Assembly: GCA_947628955.1 (NCBI GenBank)
Contig: CANRBX010000019.1
Coordinates: forward strand, 1 to 44,464
Direction: 5' to 3'
DNA length: 44,464 nt
Origin: an uncultured Lachnospiraceae bacterium
GTDB taxonomy: Bacteria; Bacillota; Clostridia; Lachnospirales; Lachnospiraceae
In this document: piece after piece, positions 1 through 44,464 of the stretch
Layout: every line of letters starts with the position of its first letter
Numbering within the stretch: position 1 is the stretch's first letter
The notes under the pieces: model-generated
Databases searched by the model: none
What the model saw: only the letters and a program-made list of their open reading frames with translations
Told to the model about the DNA's origin: nothing
Position numbers and translations under genes: made by a program

Positions 1-39
1 TCCGGCGGTACACAAATCTACAAGGAGGTGCACCATTTC

Positions 40-525
40 ATGGCAAAAGTGGAACTGAAGAAACCGATCGTGGAAGAGATTTCAGAGAACATCAAGGATG
101 CCCAGTCTGTGATTCTGATTCATTACAGCGGCATCACGGTGGAAGCGGACACAGAGCTCCGCAAAGAGTTCAGGGAAGCCGGCATCACTTACAAAGTGTA
201 CAAGAACACAATGATGAACTTTGCGTTCAAGGGCACAGAGTGTGAGCCGCTGATCAAGCATCTGGAAGGCCCGAACGCGATCGCAATCTCCAAGGACGAT
301 GCAACTGCTCCGGCGAGAATCGTCTCAAAATACGCAAAGAAGGCTCCGACGCTGAAGATGCTCGCAGGCGTTGTCGAGGGCGGATACTATGACGAGAAGG
401 CTGTGACAGCCCTGGCAGACGTTCCGTCGAGAGACGTTCTGCTCGGCAGACTGTTTGGCAGCATGCAGTCCCCGATCGCGAACCTCGCGCGTGTGCTTAA
501 CCAGATTGCTGAGAAGTCTGAGTAA
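40..525 (+). CDS. rplJ: Ribosomal protein L10
   Basis: Encodes the 161-residue large-subunit protein L10, which anchors L7/L12 dimers on 23S rRNA to form the ribosomal stalk. The sequence has the family layout: an N-terminal rRNA-binding domain (start MAKVELKKPIVEEI, then VILIHYSGITVEADTELRK and the YKVYKNTMMNFA stretch), a central domain ending at KMLAGVVEGGYYDEKAV, and a C-terminal helix (ANLARVLNQIAEKSE) that binds L7/L12. An upstream in-frame GTG at 28 lies inside the AAGGAGGTG ribosome site (22-30), so the ATG at 40 is the start. rplL follows 128 bases later, as in the standard rplJL operon. The L10 leader RNA that usually controls this operon would lie mostly outside the window. Confidence 0.97.
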   Translation: MAKVELKKPIVEEISENIKDAQSVILIHYSGITVEADTELRKEFREAGITYKVYKNTMMNFAFKGTECEPLIKHLEGPNAIAISKDDATAPARIVSKYAKKAPTLKMLAGVVEGGYYDEKAVTALADVPSRDVLLGRLFGSMQSPIANLARVLNQIAEKSE

Positions 526-653
526 GCGTTTTTCACTGCAAAACTGAGTTTGATACTTGAGCAGGCGAATGAACAGGGCAACTGTTCAGAAAAGACCGAA
601 CCGCAGCTGTGAAGAGACAGCGCGGACAAACTAATAATCAGGAGGAAAATAAA

Positions 654-1028
654 ATGGCAAAACTGACAACAGCTGAGTTTATCGAAGCGATCAAAGAGTT
701 ATCTGTTCTTGAGCTGAATGAGCTCGTAAAGGCATGTGAGGAAGAGTTCGGCGTATCTGCAGCAGCAGGCGTTGTAGTTGCGGCAGCAGCAGGCCCGGCT
801 GAGGAAGCTGAGGAGAAGACCGAGTTTGACGTAGAGCTGACCGAGGTTGGCCCGTCCAAGGTTAAGGTTATCAAGGTTGTGCGTGAGGCTACAGGCCTTG
901 GCCTGAAAGAGGCAAAGGACGTAGTAGACAGCGCTCCGAAGGTGATCAAGGAGGGCATCTCCAAGGCAGAGGCAGAAGAGCTGAAGACAAAGCTCGAGGC
1001 AGAAGGCGCCAAAGTAACGTTAAAATAG
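654..1028 (+). CDS. rplL: Ribosomal protein L7/L12
   Basis: Encodes the 124-residue stalk protein L7/L12, which recruits and stimulates translational GTPases. An N-terminal dimerisation helix region ([20 protein letters not shown]), an Ala-rich hinge around residues 37-52 and the C-terminal domain with [20 protein letters not shown] are all present, and the length is normal. The ATG at 654 is preceded by AGGAGG at 640-645. The in-frame GTG at 609 has no ribosome site and is rejected. It is probably cotranscribed with rplJ. Unusually, rpoB does not follow; repeat family A and minus-strand genes do. Confidence 0.97.
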
Positions 1029-1177
1029 TCGCGAAAGCTACGAGCCGTGCGAAGATAAAAACGGACGTCAGTGGACAGATCAGAATGATCTGGTCCGCAG
1101 GCGTCCGTTTTTAGATTCATAGGGCGACAGCCCGCGCACGAGGGAAATGCGAAGCATTTCGCGAGTGAGCACGGCTC
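1029..1177 (+). repeat. Structured repeat element A1
   Basis: Starts directly at the rplL stop with TCGCGAAAGC (1029-1038). GAGCCGTGC (1042-1050) pairs perfectly with GCACGGCTC (1169-1177) and encloses three hairpins: 1057-1112; GGGC-GACA-GCCC (1122-1133); and GAAATGC-GAA-GCATTTC (1144-1160). The same frame recurs at 15911-16047, where hairpins 1 and 3 have quite different bases but still pair. I do not recognise the family. Confidence 0.8.
1057..1112 (+). terminator. Long hairpin after rplL ending in a T run
   Basis: AAAAACGGACG (1057-1067) pairs with CGTCCGTTTTT (1102-1112), and the inside pairs again (GGAC-AGATCA with TGATCT-GTCC). The T run closes the stem, so it can act as intrinsic terminator of rplJL. 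It is also hairpin 1 of repeat element A1. Confidence 0.75.
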
Positions 1178-1328
1178 GGACAGGAGAGAAGGTGCAACGC
1201 GCACGAGGGAAATGCGAAGCATTTCGCGAGTGAGCACGGCTCGGACAGGAGAGGAGGTGCAACGCGCACGAGGGAAATGCGGAGCATTTCACGAGTGAAC
1301 GCGGTGCGCTCAGTCTGCGGAAGTGGGG
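1134..1328. repeat. 65-bp tandem repeat, three units
   Basis: Units begin with GCGCACG at 1134, 1199 and 1264, an exact 65-base period. Each holds the GAAATGC-GAA-GCATTTC hairpin (GGA loop and small changes in unit 3) followed by a form of GCACGGCTC. Units 1 and 2 are almost identical; unit 3 is decayed at its 3' end. The array is a local amplification of the 3' half of element A1. Confidence 0.9.
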
Positions 1329-1358
1329 CGACAGCCCATTTTACCCCTTCACTTCCGC
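1317..1358. repeat. Hairpin with an inner GGGC-GACA-GCCC stem
   Basis: GCGGAAGTG (1317-1325) pairs with CACTTCCGC (1350-1358), enclosing another copy of GGGCGACAGCCC (1327-1338). It overlaps the stop codon of the minus-strand gene ending at 1349. There is no T run on either strand, so a terminator role is uncertain. Confidence 0.6.
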
Positions 1359-1627
1359 ATCTGCCTCATGATCGCGCACAGGCGGTCGATCCGCTGTATC
1401 TCCTGTGGGGATTTTCCGGCCTTCATCACGCCGATGATCGCCTCGGCCTCGGCGGGCGTGAAGGACATGCCGCCGTTTTGGGAGCGGGATGCCGCAGCCA
1501 TCAGAAAAGAGAGCAGTTCGTTCTGATTTTTCCCCTGCGCCTGTTCCGCCAGGGCGGACAGCATCTGCAGCTTGGCCGGGTCAATATTGCCGAGGGCCGG
1601 ATTGCTGATCCATGAATTGTCGTTCAT
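1349..1627 (-). CDS. Small conserved protein of unknown function
   Basis: A 92-residue soluble protein with no signal peptide or membrane segment. It starts MNDNSWISNPALGNIDPAKL and carries a helical GKNQNELLSFLMAAASRSQN stretch and a C-terminal MKAGKSPQEIQRIDRLCAIM helix. It resembles short clostridial proteins of the same layout that I know only as hypothetical. Its start overlaps the 3' end of the upstream gene by 47 bases, so the two are probably translationally coupled. Possible roles cannot be read from the sequence. Confidence 0.75.
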   Translation of the reverse strand: MNDNSWISNPALGNIDPAKLQMLSALAEQAQGKNQNELLSFLMAAASRSQNGGMSFTPAEAEAIIGVMKAGKSPQEIQRIDRLCAIMRQMRK

Positions 1628-2027
1628 ATCTTTCCATCCTTTCCGTCACAGTGCCTTCTGGCACGCCGTTTTCCGGCACGGCACTGTGTGTTTCAGGGTC
1701 GGCGGAAGGCTCCTGCTGTGAGAACATGGAGTACAGTTCCATCGCGCTCATCAGCTGGATACACTGATCGATCATCTCCTGTTCCCCTGGTTCGCAGTAG
1801 CTGCGGATATCCGCCAGAATATCGAGCAGCTGCGGCGGTTCGCCGGGCACCGCACACGCGCTTACACAGTAGTCGCCGCGCGCATAAAACCGCAGGATAT
1901 TCTGCAGCTCCATCATTTTGATGCAGACGGACAGCATCTTCTGGCCGTCGGGCCGGACATAGGGCAGAACTGCCTTGACGAGCTGGAGATGATTCTGGTT
2001 GGCGATCTGATCCAGTGCAGTCAGCAT
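1581..2027 (-). CDS. Conserved hypothetical protein, partner of the downstream gene
   Basis: A 148-residue predicted helical soluble protein (start MLTALDQIANQNHLQL). The ATG at 2027 is preceded by GGAGG (plus-strand CCTCC at 2032-2036), which decides it over the GTG at 2042. The body is rich in Leu, Met and Gln, with repeated helix-like blocks (LPYVRPDGQKMLSVCIKMME, then EMIDQCIQLMSAMELYSMFS) that look like two related alpha-hairpins. The C-terminal third is Pro/Glu/Thr-rich and likely disordered. It shares an operon and an overlap with the 92-residue protein. I do not recognise the family. Confidence 0.75.
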   Translation of the reverse strand: MLTALDQIANQNHLQLVKAVLPYVRPDGQKMLSVCIKMMELQNILRFYARGDYCVSACAVPGEPPQLLDILADIRSYCEPGEQEMIDQCIQLMSAMELYSMFSQQEPSADPETHSAVPENGVPEGTVTERMERYERQFMDQQSGPRQY

Positions 2028-2154
2028 AGGGCCTCCGCACACTTTTTATTAAAATGTATGAGTCCGTAAACAGAAATATGCCGGATGAATATTTTATAAC
2101 AGGACAGTCTGAGAACTGTCTGAAGAGAAACTGCAGAAAGGGGAACGGAAATAT

Positions 2155-2325
2155 ATGGCATCGCGGACGGTGATCGACGGAAATGCGTTTTACGAGATAG
2201 ATGAGGAATGCATGCGGCACAGAGAAAATGAGAGGAGACGGATGGAGCAGCAGAGGCGGACGCAGTATGCGCAGAGAGCGGAGGCTGCGGAAAAACGGAT
2301 CTGCCGGAACAGATCCCGGATATGA
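2155..2325 (+). CDS. Small basic coiled-coil-like protein, 56 residues
   Basis: A short ORF starting MASRTVIDGNAFYEIDEECM and continuing as a strongly charged helix rich in Arg, Glu and Gln (RENERRRMEQQRRTQYAQRA). It has an AGGGG ribosome site (2139-2143), slightly far from the ATG, and is followed six bases after its stop by a good intrinsic terminator, which supports expression as a one-gene transcript. It has two Cys residues and no membrane segment. Function is unknown. It is divergent from the gene at 1581-2027. Confidence 0.65.
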   Translation: MASRTVIDGNAFYEIDEECMRHRENERRRMEQQRRTQYAQRAEAAEKRICRNRSRI

Positions 2326-2330
2326 TTTCA

Positions 2331-2362
2331 GGGCGCGGTCAAACTGCCGCGCCCTGTTTTTT
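2331..2362 (+). terminator. Intrinsic terminator
   Basis: GGGCGCGG (2331-2338) pairs with CCGCGCCC (2347-2354), followed by TGTTTTTT. It ends the small gene at 2155-2325. Confidence 0.9.
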
Positions 2363-2427
2363 CCGGGAGAAAATTTAGTTTTTGTGTGAAAAGAGGAAAG
2401 GATCAGAAATTCCCCCGGCAGATCAGA

Positions 2428-2667
2428 TCAGCATCCGCAGCCGCAGCCGTTCCCGTTATTGTTCAGATACGAACCGTTGTTGTTTCCGCATCCGCAGAAC
2501 AGGAGCAGAAGGATAATCCAGCAGCAGCTGTCCCCGCCGCCAAAGCCGTTGCTCAGAAGAGAGCCGCTGCCGCCGCATCCGCAGCAGGAGAGCAGGAGAA
2601 TCAGCCAGATCAGGGAATTCCCGTTTGTTCCTTCACATCCACAGTTTGTTGCCGCTAAATCGCTCAT
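2428..2667 (-). CDS. Gly/Cys-rich small protein
   Basis: A 79-residue protein of strange composition, dominated by Gly, Cys, Asn and Leu. It alternates Cys-Gly tracts (CCGCGG, FCGCG, final NGCGCGC) with two short hydrophobic stretches (SLIWLILLLSCC and CCWIILLLLF). Similar clostridial proteins are sometimes labelled chorion class high-cysteine protein; that label is only compositional. The ATG at 2667 has a GGAGG site. It lies downstream of the S8 protein on the same strand. Coat-type structural material or a membrane-associated peptide are both possible; neither is shown. Confidence 0.65.
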   Translation of the reverse strand: MSDLAATNCGCEGTNGNSLIWLILLLSCCGCGGSGSLLSNGFGGGDSCCWIILLLLFCGCGNNNGSYLNNNGNGCGCGC

Positions 2668-2760
2668 GTTGTAATCCTCCGAAGATTTTCATTTACAGTC
2701 TATCATATGTGGCAGCCTGCCATGTGTTACAGCGGAGGGGAAAGACGGACATCTGCCTGC

Positions 2761-4467
2761 TCACGAGAACAGGAAGGACTCGAAGATTCCGTATACATTC
2801 ATCATCCCGTAGCCCCATTCCGGGTTTGGATAAGAAAAGGCCCCGCTGCGGGCCGTGCCGCGCAGGAAGAGGCTGCGGATCTCCCGGGTGGTGAAATAGC
2901 GCGGCCGTTCCTGGCGCAGCCCGGACTCGACGAGAAGCGCGGCCGCTCCCGCGGTGATTGCGGAGGCGGCGCAGGAGCCCGTGAGGACCGAGTACTGGTC
3001 TCCGGGCACGGGAGCGGTCAGATCGACGCCGGGCGATGCGAAATCCGGCTTGACAAGGCCGTTTCTGGTGTAGCCGTGGCCGGAATTGATAAACAGACTG
3101 TTGTTGTACGCGCTGTATGCGCCGGCTGTGATCACAGAGGCGGCGCAGGAGGGAATGACGAGCGTTACATCAGAGTCCGGGGCGTAAAAGCGTATCATCG
3201 GGTCGGCAAGTCCCGTGATCGGGAGCCACAGGTGGAAGCTGCCGCCGACATAGATCTTGCTGACAATACGGATACGCCAGATGCCGGGAGTGGGGGCGAG
3301 AAAGCGGATCAGGGCGAGCTGCGCCCCGCTCAGCATCTCGACGACTGCATAAGTGAGCGTGATCCTGCTGTATTCGAGCAGAAAATCAAATTCGCGGGTG
3401 GTCCCGCTGCGCGGTTGCACCGGCTGGATGGTCTCACCGAGCGGCGAGGTAAAGCCGATGCTGTAGAGCTCCGGGGCATCCGCCCAGAATTCGGCTGTGA
3501 AGCCTCTGGTTTCCTGGTCTACGAGCAGCTCGATCTCCGTGAAATCCTCCGCGCCGCCCAGGCGGCCCTGAAAATGATGGCCCATGCCTGCCTCATTTCC
3601 GACGCCGGAGACCACATATACACCGGTGTTAAACTGCGCGGAGGTGAGCACGTCCTCCAGCGGCGTCACGCCTGTGTGTCCGCCCTGGCTGGTGCCGACG
3701 GAAATACAGATGACGAGCGGCATGCGCAGCTCTCTGGAGACCTGGATCATATAGCGGATCCCGAGCATCAGGTCGGTTTCCTGATAGGCAGTGGCCCCTT
3801 CCGGGATCAGAAAGTAATCGCGCAGATATTTTTTCGCCTGCTTGAGACGGACAAAGACGATCTTCGCTCCGGGCGCCGCCCCGCTGAAATCAGAAGCCGG
3901 ATCAGCGGTTCCGCAGGCGATTCCGGCGACAGACGTGCCGTGGCCGGATTCATCGCGCTCCGGGACGATCTGCGCGGGATTTTCGGAGAACAGCGCCTGG
4001 TTGAGCATCCCGTCTGTGTACTCGCTCCCGTAGGGCAGCCCTTTCGGAGGGGTTCCGCTCTGTTCGGTCTGGTCCCAGATACGGACGATCCGCGTGCTTC
4101 CGTCTGTCCCGCGGAATGCCGGGTGCGTATAGTCGATGCCGGAGTCAAGAAATCCGAGAAGCACGCCCCGTCCGGTGAGATTCAGATAGGGCTGCAGGCG
4201 GACCGGGAGAATGCCGGCCGCTTCCAGACTGACGGTATCCACCGGTGCGAAGAGCTTCGGGACACTGGAATAGCCGAGCTCTTCGACCGTCGCCAGGCGC
4301 TCGGAGAGCGGCGCGTGCAGGATGCTGTACTGGGTGTCGACGAGCTGCGGAGAGTACTGCGCAAGTTCGGTGTACAGGGATTCCGGGTCCGTCTGGTAGC
4401 GGAAAATGATATCAGAATAGTCCTCTGAGAGGATGGGAGAGACAGTGGAAATTTCCGTGTCAGGCAT
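2761..4467 (-). CDS. Csp-like S8 family protein with Cys at the nucleophile position
   Basis: A 568-residue subtilase-fold protein without a signal peptide, resembling the clostridial CspA/B/C group of germination proteases and pseudoproteases. The catalytic Asp is in FLDSGIDYTHP (D108) and the His in ESGHGTSVAG (H176), both intact. The Ser block, canonically GTSMASP, reads GSCAASAITAG, which aligns so that Cys499 replaces the nucleophile. The long segment between the His and Ser blocks is the beta-sandwich insertion typical of Csp proteins. The ATG at 4467 has AAGGAGTG upstream. Family knowledge suggests a role in spore germination; here it could be a pseudoprotease or a thiol variant. Confidence 0.85.
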   Translation of the reverse strand: MPDTEISTVSPILSEDYSDIIFRYQTDPESLYTELAQYSPQLVDTQYSILHAPLSERLATVEELGYSSVPKLFAPVDTVSLEAAGILPVRLQPYLNLTGRGVLLGFLDSGIDYTHPAFRGTDGSTRIVRIWDQTEQSGTPPKGLPYGSEYTDGMLNQALFSENPAQIVPERDESGHGTSVAGIACGTADPASDFSGAAPGAKIVFVRLKQAKKYLRDYFLIPEGATAYQETDLMLGIRYMIQVSRELRMPLVICISVGTSQGGHTGVTPLEDVLTSAQFNTGVYVVSGVGNEAGMGHHFQGRLGGAEDFTEIELLVDQETRGFTAEFWADAPELYSIGFTSPLGETIQPVQPRSGTTREFDFLLEYSRITLTYAVVEMLSGAQLALIRFLAPTPGIWRIRIVSKIYVGGSFHLWLPITGLADPMIRFYAPDSDVTLVIPSCAASVITAGAYSAYNNSLFINSGHGYTRNGLVKPDFASPGVDLTAPVPGDQYSVLTGSCAASAITAGAAALLVESGLRQERPRYFTTREIRSLFLRGTARSGAFSYPNPEWGYGMMNVYGIFESFLFS

Positions 4468-4523
4468 GGAAACACTCCTTGGCGCACAGCGCGGAGTTTT
4501 TATTATTCTATGAAGAAAGGGCA

Positions 4524-4546
4524 GAAAAAAGGACGCCGAAGCGTCC
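4524..4546 (-). terminator. Intrinsic terminator of the DtxR-type gene
   Basis: On the minus strand GGACGC-TTCG-GCGTCC (4531-4546) is followed by TTTTTT (4525-4530). It lies between the regulator stop and the start of the S8 gene. Confidence 0.85.
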
Positions 4547-4583
4547 TGCAGCTGTATCTGGAACCGGAAAATGACGGGAACGG

Positions 4584-4949
4584 TTAAAATCCGCGCACAT
4601 GCCTTTTGATCGCCTCAAAGCTCTCGCGGCTGATGACGTGCTCTATCTTGCAGGCGTCCTCCGTGGCGACCTTCGGGTCTACGCCGAGGGCGGTCAGCCA
4701 GGAAGAGAGAAGCTGATGGCGCTCATAGATCTCATCGGCGATCGCGCGCCCGGAATCGGTCAGATAAATATAGCCGGAATCGGCGACCGTGATATGCTTT
4801 TTCTCGCGCAGATTCTTCATTGCGATGCTGACGCTGGACTTCTTATATCCGAGCTCGGTCGCAATGTCCACGGAACGCACGACAGGAAGCCGCTGGCTCA
4901 GGATCAGGATTGTCTCAAGATAGTTTTCAGCTGATTCATTGATAAGCAT
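4584..4949 (-). CDS. DtxR/MntR-family metal-dependent repressor
   Basis: A 121-residue regulator. Residues 1-60 are a winged helix (ESAENYLETILILSQ, then VRSVDIATELGYKKSSVSIA as the DNA-reading helices) and the wing contains GYIYLTDSGRAIA. The rest is the metal-binding dimerisation domain (ERHQLLSSWLTALGV, EDACKIEHVIS), with conserved His, Glu and Cys positions of the family. It lacks the C-terminal SH3-like domain, so it is the short form. It is divergent from the feo operon, whose promoter carries a palindrome over the -10 box, so an iron-responsive repressor of feo is the likely role. A manganese-sensing MntR cannot be excluded. Confidence 0.88.
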   Translation of the reverse strand: MLINESAENYLETILILSQRLPVVRSVDIATELGYKKSSVSIAMKNLREKKHITVADSGYIYLTDSGRAIADEIYERHQLLSSWLTALGVDPKVATEDACKIEHVISRESFEAIKRHVRGF

Positions 4950-5137
4950 AACTAATTCACCTCATACTGCAGATATACACAATGATTTCCGAATATGTTT
5001 CTCTTATAATAACAGGAAATCAGACATTTTACAAGAATTAAATTGCGGAGGACGTTCCGCGTAAATCCCAAAGCAGATCCCGCGGCGGGGGATATTCTGC
5101 ATCTCCCAAAGACGTCTGAAATCCGTGCAAAAAGTTC

Positions 5138-5166
5138 TTGACAACTAATGAATGTTAGAATATACT
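5138..5166 (+). promoter_or_regulatory. feo operon promoter
   Basis: TTGACA (5138-5143), a 17-base spacer and TATACT (5161-5166). It lies about 35 bases before the feoA start codon. Confidence 0.85.
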
Positions 5167-5170
5167 AACA
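5153..5170. promoter_or_regulatory. Probable metal-regulator operator over the feo -10 box
   Basis: TGTTAG (5153-5158), AATATA, CTAACA (5165-5170) form a perfect 6-bp inverted repeat covering the -10 box. The core TTAG-N6-CTAA recurs at 5667-5680. Binding by the divergent DtxR-type protein is inferred. Confidence 0.65.
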
Positions 5171-5201
5171 CACGAAAGGAAGAGATAAAGGAGGTACGGA
5201 T

Positions 5202-5411
5202 ATGCCGTTATCTATGGTTAGTACTGGAAAACCGAGCAAAATAAAAAAAGTAGGCGGCAGGGAGGAAACCAGAAAGTTCCTCGAGAATCTGGGATTTGTC
5301 GCGGGCAGTATGGTTACGGTCGTCTCTGAGATCGGAGGGAATCTGATCGTCAATGTGAAGGATTCGCGCGTGGCGATCGGCAGGGACATGGCCAATAAGA
5401 TCATGGTATGA
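5202..5411 (+). CDS. feoA: FeoA protein, first copy
   Basis: A 69-residue SH3-like FeoA protein, an accessory factor thought to bind the cytoplasmic part of FeoB and modulate ferrous iron uptake. The family core is visible: KVGGREETRKFLENLGFVAG, then a strand VTVVSEIGGNLIVNVKDSRV and the closing AIGRDMANKIMV. The ATG at 5202 follows AAAGGAGGTACGGAT. It is first in the feo operon, directly behind the promoter and operator, and 16 bases before a second feoA. Confidence 0.93.
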   Translation: MPLSMVSTGKPSKIKKVGGREETRKFLENLGFVAGSMVTVVSEIGGNLIVNVKDSRVAIGRDMANKIMV

Positions 5412-5427
5412 GAAGACGGAGGAGATT

Positions 5428-5649
5428 ATGAGAACGCTGAGAGAGGTTGCCTGCGGGCAGACGGTAAAGGTGACGAGACTGACCGGGGAGGGCCCGGTTA
5501 AGAGAAGGATCATGGACATGGGCATTACAAAGGGCGTGGATGTGTTTGTGCGCAAGGTCGCTCCGCTGGGGGATCCCGTGGAGGTGACGGTCAGGGGATA
5601 TGAGCTGTCGCTGCGCAAGGCCGATGCGGAGATGATCATGGTCGAATAA
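5428..5649 (+). CDS. feoA: FeoA protein, second copy
   Basis: A 73-residue FeoA paralogue. It shows the more canonical pattern: TLREVACGQTVKVTRLTGEG, RRIMDMGITKGVDVFVRKVA, PLGDPVEVTVRGYELSLRKA. It differs enough from the first copy to suggest division of labour rather than a recent duplication. Two FeoA genes before FeoB are common in Clostridia. A run of T and a TTAG-N6-CTAA palindrome follow it, so feoB may have additional control of its own. Confidence 0.93.
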   Translation: MRTLREVACGQTVKVTRLTGEGPVKRRIMDMGITKGVDVFVRKVAPLGDPVEVTVRGYELSLRKADAEMIMVE

Positions 5650-5665
5650 TTTTTTTTGATCAGAG

Positions 5666-5681
5666 ATTAGACATAACTAAT
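5666..5681. promoter_or_regulatory. Second TTAG-N6-CTAA palindrome, upstream of feoB
   Basis: ATTAG (5666-5670), ACATAA, CTAAT (5677-5681). It has the same half-sites and spacing as the operator at 5153-5170, in the AT-rich 126-base gap before feoB. A feoB-proximal promoter is possible, but no clean -35/-10 pair is seen. Confidence 0.5.
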
Positions 5682-5775
5682 TAAAATAAGATACAACAAA
5701 TTTAGATTAGTTTAAGAGGAAGATAGTTAGCTTAGACACACAAAAGGATACTGTCAAAGCAGGAGGAGCAGAGAA

Positions 5776-8163
5776 ATGTCAATCAAGATTGCACTTGCGG
5801 GAAATCCGAACAGCGGCAAGACGACGCTGTTCAACGCGCTGACCGGCTCGAACCAGTTTGTCGGGAACTGGCCGGGCGTGACGGTCGAGAAAAAGGAGGG
5901 AAGGCTGAAGGGCCATAAGGACGTGGCAGTGATGGACCTGCCGGGTATCTATTCCCTCTCGCCGTACACGCTTGAAGAGGTGGTGGCCAGAAACTATCTG
6001 ATCGGGGAACGGCCGGACGCGATTCTGAATATTGTGGACGGAACGAATATTGAGCGGAACCTTTACCTGAGCACGCAGCTTATGGAGCTCGGGATCCCGA
6101 TGGTCATGGCGGTCAATATGATGGATGTCGTGAAGAAGAGCGGCGACAGGATCAATATCGGCAGGCTCAGCCAGAAGCTCGGCTGCGAGGTCGTGGAGAT
6201 CTCCGCCCTGAAGGGGACGGGCGTGACGGAAGCGGCGGAGAAGGCCGCAGCGCTTGCGGAGAAGAGAAAGGCCGCGGCGCCTGTGCACGAGTTCGCGCCG
6301 GAGGTGGAGCGCGTGATCCGCGAGACGGAGGATCTGCTCGGGGACGAGATTCCGGAGGAAGAGAAACGGTTTTTTGCAGTCAAGCTGCTTGAGAAGGACG
6401 ACAAGATCGGAGCGATGATGAAATCTGTGCCGGATGTGAGCGCACAGATTGCGGAGCTCGAGGAAAAATTTGACGACGACACGGAGAGCATTATCACGAA
6501 CGAGCGCTACGTCTACATATCTTCGATCATCGGCGACTGCCTGAAGAAGGGGCGTAAGGGCGCGATGACCACGTCCGATAAGATCGACCGGATCGTGACA
6601 AACCGCTGGCTGGCGCTCCCGATCTTTGCAGTGGTCATGTTTATCGTGTATTATGTGTCTGTGACGACGGTCGGAACGGTCGCGACCGACTGGGCGAACG
6701 ACGGCGTGTTCGGCGACGGCTGGTATCTCGCGGGGATCGGCAGATCCGCCTATGAGGAGGCCGTGGGCGAGTTTGACCGTGCAGATCAGATCCTGGCCGC
6801 GGCGGAGGCAAATGCGGCGTCTGCGGAGATCCTCGATGAGGAAGGCGAAGTGGCTGAGACGGTCGAGCTTACCGATGCGGTGATCACCGAGGCAGAGTCG
6901 GTTGCGGAGGCCGGTGAGCCGGACAATGCGGATTTCGGCATCTGGATCCCCGGCGTGCCGGTGTTCGTGGAAAGTGCGCTGGATGCGGTCGGCTGCGCAG
7001 GGTGGCTGAAGTCGCTGATCCTTGACGGTATTGTGGCCGGTGTCGGCGCGGTGCTCGGCTTCGTGCCGCAGATGCTGGTGCTGTTTATCTTCCTGGCGTT
7101 TCTGGAGTCCTGCGGCTATATGGCCCGCGTCGCGTTTATCATGGATCGTATCTTCCGGAAATTCGGCCTGTCCGGCAAATCCTTCATCCCGATGCTGATC
7201 GGCACGGGCTGCGGCGTTCCGGGCGTCATGGCCTCCAGGACGATCGAGAACGACAGAGACCGGAAGATGACGATCATGACGACCACGTTTATCCCCTGCG
7301 GGGCGAAGCTGCCGATCATTGCCCTGATCGCGGGCGCGCTTTTCGGGGGAGCCTGGTGGGTGTCCCCGAGCGCATATTTCGTCGGGATCGCGGCGATCAT
7401 CTGCTCCGGCATTATTCTGAAGAAGACAAAAATGTTTGCCGGGGATCCGGCCCCGTTCGTCATGGAGCTCCCGGCCTACCATATGCCGACCGTCAGCAAT
7501 GTTTTGAGAAGCATGTGGGAAAGAGGCTGGTCATTTATCAAAAAAGCTGGTACAATTATTCTGCTCTCCACGATCGTGCTGTGGTTCCTGCAGGGCTTCG
7601 GCTGGGTGGACGGCTCCTTCCGGATGCTCGAAGCGGAGCAGCTTGACAGCAGCATTCTGGCGACGATCGGAAACGGCATTGCATGGCTCTTCATCCCGCT
7701 CGGATGGGGCGACTGGAAGATGGCCGTCGCAGCGGTGACCGGCCTGATTGCGAAGGAAAACGTGGTCGGCACCTTCGGCATCCTGTTCGGCTTCGGCGAG
7801 GTCGCGGAGGACGGCGCGGAGATCTGGGGAGCTCTCGCGGGCAGCATGACCGCTGTGGCCGCATACTCGTTCCTCGTGTTCAACCTGCTGTGCGCACCGT
7901 GCTTCGCGGCGATGGGCGCGATCAAGCGGGAGATGAACAACATCCGGTGGTTCTGGTTCGCGATCGGCTACCAGTGCCTGCTGGCGTACGTTGTGTCGCT
8001 GTGCGTCTATCAGCTGGGCAGCTTCTTTACGGGCGCGGGCTTCGGCCTCTGGACCGCCGTGGCGATCCTCCTCGTGATCGGCTTCCTGTATCTGCTGTTC
8101 CGTCCGTACAAGGAGAGCACGACGCTGAAGGTGAATGTAAAAGGCCTGGCGAGGGCAAAATAA
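5776..8163 (+). CDS. feoB: Ferrous iron transporter FeoB
   Basis: A 795-residue membrane Fe(II) transporter. The N-terminal G domain has GNPNSGKT (residues 9-16), DLPG (54-57) and NMMD (114-117), followed by the helical GDI-like domain to about residue 270. The membrane part begins near WLALPIFAVVMFIVYYV. The two Gate regions include SCGYMARVAFIMD, GTGCGVPGVMASRTIEND and FIPCGAKLPI; the second half has the matching APCFAAMGAIKREM. An acidic Glu/Ala-rich stretch of about 60 residues sits after the first membrane helix and predicts an external loop. The ATG has AGGAGGAG upstream. It lies in an operon with two feoA genes and a small Cys-rich partner. Confidence 0.97.
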   Translation: MSIKIALAGNPNSGKTTLFNALTGSNQFVGNWPGVTVEKKEGRLKGHKDVAVMDLPGIYSLSPYTLEEVVARNYLIGERPDAILNIVDGTNIERNLYLSTQLMELGIPMVMAVNMMDVVKKSGDRINIGRLSQKLGCEVVEISALKGTGVTEAAEKAAALAEKRKAAAPVHEFAPEVERVIRETEDLLGDEIPEEEKRFFAVKLLEKDDKIGAMMKSVPDVSAQIAELEEKFDDDTESIITNERYVYISSIIGDCLKKGRKGAMTTSDKIDRIVTNRWLALPIFAVVMFIVYYVSVTTVGTVATDWANDGVFGDGWYLAGIGRSAYEEAVGEFDRADQILAAAEANAASAEILDEEGEVAETVELTDAVITEAESVAEAGEPDNADFGIWIPGVPVFVESALDAVGCAGWLKSLILDGIVAGVGAVLGFVPQMLVLFIFLAFLESCGYMARVAFIMDRIFRKFGLSGKSFIPMLIGTGCGVPGVMASRTIENDRDRKMTIMTTTFIPCGAKLPIIALIAGALFGGAWWVSPSAYFVGIAAIICSGIILKKTKMFAGDPAPFVMELPAYHMPTVSNVLRSMWERGWSFIKKAGTIILLSTIVLWFLQGFGWVDGSFRMLEAEQLDSSILATIGNGIAWLFIPLGWGDWKMAVAAVTGLIAKENVVGTFGILFGFGEVAEDGAEIWGALAGSMTAVAAYSFLVFNLLCAPCFAAMGAIKREMNNIRWFWFAIGYQCLLAYVVSLCVYQLGSFFTGAGFGLWTAVAILLVIGFLYLLFRPYKESTTLKVNVKGLARAK

Positions 8164-8165
8164 GA

Positions 8166-8203
8166 CAAAAAGGCAAAAAGTAAAAAGCAAAAGGCAAAAA
8201 GGA
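8166..8203. repeat. Short A-rich direct repeats before the FeoB partner gene
   Basis: Imperfect repeats of AAAAGGC/AAAAAGT-type heptamers run from the feoB stop to the AGGAG of the next gene. They look like slippage-derived spacer. Confidence 0.6.
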
Positions 8204-8214
8204 GACGACGCGTT

Positions 8215-8352
8215 ATGGGAACTGCAGTTGTACTGCTTGTAGTCCTGGGGGCTGCCGGTCTGGCGATTCGCAGTATGGTGAAAGATAAAAAGGCGGGGAA
8301 ATCCCTGCAGTGCGGCGGCGACTGCAAGAACTGCGGCGGGCACTGCCACTGA
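8215..8352 (+). CDS. FeoB-associated Cys-rich membrane protein
   Basis: A 45-residue protein: one N-terminal membrane helix (TAVVLLVVLGAAGLAI), a basic turn (RSMVKDKKAGKS), then a compact CGGDCKNCGGHCH tail with four Cys and two His. This is the layout of the small FeoB-associated Cys-rich proteins often found directly after feoB, thought to help iron handling at the membrane; the exact role is not known. AGGAG lies ten bases before the ATG. The tail could bind Fe(II) or another thiophilic metal. Confidence 0.85.
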   Translation: MGTAVVLLVVLGAAGLAIRSMVKDKKAGKSLQCGGDCKNCGGHCH

Positions 8353-8497
8353 AAGAAAACCTGAGGGAAAACCGGAAGGAAAACCTCGAAGGAAGGGCCT
8401 GCGGAAAACGGAAGGAAAACCAGAAGGAAAGGCCTGAGGGGGAAACCCGGGGTAAAATTTAAAGAGAAAGCATAACGAAAATTCAGAGGAAAGACTC
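8353..8497. other. Purine-rich low-complexity stretch
   Basis: Between the FeoB partner stop and the terminator the plus strand is almost all purine, with imperfect repeats of GGAAGGAAAACC and close variants. No gene is seen. The stretch 8637-8784 further right also holds nothing I can support. Confidence 0.6.
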
Positions 8498-8549
8498 AAA
8501 AGAGGATATCCGGGACTGGCTGTCAGCCCTGTGGATATCCTCTTTTCTG
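8498..8549. terminator. Bidirectional terminator between feo and the TRAP operon
   Basis: AAAAGAGGATATCC (8498-8511) pairs with GGATATCCTCTTTT (8533-8546), with an inner GGCTG-TCAGCC pairing. A and T runs on both sides allow termination of feo (+) and of the minus-strand operon. Confidence 0.85.
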
Positions 8550-8550
8550 T

Positions 8551-8636
8551 GCGCAGGCCCGGGCAGGGAAATTAGCTGCTGACCGCAGCACCCGGGCCGC
8601 GCGACAAGCAGGGGCGAAGCCGCCTCCTACTCGATC
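8551..8636. repeat. Structured repeat element B1
   Basis: GGCCCGGG (8556-8563) pairs with CCCGGGCC (8591-8598) around GCTGC/GCAGC (8575-8579, 8585-8589). It is followed by GCGCGACAAG and a second hairpin centred on CGAAGCC. The block from GCAGGCCCGGG to CGACAAG is identical to 18741-18796. Both copies start within a few bases of the T run of an intrinsic terminator. Confidence 0.85.
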
Positions 8637-8784
8637 GGCAGGAAGATTCTGAGCGTTTGACACAGAAGATTCTGCCGCGCCGAAGCGCAAAGCCCTTTCC
8701 CGCCGCCGCAGAAAGCATTTCGCACGAGATGTGCGATGATGCGCAGATGCGCCGGAGGAAGAAGGAGTACCGCTTCGCCGGAAG

Positions 8785-9468
8785 TCACTCGCAGGCGGGA
8801 GGATACTCGTTGCAGAGAAGCCGGTAGGGCGCCTCGTCCTCCTCGATTTCCGGGAAGCGTCCGACCTTTTCCAGGAAGCGGTTGTCGGTGTTGTCGTCGT
8901 TGCACATGGAGACTTCGCCGATCAGCACATCCCCCGTGCCGGGCTTCACGTCGAAATCGTGATACTGGTGCGGCCACAGGGTGATGCTCTCGCCGGGTCT
9001 CAGCTCCACGCCAGTGCCGGCCGGCACGTAGTAGGAGCGTCCGTCCGAATTGACCAGCACGTCGCTGCCGGCAAGCTCCCCGTTCCCGTCGTCATTATAG
9101 ACATGTATGATGAGAACCCCGCCTCCGCGGTTGATGATGTCCTCGCTTTTCGTCCAGTGAAAATGCATCGGTGAGTGCTGTCCTTCCTTCAGCATCAGCA
9201 GCTTTTCCGCGTAGACCTTTTTGTACTTCGGGTTGTGCTGGTTTCCGTTGCGGAGCGTTGCCAGGGCGAAGCCGACCCTGCTCCAGTCGCCGGATCCATA
9301 GTCCGTGATATCCCAGCCGAGCATGTTGTCACGGATCTCGTCGTATTCGTGCCCCTTCGTGGCCCACTCCTGCGGGGTGAAGGACAAAAACGGCGGGAGA
9401 GCGAAGCCGTGCCTTTGAATCAGCGCTTCAAAGTACCGGATGATCTGATTGATTTCTGAACGCTTCAT
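8785..9468 (-). CDS. D-lyxose ketol-isomerase
   Basis: A 227-residue cupin isomerase of the D-lyxose isomerase family (EC 5.3.1.15), which interconverts D-lyxose and D-xylulose and often D-mannose and D-fructose. The metal ligands appear as H102 and H104 in SPMHFHWTKSED with E109, and a His in WPHQYHDFDV (167/170). The length and the end RFPEIEEDEAPYRLLCNEYP fit the family. The ATG at 9468 follows AAGGAGAACCCCATC. It is the last gene of the minus-strand TRAP operon, so the imported compound, or a product of the YdiB-like enzyme, may be a sugar or sugar acid. The real substrate is not shown. Confidence 0.9.
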   Translation of the reverse strand: MKRSEINQIIRYFEALIQRHGFALPPFLSFTPQEWATKGHEYDEIRDNMLGWDITDYGSGDWSRVGFALATLRNGNQHNPKYKKVYAEKLLMLKEGQHSPMHFHWTKSEDIINRGGGVLIIHVYNDDGNGELAGSDVLVNSDGRSYYVPAGTGVELRPGESITLWPHQYHDFDVKPGTGDVLIGEVSMCNDDNTDNRFLEKVGRFPEIEEDEAPYRLLCNEYPPACE

Positions 9469-9503
9469 GATGGGGTTCTCCTTTCTTTTTGATAAAAATC
9501 TGG

Positions 9504-10493
9504 TTATTCTTTTCCGATATACATCTCGTACAGCTCATCGTCGCCGACAGCCTCGCGGATCTGCTCGTAAAGGTCTGCGGAGGCGTCCCGCATCTGTGCG
9601 CGCAGCTCATCGGACAGCTCCACGATCCTGGCCCCGCCGTTCTCACAGATCTCGATACGGTCCCGGGCGCGGGCGAGCGCCTGCTCGCGGGCGTAATCGC
9701 CGGCGGTAGCTGCTGCCTCGCGGATGACGGACTGCTGGCCGTCCGAAAGTCCGGCCATAAAGTCTTCGCTCGTGATCAGGGTCAGCAGGTGGGGCAGGTG
9801 GTTGGTCTGCACGACATAATCCTGCTGCTCATAAAATTTGTTCGAGACGACGACCTCATAGGGATTTTCCTGGGCGTCGATGGTATTCTGCTGGAGCCCG
9901 ATATAGACTTCTGAGAAAGCCATCGGGGTTGGATTCGCGCCGATCGCATTCCAGAACGCCATGTGGTAGGAATTTTCCATCGTGCGGATCTTGACACCCG
10001 AAAAATCGGCGAGCTCCTGAATATCGGTGTTGGACGTCATAACGCGGAAATTCTGATCGCTCATGCCGAGCAGGTCGATCCCTTTCTCCGCGTAGATCGC
10101 GCGCACCTTATCCATGAACGCATCATTGTCAAGCACCCTGTGCAGCTCAGTGATCTCGCTGAAAACGCAGGGGAGGTCGAAGAGGCACAGCCGCGGCAGG
10201 TAGCTGACCTGCGGCGCCGTATTCTGGACGACAAAGGGGATGTCGCCGCACATGACGCTCTCGAGGAGCTCCGTATCGCCGCCCAGTGAGCTGTTCGCAT
10301 AGACCTCAATATTCATTTCGCCATCGGAAAGGCGCTTTACCTCTTCGGCAAATTTTTCCGCATAGATCTGTGTGACGGTGTCCTCAGGACTGGCGGTCGC
10401 AAGAACCCAGGCGTAGGTCTGCCCCTTTTCCTGACAGCCTCCGAGCAGCAGGGCACACAAGAGGATCACGGCCGGAAAACATTTCTTTTTCAT
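9504..10493 (-). CDS. dctP: TRAP transporter solute-binding protein
   Basis: A 329-residue DctP-type binding lipoprotein. The N-terminus is a lipoprotein signal (ILLCALLLGGC, lipidated Cys20). The body has family signatures such as ASPEDTVTQIYAEKFAEEVK, the ANSSLGGDTELLESV block, LADFSGVKIRTMEN with the Arg that usually holds the ligand carboxylate, and GLQQNTIDAQENPYEVVV. The start is the ATG at 10493, overlapping the TGA of dctM by one base. It should capture an organic acid outside the membrane and deliver it to DctQM. The ligand cannot be read from sequence. Confidence 0.93.
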   Translation of the reverse strand: MKKKCFPAVILLCALLLGGCQEKGQTYAWVLATASPEDTVTQIYAEKFAEEVKRLSDGEMNIEVYANSSLGGDTELLESVMCGDIPFVVQNTAPQVSYLPRLCLFDLPCVFSEITELHRVLDNDAFMDKVRAIYAEKGIDLLGMSDQNFRVMTSNTDIQELADFSGVKIRTMENSYHMAFWNAIGANPTPMAFSEVYIGLQQNTIDAQENPYEVVVSNKFYEQQDYVVQTNHLPHLLTLITSEDFMAGLSDGQQSVIREAAATAGDYAREQALARARDRIEICENGGARIVELSDELRAQMRDASADLYEQIREAVGDDELYEMYIGKE

Positions 10494-11797
10494 CACTTCA
10501 CCTCCAATGCCTGGACAAGCAGCAGGCTGATCTGCGGAATGTACGTGATCAGCAGCTGCGCGATCAGAAACAGAACGATCATCGGAAGCGCCTTTTTCGC
10601 GATCTCCATGACCGGAACCTTCGACATGGAGCTTGCCACGAACAGGTTGACGCCGATCGGCGGCGTGACGAAGCCGATCGCGAGGTTGACGACCATGATA
10701 ATGCCGAAGTGCACAGCGTCCACGCCGTAAGAGCTTACGATCGGCATCAGGATCGGCGCGAGTATCAGGATGGCCGGGCTGGTGTCCATGACCATGCCGA
10801 CGATCAGCAGGAGCAGGTTGATCACAAGCAGGATCGTAAACCGTGTTGTGAACGCGCCCGTCATCCATGCAGAGACGGTCTGCGGTACGTGCATCAGTGT
10901 GAGGATGCGTGAAAACGCGACGGACGCGGCCAGAATGAACAGGATCGGGCAGAAGGTCCGCACGGCCTCGCGCAGCACGCCCCAGAGATCCCGGGGCTTC
11001 AGCGTCCGGTAGACGAACATGCTGATGATCAGCGAATAGAATACGGCGATCACGGCGGCCTCGGTGGGGGACGTCACGCCGGAGTAAATGCAGCCCAGGA
11101 TGATGACCGGGGTGAGCAGCGCGAAGAAGCTGGAGAAAAAGACACGGAAAAACCCTCTCTGGTGCAGCTCGCCGACGATCGCGTTGATCTTTTCCTTATC
11201 CTCCCCGTGTTTTTTGCAGTAATACCAGGCGTAGCCCATGAGAATGACCGCGATCAGGATGCCCGGGATGATCCCCGCAAGAAACATATCGCTGACGGAG
11301 GCGCCGGTCGCCTGCGCATAGAGAATGAACGGGATGCTCGGCGGGATGATGACGCCGAGTCCGCCGGCCACCGCGACGAGCGCCACGCTGAATTTTTTAT
11401 CGTAGCCCATGTCGAGCATCAGTGGGATCGTCATGCTTCCGACCGCCGCGACGGTTGCCGGGGCAGAGCCGGAGATCGCGCCGAAGAACAGGCAGGTGAT
11501 GACGACGGCGCAGGGAATCCCGGCGGTCCGCCTGCCGACGAAGTAGCTGAACACCTCAAACAGCTTTTTTGACACGCCTCCCTTTGACATGATGATGCCT
11601 GAGAGGACAAACATCGGGATCGCGAGCAGCGGATAGGAATTTACGCCCCCGAGCGCCGAGCGGAGGATATAGACGCCGCTGACAGTAAAGGAATCGGACA
11701 GAAGGCTCGGCAGCATGCTGGCGATGCCGACGGACAGGCCGACCGGGACTGCCAGAAGCAGCAGAACAATAAAGACGATCATGATAAACGCTGTCAT
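10493..11797 (-). CDS. dctM: TRAP transporter large permease
   Basis: A 434-residue DctM subunit with about 12 membrane segments. Family marks include LAIPMFVLSGIIMSKGGVSK, GAISGSAPATVAAVGSMTIP, the GVIIPPSIPFILYAQATG hairpin and the second-half repeat IGFVTPPIGVNLFVASSM. It forms the substrate path driven by a Na+ gradient (family knowledge). It overlaps dctQ by ATGA (11794-11797) and dctP by one base, so all three are translationally coupled. Confidence 0.96.
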   Translation of the reverse strand: MTAFIMIVFIVLLLLAVPVGLSVGIASMLPSLLSDSFTVSGVYILRSALGGVNSYPLLAIPMFVLSGIIMSKGGVSKKLFEVFSYFVGRRTAGIPCAVVITCLFFGAISGSAPATVAAVGSMTIPLMLDMGYDKKFSVALVAVAGGLGVIIPPSIPFILYAQATGASVSDMFLAGIIPGILIAVILMGYAWYYCKKHGEDKEKINAIVGELHQRGFFRVFFSSFFALLTPVIILGCIYSGVTSPTEAAVIAVFYSLIISMFVYRTLKPRDLWGVLREAVRTFCPILFILAASVAFSRILTLMHVPQTVSAWMTGAFTTRFTILLVINLLLLIVGMVMDTSPAILILAPILMPIVSSYGVDAVHFGIIMVVNLAIGFVTPPIGVNLFVASSMSKVPVMEIAKKALPMIVLFLIAQLLITYIPQISLLLVQALEVK

Positions 11798-12282
11798 GGT
11801 TTCTTACCTCCAAACATATTTTTGGCTTCTCGCAGCCACGCCTGAAAAACGCGGACTGTCAGCAGCAGAAAGCCCGCAAGCGGGGCCGACTGGATGAAAT
11901 ACATCGGGATGTGCAAAGCGGCGCTGGTCGCCTGCAGATCGACGGCCTGCCGCACGTATGTTACGCAGAAGGGCAGCATGATCAGGCAGAAGGCAAAGAC
12001 CAGCGTGTGGCGCAGAAGGCGCAGTCCCGTCTGGCCCTTTGCGGGCAGGATGCTCAGAAACTGCTCGATCTTGATCGAGATCCGTTTTTTGACGCAGTAG
12101 CTGATGCTCAGGAATACCGACCAGACAAAAAGGTACTGGGTCAGCTCCTCCGACCAGCTCAGCGATGTGTTCAGGGCATAGCGTGCGATGATCTGCATTC
12201 CCATGATGACGACCATGCAGATCAGGAGAAGGATGAGGATCACCTCTTCCAGATTGTCGTCAAGCCATTTCAAAAATTTCAT
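11794..12282 (-). CDS. dctQ: TRAP transporter small permease
   Basis: A 162-residue DctQ subunit with four membrane helices: EEVILILLLICMVVIMGMQI, the ARYALNTSLSWSEELTQYLF region with the conserved WSEE motif, LLRHTLVFAFCLIMLPF and a last helix near the C-terminus. It partners DctM in the membrane. The start ATG at 12282 has AAGGAGTTATC upstream. Confidence 0.93.
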   Translation of the reverse strand: MKFLKWLDDNLEEVILILLLICMVVIMGMQIIARYALNTSLSWSEELTQYLFVWSVFLSISYCVKKRISIKIEQFLSILPAKGQTGLRLLRHTLVFAFCLIMLPFCVTYVRQAVDLQATSAALHIPMYFIQSAPLAGFLLLTVRVFQAWLREAKNMFGGKKP

Positions 12283-12356
12283 AACATGATAACTCCTTCC
12301 GGGTATTGCCGGTCCGCGCCGGCGAAGATCTGTACAAAGGGGTCCTGTCAGACGGG

Positions 12357-13232
12357 TTAGTCATAGCGGATGCCCAGCACCTGCTTCATATGTTCGACCG
12401 GCATATCCCTGCCGGTCCAGAGGCGGAAAGCCTCCGCGCCCTGAAAGAGCATCATTCCGCGCCCGTTCATGGTCCGGCAGCCGGCGGCTCTGGCCATCCG
12501 CAGAAGCTCGGTCTCCTCCGGGGAGTAGATCGCGTCTGTGACGATCAGATCCGGGCGCAGAAAGCCCGCATCCGGTATGTAGGTCAGCCCTTCCTGCGGC
12601 TTCATGCCGAGGCTGGTGGCGTTGGCCAGAAGGCAGCTGTCCGCGATCTCCGCTTTCAGCCGGTCGAGGTCTTCCAAGTCATAAAAATTGGCCTTGCAGC
12701 TGGTCTGCTCGTTCAGCATAGCGGCCGTGTCGGCGCCCCTCTGGTGGAACTCATCGCGCCGGTTGAAGATGGACAGCTCTGCGACTCCGTCAAGCGCGGC
12801 CTGCACCATCATGGCCTTGCCGGCGCCGCCGCAGCCGACGATCGTGATCTTTTTCCCGGTCACGTCGATCCCGTTGTCCTTCAGGGAGCGCATATAGCCG
12901 ATCCCGTCCGTGATATGACCGGTCAGCACGCCGTCGTCGTTGATGATCGTGTTGACCGCTCCGCACATCTCTGCCTGCGGCGTGAGCCGGTCCAGGTACC
13001 GGATCGCGGCGATCTTATTCGGCATGGAGAGATTGCCGCCGCGCACCTTCAGCGCGCGCATGGCGGCGATCGCCTCTCCCAGATTGCTCTGGTCGACATC
13101 GAAGCAGAGATAGGCATAATCGAGTCCAAGATAGGCGGCGGCCTCATTGTGCATGGCCGGCGACTGGGAATGGCGGATCGGATAGGCCATCAGGGTGAGG
13201 AGCTCCGTATGCCCTGTGATTCTTTCACTCAT
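12357..13232 (-). CDS. ydiB: Quinate/shikimate dehydrogenase, YdiB-like
   Basis: A 291-residue SDH-family oxidoreductase. The substrate-binding Ser pair is in RHSQSPAMHN (S22, S24), the catalytic pair is K73 (SMPNK) and D109 (GHITDG), and the Rossmann loop is GCGGAGKA (133-140). The NRRDEF block (158-163) after the second strand is typical of YdiB and fits NAD use better than strict NADP use. The C-terminal half (GMKPQEG, FQGAEAFRLWTGRDMP) also follows YdiB. The usual PHK and NTDG motifs read PNK and ITDG, so the substrate may differ from shikimate. It is first in the TRAP operon. Confidence 0.87.
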   Translation of the reverse strand: MSERITGHTELLTLMAYPIRHSQSPAMHNEAAAYLGLDYAYLCFDVDQSNLGEAIAAMRALKVRGGNLSMPNKIAAIRYLDRLTPQAEMCGAVNTIINDDGVLTGHITDGIGYMRSLKDNGIDVTGKKITIVGCGGAGKAMMVQAALDGVAELSIFNRRDEFHQRGADTAAMLNEQTSCKANFYDLEDLDRLKAEIADSCLLANATSLGMKPQEGLTYIPDAGFLRPDLIVTDAIYSPEETELLRMARAAGCRTMNGRGMMLFQGAEAFRLWTGRDMPVEHMKQVLGIRYD

Positions 13233-13333
13233 AATTTTCTTCCTTCCGTATTAATTTCTGCGTGCGCGGATCGGGCATCTCCGGTGGGAGAACCGCTCCT
13301 GTCTATTCAGGAATGGCCGGCGGAGGGCACCGC

Positions 13334-13363
13334 GTTCTTTCACACGCAGACGCGTTGACGCGT
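13334..13363. promoter_or_regulatory. Tandem GACGCGTT repeats upstream of ydiB
   Basis: Within this interval GACGCGTT occurs twice in a row, each holding the palindrome ACGCGT. It lies about 120 bases before the ydiB start. The position would suit an operator of the TRAP operon, but no regulator gene is nearby to assign it to. Confidence 0.35.
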
Positions 13364-13469
13364 TGAAGCATATTCTACCATAGATATTGCTTTTACGCTA
13401 CCCCGAAAATGAAAATCTTCTGCACCTCTCGCCTTTTTGCGCCATACCCTGACAATTGGGGAAAGAATG

Positions 13470-13565
13470 ATGGATCATGCCAGAGCAAAGCTGCATGCGA
13501 ATGAGATCCGCAGAGCGGGGATCACGGGAAGGGGCATTACGGCTGCAGTGCCTGATTCCGGGTAA
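13470..13565 (+). pseudogene. Truncated copy of the start of an S8 protease
   Basis: Encodes 31 residues (MDHARAKLHANEIRRAGITG onward) and stops right after the block where the catalytic Asp sits (PDSG then TAA). It matches the first 31 codons of the intact S8 gene at 14977, and the similarity continues upstream through the ribosome site to 13416 (TCTTCTGCAC, matching 14922). The remaining ~270 codons are absent. It is a remnant of a second protease copy, separated from the intact one by nagA. Confidence 0.88.
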
Positions 13566-13615
13566 CGTGTTATTATATTGTAGGTTCAGATATCCGAACC
13601 GGAAGGAGTAACAGG

Positions 13616-14761
13616 TTATGACACGGGCCTGCCGTGATGCAGGATGGATGTGACCGCCAGATCGCGGTCCAGCAGGACGATGTTGGCAAATTTTCCGGGG
13701 GCCAGTGTTCCGTAGTCCGCATCGATGCCGACTGCGCGCGCAGGGTTGACCGCGGCGCATTTGACCGCGCTGGCCAGCGGGATGCCGATGACGCGCACCG
13801 CAGTGCGCAGGCAGTCCATAAGATTGGTGACAGAGCCGGCGATCGTGCCGTCCGAAAGCAGCGCCAGACTGCCGCGTACGCTGACCTGCTGGCCGCCGAG
13901 GTCATAGCTGCCGTCGGCCATGCCGGCGGCGCGCATGCTGTCGCTGATCAGGATGATGCGGTCGTCCCCGAACAGGCGGAAGGTGGAGCGGACGACGGCG
14001 GGGTGGATATGCACGCCGTCGCAGATCAGCTCGACCATGCAGTTTTCCGTGTCGGCGGCGGCCCCGACGGGGCCGGGAGCGCGGTGGGTAAAGGGCGGCA
14101 TGGCATTGTAGAGGTGCGTGACCTGGGAGGCCCCACAGGCAAAGGCCGCCATGGCCGTATCATAATCCGCCACGGTGTGGGCAAGCGAGACGGTGACCCG
14201 GTCCTTCACCTCGCGGATAAAGTCCAGAGCGCCGGCGGTTTCCGGGGCAACGGCCACCGTGCGGATCCTGTCGCCGCACAGTTCCTGCAGGCGTTCCAGC
14301 ATCGCAGCATCGGGCGGCTGGATGTAGGCGCTGTTCTGGGCGCCCTTTTTTGCCTCGCTGATAAAGGGGCCTTCCATATAAAGCCCGCAGAAGTCCGCGC
14401 CGTCCGGGCAGGCAAACGTGCCGGCCGTCCGGCAGAGCCGGGCCAGCACATCCTCCGGCATGGTCATAGTCGCCGGCGTGATGGAGGTCACGCCGCAGCT
14501 CAGCTCATAGCGGGCGATCGTGCGGAACGCTTCCTCGGTGCCGTCACAGCAGTCGCTGCCCATGCAGCCGTGAAAATGGATGTCCGTCAGTCCGGGGATC
14601 ACGCAGCTGCCGTCCGCGTCGATGACGGTCTCCGCGCCGCCCGCCTCAAAATATTCTTTTTCTGTCACGATCCGTTCATCCAGAAGATAAACGGTATCCG
14701 GGGCGAAGGCTCCGCTTTCCTGAAAAACCAGTCCGTTTTCTATGCGTTTTCTGCCGTTCAT
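13616..14761 (-). CDS. nagA: N-acetylglucosamine-6-phosphate deacetylase
   Basis: A 381-residue amidohydrolase that removes acetate from GlcNAc-6-phosphate in amino-sugar use and wall recycling. The metal and active-site residues are in place: HFHG (H62, H64), MEGPFI (E130), AHT (H195), THLYNAM (H216) and ISDSM (D274). The ATG at 14761 has AGGAGGAAACT directly upstream, which decides it over an upstream in-frame start at 14818. No nagB or transporter lies beside it. It sits between two direct copies of the start of an S8 protease gene. Confidence 0.95.
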   Translation of the reverse strand: MNGRKRIENGLVFQESGAFAPDTVYLLDERIVTEKEYFEAGGAETVIDADGSCVIPGLTDIHFHGCMGSDCCDGTEEAFRTIARYELSCGVTSITPATMTMPEDVLARLCRTAGTFACPDGADFCGLYMEGPFISEAKKGAQNSAYIQPPDAAMLERLQELCGDRIRTVAVAPETAGALDFIREVKDRVTVSLAHTVADYDTAMAAFACGASQVTHLYNAMPPFTHRAPGPVGAAADTENCMVELICDGVHIHPAVVRSTFRLFGDDRIILISDSMRAAGMADGSYDLGGQQVSVRGSLALLSDGTIAGSVTNLMDCLRTAVRVIGIPLASAVKCAAVNPARAVGIDADYGTLAPGKFANIVLLDRDLAVTSILHHGRPVS

Positions 14762-14976
14762 AGTTTCCTCCTGTTCTGCAGCGCCTGTTTTGGGGAGCGC
14801 CGCTGCAATTTTTGACAAAATTGTACCATATCGTCAGTTTTCTGGCAACTCCGTGCTGCAGCCTGCAGAATCCCTGCGGAACCCCGTTCGGAGCGCGCAG
14901 GCGTCCGCGCGGCAGTCCTGCTCTTCTGCACACCTCACCTTTTTGCGTCATACTCTGACAATGGGAGGAAAGAATT

Positions 14977-15873
14977 ATGGATCATGTCAGAGCAAAGCTG
15001 CACGCGAATGAGATCCACAGAGCGGGGATTACGGGAAGAGGCATTACGGCTGCAGTGCTTGATTCCGGTATCTGCAGGCATCCGGACTATGCGGACCGGA
15101 TTGCGGCATTTGAGGATTTAATAAATGGAAGAGAAACCTGTTATGACGACGCCTCCCATGGCAGCCATGTGTCCGGGATCTTGGGCGGGGACGGAAGAAG
15201 CTCGAGGGGGAAATACCGGGGGATCGCGCCGGGGTGTACGCTGATCCACGTGAAGGTGCTGGATCATCTGGGACAGGGGAGACTTGCGGATATTCTGCGG
15301 GGAATCGACTGGGTGATCGCCAACCGTGACCGTTTCCGGATCCGGATTTTGAATATCTCGGTAGGGACAACCCGGGGAGAGGACGACGAGGGGTCGCGGC
15401 TGCTTGTGGAGCGCGTGGAGGAGGCCTGGGACTGCGGGCTGGTCGTCGTGGCTGCGGCGGGAAACATGGGGCCGGATCCGATGAGCATCACGGCCCCGGG
15501 AAACAGCCGGAAGGTGATCACGGTCGGCTCGTCGACGCAGTTCCGGTACCGCCAGGCAAATGTGAATGCGAATTACTCCGGCTGCGGGCCGACGCAGGAG
15601 TGCGTCTGCAAGCCGGAGCTTGTGGTTCCGGGAACCGATATCGTATCGTGCTCGTCGGCCTGGCAGCAGGGGCGCTATTACGCGCGCAAGAGCGGAACCT
15701 CGATGTCGGCCCCCGCGGTGGCCGGCTGCGCGGCGCTGCTTCTGGAGCAGGAGCCCTGGCTGAGCAATGTGGAGGTCAAAATGCGGCTCAAGGAGGCGGC
15801 GGCAGACATCGGCCTCCCACAGAACCGCCAGGGCTGGGGCATGCCGGACCTGCGGAAACTGCTGAGGCTGTAG
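14977..15873 (+). CDS. S8 family serine protease (subtilisin-like)
   Basis: A 298-residue subtilase without a signal peptide. The triad is complete: D29 (AVLDSG), H61 (SHGSHVSG) and S242 (SGTSMSAP), with the oxyanion Asn in AAAGNMGP. The short start MDHVRAKLHANEIHRAGITG has no classical prodomain, so it may act inside the cell or be exported by another route. The ATG has GGGAGGAAAGAATT upstream. It is close in type to intracellular clostridial subtilases. Repeat element A2 follows 38 bases after the stop. A truncated copy lies at 13470. Confidence 0.93.
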   Translation: MDHVRAKLHANEIHRAGITGRGITAAVLDSGICRHPDYADRIAAFEDLINGRETCYDDASHGSHVSGILGGDGRSSRGKYRGIAPGCTLIHVKVLDHLGQGRLADILRGIDWVIANRDRFRIRILNISVGTTRGEDDEGSRLLVERVEEAWDCGLVVVAAAGNMGPDPMSITAPGNSRKVITVGSSTQFRYRQANVNANYSGCGPTQECVCKPELVVPGTDIVSCSSAWQQGRYYARKSGTSMSAPAVAGCAALLLEQEPWLSNVEVKMRLKEAAADIGLPQNRQGWGMPDLRKLLRL

Positions 15874-15910
15874 TACAGCTTGTCCCAGAGCCCACAATAT
15901 GGTAAAATGT

Positions 15911-16047
15911 TCGCGAAAGCATTGAGCCGTGCAAAGGCAGTGGATGGCAAAATGACTGCTTGCACGTCATTTTGCCAGACAGTGACTTTATAGGGCGAAA
16001 GCCCGCGACCGAGAAAAACCGAAGGTTTTTCGAGGGCGGCACGGCTC
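15911..16047 (+). repeat. Structured repeat element A2
   Basis: Same frame as A1: TCGCGAAAGC (15911-15920), then GAGCCGTGC (15924-15932) pairing with GCACGGCTC (16039-16047). Inside are hairpin 1, GGCAAAATGAC (15946-15956) with GTCATTTTGCC (15966-15976); GGGC-GAAA-GCCC (15993-16004); and AAAAACC-GAA-GGTTTTT (16014-16030). Hairpins 1 and 3 differ in bases from A1 but keep pairing. Confidence 0.8.
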
Positions 16048-16210
16048 AATAGCTGCGCAGGCAGCCGTTTTCGTCAGGCGTCAGCTTTATAGGGCGAAAG
16101 CCCGCGACCGAGAAAAACCGAAGGTTTTTCGAGGGCGGCACGGCTCAGACGCTCGCAGGCAGCCGTTTTCGTCAGGCGTCAGCTTTATAGGGCGCAGGCC
16201 CGCGGCCTGC
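15993..16210. repeat. About 99-bp tandem repeat, two units and a partial third
   Basis: The GGGCGAAAGCCC block recurs at 15993, 16092 and, as GGGCGCAGGCCC, at 16190, a period of 99 then 98 bases. Units carry AAAAACC-GAA-GGTTTTT and GCACGGCTC. The spacers start and end with self-pairing ends that differ (AGCTG/CAGCT, then GACGC/GCGTC). It is an amplification of the 3' part of A2, independent of the 65-bp array at A1. Confidence 0.88.
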
Positions 16211-16245
16211 TCTGATCTGTATTTTGCGGAAGGAGGAAGTGTGTC

Positions 16246-17196
16246 TTGGCAAGGAAGAAGCAGGAGAGGATGGAGTTCCGCTATTACGAAATGCCCCGGG
16301 GAAGCTATATACTCCCCATGCTCGGCGAGCACTGGCGGCGGCCCTACGGGTATGACACGGAATATCTCCATTTTCACAATTATCTGGAGATCGGCTACTG
16401 CTATGACGGCGAGGGAACCCTGCTGCTGAACGACCGGGAATGCCCTTATTTTGCAAACACCTTCTCCGTGATCCCGCCCAATTTCCCGCACAGCACCGTG
16501 AGCGCGCAGGGCGGCCATTCGGTCAGCAGCTGGGAGTATCTTTTCATCGATGTGGAAGGATTCCTGCGCGACACCTATCCGGACCGTCCGAGATTTGCGC
16601 AGGAGCTGCAGAAGAGGATCTACAAGACGGCCCATTTCCTCACCAGCGAGGGCAGCCATGTGCTGGCGGAGCTGATCCAGGAGGTGATCCGTGAATCGCG
16701 GTATCAGGAGGAGTACTATAAAGAGAAGCTGCGGGGCCTTCTGCTGAACATCTTTGTGGAGATCGCGCGCCTCTCCCCGGCAGAGCCGTCGCAGAGGGAG
16801 AGCGTGCAGGACGACCGGAACAATCAGGTGAAGATCAGCAACGCGCTGCACCATATCGGCAAGCACTACAGTGAGCACATCCATATCGGGACGCTGGCTG
16901 AAAAGTGCAGCCTGAGCGAGACACATTTCCGCAGGGTGTTCCGGGATGTGATGAATATGACGCCCATGGAATATGTGAATTATGTGCGCATTCAGACGGC
17001 CTGCAATCTGATGGAGCGGACAGATGCCTCGATCGAAGAAATCGCGATGAAGACGGGATTTATCTCCCTGTCGACCTTCAACCGGAATTTCCGGAAGGTC
17101 ATGCACATGTCGCCGCACCAGTGGCGGCGCAGGCCGGATTCCCCGGCGAACTACCGCCACGGCTACAATGTGAAGCTTGAGGACGGATGGGAGTGA
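16246..17196 (+). CDS. AraC-family transcriptional regulator
   Basis: A 316-residue regulator with an N-terminal cupin-like sugar-sensing domain (HNYLEIGYCYDGEGTLLLND, then SVIPPNFPHSTV) and a C-terminal double helix-turn-helix (IGTLAEKCSLSETHFRRVFR, then ASIEEIAMKTGFISLSTFNR, ending MSPHQWRRR). The TTG at 16246 sits seven bases after AAGGAGGAAG and is preferred to the ATG at 16270, whose AGGAG is only three bases away. It lies directly before the sugar ABC genes, and a 21-bp-spaced direct repeat in that promoter fits AraC-type binding. It is most likely their activator. Confidence 0.92.
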   Translation: MARKKQERMEFRYYEMPRGSYILPMLGEHWRRPYGYDTEYLHFHNYLEIGYCYDGEGTLLLNDRECPYFANTFSVIPPNFPHSTVSAQGGHSVSSWEYLFIDVEGFLRDTYPDRPRFAQELQKRIYKTAHFLTSEGSHVLAELIQEVIRESRYQEEYYKEKLRGLLLNIFVEIARLSPAEPSQRESVQDDRNNQVKISNALHHIGKHYSEHIHIGTLAEKCSLSETHFRRVFRDVMNMTPMEYVNYVRIQTACNLMERTDASIEEIAMKTGFISLSTFNRNFRKVMHMSPHQWRRRPDSPANYRHGYNVKLEDGWE

Positions 17197-17242
17197 ACAC
17201 CCCGCGGAATTGTGCAATCTGACAGAAAAATAGAACCATTTT

Positions 17243-17275
17243 GGTCGAAAATGAATTTTTTCTGGTTGAAAATGA
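17243..17275 (+). promoter_or_regulatory. Direct-repeat operator for the AraC regulator
   Basis: GGTCGAAAATGA (17243-17254) and GGTTGAAAATGA (17264-17275) are repeated 21 bases apart, two turns of the helix, and end right at the -35 position. This is the classical AraC activator arrangement. Binding is inferred. Confidence 0.65.
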
Positions 17276-17276
17276 T

Positions 17277-17305
17277 TACTTTCCAAACGCATTCCTTGGT
17301 ACAAT
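17277..17305 (+). promoter_or_regulatory. Promoter of the sugar ABC operon
   Basis: TACAAT (17300-17305) is a good -10 box, but the -35 position (17277-17282, TACTTT) is poor, as expected for an activator-dependent promoter. TTCCAAAC (17281-17288) and GTTTGGAA (17319-17326) form an inverted repeat around it. AAGTGTTT-GGAA-AAACACTT (17315-17334) can form a hairpin at the start of the transcript. Confidence 0.6.
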
Positions 17306-17369
17306 AGGTACGAAAAGTGTTTGGAAAAACACTTGCAGCTAAACAAATTGCACAAAAGGAGGCATTGGA

Positions 17370-18647
17370 ATGAAACTTAGAAAATTAATGAGCGGCGTTC
17401 TTGCAGCGTCAATGGTGATTGGCATGACATGCATGCCCGCGTCGGCTGAGGAAGCTGAGAAGCTGACGGTGTGGTGCTGGGATCCGGCATTCAACATTTT
17501 TGCGATGGAGCAGGCTGCGGAGATCTACAAGCAGGATCATCCGGATTTCGAGCTTGAGATCGTGGAGACCGCATGGGACGACATCCAGGTGGCAGTGACC
17601 ACAGCAGCGGCCGCAGGCGACTATTCCACCATGCCGGATATCTTCCTGATGCAGGACAACGCGTTCCAGAAGAATGTTATCAACTATCCGGATCTGTTTA
17701 CGGACCTGACGGACAGCGGCATCGACTTCTCCCAGTTTGCACCGGCGAAGGCGGCTTACTCCACGGTTGACGGCAAGAACTTCGGCGTACCGTTCGATAA
17801 CGGCACGGCGATCGCGTGCTACAGGACGGATATTCTGGAGCAGGCTGGCCTGACGGTTGACGATTTCACGGATGTCACCTGGTCCCAGTTCAAGGAGAAC
17901 GCGCAGAAGGTTCTCGACGAGACGGGCGTTCCGCTTCTTTCCTGCGTGGCAGGCGATGTTGATACGCTGATGCTGATGTTCCAGTCCGCAGGCGGCAGCC
18001 TTTTCGATGAAGAGGGCAACCCGGCGATCACGGACAATGAGATCGTCAGAAACGTGGTTGAGACCTATGCGGATCTCGTAAAGAGCGGCATCCTCATCGA
18101 GGTAAACAACTGGGATGAGTACGTTCAGACTCTGAATGCAGGCACGGTAGCCGGCACGATCAACGGCTGCTGGATCATGGCTTCCATCCAGGTGGCAGAG
18201 GACCAGTCCGGCAAGTGGGCAGTTACGAACATCCCGGCGCTCGACGGCATCGACACGGCGACGAACTACTCCAACAACGGCGGCTCCAGCTGGGCGGTTA
18301 CCACGAACTGCGCGAATCCGGAGCTGGCGGCTGATTTCCTCGGCGCTACCTTTGCAGGCAGCGTAGAGTTCTATGAGAACATCCTTTCCTGCGGCGCTCT
18401 GGCTACCTACCTTCCGGCGGGCGACAGCGACGCTTACGCAGAGCCGTCCGAGTTCTTCGGCGGAGACACCGTGTTCTCGAAGCTGACCGATTTCGCAGGC
18501 AAGACCCCGAGCAACAACACCGGTGTTTACTACTACGAGGCACGTGATGCGATCGCAGTTGCGAAGACGAATATCGTCGGCGGCGCCGATGTGGATTCCG
18601 AGCTGCAGAACGCGCAGGATACCGTGCTGTTCGCGATGGGCATGTAA
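17370..18647 (+). CDS. Sugar ABC transporter substrate-binding protein
   Basis: A 425-residue family 1 extracellular binding protein for a CUT1-type ABC importer. It has a signal peptide (KLMSGVLAASMVIGM) and a probable type I cleavage after ASA near residue 26; the only early Cys is not in a lipobox. The mature part has the expected strands (LTVWCWDPAFNIFAMEQAAE, FELEIVETAWDDI, MPDIFLMQDNAFQKNV) and Trp-rich sugar-binding regions (ETAWDDI, VNNWDEY, NGCWIMAS, SSWAVT). AAAGGAGG precedes the ATG. The operon context with lacZ suggests a galactoside or oligosaccharide ligand. Confidence 0.94.
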   Translation: MKLRKLMSGVLAASMVIGMTCMPASAEEAEKLTVWCWDPAFNIFAMEQAAEIYKQDHPDFELEIVETAWDDIQVAVTTAAAAGDYSTMPDIFLMQDNAFQKNVINYPDLFTDLTDSGIDFSQFAPAKAAYSTVDGKNFGVPFDNGTAIACYRTDILEQAGLTVDDFTDVTWSQFKENAQKVLDETGVPLLSCVAGDVDTLMLMFQSAGGSLFDEEGNPAITDNEIVRNVVETYADLVKSGILIEVNNWDEYVQTLNAGTVAGTINGCWIMASIQVAEDQSGKWAVTNIPALDGIDTATNYSNNGGSSWAVTTNCANPELAADFLGATFAGSVEFYENILSCGALATYLPAGDSDAYAEPSEFFGGDTVFSKLTDFAGKTPSNNTGVYYYEARDAIAVAKTNIVGGADVDSELQNAQDTVLFAMGM

Positions 18648-18700
18648 TTTTTCAGAGGGCTGCCCAAAGTACGGTATACACAATTTAGCATGAATGAAGA

Positions 18701-18735
18701 GGGGGAACGGTTCTTCGGACCCGTTCCCCCGTTTT
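18701..18735 (+). terminator. Terminator between binding protein and permeases
   Basis: GGGGGAACGG (18701-18710) pairs with CCGTTCCCCC (18721-18730), followed by GTTTTA. It probably terminates a large share of transcripts so that the binding protein is made in excess over the permeases. Confidence 0.85.
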
Positions 18736-18740
18736 AGCTC

Positions 18741-18823
18741 GCAGGCCCGGGCAGGGAAATTAGCTGCTGACCGCAGCACCCGGGCCGCGCGACAAGTAGG
18801 AGGCGAAGCCGCCTCCTACTCGA
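18741..18823 (+). repeat. Structured repeat element B2
   Basis: GGCCCGGG (18744-18751) pairs with CCCGGGCC (18779-18786) around GCTGC/GCAGC, then GCGCGACAAG and TAGGAGGC-GAAGCC-GCCTCCTA (18797-18818). It is nearly identical to B1. In this locus CCCGGGCCGC (18779-18788) could instead pair with GCGGCCCGGG (18876-18885), which is followed by TTTTA. Confidence 0.85.
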
Positions 18824-18914
18824 TTTAAGGCGGCAGAAGGCCTGTGCGGCAGACAGCCTGCGCGGTGCTTTCCCTGCGGCCCGGGTTTTAAATGTCAGCA
18901 AAGGGGGAATGGAT

Positions 18915-19808
18915 GTGAGTCAGCCCAGAAAGAAGATGTCTCTCAGCAAAAAGCACAGCCTGTCCGGCTGGATATTTCTGGCTCCGGCAGCGATCCTGAT
19001 CGCTGTGATGTATTTTTATCCGATGATACGCGCGCTGATCCTGTCGTTTCAGACCGGTATCGGTGCAAACATGAAGTGGACGGGGATCACCAACTACACC
19101 CGCATGTTCAAGGACCAGATCTTCAAGACGGCCCTGCTCAACAACTTTCTGTACCTGATCATCCAGGTACCGATCATGCTCATACTGGCGCTGATCCTGG
19201 CGTCCATGCTGAATAACAAGGATCTGCGCTTCAAGGGACTGTTCCGCACGGCGATTTTCCTGCCCTGCGCGACCTCCCTGGTTTCCTACGCGATCATTTT
19301 CCGTTCGCTGTTCGCGACGGATGGATTTATCAATCATATACTGGTCGGCACCGGCATCCTGAAACAGGCATACAATTTCCTGGCAAATCCGGTCAGTGCG
19401 CGCGCGGTGATCATCATCGCCCTGGTCTGGAGATGGACGGGATACAACATGGTGTTTTATCTGGCCGGACTGCAGAACATCGACTACTCTGTCTATGAAG
19501 CGGCGAGGATCGACGGCGCTTCCCCGATGCAGTCGTTTACGAGGATCACAATTCCGCTCCTGAAGCCGACTATCCTGCTGACGACCATCATGTCGACAAA
19601 CGGTACGCTGCAGCTGTTCGATGAGTCCGTCAACCTTACAAAGGGCGGGCCGGCCAACTCGACGATCACGATGTCGCACTACATATACAACATGTCCTTC
19701 CTGAAGATGCCGAACTTCGGATATGCCGCCGCTCTGTCCTATGTGATCCTGATCCTGGTGGCGATCCTGGCCTTCCTGCAGATGAAAGTAGGTGATAAGC
19801 GTGAGTAA
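18915..19808 (+). CDS. Sugar ABC transporter permease, first subunit
   Basis: A 297-residue MalF-type inner-membrane permease with six helices. Visible are the first helix (SGWIFLAPAAILIAVMYFYP), NYTRMFKDQIFKTALLNNF, and the cytoplasmic EAA loop (YEAARIDGASPMQSFTRITI) that docks on the ATPase. The GTG at 18915 lies seven bases after GGGGG; the ATG at 18909 has only one base of spacing and is less likely. No ATPase gene is in the operon, so a shared MsmK/MalK-type ATPase elsewhere is expected. Confidence 0.93.
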   Translation: MSQPRKKMSLSKKHSLSGWIFLAPAAILIAVMYFYPMIRALILSFQTGIGANMKWTGITNYTRMFKDQIFKTALLNNFLYLIIQVPIMLILALILASMLNNKDLRFKGLFRTAIFLPCATSLVSYAIIFRSLFATDGFINHILVGTGILKQAYNFLANPVSARAVIIIALVWRWTGYNMVFYLAGLQNIDYSVYEAARIDGASPMQSFTRITIPLLKPTILLTTIMSTNGTLQLFDESVNLTKGGPANSTITMSHYIYNMSFLKMPNFGYAAALSYVILILVAILAFLQMKVGDKRE

Positions 19809-20607
19809 AGGGAAAAAGGCTGCAATGTATATTTTCCTGACGATCTTTTCTGTTATCTCGGTCTTCCCGCTGTACTGGATGGCGTGTTCTGCGACCAATA
19901 CGAGTCTGGACGTTATCCGCGGAAGACTGGTGCCGGGCACATACCTGATCGAGAATTTTAAAAATCTGATTGCAAGCCAGAACCTGGGCGAGGCGATGGT
20001 CAATTCCTTCAAATACTCGATCCTGCTGACCCTGCTCTCCCTGTTGGTCTGCTCGCTTGCCGGCTACGGCTTTGAGATTTACCACGACAAGGGCAAGGAT
20101 CTGGTGATGTCGATCATCCTTCTGGCGATGATGGTCCCGTTTGCGGCGATCCTGATCCCGCTGTTCCAGATGTTCTCCAAGGCGAAGCTGCTGAACAGCA
20201 CGCTGGGCTTCATCCTGCCGACGATCTCGACACCGTTTCTGATCATGATGTTCCGGCAGAGCGCGCGTTCGTTCCCGCACGACATCATAGAGGCGGCCAG
20301 ACTTGACGGGCTGAGCGAATTCCAGATCTTTTACCGGATGTTCTTCCCGACGATGCGCTCCACCTATGCGGCGGCGATGACGATCACTTTCATGAATGCG
20401 TGGAACAGCTACCTGTGGCCGAAGGTTATCATGACGAACGGCAAGAGCCTGACGATGCCGATGCTCGTGGGCAACCTGATCACCGGCTACGTGACAGACT
20501 ATGGAATGCTGATGCTCTCCGTACTTTTCTGCTCGGTTCCGACGATCGTTGTGTTCTTCGTCCTGCAGAAGAGCTTTGCGGAAGGAATCACCGGCGCTGT
20601 GAAATAG
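19801..20607 (+). CDS. Sugar ABC transporter permease, second subunit
   Basis: A 268-residue MalG-type permease with six helices, the first being MYIFLTIFSVISVFPLYWM. It has the EAA loop (EAARLDGLSEFQIFYRMFFP) and the typical FMNAWNSYLWPKVIM segment. The start is taken as the GTG at 19801, overlapping the upstream gene by eight bases (GTGAGTAA), so translation is coupled. The GTG at 19792 is a possible alternative. Confidence 0.93.
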   Translation: MSKGKKAAMYIFLTIFSVISVFPLYWMACSATNTSLDVIRGRLVPGTYLIENFKNLIASQNLGEAMVNSFKYSILLTLLSLLVCSLAGYGFEIYHDKGKDLVMSIILLAMMVPFAAILIPLFQMFSKAKLLNSTLGFILPTISTPFLIMMFRQSARSFPHDIIEAARLDGLSEFQIFYRMFFPTMRSTYAAAMTITFMNAWNSYLWPKVIMTNGKSLTMPMLVGNLITGYVTDYGMLMLSVLFCSVPTIVVFFVLQKSFAEGITGAVK

Positions 20608-20633
20608 GTGCGCGGAAAACGACAAATAATGTT

Positions 20634-20661
20634 TTGCTATTTCTCCGGGATATGGTACAAT
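20634..20661 (+). promoter_or_regulatory. Possible separate promoter for lacZ
   Basis: A TTTGCT/TTGCTA -35-like box and a TACAAT -10 box (20656-20661) about 17 bases apart, 27 bases after the permease stop. It would give lacZ a leader of about 165 bases. Confidence 0.5.
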
Positions 20662-20686
20662 ACGAGCGGAGAACGTGCAGTATGAA

Positions 20687-20725
20687 AAGGCTCCATGTTG
20701 TTTTGCAGCAGGGGGGCCTTTTTTT
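20687..20725 (+). terminator. Terminator-like hairpin in the lacZ leader
   Basis: AAGGCTCC (20687-20694) pairs, with one G-T pair, with GGGGCCTT (20713-20720) and runs into TTTTTTT. It may end the ABC transcript or act as an attenuator for lacZ. The following bases have further GC-rich hairpins. Confidence 0.6.
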
Positions 20726-20834
20726 CACCGAAGGCCGGCGCAGTCCGCCGGATTTTCATTCACGGCGGAACCCCGCCTGCGAGACGCGGGTTTTACATGT
20801 AAGGCCCGGTCTTACTACATCAAGGAGGAGAGAC

Positions 20835-23800
20835 ATGTTCGATTACACAAAACTGAGCGACCCCGAATTTTTCAAGGAAAATGTGCTGCCGGCACACTCG
20901 GATCACATCTGTTATCCGTGCATGGAGGATCTGGAAAGGGGAGAAAATCCGTTCCGCTTTTCCCTGAACGGATTCTGGAAATTTTCCTATGGACGGAACC
21001 TGCAGGAGTGCGTGAAGGACTTTGCGTCCCCGGATACCGACTGCCGCGGCTGGGCGGACATCCGCGTGCCGGCGCATATCCAGATGGAGGGCTATGACAT
21101 CCCGTGTTATGTAAACGTACAGTATCCGTGGGACGGCCATGAGCAGATCTGGGCGGGGGAGATCCCGACGCGCTTCAACCCGGTGGCAGGCTATGTGAAA
21201 TATTTTGAGGTGCCGGAGCCGATGCGCGGGAAGCCGCTGTACGTCTCGTTTCAGGGCGTCGAGAGCGGGATGGCGCTCTGGCTGAACGGCCATTATGTCG
21301 GATACAGCGAGGACAGCTTTACGCCGTCGGACTTTGAACTGACCCCTTACGTGCAGCCGGGGGAGAATAAGCTGGCGGTGCAGGTGTTCAAGTGGACGAG
21401 CGGCAGCTGGGCGGAGGATCAGGATTTCTTCCGGTTTTCCGGCATTTTCCGGGACGTGTTTCTGTACACGCGGCCGGAAGTGCATATCGCGGACCTGAAG
21501 ATAAAGACGCTGCTGAATGATACATACGATGCGGCGGATCTGACTGTGGCCGTGCAGGGCTGCGGAGACGGCGAGGTCCGCGTAAGGCTGCAGGAGAGCA
21601 GGACGGAAGAGCATGAGCTTGCGGGGCTTCTGAAATACGGACGCCGCCCGTCTGCGGGCGCGAAGGTTCTGGCAGAGACGTCGTTTGAGCTGAAGGGCGG
21701 GAGCGGGTATCTGAGGCTTCCGGTGAGCGGTTTCCGGCTGTGGAGCGCGGAAGAGCCGAACCTTTACGATCTGATCCTGACGGTGCGCGGCGGTCAGGGA
21801 GAGGTGACGGAGGTGATCTGCGAGCCGGTCGGATTCCGCAGATTTGAGCTGAAGGGCGGGCTGATGTGCCTGAACGGGAAACGGATCGTCTTCAAGGGCG
21901 TCAACCGCCATGAGTTCAGCGGGCGGGCGGGGCGCGTGCCGCAGGAGGATGAGATCCTGCAGGACGTGCTGACGATGAAGCGCCACAACATCAATGCGAT
22001 CCGCACGAGCCATTACCCGAACGACTCGCGGATCTACCGCCTGTGCGACTGCCTGGGGATCTATATGATCGATGAAAACAATATGGAATCCCACGGATCC
22101 TGGGATCCGGTCGCGCGCGGGGCGGGAGAGATCGATCTGGCGGTTCCGGGAGATCACCCGGAGTGGCTGGAGATGATGCTCGACCGGGTCAATTCGATCT
22201 ATCAGCGCGACAAGAACCATCCGGCGGTCCTGATCTGGTCCTGCGGGAACGAGTCGTTCGGAGGACTGGACATCCTGGAGATGTCAAAACGCTTCCGGAC
22301 GCTGGACGACACGCGCCTCGTGCATTATGAGGGCGTGTTCCACGACCGCCGCTATAATGAGACGAGCGATATGGAGAGCCAGATGTATACGCCGGCGGCG
22401 AAGATCAGAGAGTTCCTGGAGCACGACCGGAGCAAGCCGTTCATCTGCTGCGAATACTCGCACGCGATGGGAAATTCCTGCGGAGGGATGGACCGCTATA
22501 CGGATCTGACCGATGAGGAACCGCTGTACCAGGGCGGCTTTATCTGGGATTATGTGGATCAGTCAATCTACAGGAAGGACCGCTACGGGAGAGAATTCCA
22601 GGCATATGGCGGGGACTTCGGCGAGCGGCCCACGGACTACAGCTTCAGCGGAAACGGGATCGTCTACGGGGGAGACCGCACCCCGTCCCCGAAGATGCAG
22701 GAGATCAAGTTCAATTACCAGAATATCTCCGCGGCAGTCACGCGGGACAGGGTTCTGGTGAAAAATAAGAATCTGTTTGTGAATACAGACCGCTATGACT
22801 GTACAGTGACGGTCGAGCGGGACGGGGTGCTGGTCGAGCGGGTGCCTCTGCAGACGGCGGTGGAGCCGCTCTCAGAGAAGGAATATGACCTGCCGTGCAG
22901 CCCTCAGACGCTTGCGGGCGAGTATGTGGTGACCGTGTCATTTGCGCTGAAGGAGGATCTGCCGTGGGCGAAGGCCGGGCATGAGACGGCATTCGGGCAG
23001 GCGGTCTATCAGATCGCCCCGGAGGAGGCCGCCGGCGGCGCGGCGTCCGCTGCGGCAGGCAGCAGGGCGGATCTCCCGGCGGGAAGCCTGTCCGCGGAAT
23101 ACTTTATGCGGGCCGCGCTGAGACGGTCCGGCGCGGGAGCGGAAGGCCGGAAGCACATGGAGGTCGTCCGCGGGAAGCTCAACCTGGGCGTGCACGGGGA
23201 TCATTTTGAAGTGCTGTTCTCGTATCTGAACGGGGGGCTGACCTCGTACCGCTGGGGCGGCGTGGAGATGCTCGAGTCGATCCCGAGGCCGAACTTCTGG
23301 CGCGCTCCGGTCGACAACGACCAGGGCAGCAACATGCCGGGGCGTTATGCGCAGTGGAAGGTCGCCAGCATGTACGTGACGCATAAAGATTTTGAGACGA
23401 ACGCCTGGGTGGAGCCCCTGGTCGAAGAGCACAAAGACAGCGTGACCGTGACCTATACGTATTATCTGCCGACGAGGCCGGCGGCGTCCTGCCAGGTGGC
23501 CTACACGGTGTACGGGGACGGGACGGTGGATGCGTGCCTGACGTACGACCCGGTGCAGGAGCTCGGCGATATGCCGGAATTTGGCATGATAATGAAGATC
23601 AGCGCCGACTACGACCGGCTGGAGTGGTACGGGCCGGGGCCGGAGGAGACGTATGAGGACCGCTGCAGGGGCGGAAAGATCGGCATTTACCGGAACCTGG
23701 TGTCAGAGAATGTGGCGCGCTATATGGAGCCGCAGGAGTGCGGCAACAAGGTGGGCGTGCGCTGGGCGAAGGTCTGTGACCGGAATGGAAGAGGGCTCGT

Positions 23801-24029
23801 GTTCGCCGGGGACCGGATGAATTTCTCGGCCCTGCCCTACACGCCGCACGAGATGGAAAATGCAAGGCACCCGTATGAGCTGCCGCAGGTGCACTACACG
23901 GTGATCCGCGCGGCAAAGCAGCAGATGGGGATCGCGGGGGACAACAGCTGGGGCGCGCGCCCGCACAGAGAGTATCTGCTGGACGTCAGCCGCAGGATGA
24001 AATTCCGTTTCCGCTTCCGCGGGCTGTGA
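20835..24029 (+). CDS. lacZ: Beta-galactosidase, GH2
   Basis: A 1064-residue cytoplasmic beta-galactosidase that splits lactose and related galactosides. The layout matches LacZ: N-terminal sugar-binding sandwich (FRFSLNGFWKFSYG to about residue 215), Ig-like domain, TIM barrel with the acid/base E473 in WSCGNESFGG and nucleophile E540 in CEYSHAMGNS, and the C-terminal Bgal_small domain (RPNFWRAPVDNDQGSNMPGR). An Ala/Gly-rich linker occurs near residue 735. The reading frame is open far upstream, but AAGGAGGAG before the ATG at 20835 fixes the start. There is no signal peptide, so it acts on imported sugar. Confidence 0.97.
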   Translation: MFDYTKLSDPEFFKENVLPAHSDHICYPCMEDLERGENPFRFSLNGFWKFSYGRNLQECVKDFASPDTDCRGWADIRVPAHIQMEGYDIPCYVNVQYPWDGHEQIWAGEIPTRFNPVAGYVKYFEVPEPMRGKPLYVSFQGVESGMALWLNGHYVGYSEDSFTPSDFELTPYVQPGENKLAVQVFKWTSGSWAEDQDFFRFSGIFRDVFLYTRPEVHIADLKIKTLLNDTYDAADLTVAVQGCGDGEVRVRLQESRTEEHELAGLLKYGRRPSAGAKVLAETSFELKGGSGYLRLPVSGFRLWSAEEPNLYDLILTVRGGQGEVTEVICEPVGFRRFELKGGLMCLNGKRIVFKGVNRHEFSGRAGRVPQEDEILQDVLTMKRHNINAIRTSHYPNDSRIYRLCDCLGIYMIDENNMESHGSWDPVARGAGEIDLAVPGDHPEWLEMMLDRVNSIYQRDKNHPAVLIWSCGNESFGGLDILEMSKRFRTLDDTRLVHYEGVFHDRRYNETSDMESQMYTPAAKIREFLEHDRSKPFICCEYSHAMGNSCGGMDRYTDLTDEEPLYQGGFIWDYVDQSIYRKDRYGREFQAYGGDFGERPTDYSFSGNGIVYGGDRTPSPKMQEIKFNYQNISAAVTRDRVLVKNKNLFVNTDRYDCTVTVERDGVLVERVPLQTAVEPLSEKEYDLPCSPQTLAGEYVVTVSFALKEDLPWAKAGHETAFGQAVYQIAPEEAAGGAASAAAGSRADLPAGSLSAEYFMRAALRRSGAGAEGRKHMEVVRGKLNLGVHGDHFEVLFSYLNGGLTSYRWGGVEMLESIPRPNFWRAPVDNDQGSNMPGRYAQWKVASMYVTHKDFETNAWVEPLVEEHKDSVTVTYTYYLPTRPAASCQVAYTVYGDGTVDACLTYDPVQELGDMPEFGMIMKISADYDRLEWYGPGPEETYEDRCRGGKIGIYRNLVSENVARYMEPQECGNKVGVRWAKVCDRNGRGLVFAGDRMNFSALPYTPHEMENARHPYELPQVHYTVIRAAKQQMGIAGDNSWGARPHREYLLDVSRRMKFRFRFRGL

Positions 24030-24081
24030 GGCTAACCCTCCGGGGTCAGAGACTGCCTTTATGGGCGAAGATGAAAGAAAC

Positions 24082-24115
24082 AGAAAAAGAGGGGCTGACA
24101 GCCCCTCTCTGTTTT
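24082..24115. terminator. Bidirectional terminator between lacZ and the DUF4358 gene
   Basis: AGAGGGGCT (24088-24096) pairs with AGCCCCTCT (24100-24108); TTTT follows on the plus strand and an A run precedes it. It serves the two convergent genes. Confidence 0.88.
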
Positions 24116-24153
24116 GCTCTGGTATTGCTCTGATCCGTTTGATCCGGGCCGGC

Positions 24154-24621
24154 TCAGAAACCATAGCCCTTGAGTATTTCTTCTGCCTTGTCCGGATCGT
24201 CGCAGACGCACAGCACGGTGTAGGCGCCGGCGCTTTTAATGATGGCGCCGTCGAGCCTTGAGACCTCCGCCTCGTTGTAGGAAGCGTACAGGTCGGACTG
24301 ATTGCCGACCCTCGTCTGGAGCAGCTTTTCGATATCGCCGGTACTGCCGGCGTCCTTCGACTGAATGACGGCGATCTCGCAGGCCGTTGTGCCGGAGCTT
24401 GCGTAGGCGACGGCGGAGGCGACGTCGTCCGGCTCATAGAAATAGATGGAGGCCAGCATATCCGGTGCGGTCTCTGTGAGTGAGTCGGAGGTCACGGTCG
24501 CAAGCAGCTCTTCTGCCAGCTTTTCCATATCGACGGATACCTCCTTTTCTTTTTTGCCGCCGCATGCAGTCAGGCACAGCGCCATGACCGCAATGAGGAA
24601 CAGAAGTGTCCATTTCTTCAT
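24154..24621 (-). CDS. DUF4358 lipoprotein
   Basis: A 155-residue lipoprotein with signal LLFLIAVMALCLTAC (lipobox LTAC) followed by a Lys/Glu-rich linker. The DUF4358 domain is recognisable by MEKLAEELLATV, YFYEPDDVASAVAYASSGTT, AEVSRLDGAIIKSAGAYTVL and the final CDDPDKAEEILKGYG. The function of DUF4358 is not known; such proteins often lie near surface polysaccharide acyl-modification genes. The ATG at 24621 follows GGGAGAAACTGATC. It is in an operon with the SGNH hydrolase 22 bases upstream. Confidence 0.88.
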   Translation of the reverse strand: MKKWTLLFLIAVMALCLTACGGKKEKEVSVDMEKLAEELLATVTSDSLTETAPDMLASIYFYEPDDVASAVAYASSGTTACEIAVIQSKDAGSTGDIEKLLQTRVGNQSDLYASYNEAEVSRLDGAIIKSAGAYTVLCVCDDPDKAEEILKGYGF

Positions 24622-24643
24622 GATCAGTTTCTCCCTTCGTGTA

Positions 24644-25678
24644 TTAAGCATTATTTGTATCTTCCTCGGTCTCGGCAGTCTCCCCGGTTTCGGTCTCATC
24701 GGGTTCCGGCTGAACCTCTATGTAGTGATTCTTCAGGTAATTCAGCATCTGCTTGCAGTAATCGGCGTACAGATGAACGCCGTCACTGGATGCGCCGTCG
24801 ATGAGGGAACCATAGCCGCTTGTGAGGAATTCGTTGAAATCCAGGTAATGGTAGCCTTCTTCTTCACAGATCTCGAGCAGAATGGAGTTGATTTTGTCCA
24901 CGTTTGCATTGTTGACGTACTCGGTGGAGGCCACGCGCGACTCATCTACATAGATCACGCTGCAGACATAGATGAGCGCGTCCGGCTGGATCTCCTGGAA
25001 GCGCTGCGTGACCTTGACAAAGCCGTCGCGGAAGGAATTCCAGTCATATTCGCCCAGGTCATTCGTGCCGAGCATAATGTAGATTTTGCTGTAATGCCCG
25101 CCGGAGAGCGCAGCGGCAACCGTGATATTTCCCTCAGGCGTCGAGATGATGGGATCGCTCGCCATCGATGAGAGGGACATGCCCACGCTTGTGAAAAATC
25201 GTCCCTGTGTGATGCCGGAGGCATTCCGGAAGCCTTCCATCCTGGAATCCCCGATGAACACCGCGTCGGAGAAATAGGAATCGTCTACGCTGGTGTCTGC
25301 CTTCGGGACGATGGCCGTACTGTCGGGGTCTGACACCGTGGGCAGAAACTCAGGCTCTGCCGGAGCGGCGGCCTGCTCGGAAAAATTGCCGGGAAGGCCG
25401 GCAAGTGTCGTCTCGCCGGACGAAGAGACAGGTCTGGCGGAAGAGGCGGTATCGGAATTTCCGTTCTCGTTTTCGGTCTCCGACGACGCGGAATCGGTCA
25501 CCGTATTGGCCGTCCTGGAGGAATCGACACTGGCGGTCTCCCCCGCGTAGGAGCGGTAATTGAACATTGTGTAGATCAGCCGTCCTTCAAAAATGACGAT
25601 CACCAGGACAACTGTGAGGAGCAGATTCAGGACAAGCCTGTCGTGTTTTTTCCTACGTGTGCGCTTTTGTGGCTTCAT
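24644..25678 (-). CDS. Membrane-anchored SGNH/GDSL hydrolase
   Basis: A 344-residue type II membrane protein: a basic cytoplasmic start, one helix (LVLNLLLTVVLVIVIFEG), a Ser/Thr/Glu-rich disordered stalk to about residue 130, then the hydrolase domain. Its catalytic blocks are FIGDSRMEG (S145), MLGTND (N206) and SSDGVH (D299, H302). It probably removes or transfers an acyl group on an envelope polymer or carbohydrate. An Asp/Glu-rich tail ends the protein. It shares a transcript with the DUF4358 lipoprotein. The MBOAT O-acyltransferase that often accompanies such a pair is not in the window. Confidence 0.88.
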   Translation of the reverse strand: MKPQKRTRRKKHDRLVLNLLLTVVLVIVIFEGRLIYTMFNYRSYAGETASVDSSRTANTVTDSASSETENENGNSDTASSARPVSSSGETTLAGLPGNFSEQAAAPAEPEFLPTVSDPDSTAIVPKADTSVDDSYFSDAVFIGDSRMEGFRNASGITQGRFFTSVGMSLSSMASDPIISTPEGNITVAAALSGGHYSKIYIMLGTNDLGEYDWNSFRDGFVKVTQRFQEIQPDALIYVCSVIYVDESRVASTEYVNNANVDKINSILLEICEEEGYHYLDFNEFLTSGYGSLIDGASSDGVHLYADYCKQMLNYLKNHYIEVQPEPDETETGETAETEEDTNNA

Positions 25679-25821
25679 AAGCAGATTATCTCCCGTATCA
25701 TATGATTTTGTACCTGTCCGTGCCGAAGCGTGCCTGCAGAAGCGCCGGACAGATATCGGACTCTTTAAAATGATATGCAGAAACCCTCACATCATGATAT
25801 GAAAAAGAAAATACCTTACTT

Positions 25822-25849
25822 ATTATATAATAAACAGTGACAAAGTCAA
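25822..25849 (-). promoter_or_regulatory. Promoter of the SGNH-DUF4358 operon
   Basis: On the minus strand TTGACT (25849-25844), a 16-base spacer and TATAAT (25827-25822). The transcript would have a leader of about 135 bases before the ATG at 25678. Confidence 0.75.
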
Positions 25850-26019
25850 GCGCTTATGAGACAATTCCGGCAAGACCGGAGAAGGGGAGGCACGGTGCCG
25901 AACAGCGGGCAGAGCAGGGGCCGGGCAGGGGCAAAAGAATGCCTGTCCGGATCCCGGAAGCTGTGAAAAAGGCTTCGGAGGGGATGCCGGGCAGGCACTG
26001 CCGTTTCCTGTGACAGCGG

Positions 26020-26081
26020 ATATGCCGCGTTTAGCAGACATGCCGTTTTAGTGTATATGCCGCTGTTCTGCGGACATGCCG
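26020..26081. repeat. Four iterated RYATGCCG octamers after htpG
   Basis: ATATGCCG (26020), ACATGCCG (26038), ATATGCCG (26055) and ACATGCCG (26074) alternate at 17-19 base spacing and end exactly at the htpG stop. The rest of the 403-base gap 25679-26081 holds the SGNH promoter and no gene I can support. Confidence 0.7.
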
Positions 26082-28226
26082 TCAGTTCGCGAACATCATC
26101 AGGATCTCATTGCTCCGGGCGATGAACTTTGTCATTGCCTCCGGCTCAAGCGGCCTGTTCGAGATCATGGCCAGGTCATAGAGCTGCTCGCAGATCATCG
26201 GAGTCTTTTCGGAATCCGCGTGCTGCGCGACGTACTGCACCAGCTTGTTGTTCGCGTTCAGGATCAGGGTCTCGTCGCCGCCGAACATGGACGGATCCAT
26301 GCCGTACATATTGTACATCTTCATCATTTCCTGCATACGGCGGCTTTCCTCGGAGAGTGTGATCATGGAAGAGACGCTGGCATTTTTGAGCTTTTCCACC
26401 TTCACGGTCAGCTTCTCTTTGCCGAGCGCCTTGCGGAAGGTCTCCGTCAGAGTGTCGACCGTCTCCTTCGGGGTCTCGGCGCTGTCGTCCTCCTTGACGG
26501 ACTCTGTGACATCCGCGTCGATGCGTTGGAACTTGATCTCATCGTTGAGCTGCTCCATGTGGGAGATGAATGCGGTGTCGATGTTATGGCGCAGGATGAC
26601 CGCGTCGAGGCCGGCTTCGCGGAACATATTGATGTACTGGCTCTGCTGCACCTCATCCGTCACGTAGTAGATGGTCGTCTTTTCTTTCTCCTTTTCCTCC
26701 GCATCGTCAGCTTCCGCCGTTTCGCCCTCTGCGGAAGCGTCTGCCTGTGCCGTTTCGTCCTTCGCGGAAGCGTCTGCCTGTGCGCCTGCATCCTCTGCGG
26801 CTGACTCTGCGCCGGCTTCGGCCGCCTCGCCGCCTCCTGTCTTTCTGATCTCTTCCAGGAGATCCTTCAGCGTCAGGTACTTGCCGTCGAGATTCTTGTA
26901 GAGCACGTAGTCCATGATCTTCTCGCCGAACTTGCTGTCGCGGATGCAGCCGTACTTGATGAACGGGCTGATGTCGTCCCAGTATTTCTCATAACTTTCA
27001 CGCTCGGTCTTGCACATGCCGGAGAGCTTGTCCGCAACCTTCTTTGTGATGTAGTCTGAGATCTTCTTTACAAATCCGTCGTTCTGCAGGGCGGAGCGGG
27101 AGACGTTCAGCGGCAGGTCCGGGCAGTCGATCACGCCCTTCAGGAGCATCAGGAATTCCGGGATCACTTCCTTGATATTGTCCGCGATGAACACCTGATT
27201 GTTGTAGAGCTTGATCTTGCCCTCGATCGAGTCGTACTCGGTGTTGATCTTCGGGAAGTAGAGGATGCCCTTTAAATTGAACGGATAGTCCATATTCAGA
27301 TGGATCCAGAAAAGCGGCTCCTTGTAATCGAGGAAGACCTTGCGGTAAAACTCGCGGTATTCTTCTTCGGTGCAGTCATTCGGATGCTTTGCCCACAGCG
27401 GGTGCGTATCGCTGATCGACACCGGGCGCTTGTTGATCTTGACGCGGTCGCGCGCGGGAGAGACCTCGACGACTTCTTTTTCGCCGTTTTCATTCTCCTT
27501 TTCCTCGGTTTTCGCGTCTTCGTGGATGCGCTCTACGATCACATCGTCGTCGCGCAGCTCGTCCTCGTCGATCGTCTCATACTGCTGCTCGGCATTCGCC
27601 TTTGAGAGGAAGATCTCGACCGGCATGAAGGAGCAGTATTTCTCGAGGACCTCGCGCATCCGGTACTCGTTTGCAAACTCTACGCTGTCCTCCCCGAGGA
27701 AGAGCGTGATCTCTGTGCCGACCCTGCTGCAGGAGCCTTCCTCGATCGTGTAATCGGTGCCGCCGTCGCACTCCCAGTGTACCGGAACGGCGCCTTCCTT
27801 ATAAGAAAGCGTATCGATGTGCACCTCGTCGGCCACCATGAAAGCGGAGTAGAAGCCGAGGCCGAAATGCCCGATGATCTCATCGTCAGTCGTCTTATCC
27901 TTATATTTCTCAAGAAAATCGGTCGCGCCGGAGAATGCGATCTGGGTGATGTATTCCTCCACCTCGTCGGCGGTCATGCCCAGGCCGTTGTCGATGAATT
28001 TCAGCGTCTTCTCCTCGGGGTTCACGATAACTTCGATGCGCTTTTTGTAATCGTCCGGATACGTGTACTCGCCCATCATCTCAAGCTTGGAGAGCTTCGA
28101 GATCGCGTCACAGCCATTTGAGACCATCTCACGGACAAAGATGTCATGATCAGAATACAGCCATTTTTTTATGATTGGAAATATGTTCTCACTGTTAATA
28201 GAAAGATTTCCTGTTCGCTTGCTCAT
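26082..28226 (-). CDS. htpG: HSP90-family chaperone HtpG
   Basis: A 714-residue cytosolic chaperone ATPase. The GHKL domain has EMVSNGCDAISKL, FIDNGLGMTADE and HFGLGFYSAFMVAD; the middle domain includes GVIDCPDLPLNVSRSALQND. The C-terminal dimerisation domain runs to the end. Two Ala/Glu-rich low-complexity stretches stand out: one near residue 225 (EDAKTEEKENENGEKEVVEV) and a longer one at about 463-515 with an 11-residue repeat (ETAQADASA units). These make it longer than typical HtpG. It is monocistronic, with promoter and CIRCE upstream. Confidence 0.96.
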   Translation of the reverse strand: MSKRTGNLSINSENIFPIIKKWLYSDHDIFVREMVSNGCDAISKLSKLEMMGEYTYPDDYKKRIEVIVNPEEKTLKFIDNGLGMTADEVEEYITQIAFSGATDFLEKYKDKTTDDEIIGHFGLGFYSAFMVADEVHIDTLSYKEGAVPVHWECDGGTDYTIEEGSCSRVGTEITLFLGEDSVEFANEYRMREVLEKYCSFMPVEIFLSKANAEQQYETIDEDELRDDDVIVERIHEDAKTEEKENENGEKEVVEVSPARDRVKINKRPVSISDTHPLWAKHPNDCTEEEYREFYRKVFLDYKEPLFWIHLNMDYPFNLKGILYFPKINTEYDSIEGKIKLYNNQVFIADNIKEVIPEFLMLLKGVIDCPDLPLNVSRSALQNDGFVKKISDYITKKVADKLSGMCKTERESYEKYWDDISPFIKYGCIRDSKFGEKIMDYVLYKNLDGKYLTLKDLLEEIRKTGGGEAAEAGAESAAEDAGAQADASAKDETAQADASAEGETAEADDAEEKEKEKTTIYYVTDEVQQSQYINMFREAGLDAVILRHNIDTAFISHMEQLNDEIKFQRIDADVTESVKEDDSAETPKETVDTLTETFRKALGKEKLTVKVEKLKNASVSSMITLSEESRRMQEMMKMYNMYGMDPSMFGGDETLILNANNKLVQYVAQHADSEKTPMICEQLYDLAMISNRPLEPEAMTKFIARSNEILMMFAN
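26731..26783. repeat. 33-bp repeat inside htpG
   Basis: The 20-base block GCGGAAGCGTCTGCCTGTGC is present at 26731-26750 and again at 26764-26783. It encodes an 11-residue repeat in the Ala/Glu-rich insertion of HtpG. Confidence 0.85.
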
Positions 28227-28266
28227 TTGGCAACATCTCCTTCAAAAGATTTATTTATGATTCCAT

Positions 28267-28295
28267 ATCTTAATACGTTCCTGTAAAAAAGTCAA
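28267..28295 (-). promoter_or_regulatory. htpG promoter
   Basis: On the minus strand TTGACT (28295-28290), a 17-base spacer and TAAGAT (28272-28267), about 40 bases before the ATG. Confidence 0.8.
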
Positions 28296-28302
28296 GAAAA
28301 AA

Positions 28303-28329
28303 TTAGCACTCGATTATGGTGAGTGCTGA
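28303..28329. promoter_or_regulatory. CIRCE operator (HrcA site)
   Basis: TTAGCACTC (28303-28311), nine bases, GAGTGCTGA (28321-28329): the CIRCE consensus with one mismatch. It lies just upstream of the htpG -35 box, so htpG is expected to be in the HrcA heat-shock regulon. Confidence 0.92.
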
Positions 28330-28511
28330 CAAAATGCTGCTGAATCATTTTCCTACGGCCTCAGCAGCAAGTGCTTCGGCCTGGTCTGAACAGTGATGTT
28401 GGGGTCAAATGATGCCATACGGATTGTTCCGTGCTGCGCACTCCCACAATCCTGCCCAACATTCGGAATTCATGGGGCCCCTGCCCCACTTCTTCCTCAT
28501 GTTTGGGCGGG

Positions 28512-28569
28512 TCATTAAGTCATAAAACCACTTCTGCGCAAGCGCATCGTGGTTTATGACTTTTGCCCC
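28512..28569. repeat. Repeat element C1
   Basis: TCATTAA, then GTCATAAAACCAC (28519-28531) pairing with GTGGTTTATGAC (28549-28560), then TTTTGCCCC. It matches 30149-30204. The remainder of the gap 28330-28511 has no gene I can support; a minus-strand frame through it looks like a by-product of the repeat. Confidence 0.75.
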
Positions 28570-28579
28570 TGGCATCATA

Positions 28580-29077
28580 TCATGTGAATGGAATTTCCTC
28601 CCTGCGGAAAAATCTGGCGAGCATCTCGTCCCAGGCGTGCTCGAGGGATCTGTCGGGAGAAAAAATGCGCAGGGAGACGCCGCTCGTGCAGGTGAGTGAG
28701 GAGCCGTCAAAACGAAGGTTCAAAAAGAGGCCGGCGACGTCTTCCGCACGCAGAGATACGCCGGACTGCGCGATGAGGCTTTCCACGTTGTGCGGGGCAA
28801 GCCGGAAGACAATGCGCAGGGAGAGGGGCGTGTTTTTCCCCCTCGTGAGCTCAAAAAAGAGAGGACGGACGCGCTTCCACAGCGTGTAGCCGCATTTTTC
28901 CGTGGTCAGGAGCTCCGCCTCGGCGCTGCCGAGGTACTCCGGATGAAACGTCCCGTCGATGTGGAAGGAGGCGTACGTCGTGATCGACGCCTCGGAGAGC
29001 AGAAAGGTGTCAAATACCTCTCCGACCAGCAGCTTTTTCATAAAATCACGTGTGTCCTGAATGTGATAAGAGCGCAA
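28580..29077 (-). CDS. DUF5721 family protein
   Basis: A 165-residue soluble protein of the DUF5721 group, found in Lachnospiraceae and relatives, function unknown. Recognisable stretches are DTRDFMKKLLVGEVFDTFLL, ITTYASFHIDGTFHPEYL, LWKRVRPLFFELTRGKNTPL and SLRIVFRLAPHNVESLI. The TTG at 29077 is taken as start because GGAGG lies eight bases upstream and the N-terminus then matches the family. It is a single gene, divergent from degV. Confidence 0.85.
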   Translation of the reverse strand: MRSYHIQDTRDFMKKLLVGEVFDTFLLSEASITTYASFHIDGTFHPEYLGSAEAELLTTEKCGYTLWKRVRPLFFELTRGKNTPLSLRIVFRLAPHNVESLIAQSGVSLRAEDVAGLFLNLRFDGSSLTCTSGVSLRIFSPDRSLEHAWDEMLARFFRREEIPFT

Positions 29078-29193
29078 AACAGTTTCCTCCCTGCAGGCCG
29101 CATTTGTAGAGATATCCGGCGGCCGTGCTATGATTATACAGGATGACGGAAAGGTCTGGCAACTGAATTGTGGTGTTCGGGGTCAATTTTCTC

Positions 29194-29222
29194 TTTTCAA
29201 ATGCAGATAATTGTGTTAAAAT
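29194..29222 (+). promoter_or_regulatory. Probable degV promoter
   Basis: TTTTCA (29194-29199), 17 bases, TAAAAT (29217-29222). The -35 box is moderate. Confidence 0.5.
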
Positions 29223-29297
29223 AATCTGGTAATCAATACTATGTCAGATGTTTTTAAAAAACATTTTGCATTTGGTCTTTCATACCGGGAGGTTGCC

Positions 29298-30137
29298 ATG
29301 GAGTATGTAATTGTGATGGACAGCTGCGGTGAGCGTACGGAACAGATGAGGCAGGATGAACGGGTCATACCGGCCCCGCTGACGATGCAGCTCGATGACT
29401 ATTCATTTGTGGACGATGATACTTTTGACCAGCAGGATTTTCTGAGGAAGGTGGCGGCCAGCCCGAACTGCCCGAAATCCGCGTGTCCCTCTCCGCAGTT
29501 TTATAAGGAAGCGTTTGAAAGGGCAAAAAAGCGCGCATACGCCGTGACCCTCTCCGCGGAGCTGAGCGGCTCCTACAACAGCGCGGTGCTCGCGAAGGAG
29601 ATGGCGCGCGAGGAGCGCCCGGATATGCAGATCCATGTGTTCAATTCCCGCTCTGCCTCGATCGGTCAGACGCTGATCACCAGAAAAATTCAGGAGTGCG
29701 AAGCCGCCGGGATGGCGTTCGATGAGCTTGTGGAGGCGGTAGAATCCTATATTGACGAACAGAATACGTATTTTGTGCTCGAGAGCCTGGAGGCGCTGCG
29801 CAAGAACGGGCGCCTCAGCAATGTCAAAGCGTTTCTGGCCACCGCGCTTAAGATCAAGCCGGTGATGGCGTCGACCCCGGAGGGATCGATCATCCAGCTC
29901 GACCAGGCCCGCGGGATCAACAGGGCCCTGGTGAAGATGGTGGACTATATCACAGAGCGCGTGGAGAAGCCGGAGGAAAGGTTCCTCGCGATCTCGCACT
30001 GCAACTGTCCCGCCCGCGCTGAGATGGTGCGCGATGCGATCCTTGAGCGCATCCGTGTCAAAGGAGTCATCCTGCTGGACACCGGAGGGATCTCCACGCT
30101 CTATGCGAGCGACGGCGGGATCATCGTCGTAATCTGA
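29298..30137 (+). CDS. DegV family fatty-acid-binding protein
   Basis: A 279-residue DegV/FakB-type protein, which binds a fatty acid and presents it to the FakA kinase for phosphorylation. It shows the start YVIVMDSCGE, the ACPSPQFYKEAFERAKKRAY block, TLSAELSGSYNSAVLAKEMA, FNSRSASIGQT and the C-terminal HCNCPARAEM and GGIST segments. The ATG at 29298 with GGGAGGTTGCC upstream is chosen over an in-frame ATG at 29241. The N-terminal Ser/Thr cluster is DSCGE rather than the usual DSSCDL. Repeat C2 follows and may terminate it. Confidence 0.93.
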   Translation: MEYVIVMDSCGERTEQMRQDERVIPAPLTMQLDDYSFVDDDTFDQQDFLRKVAASPNCPKSACPSPQFYKEAFERAKKRAYAVTLSAELSGSYNSAVLAKEMAREERPDMQIHVFNSRSASIGQTLITRKIQECEAAGMAFDELVEAVESYIDEQNTYFVLESLEALRKNGRLSNVKAFLATALKIKPVMASTPEGSIIQLDQARGINRALVKMVDYITERVEKPEERFLAISHCNCPARAEMVRDAILERIRVKGVILLDTGGISTLYASDGGIIVVI

Positions 30138-30148
30138 GGACGGAGGAC

Positions 30149-30204
30149 TCATTAAGCCACAAAACCACTTTGCACAGGCGCATTGTAGTTTATGGTTTTT
30201 GCCC
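30149..30204 (+). repeat. Repeat element C2, possible degV terminator
   Basis: GCCACAAAACCAC (30156-30168) pairs with GTAGTTTATGGT (30185-30196), followed by TTTTGCCCC. Compared with C1, a T-A pair has become C-G on both arms, so pairing is preserved. The stem and T run just after the degV stop could terminate it. Confidence 0.75.
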
Positions 30205-30240
30205 CGGCATTACGTCATTTTGAAACATGTACGAAAAAAC

Positions 30241-30268
30241 TTGAATTTCCGCCGGAATCGTGTATACT
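30241..30268 (+). promoter_or_regulatory. Promoter of the small membrane protein gene
   Basis: TTGAAT (30241-30246), 16 bases, TATACT (30263-30268), about 45 bases before the ATG at 30313. Confidence 0.7.
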
Positions 30269-30312
30269 GTTGTTAATGATATTTTTTAGATACAGCAGAA
30301 GGAGAGATACAC

Positions 30313-30567
30313 ATGAGTCAGGCAAAGGTTGACCGCTATAAGGAAGAAAAGCGCAATCGTGCGAAGATCATCAGGAAGCAGAAGAGGGAATGGATGGCTG
30401 TAAAGGCAGGCATGTCGCTGGTAGCGCTTGTCATGGTAGCCTGGGTGGGCGTATCCGTCTATCAGGCTTTTACCCCGGAGGATCAGGTGACAGAAAAGCC
30501 GACCTATACAGTGAATACTGCGGCGATCGATGATTTTATGTCAGATCTGGATCTGGAAGAAGAGTAA
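30313..30567 (+). CDS. Small single-pass membrane protein
   Basis: An 84-residue protein with a very basic N-terminal helix (VDRYKEEKRNRAKIIRKQKR), one membrane segment (AGMSLVALVMVAWVGVSVYQ) and a short outer tail ending in acidic residues (DDFMSDLDLEEE). The positive-inside rule puts the basic part in the cytosol. Similar small proteins exist in Lachnospiraceae but I know no function. It has its own promoter, an AGAAGGAGAG ribosome site and a terminator. Confidence 0.85.
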   Translation: MSQAKVDRYKEEKRNRAKIIRKQKREWMAVKAGMSLVALVMVAWVGVSVYQAFTPEDQVTEKPTYTVNTAAIDDFMSDLDLEEE

Positions 30568-30589
30568 GCACGGGGGATGAGGCTGCAGC

Positions 30590-30624
30590 AGAATCGGGTT
30601 TTCGGTTTTGTCGCAGCCTTTTCT
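30590..30624 (+). terminator. Intrinsic terminator
   Basis: AGGCTGC (30590-30596) pairs with GCAGCCT (30613-30619), followed by TTTCT. It ends the small membrane protein gene. Confidence 0.75.
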
Positions 30625-30772
30625 GTGCGGCGGCATGGGAAAAACGGGCTTTCCGGTATTTTTTACGGAAGCGGGGGCGCGCAGGGCACACTATCCTGCA
30701 GCGGAGCCGGCCCGCCGCATGGGGATAAAAGAAGTCTCAGAAAAATATGACAGACGAAAGGTGGTGGTTTTT

Positions 30773-30985
30773 ATGAAGCGAAGTACGAAAATGACTCTCG
30801 ACAGCTCGGAAGTTCCTGAACCTGGACCCATCATAAAAACTGCATACAAGGAGGTTTGCCATGTTAGACATCGAGACTTTGCGGGACTGCCTCGAGCAGA
30901 AGCAGTACGCAAAAATACGCAGCGAGGTCATGGACATGAACGAGGCGGATATTGCCGCGCTTCTGGAGGAACTGGAGGATTCTGA
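30773..30985 (+). CDS. Candidate regulatory leader ORF upstream of mgtE
   Basis: A 70-codon frame starting MKRSTKMTLDSSEVPEPGPI, with an AAAGGTGGTGG ribosome site just upstream. It runs across the mgtE ribosome site and ends 125 bases inside mgtE in another frame. The VPEPGP stretch, alternating Glu and Pro early in the peptide, is like the destabilising part of the enterobacterial MgtL leader, which senses low magnesium. A regulatory role is inferred. It is not expected to make a stable protein beyond the early codons. Confidence 0.4.
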   Translation: MKRSTKMTLDSSEVPEPGPIIKTAYKEVCHVRHRDFAGLPRAEAVRKNTQRGHGHERGGYCRASGGTGGF

Positions 30986-32207
30986 ACACGACCAGCTGAA
31001 GGTTTTCCGCATCCTGCCGAAGTCGATCGCGGCGGATGTTTTTTCTTATCTGCCGATCGAGGTAGAGCGCAAGATCATCACGTCCCTGACCGAGCGCGAG
31101 GCGGCCAACATCATCGACAATTTGTTCGCGGACGACGCGTCCGACCTGGTGGAGGAGATGCCGGCGGGGGTGGTGAAGCGGCTGCTGGCGCAGACGACGC
31201 CCGAGACGAGGCGCGATATCAATCACCTGCTCCAGTATCCGGAGGATTCGGCCGGCAGCGTCATGACGGTCGAGTATGTGGACCTGAAGGAAGAGTACAC
31301 GGTCGAACAGGCCATTGAGCGGATCCGCAGGACCGGGCTTGACAAAGAGACGATCAATACGTGCTATGTGATCAACCAGTACCGCGAGATCCGCGGTACG
31401 ATTTCTCTGAGGATGCTGCTGTTAAGCGCCCCCTCGGAACGGATCGGAGATCTGATGGAGGAAAATGTCATCACGATCAGCACGATCATGGACCAGGAGG
31501 AAGTGGCGAGGCAGTTCCAGAAATACGATTTTGACGCGATGCCGGTGGTGGACAGCGAAAACCGCCTGGTCGGCATCATCACGGTCGACGACGTCATGGA
31601 TATCATCGAGCAGGAGGCGACAGAGGATATCGAGATGATGGCGGCCATCACGCCGACCGACAAGCCCTATATGAAAACGTCCGTGCTGGAGACGTATCAG
31701 AAGCGCATTCCGTGGCTTCTGTTCCTGATGATTTCCGCGACGTTCACCGGAAAGATCATCCAGGGCTATCAGAATGCGCTCGCCGCGTATTCGGTGCTCA
31801 CGATGTACATCCCGATGTTCATGGACACGGGAGGAAATGCCGGCGGACAGGCGTCCGTCACGATCATCCGAAGCATATCCCTGGGGGAGATCGAGTTCAG
31901 GGACGCGTTTTCGGTCATCTGGAAGGAGATCCGCGTGGCCGTGCTGTGCGGCATCACCCTGGCGGCGGTCAATTTTGCGAAGCTGCTCATATTTGACCAT
32001 GTAGGGCAGCAGGTGGCGCTTGTGGTCTGCCTGACGATGGTGGTCACGGTGATCGTGGCAAAGATCGTGGGCTGCGTTCTGCCGATCCTGGCAAAGAGGG
32101 TCGGATTTGACCCGGCAGTGATGGCGAGCCCGTTCATCACGACGATCGTGGACGCGATCTCGCTGATCATCTATTTCCAGATCGCGACGCGGCTGCTGGG
32201 ACTCTGA
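30861..32207 (+). CDS. mgtE: Magnesium transporter MgtE
   Basis: A 448-residue Mg2+ channel-type transporter. Residues 1-130 are the helical N domain (MDMNEADIAALLEELEDSEH, LPKSIAADVFSYLP), about 135-260 the CBS pair (DSAGSVMTVEYVDL, VVDSENRLVGIITVDDVMDI), then the connecting helix and five membrane helices with the pore signature MFMDTGGNAGGQAS and FDPAVMASPFITTIVD. AAGGAGG lies seven bases before the ATG. No M-box-like RNA is seen upstream; instead there is a candidate leader ORF. yfhO follows after 16 bases, so mgtE may head the whole envelope operon. Confidence 0.96.
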   Translation: MLDIETLRDCLEQKQYAKIRSEVMDMNEADIAALLEELEDSEHDQLKVFRILPKSIAADVFSYLPIEVERKIITSLTEREAANIIDNLFADDASDLVEEMPAGVVKRLLAQTTPETRRDINHLLQYPEDSAGSVMTVEYVDLKEEYTVEQAIERIRRTGLDKETINTCYVINQYREIRGTISLRMLLLSAPSERIGDLMEENVITISTIMDQEEVARQFQKYDFDAMPVVDSENRLVGIITVDDVMDIIEQEATEDIEMMAAITPTDKPYMKTSVLETYQKRIPWLLFLMISATFTGKIIQGYQNALAAYSVLTMYIPMFMDTGGNAGGQASVTIIRSISLGEIEFRDAFSVIWKEIRVAVLCGITLAAVNFAKLLIFDHVGQQVALVVCLTMVVTVIVAKIVGCVLPILAKRVGFDPAVMASPFITTIVDAISLIIYFQIATRLLGL

Positions 32208-32223
32208 GGAGGAAATAGGGAGA

Positions 32224-35200
32224 ATGGCAAAAGAAACGGTAGTAAGGCAGAACAGATGCGACGAGGAAATGAACTTTCTGGTGTTTGGCTGCTTTCTTTT
32301 CTATATGGCGCTGTACGTGCTCGCGGACGGGAGCGCGCAGCCGGAGCTGCTGGATAAAATGAGGCAGGTGCTTTACCTTGTATTTGCGCCGTCGTTCCTG
32401 TTCCGCCTTGGCTATTGCTATAATCGGCTGAGACGCATGAACTCCAGGGGCTACCGCAGGAAATGGCTGGCGGGGACGGCCCTGCGCTATTACCTGTATT
32501 TTCTGGCGCTGGCCCTGTTCTGCGAGATGCAGCCGGTCCTTCTGGACCTGGCGTATCCCGGCGGCCGGGAGCTTCTGCTGCCGGCGCTTGCGGACGTGCT
32601 CTCCGTGATGTGCATGCCGGCTGCCTCCGCGGTCTTTCTCACCGCGGCGCTGACGCTGGTTCTCGTGCGGCTTTTCGACGCCGGGCTCGTGCGCCTGCTG
32701 GGCCACAGAAACAGGATGCTTGCGCTGGGGCTGCCTCTGCTGCTGTGCGCGTTTGGGCGGCTGAGAGGGGAGGCTTACCCGATCCTGGCCGCATTTCTGG
32801 GAGCAGAACAGCTGGAGGCGGTTCCGGCCCTGCCGTATTTCGCATTCTTTCTTCTGGGCGCGTGGTTCGAGGAGAAAAAGCCCGGCTTCCAGATCCGCCA
32901 TGCGGCCGCCGCGGTGCTGATCACGGTTGTCTCCGTGCTGCTGTGCCGGACGCCGGCTGCCGCTCTGTGCCGCGTGACGGTTTCCGCGCTTCCGGTGTAT
33001 CTGGTCTATCTGATGTCGGAGGGACTTGCGGAGCTTACGCTGCGTGTGCGCCCGGTGCGAAGCGCCTGCCGCCTGGCGGAGCCGGTATTCTGCATCTGTG
33101 CGCCGCTTCTGATCGGGCTCGGGGCGCTCGGCACGTACGCGGACCTGCATCTGAATGCGCTGTGGACGTGCGCCGTCACCGGGTCCCTGCTCCTGCTGGT
33201 CTATGCGGGTTGGCTGCTTGTCTGGCTGGCGTTCCGGGGCTATGAGGCTGCGGCAGTGCGGCTGCAGGAGAGGACGCGCCGCAAAACGGCGCTGTACTTC
33301 CTCATCTATACGATTGTTTTTGCGTTCCTGCTTTTCCTGGTCTTCTTCGTGTTTATCTGGAAGGGCAAGACGCTTCTGTGGAGGGCGGATACCGTCTCGC
33401 AGTATTACCCGCGGGCCGTGTATTTCGCCAATTATATCCGTGAGCTGGTTCACAATTTCCTGCAGGGAAATTTTGAGCTCCCGATGTATGACTTCCGCTT
33501 CGGCATGGGCAGCGAGGTGGTGTACAGCATGGAACCGCTGTACTTCCTTTTCGCGCTGTTCGGGCCGGAGCATGTGGAGTTCACGCACACCCTGCTGATC
33601 CTGCTGCGCTTTTATCTGGCCGGCATCACGTCGTCGATTTTCTGCCTGTATTTTAAGAAGGATTATTTCACGACGTTTCTGGCAAGCACAGTCTATGTGT
33701 TCTGCGGGTTCTCCCTGTTCGGGGGAGCGCGGCACCCGATGTTCATGGTGCAGATGATCCTGTTCCCGCTTTTGATCCTTGCGATCGAGGAGATCCTGCG
33801 CGGCAGGCGGTGGTATCTGTGCGCGATCCTGGTGGCGGTCTCCCTGTTCAGCAACTATTATTTTCTGTATATGAGCACGTTCGGGGCGGGCGTCTACTTT
33901 GTGGTGCGCTACTTCTGCGGCCCCTGGAAGAAATCCGCGAAGGGCTTTATCGGCAAAGGCCTTGTGATCAGCGGGAGCTATCTGCTCGGGGCGGCGATGT
34001 CCTGCATCATTCTGGTGTCAAATTTCGGGCTGTACGTCGGCTCAGGCAGGAGCGGCGGCGCGGTCATCAAGACGCCCTCGCTGTTTTTCCACGCGAAGGA
34101 CTGGATCCTGCGCTGTTTTCTGAGCTTCCCGACCACGGCGAACGCTCCGGGCGACTGGATGCGGCTCGGATTCCTGCCGATCGCTTTTTTTGCGGTAGTG
34201 TTCCTGTTCCTGAGGGAGGGACGCAGGGAGCTCAAGGCGCTGTCCGCCGTCTCGGCCGTCTGCATGATCCTGCCGCTTTCCGGCTTTGTGCTGGGCGGCT
34301 TCAGCGCGGTCACGTATCGCTGGTGCTATATGCTTGCGCTCCTTACCGCTTATATCGTGGCGGACTGTCTGCCGGATATGTGCCGCATGAACAGAAGGGA
34401 AATGAAGATCTGTGTCGGAGCGGCCCTGGTATACGGATTTTTTGCCTGCTTTGGAAATTACATGGAGAACGGCTACACAAAGCTGGCCTTTGTCTGTCTG
34501 TGCGCCACGTTTGCCGTTCTGGCCGCAGTGCAGGAGGACGTCGGAAGGCTTTCGCGCTATGCAAAGCAGTGCCTGATGGTCCTGCTGACTTTTGCCATGG
34601 TGTTCCAGGCCGGGTTTACACTGTACGCGGGCGGCGATGTCGTCAGCGAATACACGGCGCCCGGGGAGGCGTGGGAAAAGGCGTCTGACACGCCGCTCGT
34701 GGCGGTGGAGGAGACCGGGGATGAAAGCTTTTACCGTGTCGCCTCGCCGTGGCTCGACTATTCTACGATCTCATCCTCCATCATGTTCGATTACAATGGG
34801 ATTTCCATGTTCAACAGCACCCTGAACGGGAGCATTGTGGAATACCTCGAGCAGATGGGGGCGACGAGCTACAGCGTGACCCAGTTCATGGGCCTGAACA
34901 ACCGGGCGTTCATGAGCGCGCTGGCCGCGGTAAAATATTATGCGTATTATGCGGACAACGACCGCCCTCTGCCGTACGGCTATGAGGAAGCGCTGCGCAC
35001 AAAGGCAAACGGAAAAGAGACGATCGTCAGCGAGAACCGCTTTGCGCTCCCGCTGGGCTACACCTACGCGGCAGACGATGCCATCAGCAGGGAGGAGCTG
35101 GAGCAGTACGATGTGCTGGAGCGCCAGGAAGTGCTGATGCAGAAGGTGATGCTCGCAGATGACGAGGAAGTGCAGCGGCTCCGGGACGTACACGGCAGGG

Positions 35201-36006
35201 AAAAGACGGAGGACGCCCTCCTGACCCTTCAGCCGGTGGAGATCGAGTCTGTAAAGGAGCGGGGGATCCGCCTTCTGGAGACGGGAATGGAGACGGATCC
35301 GGAGAATGCCTGGATAACGGAGAGCGGAAAACAGGAATACAGGATGAGGGTCAGTTTCCGGGGACTGCCCGGGTCAGAGACTTATGTGGTGCTGAAGAAC
35401 GCATTTATCGAGGGCGATATGTCCGAGGAAGCGATCAATGTCACGTTTGAAGTGGGAGATTCGAGCTACGAGTACAAATTCCGGCCGGATGACGACCGCT
35501 ACGGGACGCAGCAGCAGGATTATGTCTTCAACCTCGGGTATTATGAGGACGCGCTGACTTCGTTTGCGGTGGAGATGAACCGGGAGGGAACGATCCACTT
35601 CGACAGCTTTGAGCTGTACTGCCAGCCGATGGAGAACCTGGAGGCGTATACGGACGAGCTGACGAAGGACGTCCTGGAGCATGTGGAGCTTGGGACGAAC
35701 ACCGTGTCCGGGGATATCTCGCTCGACGAGGACCGGCTGCTGGTGCTCAGCATTCCATATCAGAACGGCTGGACCGCGTATGTGGACGGAGAGCCGGTAA
35801 AGCTTCAGCGCGCGAACTATATGTATATGGCGCTCCCGCTCACGGCAGGGAATCACACGGTCAGGCTGACGTTCGCGATACCGGGAGTGAAATATGCACT
35901 TGTCATCATGCCGGGTGCAGTGGTATTATTATGTATATTGTGCCTGATCACATGGCTGGTCAGGAGACGGCGCCTACACAGAAGAACTTCGGGAGAAAAG
36001 CATTGA
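32224..36006 (+). CDS. YfhO-family membrane protein with an extra N-terminal membrane module
   Basis: A 1260-residue multi-spanning protein. From about residue 350 it follows YfhO (LWRADTVSQYYPRAVYFANY, MGSEVVYSMEPLYFLFALFG, the FLLFSNYYFLYM-like region, then a large outer domain and a last helix near 1230 with an RRRRLHRR end). YfhO proteins work with CsbB-type glycosyltransferases to add sugars to lipoteichoic or wall polymers. Residues 1-340 add about ten membrane segments (FLVFGCFLFYMALYVLAD to SLLLLVYAGWLLVWLAF) not found in ordinary YfhO of about 860-900 residues; they vaguely resemble an acyltransferase-3 fold. The next gene overlaps its stop. Confidence 0.88.
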   Translation: MAKETVVRQNRCDEEMNFLVFGCFLFYMALYVLADGSAQPELLDKMRQVLYLVFAPSFLFRLGYCYNRLRRMNSRGYRRKWLAGTALRYYLYFLALALFCEMQPVLLDLAYPGGRELLLPALADVLSVMCMPAASAVFLTAALTLVLVRLFDAGLVRLLGHRNRMLALGLPLLLCAFGRLRGEAYPILAAFLGAEQLEAVPALPYFAFFLLGAWFEEKKPGFQIRHAAAAVLITVVSVLLCRTPAAALCRVTVSALPVYLVYLMSEGLAELTLRVRPVRSACRLAEPVFCICAPLLIGLGALGTYADLHLNALWTCAVTGSLLLLVYAGWLLVWLAFRGYEAAAVRLQERTRRKTALYFLIYTIVFAFLLFLVFFVFIWKGKTLLWRADTVSQYYPRAVYFANYIRELVHNFLQGNFELPMYDFRFGMGSEVVYSMEPLYFLFALFGPEHVEFTHTLLILLRFYLAGITSSIFCLYFKKDYFTTFLASTVYVFCGFSLFGGARHPMFMVQMILFPLLILAIEEILRGRRWYLCAILVAVSLFSNYYFLYMSTFGAGVYFVVRYFCGPWKKSAKGFIGKGLVISGSYLLGAAMSCIILVSNFGLYVGSGRSGGAVIKTPSLFFHAKDWILRCFLSFPTTANAPGDWMRLGFLPIAFFAVVFLFLREGRRELKALSAVSAVCMILPLSGFVLGGFSAVTYRWCYMLALLTAYIVADCLPDMCRMNRREMKICVGAALVYGFFACFGNYMENGYTKLAFVCLCATFAVLAAVQEDVGRLSRYAKQCLMVLLTFAMVFQAGFTLYAGGDVVSEYTAPGEAWEKASDTPLVAVEETGDESFYRVASPWLDYSTISSSIMFDYNGISMFNSTLNGSIVEYLEQMGATSYSVTQFMGLNNRAFMSALAAVKYYAYYADNDRPLPYGYEEALRTKANGKETIVSENRFALPLGYTYAADDAISREELEQYDVLERQEVLMQKVMLADDEEVQRLRDVHGREKTEDALLTLQPVEIESVKERGIRLLETGMETDPENAWITESGKQEYRMRVSFRGLPGSETYVVLKNAFIEGDMSEEAINVTFEVGDSSYEYKFRPDDDRYGTQQQDYVFNLGYYEDALTSFAVEMNREGTIHFDSFELYCQPMENLEAYTDELTKDVLEHVELGTNTVSGDISLDEDRLLVLSIPYQNGWTAYVDGEPVKLQRANYMYMALPLTAGNHTVRLTFAIPGVKYALVIMPGAVVLLCILCLITWLVRRRRLHRRTSGEKH

Positions 36007-37055
36007 AATATTCAGTTATCATACCCTGCTACCGCTCGTCGGCCACGATCCGCAAGGTGGTCGAGCTGACCATGCAGGAGCTGGACAGCCTGGGGAAAAC
36101 AGAATACGAATTTGTCCTGGTGGACGACTGCTCCCCGGACGGCGGAGCGACGATGGCGGAGCTTCTCGCCCTGGTGCGGGATTATTCCTGCGTGAAGGCT
36201 GTGGAGCTCGCCAGAAATGCCGGGCAGCACAACGCCGTGCTGGCGGGGCTGAACCATGCGGACGGGGACGCATTTATCGCGATGGACGACGACATGCAGA
36301 CCCACCCTTCGCAGCTTCCCTTCCTGTTTGCGGAGTTTGAGAAGGGATATGATATCGTCTACGGCTATTATCCGCAGAAAAAGCACAGCAGATTCCGGAA
36401 TTTCGGGAGCTACGTCAATTACATGACGCTGCGCATTTTTCTGAAAAAGCCCAGGGATCTGCGCACGTCCAGCTTCTGGATCATACGGAGGTTCGTGCGC
36501 GACTATGCAATCCAGTACAAGAGCACATACACGCATCTGCAGGGGCTTTTCCTGCGCACGACCCGCAACATCAGCTCGGTTCCGATTCAGCATTTCGAGC
36601 GCGAGGTCGGCAAGTCGAACTATACGTTCGGGAAGCTTCTGAAGCTGTGGTCGAATATCATCGGGTTCTCGATCGTACCACTGCAGGCGGCGATCTACAC
36701 GGGATTTTTCTTCGCGCTGATCGGATTTCTGGGAGTGGTTGCGGTGATCATCCGGAAGATCGTCCGCCCGGTGACGTACATAGGCTGGCCGTCCACGATG
36801 GCCGCGATCTGCTTTTTCTCCGGCATGAACCTGCTGTTTATGGGAATGGTCGGGGAGTATGTGGGGCGGATCTTCCAGGGCATGAGCCGGAACCCGCAGT
36901 ATGTAGTCCGCATGGTCCATGTGCACGAGAAAGAGGACACAGCGCAGGAGGGCGGTGCGGGCGCGGAGAAGTCGGACGCAGGCCGGAGCGCGCAGACAGA
37001 CGCGCCGGACGCCCGCGAGGAGGCAGCCTGCGCGGATGAGACGGATCTGGTCTGA
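36003..37055 (+). CDS. GT2 family glycosyltransferase, CsbB/GtrB-like
   Basis: A 350-residue membrane-anchored transferase that most likely loads a sugar onto undecaprenyl phosphate. The GT-A domain has YSVIIPCYRSS, VLVDDCSPDGG and the metal-binding MDDDMQ (D95-D97). Two C-terminal helices follow (AAIYTGFFFALIGFLGVVAV, STMAAICFFSGMNLLFMGMV) with GEYVGRIFQ. The last 45 residues are a charged, probably disordered tail. The TTG at 36003 overlaps the YfhO stop (TTGA) and has GGGAG upstream. Together with YfhO it forms the two-step glycosylation system known from CsbB/YfhO. No separate GtcA-type flippase gene is present here. Confidence 0.9.
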   Translation: MKYSVIIPCYRSSATIRKVVELTMQELDSLGKTEYEFVLVDDCSPDGGATMAELLALVRDYSCVKAVELARNAGQHNAVLAGLNHADGDAFIAMDDDMQTHPSQLPFLFAEFEKGYDIVYGYYPQKKHSRFRNFGSYVNYMTLRIFLKKPRDLRTSSFWIIRRFVRDYAIQYKSTYTHLQGLFLRTTRNISSVPIQHFEREVGKSNYTFGKLLKLWSNIIGFSIVPLQAAIYTGFFFALIGFLGVVAVIIRKIVRPVTYIGWPSTMAAICFFSGMNLLFMGMVGEYVGRIFQGMSRNPQYVVRMVHVHEKEDTAQEGGAGAEKSDAGRSAQTDAPDAREEAACADETDLV

Positions 37056-37069
37056 AGGAGATTGGAGGG

Positions 37070-37092
37070 TATCATGTCCGGAGGACATGATA
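37070..37092. repeat. Perfect hairpin before the ATP-grasp gene
   Basis: TATCATGTCC (37070-37079), GGA, GGACATGATA (37083-37092). No T run follows. It lies in the 85-base gap and holds the start of a 7-codon frame (MSGGHDK). Confidence 0.75.
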
Positions 37093-37140
37093 AATAAGAA
37101 TGAACTGCACTGCAGGGCATAAGATGAAGAGGAAACGGGT

Positions 37141-38316
37141 ATGAAGAAATTAATGATTATGGGAGCGGGCATTTATCAGGTGCCTCTGATCGAAAAAGCG
37201 AAGGAAATGGGGATCTACACGATCGCGGTCAGCATTCCGGGCAATTATCCGGGATTCGCGGTCGCGGACCAGGTCTGCTATGAGAATACGGTGGATTATG
37301 AGCGCATCCTGGAGGTGGCGAGGCAGGAGAAGATCGACGGGATCGTGACAGCCGGGACGGACGTCGCGGTCATCACGATCGGAAAGGTCTGCGACGAGCT
37401 GGGACTGTCCGGGCTCAGCTTCGAGGCGGCAAAGATCGCGTCCAACAAGATCCGCATGAAGAAGAAATATGAGGAATATGGGGTGCGCACCGCGCGCTTC
37501 CGCGAGATCTCCTTTGACGAGGACATGTACGAGAAGACAAAGGGCCTGAACTTTCCGCTGATCTTCAAGGCGGTCGATACGTCGGGCAGCCGCGGCATCA
37601 TCCGTGTGAATTCGCAGGAGGAATTTGAGCCGGCGCGCGCGCTGGTGAAGGCGAACACCCGCACGGATTTCTTCATTGTCGAGGAATTTATCGAGGGCCG
37701 GGAGTTCGGCGCGCAGGCGTTTGTCTACCGCGGAGAGGTGAAATTTATTCTGCCGCACGGCGACTACGTGTTCCAGGGGGATACGGGCGTTCCGGTCGGG
37801 CATTTCGCGCCCTACGACCTGGATCCAGAGATCATCGAGGACACGAAGGTGCAGCTTACGAAGGCCATCGAGGCGATGGGGCTCGACAACTGCGCGATCA
37901 ATGCGGACTTTATCCTGAAGGACGGACAGACGTATGTGCTGGAGATCGGCGGCCGTTCGGGCGCTACGTGCCTGGCGGAGCTCGTGTCGATCTACTATGG
38001 ATTTGACTATTATGAGAAGCTGATCCAGGCGGCTCTCGGCGAGGATGTGGAGTTTCCGCAGGAGCACGCGGTGCCGAATGCGAGTATGCTGCTGCGCAGC
38101 GACCGGGACGGCAGGATCACGGCGATCGAGAACCTCAACGTGCCGGACGACGATATTTATGAGATCCATTTTGACTACGGCGTCGGGGACGAGGTAAAGA
38201 AGTTTCACGTGGGCCCGCACCGCATCGGGCATGTCATCACAAAGGGCAGGACTCTGGACGCGGCCGTGGACAAGCTCAACGAGGCGCTCGGAAAGATCCG
38301 CATCACGGTGGAGTAG
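37141..38316 (+). CDS. ATP-grasp ligase, carboxylate-amine type
   Basis: A 391-residue ATP-grasp enzyme of the biotin carboxylase/PurK-like shape. It has an N-terminal Rossmann-like preATP domain (MIMGAGIYQVPLIEKAKEMG), a central ATP-grasp fold (IASNKIRMKKKYEEYGV, LIFKAVDTSGSRGI, FIVEEFIEGREFGAQA) and the metal-binding end (CAINADFIL and VLEIGGRSGATCLAELV). It should join a carboxylate to an amine with ATP. The substrate is not readable. It is probably the last gene of the yfhO operon, which may mean an envelope role. Its stop lies four bases from that of the convergent wzx gene, with no terminator between. Confidence 0.9.
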   Translation: MKKLMIMGAGIYQVPLIEKAKEMGIYTIAVSIPGNYPGFAVADQVCYENTVDYERILEVARQEKIDGIVTAGTDVAVITIGKVCDELGLSGLSFEAAKIASNKIRMKKKYEEYGVRTARFREISFDEDMYEKTKGLNFPLIFKAVDTSGSRGIIRVNSQEEFEPARALVKANTRTDFFIVEEFIEGREFGAQAFVYRGEVKFILPHGDYVFQGDTGVPVGHFAPYDLDPEIIEDTKVQLTKAIEAMGLDNCAINADFILKDGQTYVLEIGGRSGATCLAELVSIYYGFDYYEKLIQAALGEDVEFPQEHAVPNASMLLRSDRDGRITAIENLNVPDDDIYEIHFDYGVGDEVKKFHVGPHRIGHVITKGRTLDAAVDKLNEALGKIRITVE

Positions 38317-38320
38317 GGAT

Positions 38321-39784
38321 TTAGTGTTTCCTGCGGATGATCTGTGAGATGATTTTCAGGTTCGGCAGCAGGAAGCGTATGCCGAGCGGAATTGTGCACG
38401 CGAAGACCGCATACCGGATAAGAGGCGTCCTGTCGAACAGCAGCATTGTCAGGATGCACAGAACAAAATACGCACAGGAGATAAACGCCGTCCGGCGCAG
38501 CGGGATCAGCTGTTCGCCGGTCAGGCGTTTTTCCATGAATGCCTGCATGCACATCAGCACGAGATAGCTGAATGCCGTCGTGTAGGCGGCCGCCCGGTAG
38601 CCGGCCAGCAGGATGAAGATATAGTTCAGCACGACGTTCAGGAACATGACGACCACGGTCGAAACCGCGACAAAGCCGGTCTTTTTGTGATAATTCTGGA
38701 TCGCCGTGTAGCTGTAGCTGTAGAAGCGGAAGAGGGTGCCGGTCACCATCGGGGCGATCAGATAGACTGCTTCCCGGTAGCTCTTCCCGCCGAGAATAAG
38801 GATGATCTCCGGGGCGAACAGCACAAGCAGCCAGGAGATCACGCCGAAAACATGCATCAGGATCTTCCAGTAATTCCCGATCTCCCGGCCTTCCCCGCGG
38901 GAGATTTTTTCATACATCCAGGGAAGCCACGCGTTCCAGACCGCGTCCTCGAGGATCCAGATGATGTAGGAGACGGTGGTCGCGAGCGAGAAGACCGCGC
39001 CGCACAGATCGCCGGTGATCGATGTGACCATGAGCCGGTCCGCCTGGTTCATGATCTGGATGGACAGAACCTCCGGGATCAGGGGGAGGCTGAAGACCAG
39101 CGCGTAGCGCCAGTATCTCCGGCTGATGATCTTCCGCCCCTGGACGATCATCAGCGCTGCGACGAAGAAGCCTCCGATGATCATCGGAATATAGTAGCCG
39201 CCGATGCGCAGCGCCACGAGAGCATCCTCGCGGCCGTTTTTTTTGCCGAGCCAGATGAGGAGCACGGACAAAAGCGTCGCGGGTATGACCGTGGCGGCTG
39301 TGAAGGCCGTGCTGGCCTTGTAGCGCAGCATCTGTTTTTCACGGCGCTGGAAATAGAAGATGCTGGTGTGCGCGTACAGGTACAGAAACATGATGTAGAA
39401 CATGAAATCGGTCAGCTCGAAGTTCATGGACAGGCACAGACGCTGGATCTGCCCCTTGAAGACCAGAAACAGGCCGAAAAACGCGCTGATCGAGAGGTAG
39501 GAGAGCGTGTGGACGCAGGAGACATATTCGTTAAAACGCTCCCTGACATCATACTTGGCGCGCTCCACACTGCGCCACAGGCACAGTGAAAAGACCGGCA
39601 TCAGGATCAGAAGCCAGGATTCAAAGATCTTGACCTGATTGAACTGCGGCTTGGAGAGCAGGCGCGTGTAGACCGGGGTCATCAGAAACGTGATCCCGCG
39701 CACGAAAAGCTGCGCGATCACATAGAAGATCCCGGCGGTGAAAGCGGTCCTGTTCAGGGATTTTTTGTCCTGGTTTTCCGACAT
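38321..39784 (-). CDS. Oligosaccharide flippase, Wzx/MOP type
   Basis: A 487-residue membrane protein with 12-14 helices of the polysaccharide biosynthesis (Wzx) family, which moves lipid-linked repeat units across the membrane. Typical features are the N-terminal TAFTAGIFYVIAQLFVRGIT, PVYTRLLSKPQFNQVKIFES and SLPLIPEVLSIQIMNQADRL. The second half has GKSYREAVYLIAPMVTGTLF and a basic C-terminus. It is downstream of the CapK-like gene on the same strand. The exported glycan is unknown. Confidence 0.92.
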   Translation of the reverse strand: MSENQDKKSLNRTAFTAGIFYVIAQLFVRGITFLMTPVYTRLLSKPQFNQVKIFESWLLILMPVFSLCLWRSVERAKYDVRERFNEYVSCVHTLSYLSISAFFGLFLVFKGQIQRLCLSMNFELTDFMFYIMFLYLYAHTSIFYFQRREKQMLRYKASTAFTAATVIPATLLSVLLIWLGKKNGREDALVALRIGGYYIPMIIGGFFVAALMIVQGRKIISRRYWRYALVFSLPLIPEVLSIQIMNQADRLMVTSITGDLCGAVFSLATTVSYIIWILEDAVWNAWLPWMYEKISRGEGREIGNYWKILMHVFGVISWLLVLFAPEIILILGGKSYREAVYLIAPMVTGTLFRFYSYSYTAIQNYHKKTGFVAVSTVVVMFLNVVLNYIFILLAGYRAAAYTTAFSYLVLMCMQAFMEKRLTGEQLIPLRRTAFISCAYFVLCILTMLLFDRTPLIRYAVFACTIPLGIRFLLPNLKIISQIIRRKH

Positions 39785-39907
39785 GGGAAGGTTCCTCCTG
39801 CAAGAAATACGTAAGACGCAAGCGGGCGCGGAGACTGTGTCCGGGGGACTGCGGCCAGGCTGCGCCGCCGGAATGCCGGAGCACGGGCTTTGGCAGAAAC
39901 CGCGGCT

Positions 39908-41218
39908 TCAGAAGGCCCGCACAAAGCAGCGCAGCTTTCCGTTCGGGTCCGGCGGGATGGAATCGAGCCAGACAATGCGGACACGGAATTCGCTGCCGTA
40001 GAGCTTCTTCAGCTGTTCCCGGAAGAACGCGCTGATCTGGTCCTGAGAGTACGCTGTGTCCTGCGGATCGCGGACAAGCTCCACGCGCAGGTCGTGACAG
40101 GACTCCTGCACGTAGCGGAACTGTGCGATCCCCGTGATGCCGTTCGGGATCTTGCGCAGCTCGAGAACGGAGGTCTCGTCGCCGTTCTCGTGCTTCACCA
40201 TATCGTTGAGCCGGCCGTGGATCCGGGTGACGTACCGCAGGCCGTCCTTCACATAGGAGGAGGCCTCGTCCCCGATATCGTAATTGATGAGCGGAAAATC
40301 TGTCTTGAACAGCGGCGTGATGATAAGGCGGCCGTCGTTCGCGAGGCGGTTCTCGCTGTCGTAGACGTTGACGACGTGCGTGTCATTGCAGACGACAAAG
40401 CGGTCGCTTCCGGCCTGTTTGATCAGGCAGCTTCCGGTCTCGTCGCTTCCGTAGGCGTCCGCCAGGCCGTGGCCAAAGGACTTTGTGAGTGTACGGACAG
40501 TCATCTCGTCCACCATCTCGCTGACCGGGATATACCATTTCGGGTGCCTGATCGTGAGGCCGTGCTGCTGCGCGAAAACAGCAATGCGCACGATGCAGTT
40601 CTTGCGCAGGCAGATCAGGTCTGGCGCGTAGTCGTTGAGCTCGGCGATGACCTCGCGCATTCCGGCGTCGGTCTCGCAGCGCTTCTCGGAGAGCCTGCGC
40701 CTGCGCAGGATGCCGAAACGCTGGACGATGGAGTCATGCGCCTTTTTCTCGGTGCGGTAGCTCGACTCAAATGTGACCATCTTGCCGAAGAACGGATTGT
40801 AGCCGAGCGACATCAGGACGCGGATCCAGTTGGCGTTGGTCCAGGCGTGCTCGCGCTGCGACTGGTAGAGCCGCAGGGGAATGCCGGTCGAGCCGCTCGT
40901 GCTCGTGCAGTCCCAGGAGTCGCGCGTGTCCGGATGGGTATCGTAGAGCTCTTTCATCCAGGCACGCAGCTCTTCCTTTGTGAGCAGCGGAAATTTTGCA
41001 AGATCCGCGGCGCAGTGAAAATCGTCAGGCGTCAGGCGGCACTCGTCAAAGCGCCTGCGGTAGAACGGAATCCTGTAGGCAGCCTTCATCAGCTTATGTA
41101 TGTTGCGGTTCTGGCGTGCCCGGATCAGCGCCGGATTTCCGGTGAGCTTCCGGTCCAGCCGCATAAGATAGACAAAGGTGTATGCGTTGATCAGCTTTTT
41201 GCGTATCTGAAATCCCAT
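39908..41218 (-). CDS. CapK/PaaK-like adenylate-forming protein
   Basis: A 436-residue member of the phenylacetate-CoA ligase-like group often found in capsule and exopolysaccharide clusters (CapK). The adenylation motif STSGSTGIPLRLYQSQ is clear, followed by YGSDETGSCLI, INYDIGDEAS and GRLNDMVKHENG (the A8-type region), and a late Lys in PDPNGKLRCF. It probably activates a carboxylate as acyl-AMP. The substrate is unknown. The ATG at 41218 lies nine bases after AAGGAG, whereas the ATG at 41227 touches it, so 41218 is chosen. It precedes wzx by 123 bases. Confidence 0.9.
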   Translation of the reverse strand: MGFQIRKKLINAYTFVYLMRLDRKLTGNPALIRARQNRNIHKLMKAAYRIPFYRRRFDECRLTPDDFHCAADLAKFPLLTKEELRAWMKELYDTHPDTRDSWDCTSTSGSTGIPLRLYQSQREHAWTNANWIRVLMSLGYNPFFGKMVTFESSYRTEKKAHDSIVQRFGILRRRRLSEKRCETDAGMREVIAELNDYAPDLICLRKNCIVRIAVFAQQHGLTIRHPKWYIPVSEMVDEMTVRTLTKSFGHGLADAYGSDETGSCLIKQAGSDRFVVCNDTHVVNVYDSENRLANDGRLIITPLFKTDFPLINYDIGDEASSYVKDGLRYVTRIHGRLNDMVKHENGDETSVLELRKIPNGITGIAQFRYVQESCHDLRVELVRDPQDTAYSQDQISAFFREQLKKLYGSEFRVRIVWLDSIPPDPNGKLRCFVRAF

Positions 41219-41522
41219 GACAGGCATCTCCTTTTCTTCTGACCGCGCGCCGTGTCCGCCCGGCGGAGGCTTATCCGGCCCGGCCGCCGCGAACCGGCGC
41301 GATATTATCAAAGAGTATAACAGAATTTGCCGCAGGTGACAAGAAAATAGAAGCAATGTCATTAAGTTTAACGATTCCGGACACCGCAGGGGCGTTGCCG
41401 CGCGGGATTGTTTAAAAAAATTTCATGTAAATTTCAGAATTTGATGGGTTAAAAAATGCAGGGAAATGTGTTAAAATCTGAGAATATGACAATTGAGACA
41501 ACGACAGGAAGAGGAGTCAGGC
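41219..41522. other. Divergent intergenic region, AT-rich on the right
   Basis: No gene seen. Its right half is AT-rich and should hold the promoter of the P-type ATPase: a TTAAAA box 17 bases before TAAAAT, the latter preceded by TGTGT at about 41470-41477. No clear promoter for the minus-strand capK-like gene was found. Confidence 0.5.
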
Positions 41523-44384
41523 GTGGATAATTACGATGAACTGAAACCAACAGAAAAGCAGGGCCGTGACCTGTGGCGCAATATCAAATCTCTGCGGAAG
41601 AAGCTGCTTGGGACGAAGGTGATCCCGGAGGAATTTCAGCTTCCGGAGCAGATCGTTCCGCCGGTGAAGCGGTATGCCCCTGATGTGGAGAAGGGGCTGA
41701 CGGACGCGCAGGTGCAGGAGCGCGTCGCGCAGGGAGCCGTCAACACGGCGGTGGAGGCGCCGTCCAAGTCCAAAAAGGAGATTATCTACAGCAACATTTT
41801 CACGTATTTTAATCTTATTTTCTTTATCATTGCAGTCTTGCTGATCCTTGTCGGCTCCTTTCGGGATCTGACGTTTCTTCCGGTTATCATCGGAAATACG
41901 CTGATCGGCATTGTGCAGGAGCTGCGCTCCAAGAAAGTCCTGGATAACCTGCGCATCCTGAATGCGCCGAAGAATACGGTTGTGCGAAACGGCGCCGAGA
42001 CCCAGATCGCCTCGGAGGATCTGGTCATGGACGACATCATCATCCTCTCGGGCGGGAACCAGATCCCGGCGGATGCGGTCGTCGAGGAAGGGGAGATCCT
42101 GGTCAACGAATCCCTGATCACGGGCGAGGCGGATCCGATCTCCAAAAAGCAGGGGGATACTCTGCTCTCCGGAAGCTTTGTGATCTCGGGGCAGTGCAGG
42201 AGCCGTCTGGAGCGGGTCGGCGAGGAATCCTATGTCTCGCAGCTTACGCTCAAGGCGAAGGAGATGAACGACGAGGAAGAGTCGGAGATGATCCGATCTC
42301 TGGACCGCCTGGTGAAGATCATCGGTATCCTGATCATCCCGATCGCGATCATCCTGTTCAGTCAGCAGTATTTTATCAACAACACTCCGGCGCGCGCGAG
42401 CGTGACCGCGACGGTCGCGGCGATCCTTGGCATGATTCCTGAGGGGCTTTACCTGCTCGCGAGCGTGGCGCTCGCGGTGAGCGTGATGCGCCTGGCGGTG
42501 CAGAAGGTGCTGGTGCACAATATGAAATGCATCGAGACGCTTGCGCGCGTAGACGTACTCTGTGTCGACAAGACCGGGACGATCACGGACAATACCATGA
42601 CGGTGAAAAAAGTACTGCCGCTGCGTGAAGACCTGCGGGAGGACAGCGTGGCGGAGCCCGGATCGGAAGGGCAGGAGATCTCCCGGGCGGCAGCGCCGCA
42701 GGCGGAGATTTCGGCTTCGGGGGAGCAGACACTGCCGCAGCCGGCGGGAACTGGACAGGCGGCGCCGGGAGAGGGGACAGCACCTGTGCAGGCAGCAGAG
42801 TCAGGGCAGAGGGCTGTGCCGGAACAGACAGCCGGGCCGGGGCAGAGAACAGCGCCCGTGTATTCGGCAGAACCTGCACAGGCGGCAGAGTCAGTACAGG
42901 GGACAGCGCCCGCGCGCCTGGCAGAGCCAGGGCAGACGGCAGGATCGCAGCAGGCGTCCGCGGAGGCTGCAGTCCCGGAATTTTCTCCCGAGGAGGCCGC
43001 GGAGCTCGAGCTGGCGCTCGGAGATTTTGCGGCGGCCATGGCGGCCGACAATATTACGATGAAGGCGATCAAGGACTTCTTCCGCAAGCGCAGCGGAAAG
43101 CGCCCGGAGAAGGTGTTCTCCTTCTCGTCTGTGACAAAATACAGCGGGGCCGTTTTTGGGGATGTCAGCTACGTCCTGGGCGCGCCGGAGTTTATTCTGC
43201 GCGAGCGCATCGGGGTTTACCGCTCCCAGATCGACCGCTGGGGCAGGCAGGGCTTCCGTGTCCTGGTATTTGCCCGATATCCGGGGGAGCTGGACGGGAA
43301 GCCGCTGACACAGGCCGCAGAGCCGATGGGCATGGTCCTTCTGGCGAATCCGGTCCGCGAAAAGGCGAAGGAAACCTTCTCGTATTTCGCGGAGCAGGGT
43401 GTGGAGATCAAGGTGATCTCCGGGGACAATCCGATGACGGTGTCCGAGATCGCGAAGGAGGCCGGGATCCGCGGGGCGGAGTCTTTTGTGGACACCTCGG
43501 AGCTCTCCGACGAAGAGCTCGAGGCCGCGGCGGCGGAATATTCCGTGTTCGGCAGGGTGACGCCGGATCAGAAGCGCACGCTTGTCAGCGCGCTGAAGAA
43601 GGCCGGCCACACGGTGGCAATGACCGGCGACGGCGTCAACGACGTGCTGGCGCTCAAGGACGCGGACTGCAGCATCGCGATGGCCTCGGGAAGCGACGCG
43701 GCGGCGCAGGTGGCGCAGCTGGTGCTCCTGGAGTCCGACTTCTCAAAAATGCCTGCGGTGGTCGCGGAGGGAAGGCGCGTCGTGAACAACATCGAGCGCA
43801 CGGCAAGCCTGTTTCTGGTAAAGAATATCTTTTCGCTGTTTATGTCGATCCTGTCCATCGTGCTGATGGTAAACTATCCGCTCGAGCCGTCGCAGGTCTC
43901 CCTGATCAGCATGTTCACGATCGGTATCCCGGCGTTTGTGATGTCGCTGGAGCAGAACACCGACCAGATCAGGGGCCATTTCCTGGGCAATGTGCTGTTT
44001 AAGGCGCTTCCGGGCGGCCTGACAGACTTTATCGTGGTCAGCGCGCTCTACCTGTTCTGCATGGAGTTCGGGGTCAGCGCGAACGACGTGTCGACGTCGT
44101 CCACGATCGTGCTCGCGATCGTCGGCCTGATGATCCTCTACCAGATCGCGTCCCCGATGACGAAGTACCACTGGTTTCTGTGGTCCGGCATGGCGGCCGG
44201 CCTGCTCTACTGCATGATCTTCGTCAGCCAGATCTTTGCGATCACGAGCATTTCCAAGAAATGCGTGATGCTTCTGGTGATCTTCGCGATCATCACAGAG
44301 CCGACCTTCCGCTATCTGAGCAGCTGGATCCGAAAGCTGTCTAAGTTTTATATGAAAAGAAAACAAAAAGCGCGCACGGTTTAG
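41523..44384 (+). CDS. Cation-translocating P-type ATPase, CtpE-like
   Basis: A 953-residue P-type ATPase. Actuator motif LITGEADP, M4 motif GMIPEGLYLLAS, phosphorylation site DKTGTIT (D349) and hinge GDGVNDVLALKDAD (702 onward) are all present. The PEGL motif and small nucleotide domain resemble the mycobacterial CtpE group, linked to Ca2+ uptake; the ion here is inferred only. An unusual Gln/Ala/Pro/Gly-rich insertion of about 110-140 residues lies just after the phosphorylation site (about 370-485). The GTG at 41523, seven bases after GAGGAG, is taken as start. The last membrane helices end in a Lys/Arg-rich tail. Confidence 0.93.
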   Translation: MDNYDELKPTEKQGRDLWRNIKSLRKKLLGTKVIPEEFQLPEQIVPPVKRYAPDVEKGLTDAQVQERVAQGAVNTAVEAPSKSKKEIIYSNIFTYFNLIFFIIAVLLILVGSFRDLTFLPVIIGNTLIGIVQELRSKKVLDNLRILNAPKNTVVRNGAETQIASEDLVMDDIIILSGGNQIPADAVVEEGEILVNESLITGEADPISKKQGDTLLSGSFVISGQCRSRLERVGEESYVSQLTLKAKEMNDEEESEMIRSLDRLVKIIGILIIPIAIILFSQQYFINNTPARASVTATVAAILGMIPEGLYLLASVALAVSVMRLAVQKVLVHNMKCIETLARVDVLCVDKTGTITDNTMTVKKVLPLREDLREDSVAEPGSEGQEISRAAAPQAEISASGEQTLPQPAGTGQAAPGEGTAPVQAAESGQRAVPEQTAGPGQRTAPVYSAEPAQAAESVQGTAPARLAEPGQTAGSQQASAEAAVPEFSPEEAAELELALGDFAAAMAADNITMKAIKDFFRKRSGKRPEKVFSFSSVTKYSGAVFGDVSYVLGAPEFILRERIGVYRSQIDRWGRQGFRVLVFARYPGELDGKPLTQAAEPMGMVLLANPVREKAKETFSYFAEQGVEIKVISGDNPMTVSEIAKEAGIRGAESFVDTSELSDEELEAAAAEYSVFGRVTPDQKRTLVSALKKAGHTVAMTGDGVNDVLALKDADCSIAMASGSDAAAQVAQLVLLESDFSKMPAVVAEGRRVVNNIERTASLFLVKNIFSLFMSILSIVLMVNYPLEPSQVSLISMFTIGIPAFVMSLEQNTDQIRGHFLGNVLFKALPGGLTDFIVVSALYLFCMEFGVSANDVSTSSTIVLAIVGLMILYQIASPMTKYHWFLWSGMAAGLLYCMIFVSQIFAITSISKKCVMLLVIFAIITEPTFRYLSSWIRKLSKFYMKRKQKARTV
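42765..42965. repeat. Degenerate minisatellite inside the P-type ATPase gene
   Basis: Blocks such as GGCAGAGTCAGGGCAGAG, GGCAGAGTCAGTACAGGGGA and GGCAGAGCCAGGGCAGACGG recur, with CCGGGGCAGAGAACAGCGCC-type linkers. They encode irregular repeats of the form AEPGQ/AESGQ plus TAP. The insertion probably grew by repeat expansion. Confidence 0.7.
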
Positions 44385-44421
44385 CAGGTTAGTGTAAAAT
44401 TATAGTAGGCAAGGTAAAAGA

Positions 44422-44439
44422 AAGAGGCCGAAGCCTCTT
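44422..44439 (-). terminator. Hairpin at the right end of the window
   Basis: AAGAGGC-CGAA-GCCTCTT. On the minus strand it is followed by TTCTTTTAC, so it more likely terminates a minus-strand gene beyond the window; on the plus strand the T run starts only 13 bases later. Confidence 0.6.
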
Positions 44440-44464
44440 CCCAATCACACAGTTTTTCTTTATG

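Follow-up and report, generated by a model that had tools for sequence, protein, structure and literature searches.

Two copies of a folded repeat in the window

The window, by which we mean the whole 44,464-nucleotide stretch of DNA from an uncultured Lachnospiraceae bacterium analysed here, carries two full-length copies of a folded repeat, one behind a ribosomal protein gene and the other ahead of a gene for an AraC-family regulator (Table 1). An earlier note on this DNA had read copy 1 as a closing stem around three hairpins, and its sequence and coordinates proved correct, with copy 2 occupying the interval given in the table. The TAG stop codon of rplL is followed by a gap of one nucleotide and then directly by copy 1, whereas copy 2 starts 38 nt past the upstream stop codon and exactly 3 nt past a TAAAAT hexamer, so that the claim that both copies stand right after a stop codon holds for copy 1 only. 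The GAA loop that the note had assigned to hairpin 1 of copy 2 was likewise misread, the loop there being different, and the extra tandem 3' units on both copies were missing from its account. The predicted folds gave z-scores of -10.5 for copy 1 and -7.8 for copy 2, with none of 200 shuffles as good in either case. Copy 2 would be the leader of the AraC-family gene.

Table 1. Features in and around the two repeat copies and elsewhere in the window; R1 scores come from a covariance model (CM) built from 36 sequences that include both copies.
Feature	Position	Strand	Remarks
rplL (ribosomal protein L7/L12)	654..1028	+	Named by eye; ORF 609-1028; matches in 39/47 congeneric genomes
Element copy 1, full length	1030..1177	+	CM R1 95.4 bits, E 6.3e-21 in own genome
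Start of copy 1, CGCGAAAGC	1030-1038	+	
5'-terminal CGC of copy 1	1030..1032	+	Proposed partner GCG 1134-1136
Closing stem of copy 1, 5' strand GAGCCGTGC	1042..1050	+	Partner 1169-1177
Hairpin 1 of copy 1	1051..1118	+	Hypervariable arms, A-rich foot, TTTTT near end; terminator-like
Hairpin 2 of copy 1	1122..1136	+	GGGC-GACA-GCCC plus GCG; near invariant across the family
Hairpin 3 of copy 1	1144..1160	+	GAAATGC-GAA-GCATTTC; arms covary
Closing stem of copy 1, 3' strand GCACGGCTC	1169..1177	+	Partner 1042-1050
Extra tandem 3' unit of copy 1 (hairpin 3 and closing strand)	1198..1242	+	100% match to copy 1 end
Second extra 3' unit of copy 1, decayed	1263..1304	+	90% match
Gene read as subtilase, upstream of copy 2	14977-15873		Stop codon 15871-15873
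Promoter-like site TTGTCC-17-TAAAAT	15880..15908	+	TG before -10; 9/12 consensus positions; ends 3 nt before copy 2
Element copy 2, full length	15912..16047	+	CM R1 136.2 bits, E 3.5e-31
Extra tandem 3' unit of copy 2	16085..16147	+	Identical to 15986-16048
Third 3' unit of copy 2, fragment	16183..16207	+	E 0.065
AraC-family regulator	16246..17196	+	Start TTG 16246 or ATG 16270; HTH_18 E 9e-25, AraC_binding 2.9e-9
Second palindromic interspersed repeat (GCGCAGGCCCGGGCAGGGAAATTAGCTGCTG..CAGCACCCGGGCCGCGC)	8539-8612 and 18727-18800		91% alike
Direct repeat, 102 nt	13460-13561 and 14967-15068		93% alike
Clostridiales-1 RNA (RF01699)	28410-28577	-	136.8 bits

The rplL site was compared by eye across relatives: at least 6 of 31 loci hold the element or its remains, and many others carry a plain terminator after the gene (for example GGGGACTCC..GGAGTCCCCTTTTT). 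Since the element or its remains recur at these loci, copy 1 is best read as an old insertion that has been kept vertically and not as a recent arrival. Its hairpin 1 was absent from the output of a simple terminator scan of positions 1-2000. The arms of this hairpin were also considered as guides to another locus, and a BLAST-type search of the own genome at E 0.001 gave no second locus, the last bases excepted. Look-alikes of the second palindromic repeat of the window lie downstream of rplL in two relatives (L448 and L450).

Fold, covariation and spread of the family

Copy 2, used as a DNA query against the own genome, returned many full and partial copies, of which 36 of the 41 full-length elements were aligned (alignment A1) and used to build the covariance model R1. 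R1 gave 37 matches in the own genome at E up to 1; it was positive in 40 of 47 congeneric genomes, with 0-41 matches each and 387 in sum, and in 54 of the 295 genomes and 30 of the 130 genera of an order-wide sample. These counts are lower bounds, because the filters were strict and the candidates scored per genome were limited to at most 10 in the order scan and 69 in the genus scan. An exact 21-base pattern recovered 81 stretches from named genomes, mostly in Lachnospiraceae records; at least eight of them, in other phyla or classes, were taken as chance. Parablautia sp. Marseille-Q6255, a cultured bacterium, is one of the carriers. A phage origin was set aside on the same ground, as a single viral contig had the pattern, lacked the 3' part and was taken as a chance match.

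The element is about 136 nt long, comprises three hairpins and the closing stem, and has a near-invariant core, ATAGGGCG..GCCCGCG. The note's description of it as unrecognised stood: at the gathering threshold Rfam contained no matching family for the element, and a search of positions 900-1400 at E up to 10 returned chance-level matches and nothing relevant. Our literature search, which covered open-licence papers, found no report of this repeat family or its register; a survey of 3161 candidate RNAs from human microbiomes may include the family (PMC8040213).

Pairing is strongly conserved. In A1, 93.5% of cells were paired and the covariation score was 0.413 against 0.136 in shuffled alignments; in a second alignment, A2, which holds 105 sequences matched at 100 fetched loci and is biased toward R1 because they were fitted to that model, 91.7% of cells were paired and the score was 0.377 against 0.137, a value reached by none of 500 shuffles. 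Sliding the partners by 1-3 columns lowered pairing in A2 to 32-48%. Hairpins 1 and 3 showed covariation at every pair, and the closing stem, near-fixed within the genus, changes on both sides in distant genera with pairing kept (AAGCCATGC/GCATGGCTT, AAGCAGTGC/GCACTGCTT, GAGCGGTGC/GCACCGCTC). The hairpin arms that the earlier note had seen to differ between its two copies while remaining self-complementary are real, with strong covariation over 36 and 105 aligned elements.

Mismatch types were counted in the sense strand over rows that are related and not independent: G-U exceeded A-C by 35:12 in hairpin 1, 25:10 in the closing stem, 21:12 in the 5' mini-hairpin, 4:2 in hairpin 2 and 50:3 in hairpin 3, where most G-U cells came from one column. 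This preference suggests that the strand which folds is the sense strand and, together with the covarying stems, bears out the note's suggestion of selection for structure.

The modules of the element also vary as units. At one orthologous site (G022:C114 and G043:C3) hairpin 1 is unrelated between the two genomes whereas hairpin 3 and the flanks are conserved, and at asnS a 41-nt hairpin sits inside the hairpin-2 loop in genome G043 and is absent from G041. The latter is a nested repeat (G043:C39:10336-10515 against G041:C1:172544-172682), and similar inserts occur in copies from other genomes. The inner part of the element forms a tandem array on G011:C4 (L287), with a start-to-start distance of about 131 nt, and another at L243 in G003; like modular repeats, the family thus varies in the number of modules in tandem, both in the 3' units of the window and in the G011:C4 array. 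A T-tract at the end of hairpin 1 was found in 5 of 12 copies with the GCTA/GCTG start, the sub-type of copy 1, and in 2 of 114 others.

An additional pairing was found between the 5'-terminal CGC and the GCG directly after hairpin 2. In A2, 99.0% of these cells were paired (slid controls, 0.7 to 62.4%), and double changes replaced CGC/GCG by CAC with GTG in 9 rows and by CGT with ACG in 6. The cells changed on both sides (15, against 2.6 in shuffled alignments) and the covariation score (0.271 against 0.186) lay above every shuffle, while the number of double-changed pairs and the pair types, two of the five measures, did not (282 of 500 shuffles reach them). Across a census of 127 elements, all three pairs were standard in 116, compared with a shuffled mean of 99.2 and a maximum of 106. 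Because the closing stem encloses one of the two strands and not the other, the pairing would be a pseudoknot, and it is incompatible with the small GC-GAAA-GC 5' hairpin drawn by fold programs.

Placement of the 5' edge

To locate the 5' edge we scored 126 elements: 120 fetched ones, taken from the top of a match list, with 387 matches in total, and 13 from the own genome, in all 133, reduced to 130 by removing duplicates and to 126 by removing four with short upstream sequences. A -10 hexamer directly before the element was found in 42 copies (background at shifted positions, 2.0%), a terminator T-tract with its stem in 23 (0.6%), and an ORF end, meaning a stop codon 0-8 nt upstream or an upstream frame ended by a stop that the element supplies, in 38 (3.5%, for the stop-codon test only); the remaining 23 fitted none of these contexts. 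The distance from hexamer to element is exactly 3 nt in 40 of the 126 copies, whereas each of the other spacings, out to 40 nt, accounts for 0-5. Among these 40 there are 31 distinct upstream sequences, a TG before the hexamer in 22 (2.5 expected) and, on average, 2.5 mismatches to the -35 sequence against 3.6 in the background. Runs of T end at distance 0 from the element. At gene ends the stop codon is contained in the first-base variants CGTGAAAGC, CGCGTAAGC and CACGTAAGC, and one copy (G011:C31) combines the 3-nt register with a position directly after a stop codon. Upstream, T occupies position -2 in 113 and position -4 in 99 of 128 elements, and no constant target tetranucleotide occurs among these 128.

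T-box terminators are among the terminator sites, as at a locus of the own genome (L016) where an RF00230 match at 1224-1478 is followed by an element from 1502, and in distant genera some copies stand directly after tRNA genes, as judged by eye, with one tRNA confirmed (L404). A reverse-strand ORF ends at the 3' edge of the element in 34 of 122 cases, which were left out of the analysis since long shadow frames occur frequently here. Among the 23 unplaced copies, some may be flanked by convergent genes. Downstream, a same-strand ORF with a ribosome-binding site begins within 450 nt in 84 of 126 copies, and in 47 of the 65 behind a -10 hexamer or T-tract. The proteins encoded by 53 non-repeated ORFs of 63 matched 70 Pfam families, none in more than two members, a scan in which recurring genes are under-counted because it left out the 10 ORFs that repeat gene kinds in the list, such as further valS genes. 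Among all 63, genes for valS (4) and a substrate-binding protein (3) recur between species.

Comparison of orthologous loci revealed filled and empty sites. Ahead of rsmD a promoter of the TTGACA/TATAAT type is present at all 30 loci, and the element, which begins after TATAATGTT, at one, that of the window's genome. Thirty asnS loci were located, 29 of them with enough upstream DNA; the element is present in two (G041 and G043) and absent from the other 27. The empty site in the close relative G015 reads TATAATAAAAATCAAAC... (TATAATA-AAAATCAAACAAAAAAGGAG) and the filled site in G041 reads TATAATA, 141 nt and then AGACTTAC... (TATAATA-[141 nt]-AGACTTACAAAAAGGAG), with both flanks kept. The empty rsmD and asnS sites therefore show insertion into existing promoters. 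At valS the element follows the T-tract of the T-box terminator by 0-1 nt in 8 of 30 loci and by 6 nt in a ninth; in nine others no more than 17-31 nt separate the T-tract from the start codon, and partial or look-alike elements occupy several of the rest. The asnS gene of another genome, G010, has a look-alike leader (L470, upstream of 1500) in the same register behind TATAATGTC with a different closing stem, GGGCAGAGCC/GGCTCTGCCC, possibly a sister family.

No target-site duplication was found at asnS, and none was consistent in the one sub-family that has terminal inverted repeats (TTCGTGTTTAG..CTAAACACGAA). The 5' end of this sub-family occurs at 20 places in the 47 genomes, with no facing pair around a gene that would mark an autonomous parent. 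The family resembles MITEs in being short, non-autonomous, dispersed and intergenic. The earlier note had named a match to a known Rfam family or a MITE as something that would refute its reading: Rfam supplied none, and the elements are MITE-like, but with stems that covary, so that this counts against the note only by half.

Origin of the placement and related systems

The elements are dispersed beside unrelated genes, are present or absent between relatives, exchange modules and keep a fixed 5' register. We conclude, with a probability of roughly three in four, that they are non-autonomous structured interspersed repeats of a MITE- or BOX-like kind, moved in trans in Lachnospiraceae and related families. 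The machinery acting in trans would recognise a folded single strand through the 5'-terminal CGC, the closing stem and hairpin 2, and would join its 5' end behind T-rich target DNA of the form T-N-T-N, preferably where RNA polymerase has opened the DNA at promoters and terminators. Once inserted, the element would be transcribed as a 5' leader, an intercistronic spacer or a 3' end, and at gene ends could serve as a terminator, as copy 1 may do after rplL. It may be tolerated because it supplies stop codons, rarely carries the T-tract in leaders and can terminate at gene ends. Because the asnS insertion is clean and the 3-nt spacing exact, we favour a register set by the insertion machinery over one set by later selection.

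Several other explanations bear on the same observations. The family might be a cis-regulatory RNA leader, sensing a signal or setting mRNA stability, that many operons have recruited and whose position at +1 and behind attenuators was selected for function. The 65 copies behind promoters or terminators, of which 47 precede the start of a same-strand ORF by at most 450 nt, the conserved structure with its sense-strand G-U preference, the near-invariant core and the several T-box genes among the neighbours would all suit such a leader, but a riboswitch or shared regulon should have left a common theme among the 53 non-repeated downstream proteins, which have none, copy number swings widely between congeners, and copies also stand behind stop codons and tRNA genes. 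The terminal pairing bears on this question as well. Canonical -10 spacing would put the first three bases of the element upstream of +1 in the promoter copies, yet double-changed forms of CGC/GCG occur in 5 of the 40 copies behind a -10 box; in that position the bases would be conserved for more than a role in RNA, a hint that the pairing constrains folded single-stranded DNA as well as RNA. On balance we consider the recruited leader improbable. Still less credit is due to the idea, raised in the earlier note, that gene-end copies are intrinsic terminators or stabilisers of mRNA 3' ends with decorative repeats. The TTTTT that ends hairpin 1 of copy 1 and the plain terminators that follow rplL in many relatives fit it, and for the sub-type to which copy 1 belongs a terminator is fitting; a T-tract at the end of hairpin 1, however, is present in only 7 of 126 copies, and the 65 copies behind a -10 box or terminator T-tract, where termination would silence the gene, contradict a 3'-end RNA element as a general description.

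Mobilisation by a Y1 transposase, as for IS200/IS605 or REP/RAYT-type elements, would account for single-strand hairpins, a T-rich 5' flank and the absence of target duplication. The CGC/GCG pairing of a terminal triplet with one beside a hairpin may also resemble the pairing of guide and cleavage site in such elements. The transposase (PF01797) was found in 25 of 47 genomes, including three (G041, G004 and G043) of the eight with at least 24 matches, but it was not found in the other five (G000, G022, G016, G015 and G034; 24-41 matches each, all draft assemblies), so that its occurrence does not track copy number, and the target tetranucleotide is not constant. We regard a Y1 transposase as unlikely to be the driver, and the whole Y1-type explanation as very doubtful.

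Returning to repeats moved in trans, a more specific version, which we put forward tentatively and hold to be possible but well short of probable, is a transcription-targeted mobile element: an enzyme would join the folded strand with its CGC/GCG pairing into DNA that polymerase has melted, both in the -10/+1 bubble and where transcription terminates, and with each insertion a working promoter or attenuator would acquire a new 5' leader. Repeats this long are commonly regarded as junk tolerated in gaps, whereas this family hits the punctuation marks of expression with nucleotide precision and forms the leaders of housekeeping genes in gut bacteria, such as those read as valS, leuA, asnS and rsmD. 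If targeting of open promoters is true, the insertion specificity is a new one, and its enzyme is yet to be found; if the register is due to selection, the leaders make up a class of mRNA 5' structures that has yet to be studied.

Exact placement at gene edges is unusual in a repeat of this type. Group IIC introns insert beside intrinsic terminators; our elements differ from them in being without an intron family match at the gathering score and in using promoters and stop codons as well. In the parts of its description consulted, BOX of Streptococcus pneumoniae is a short modular interspersed repeat that folds tightly if transcribed, has variable tandem modules, terminal inverted repeats and target duplications, and is regarded as a low-rate parasite; two T boxes flank one of its copies, and its over-representation between convergent genes is read there as tolerance of a parasite (PMC3049150). 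Compared with that description, the present family is likewise short, modular and folded, with tandem modules in variable number, but unlike BOX it follows promoters, terminators and stop codons in an exact register, often in leaders. REP palindromes, in the portion of the source consulted, are palindromic, extragenic, high-copy sequences of 20-40 bp (PMC3733652); the elements share the first three properties but, with three hairpins plus the closing stem, extend to about 136 nt. ERIC, Correia and similar MITEs are described, in the sections consulted, as non-autonomous, intergenic and transcribed stem-loops that alter the expression of their neighbours, one Correia copy lying just downstream of the mtrCDE promoter (PMC10969869). 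Unlike ERIC and Correia as described there, our elements have inverted repeats in one sub-family only and target duplications in none, and combine a pseudoknot-type pairing with a constant spacing of 3 nt from the -10 hexamer.
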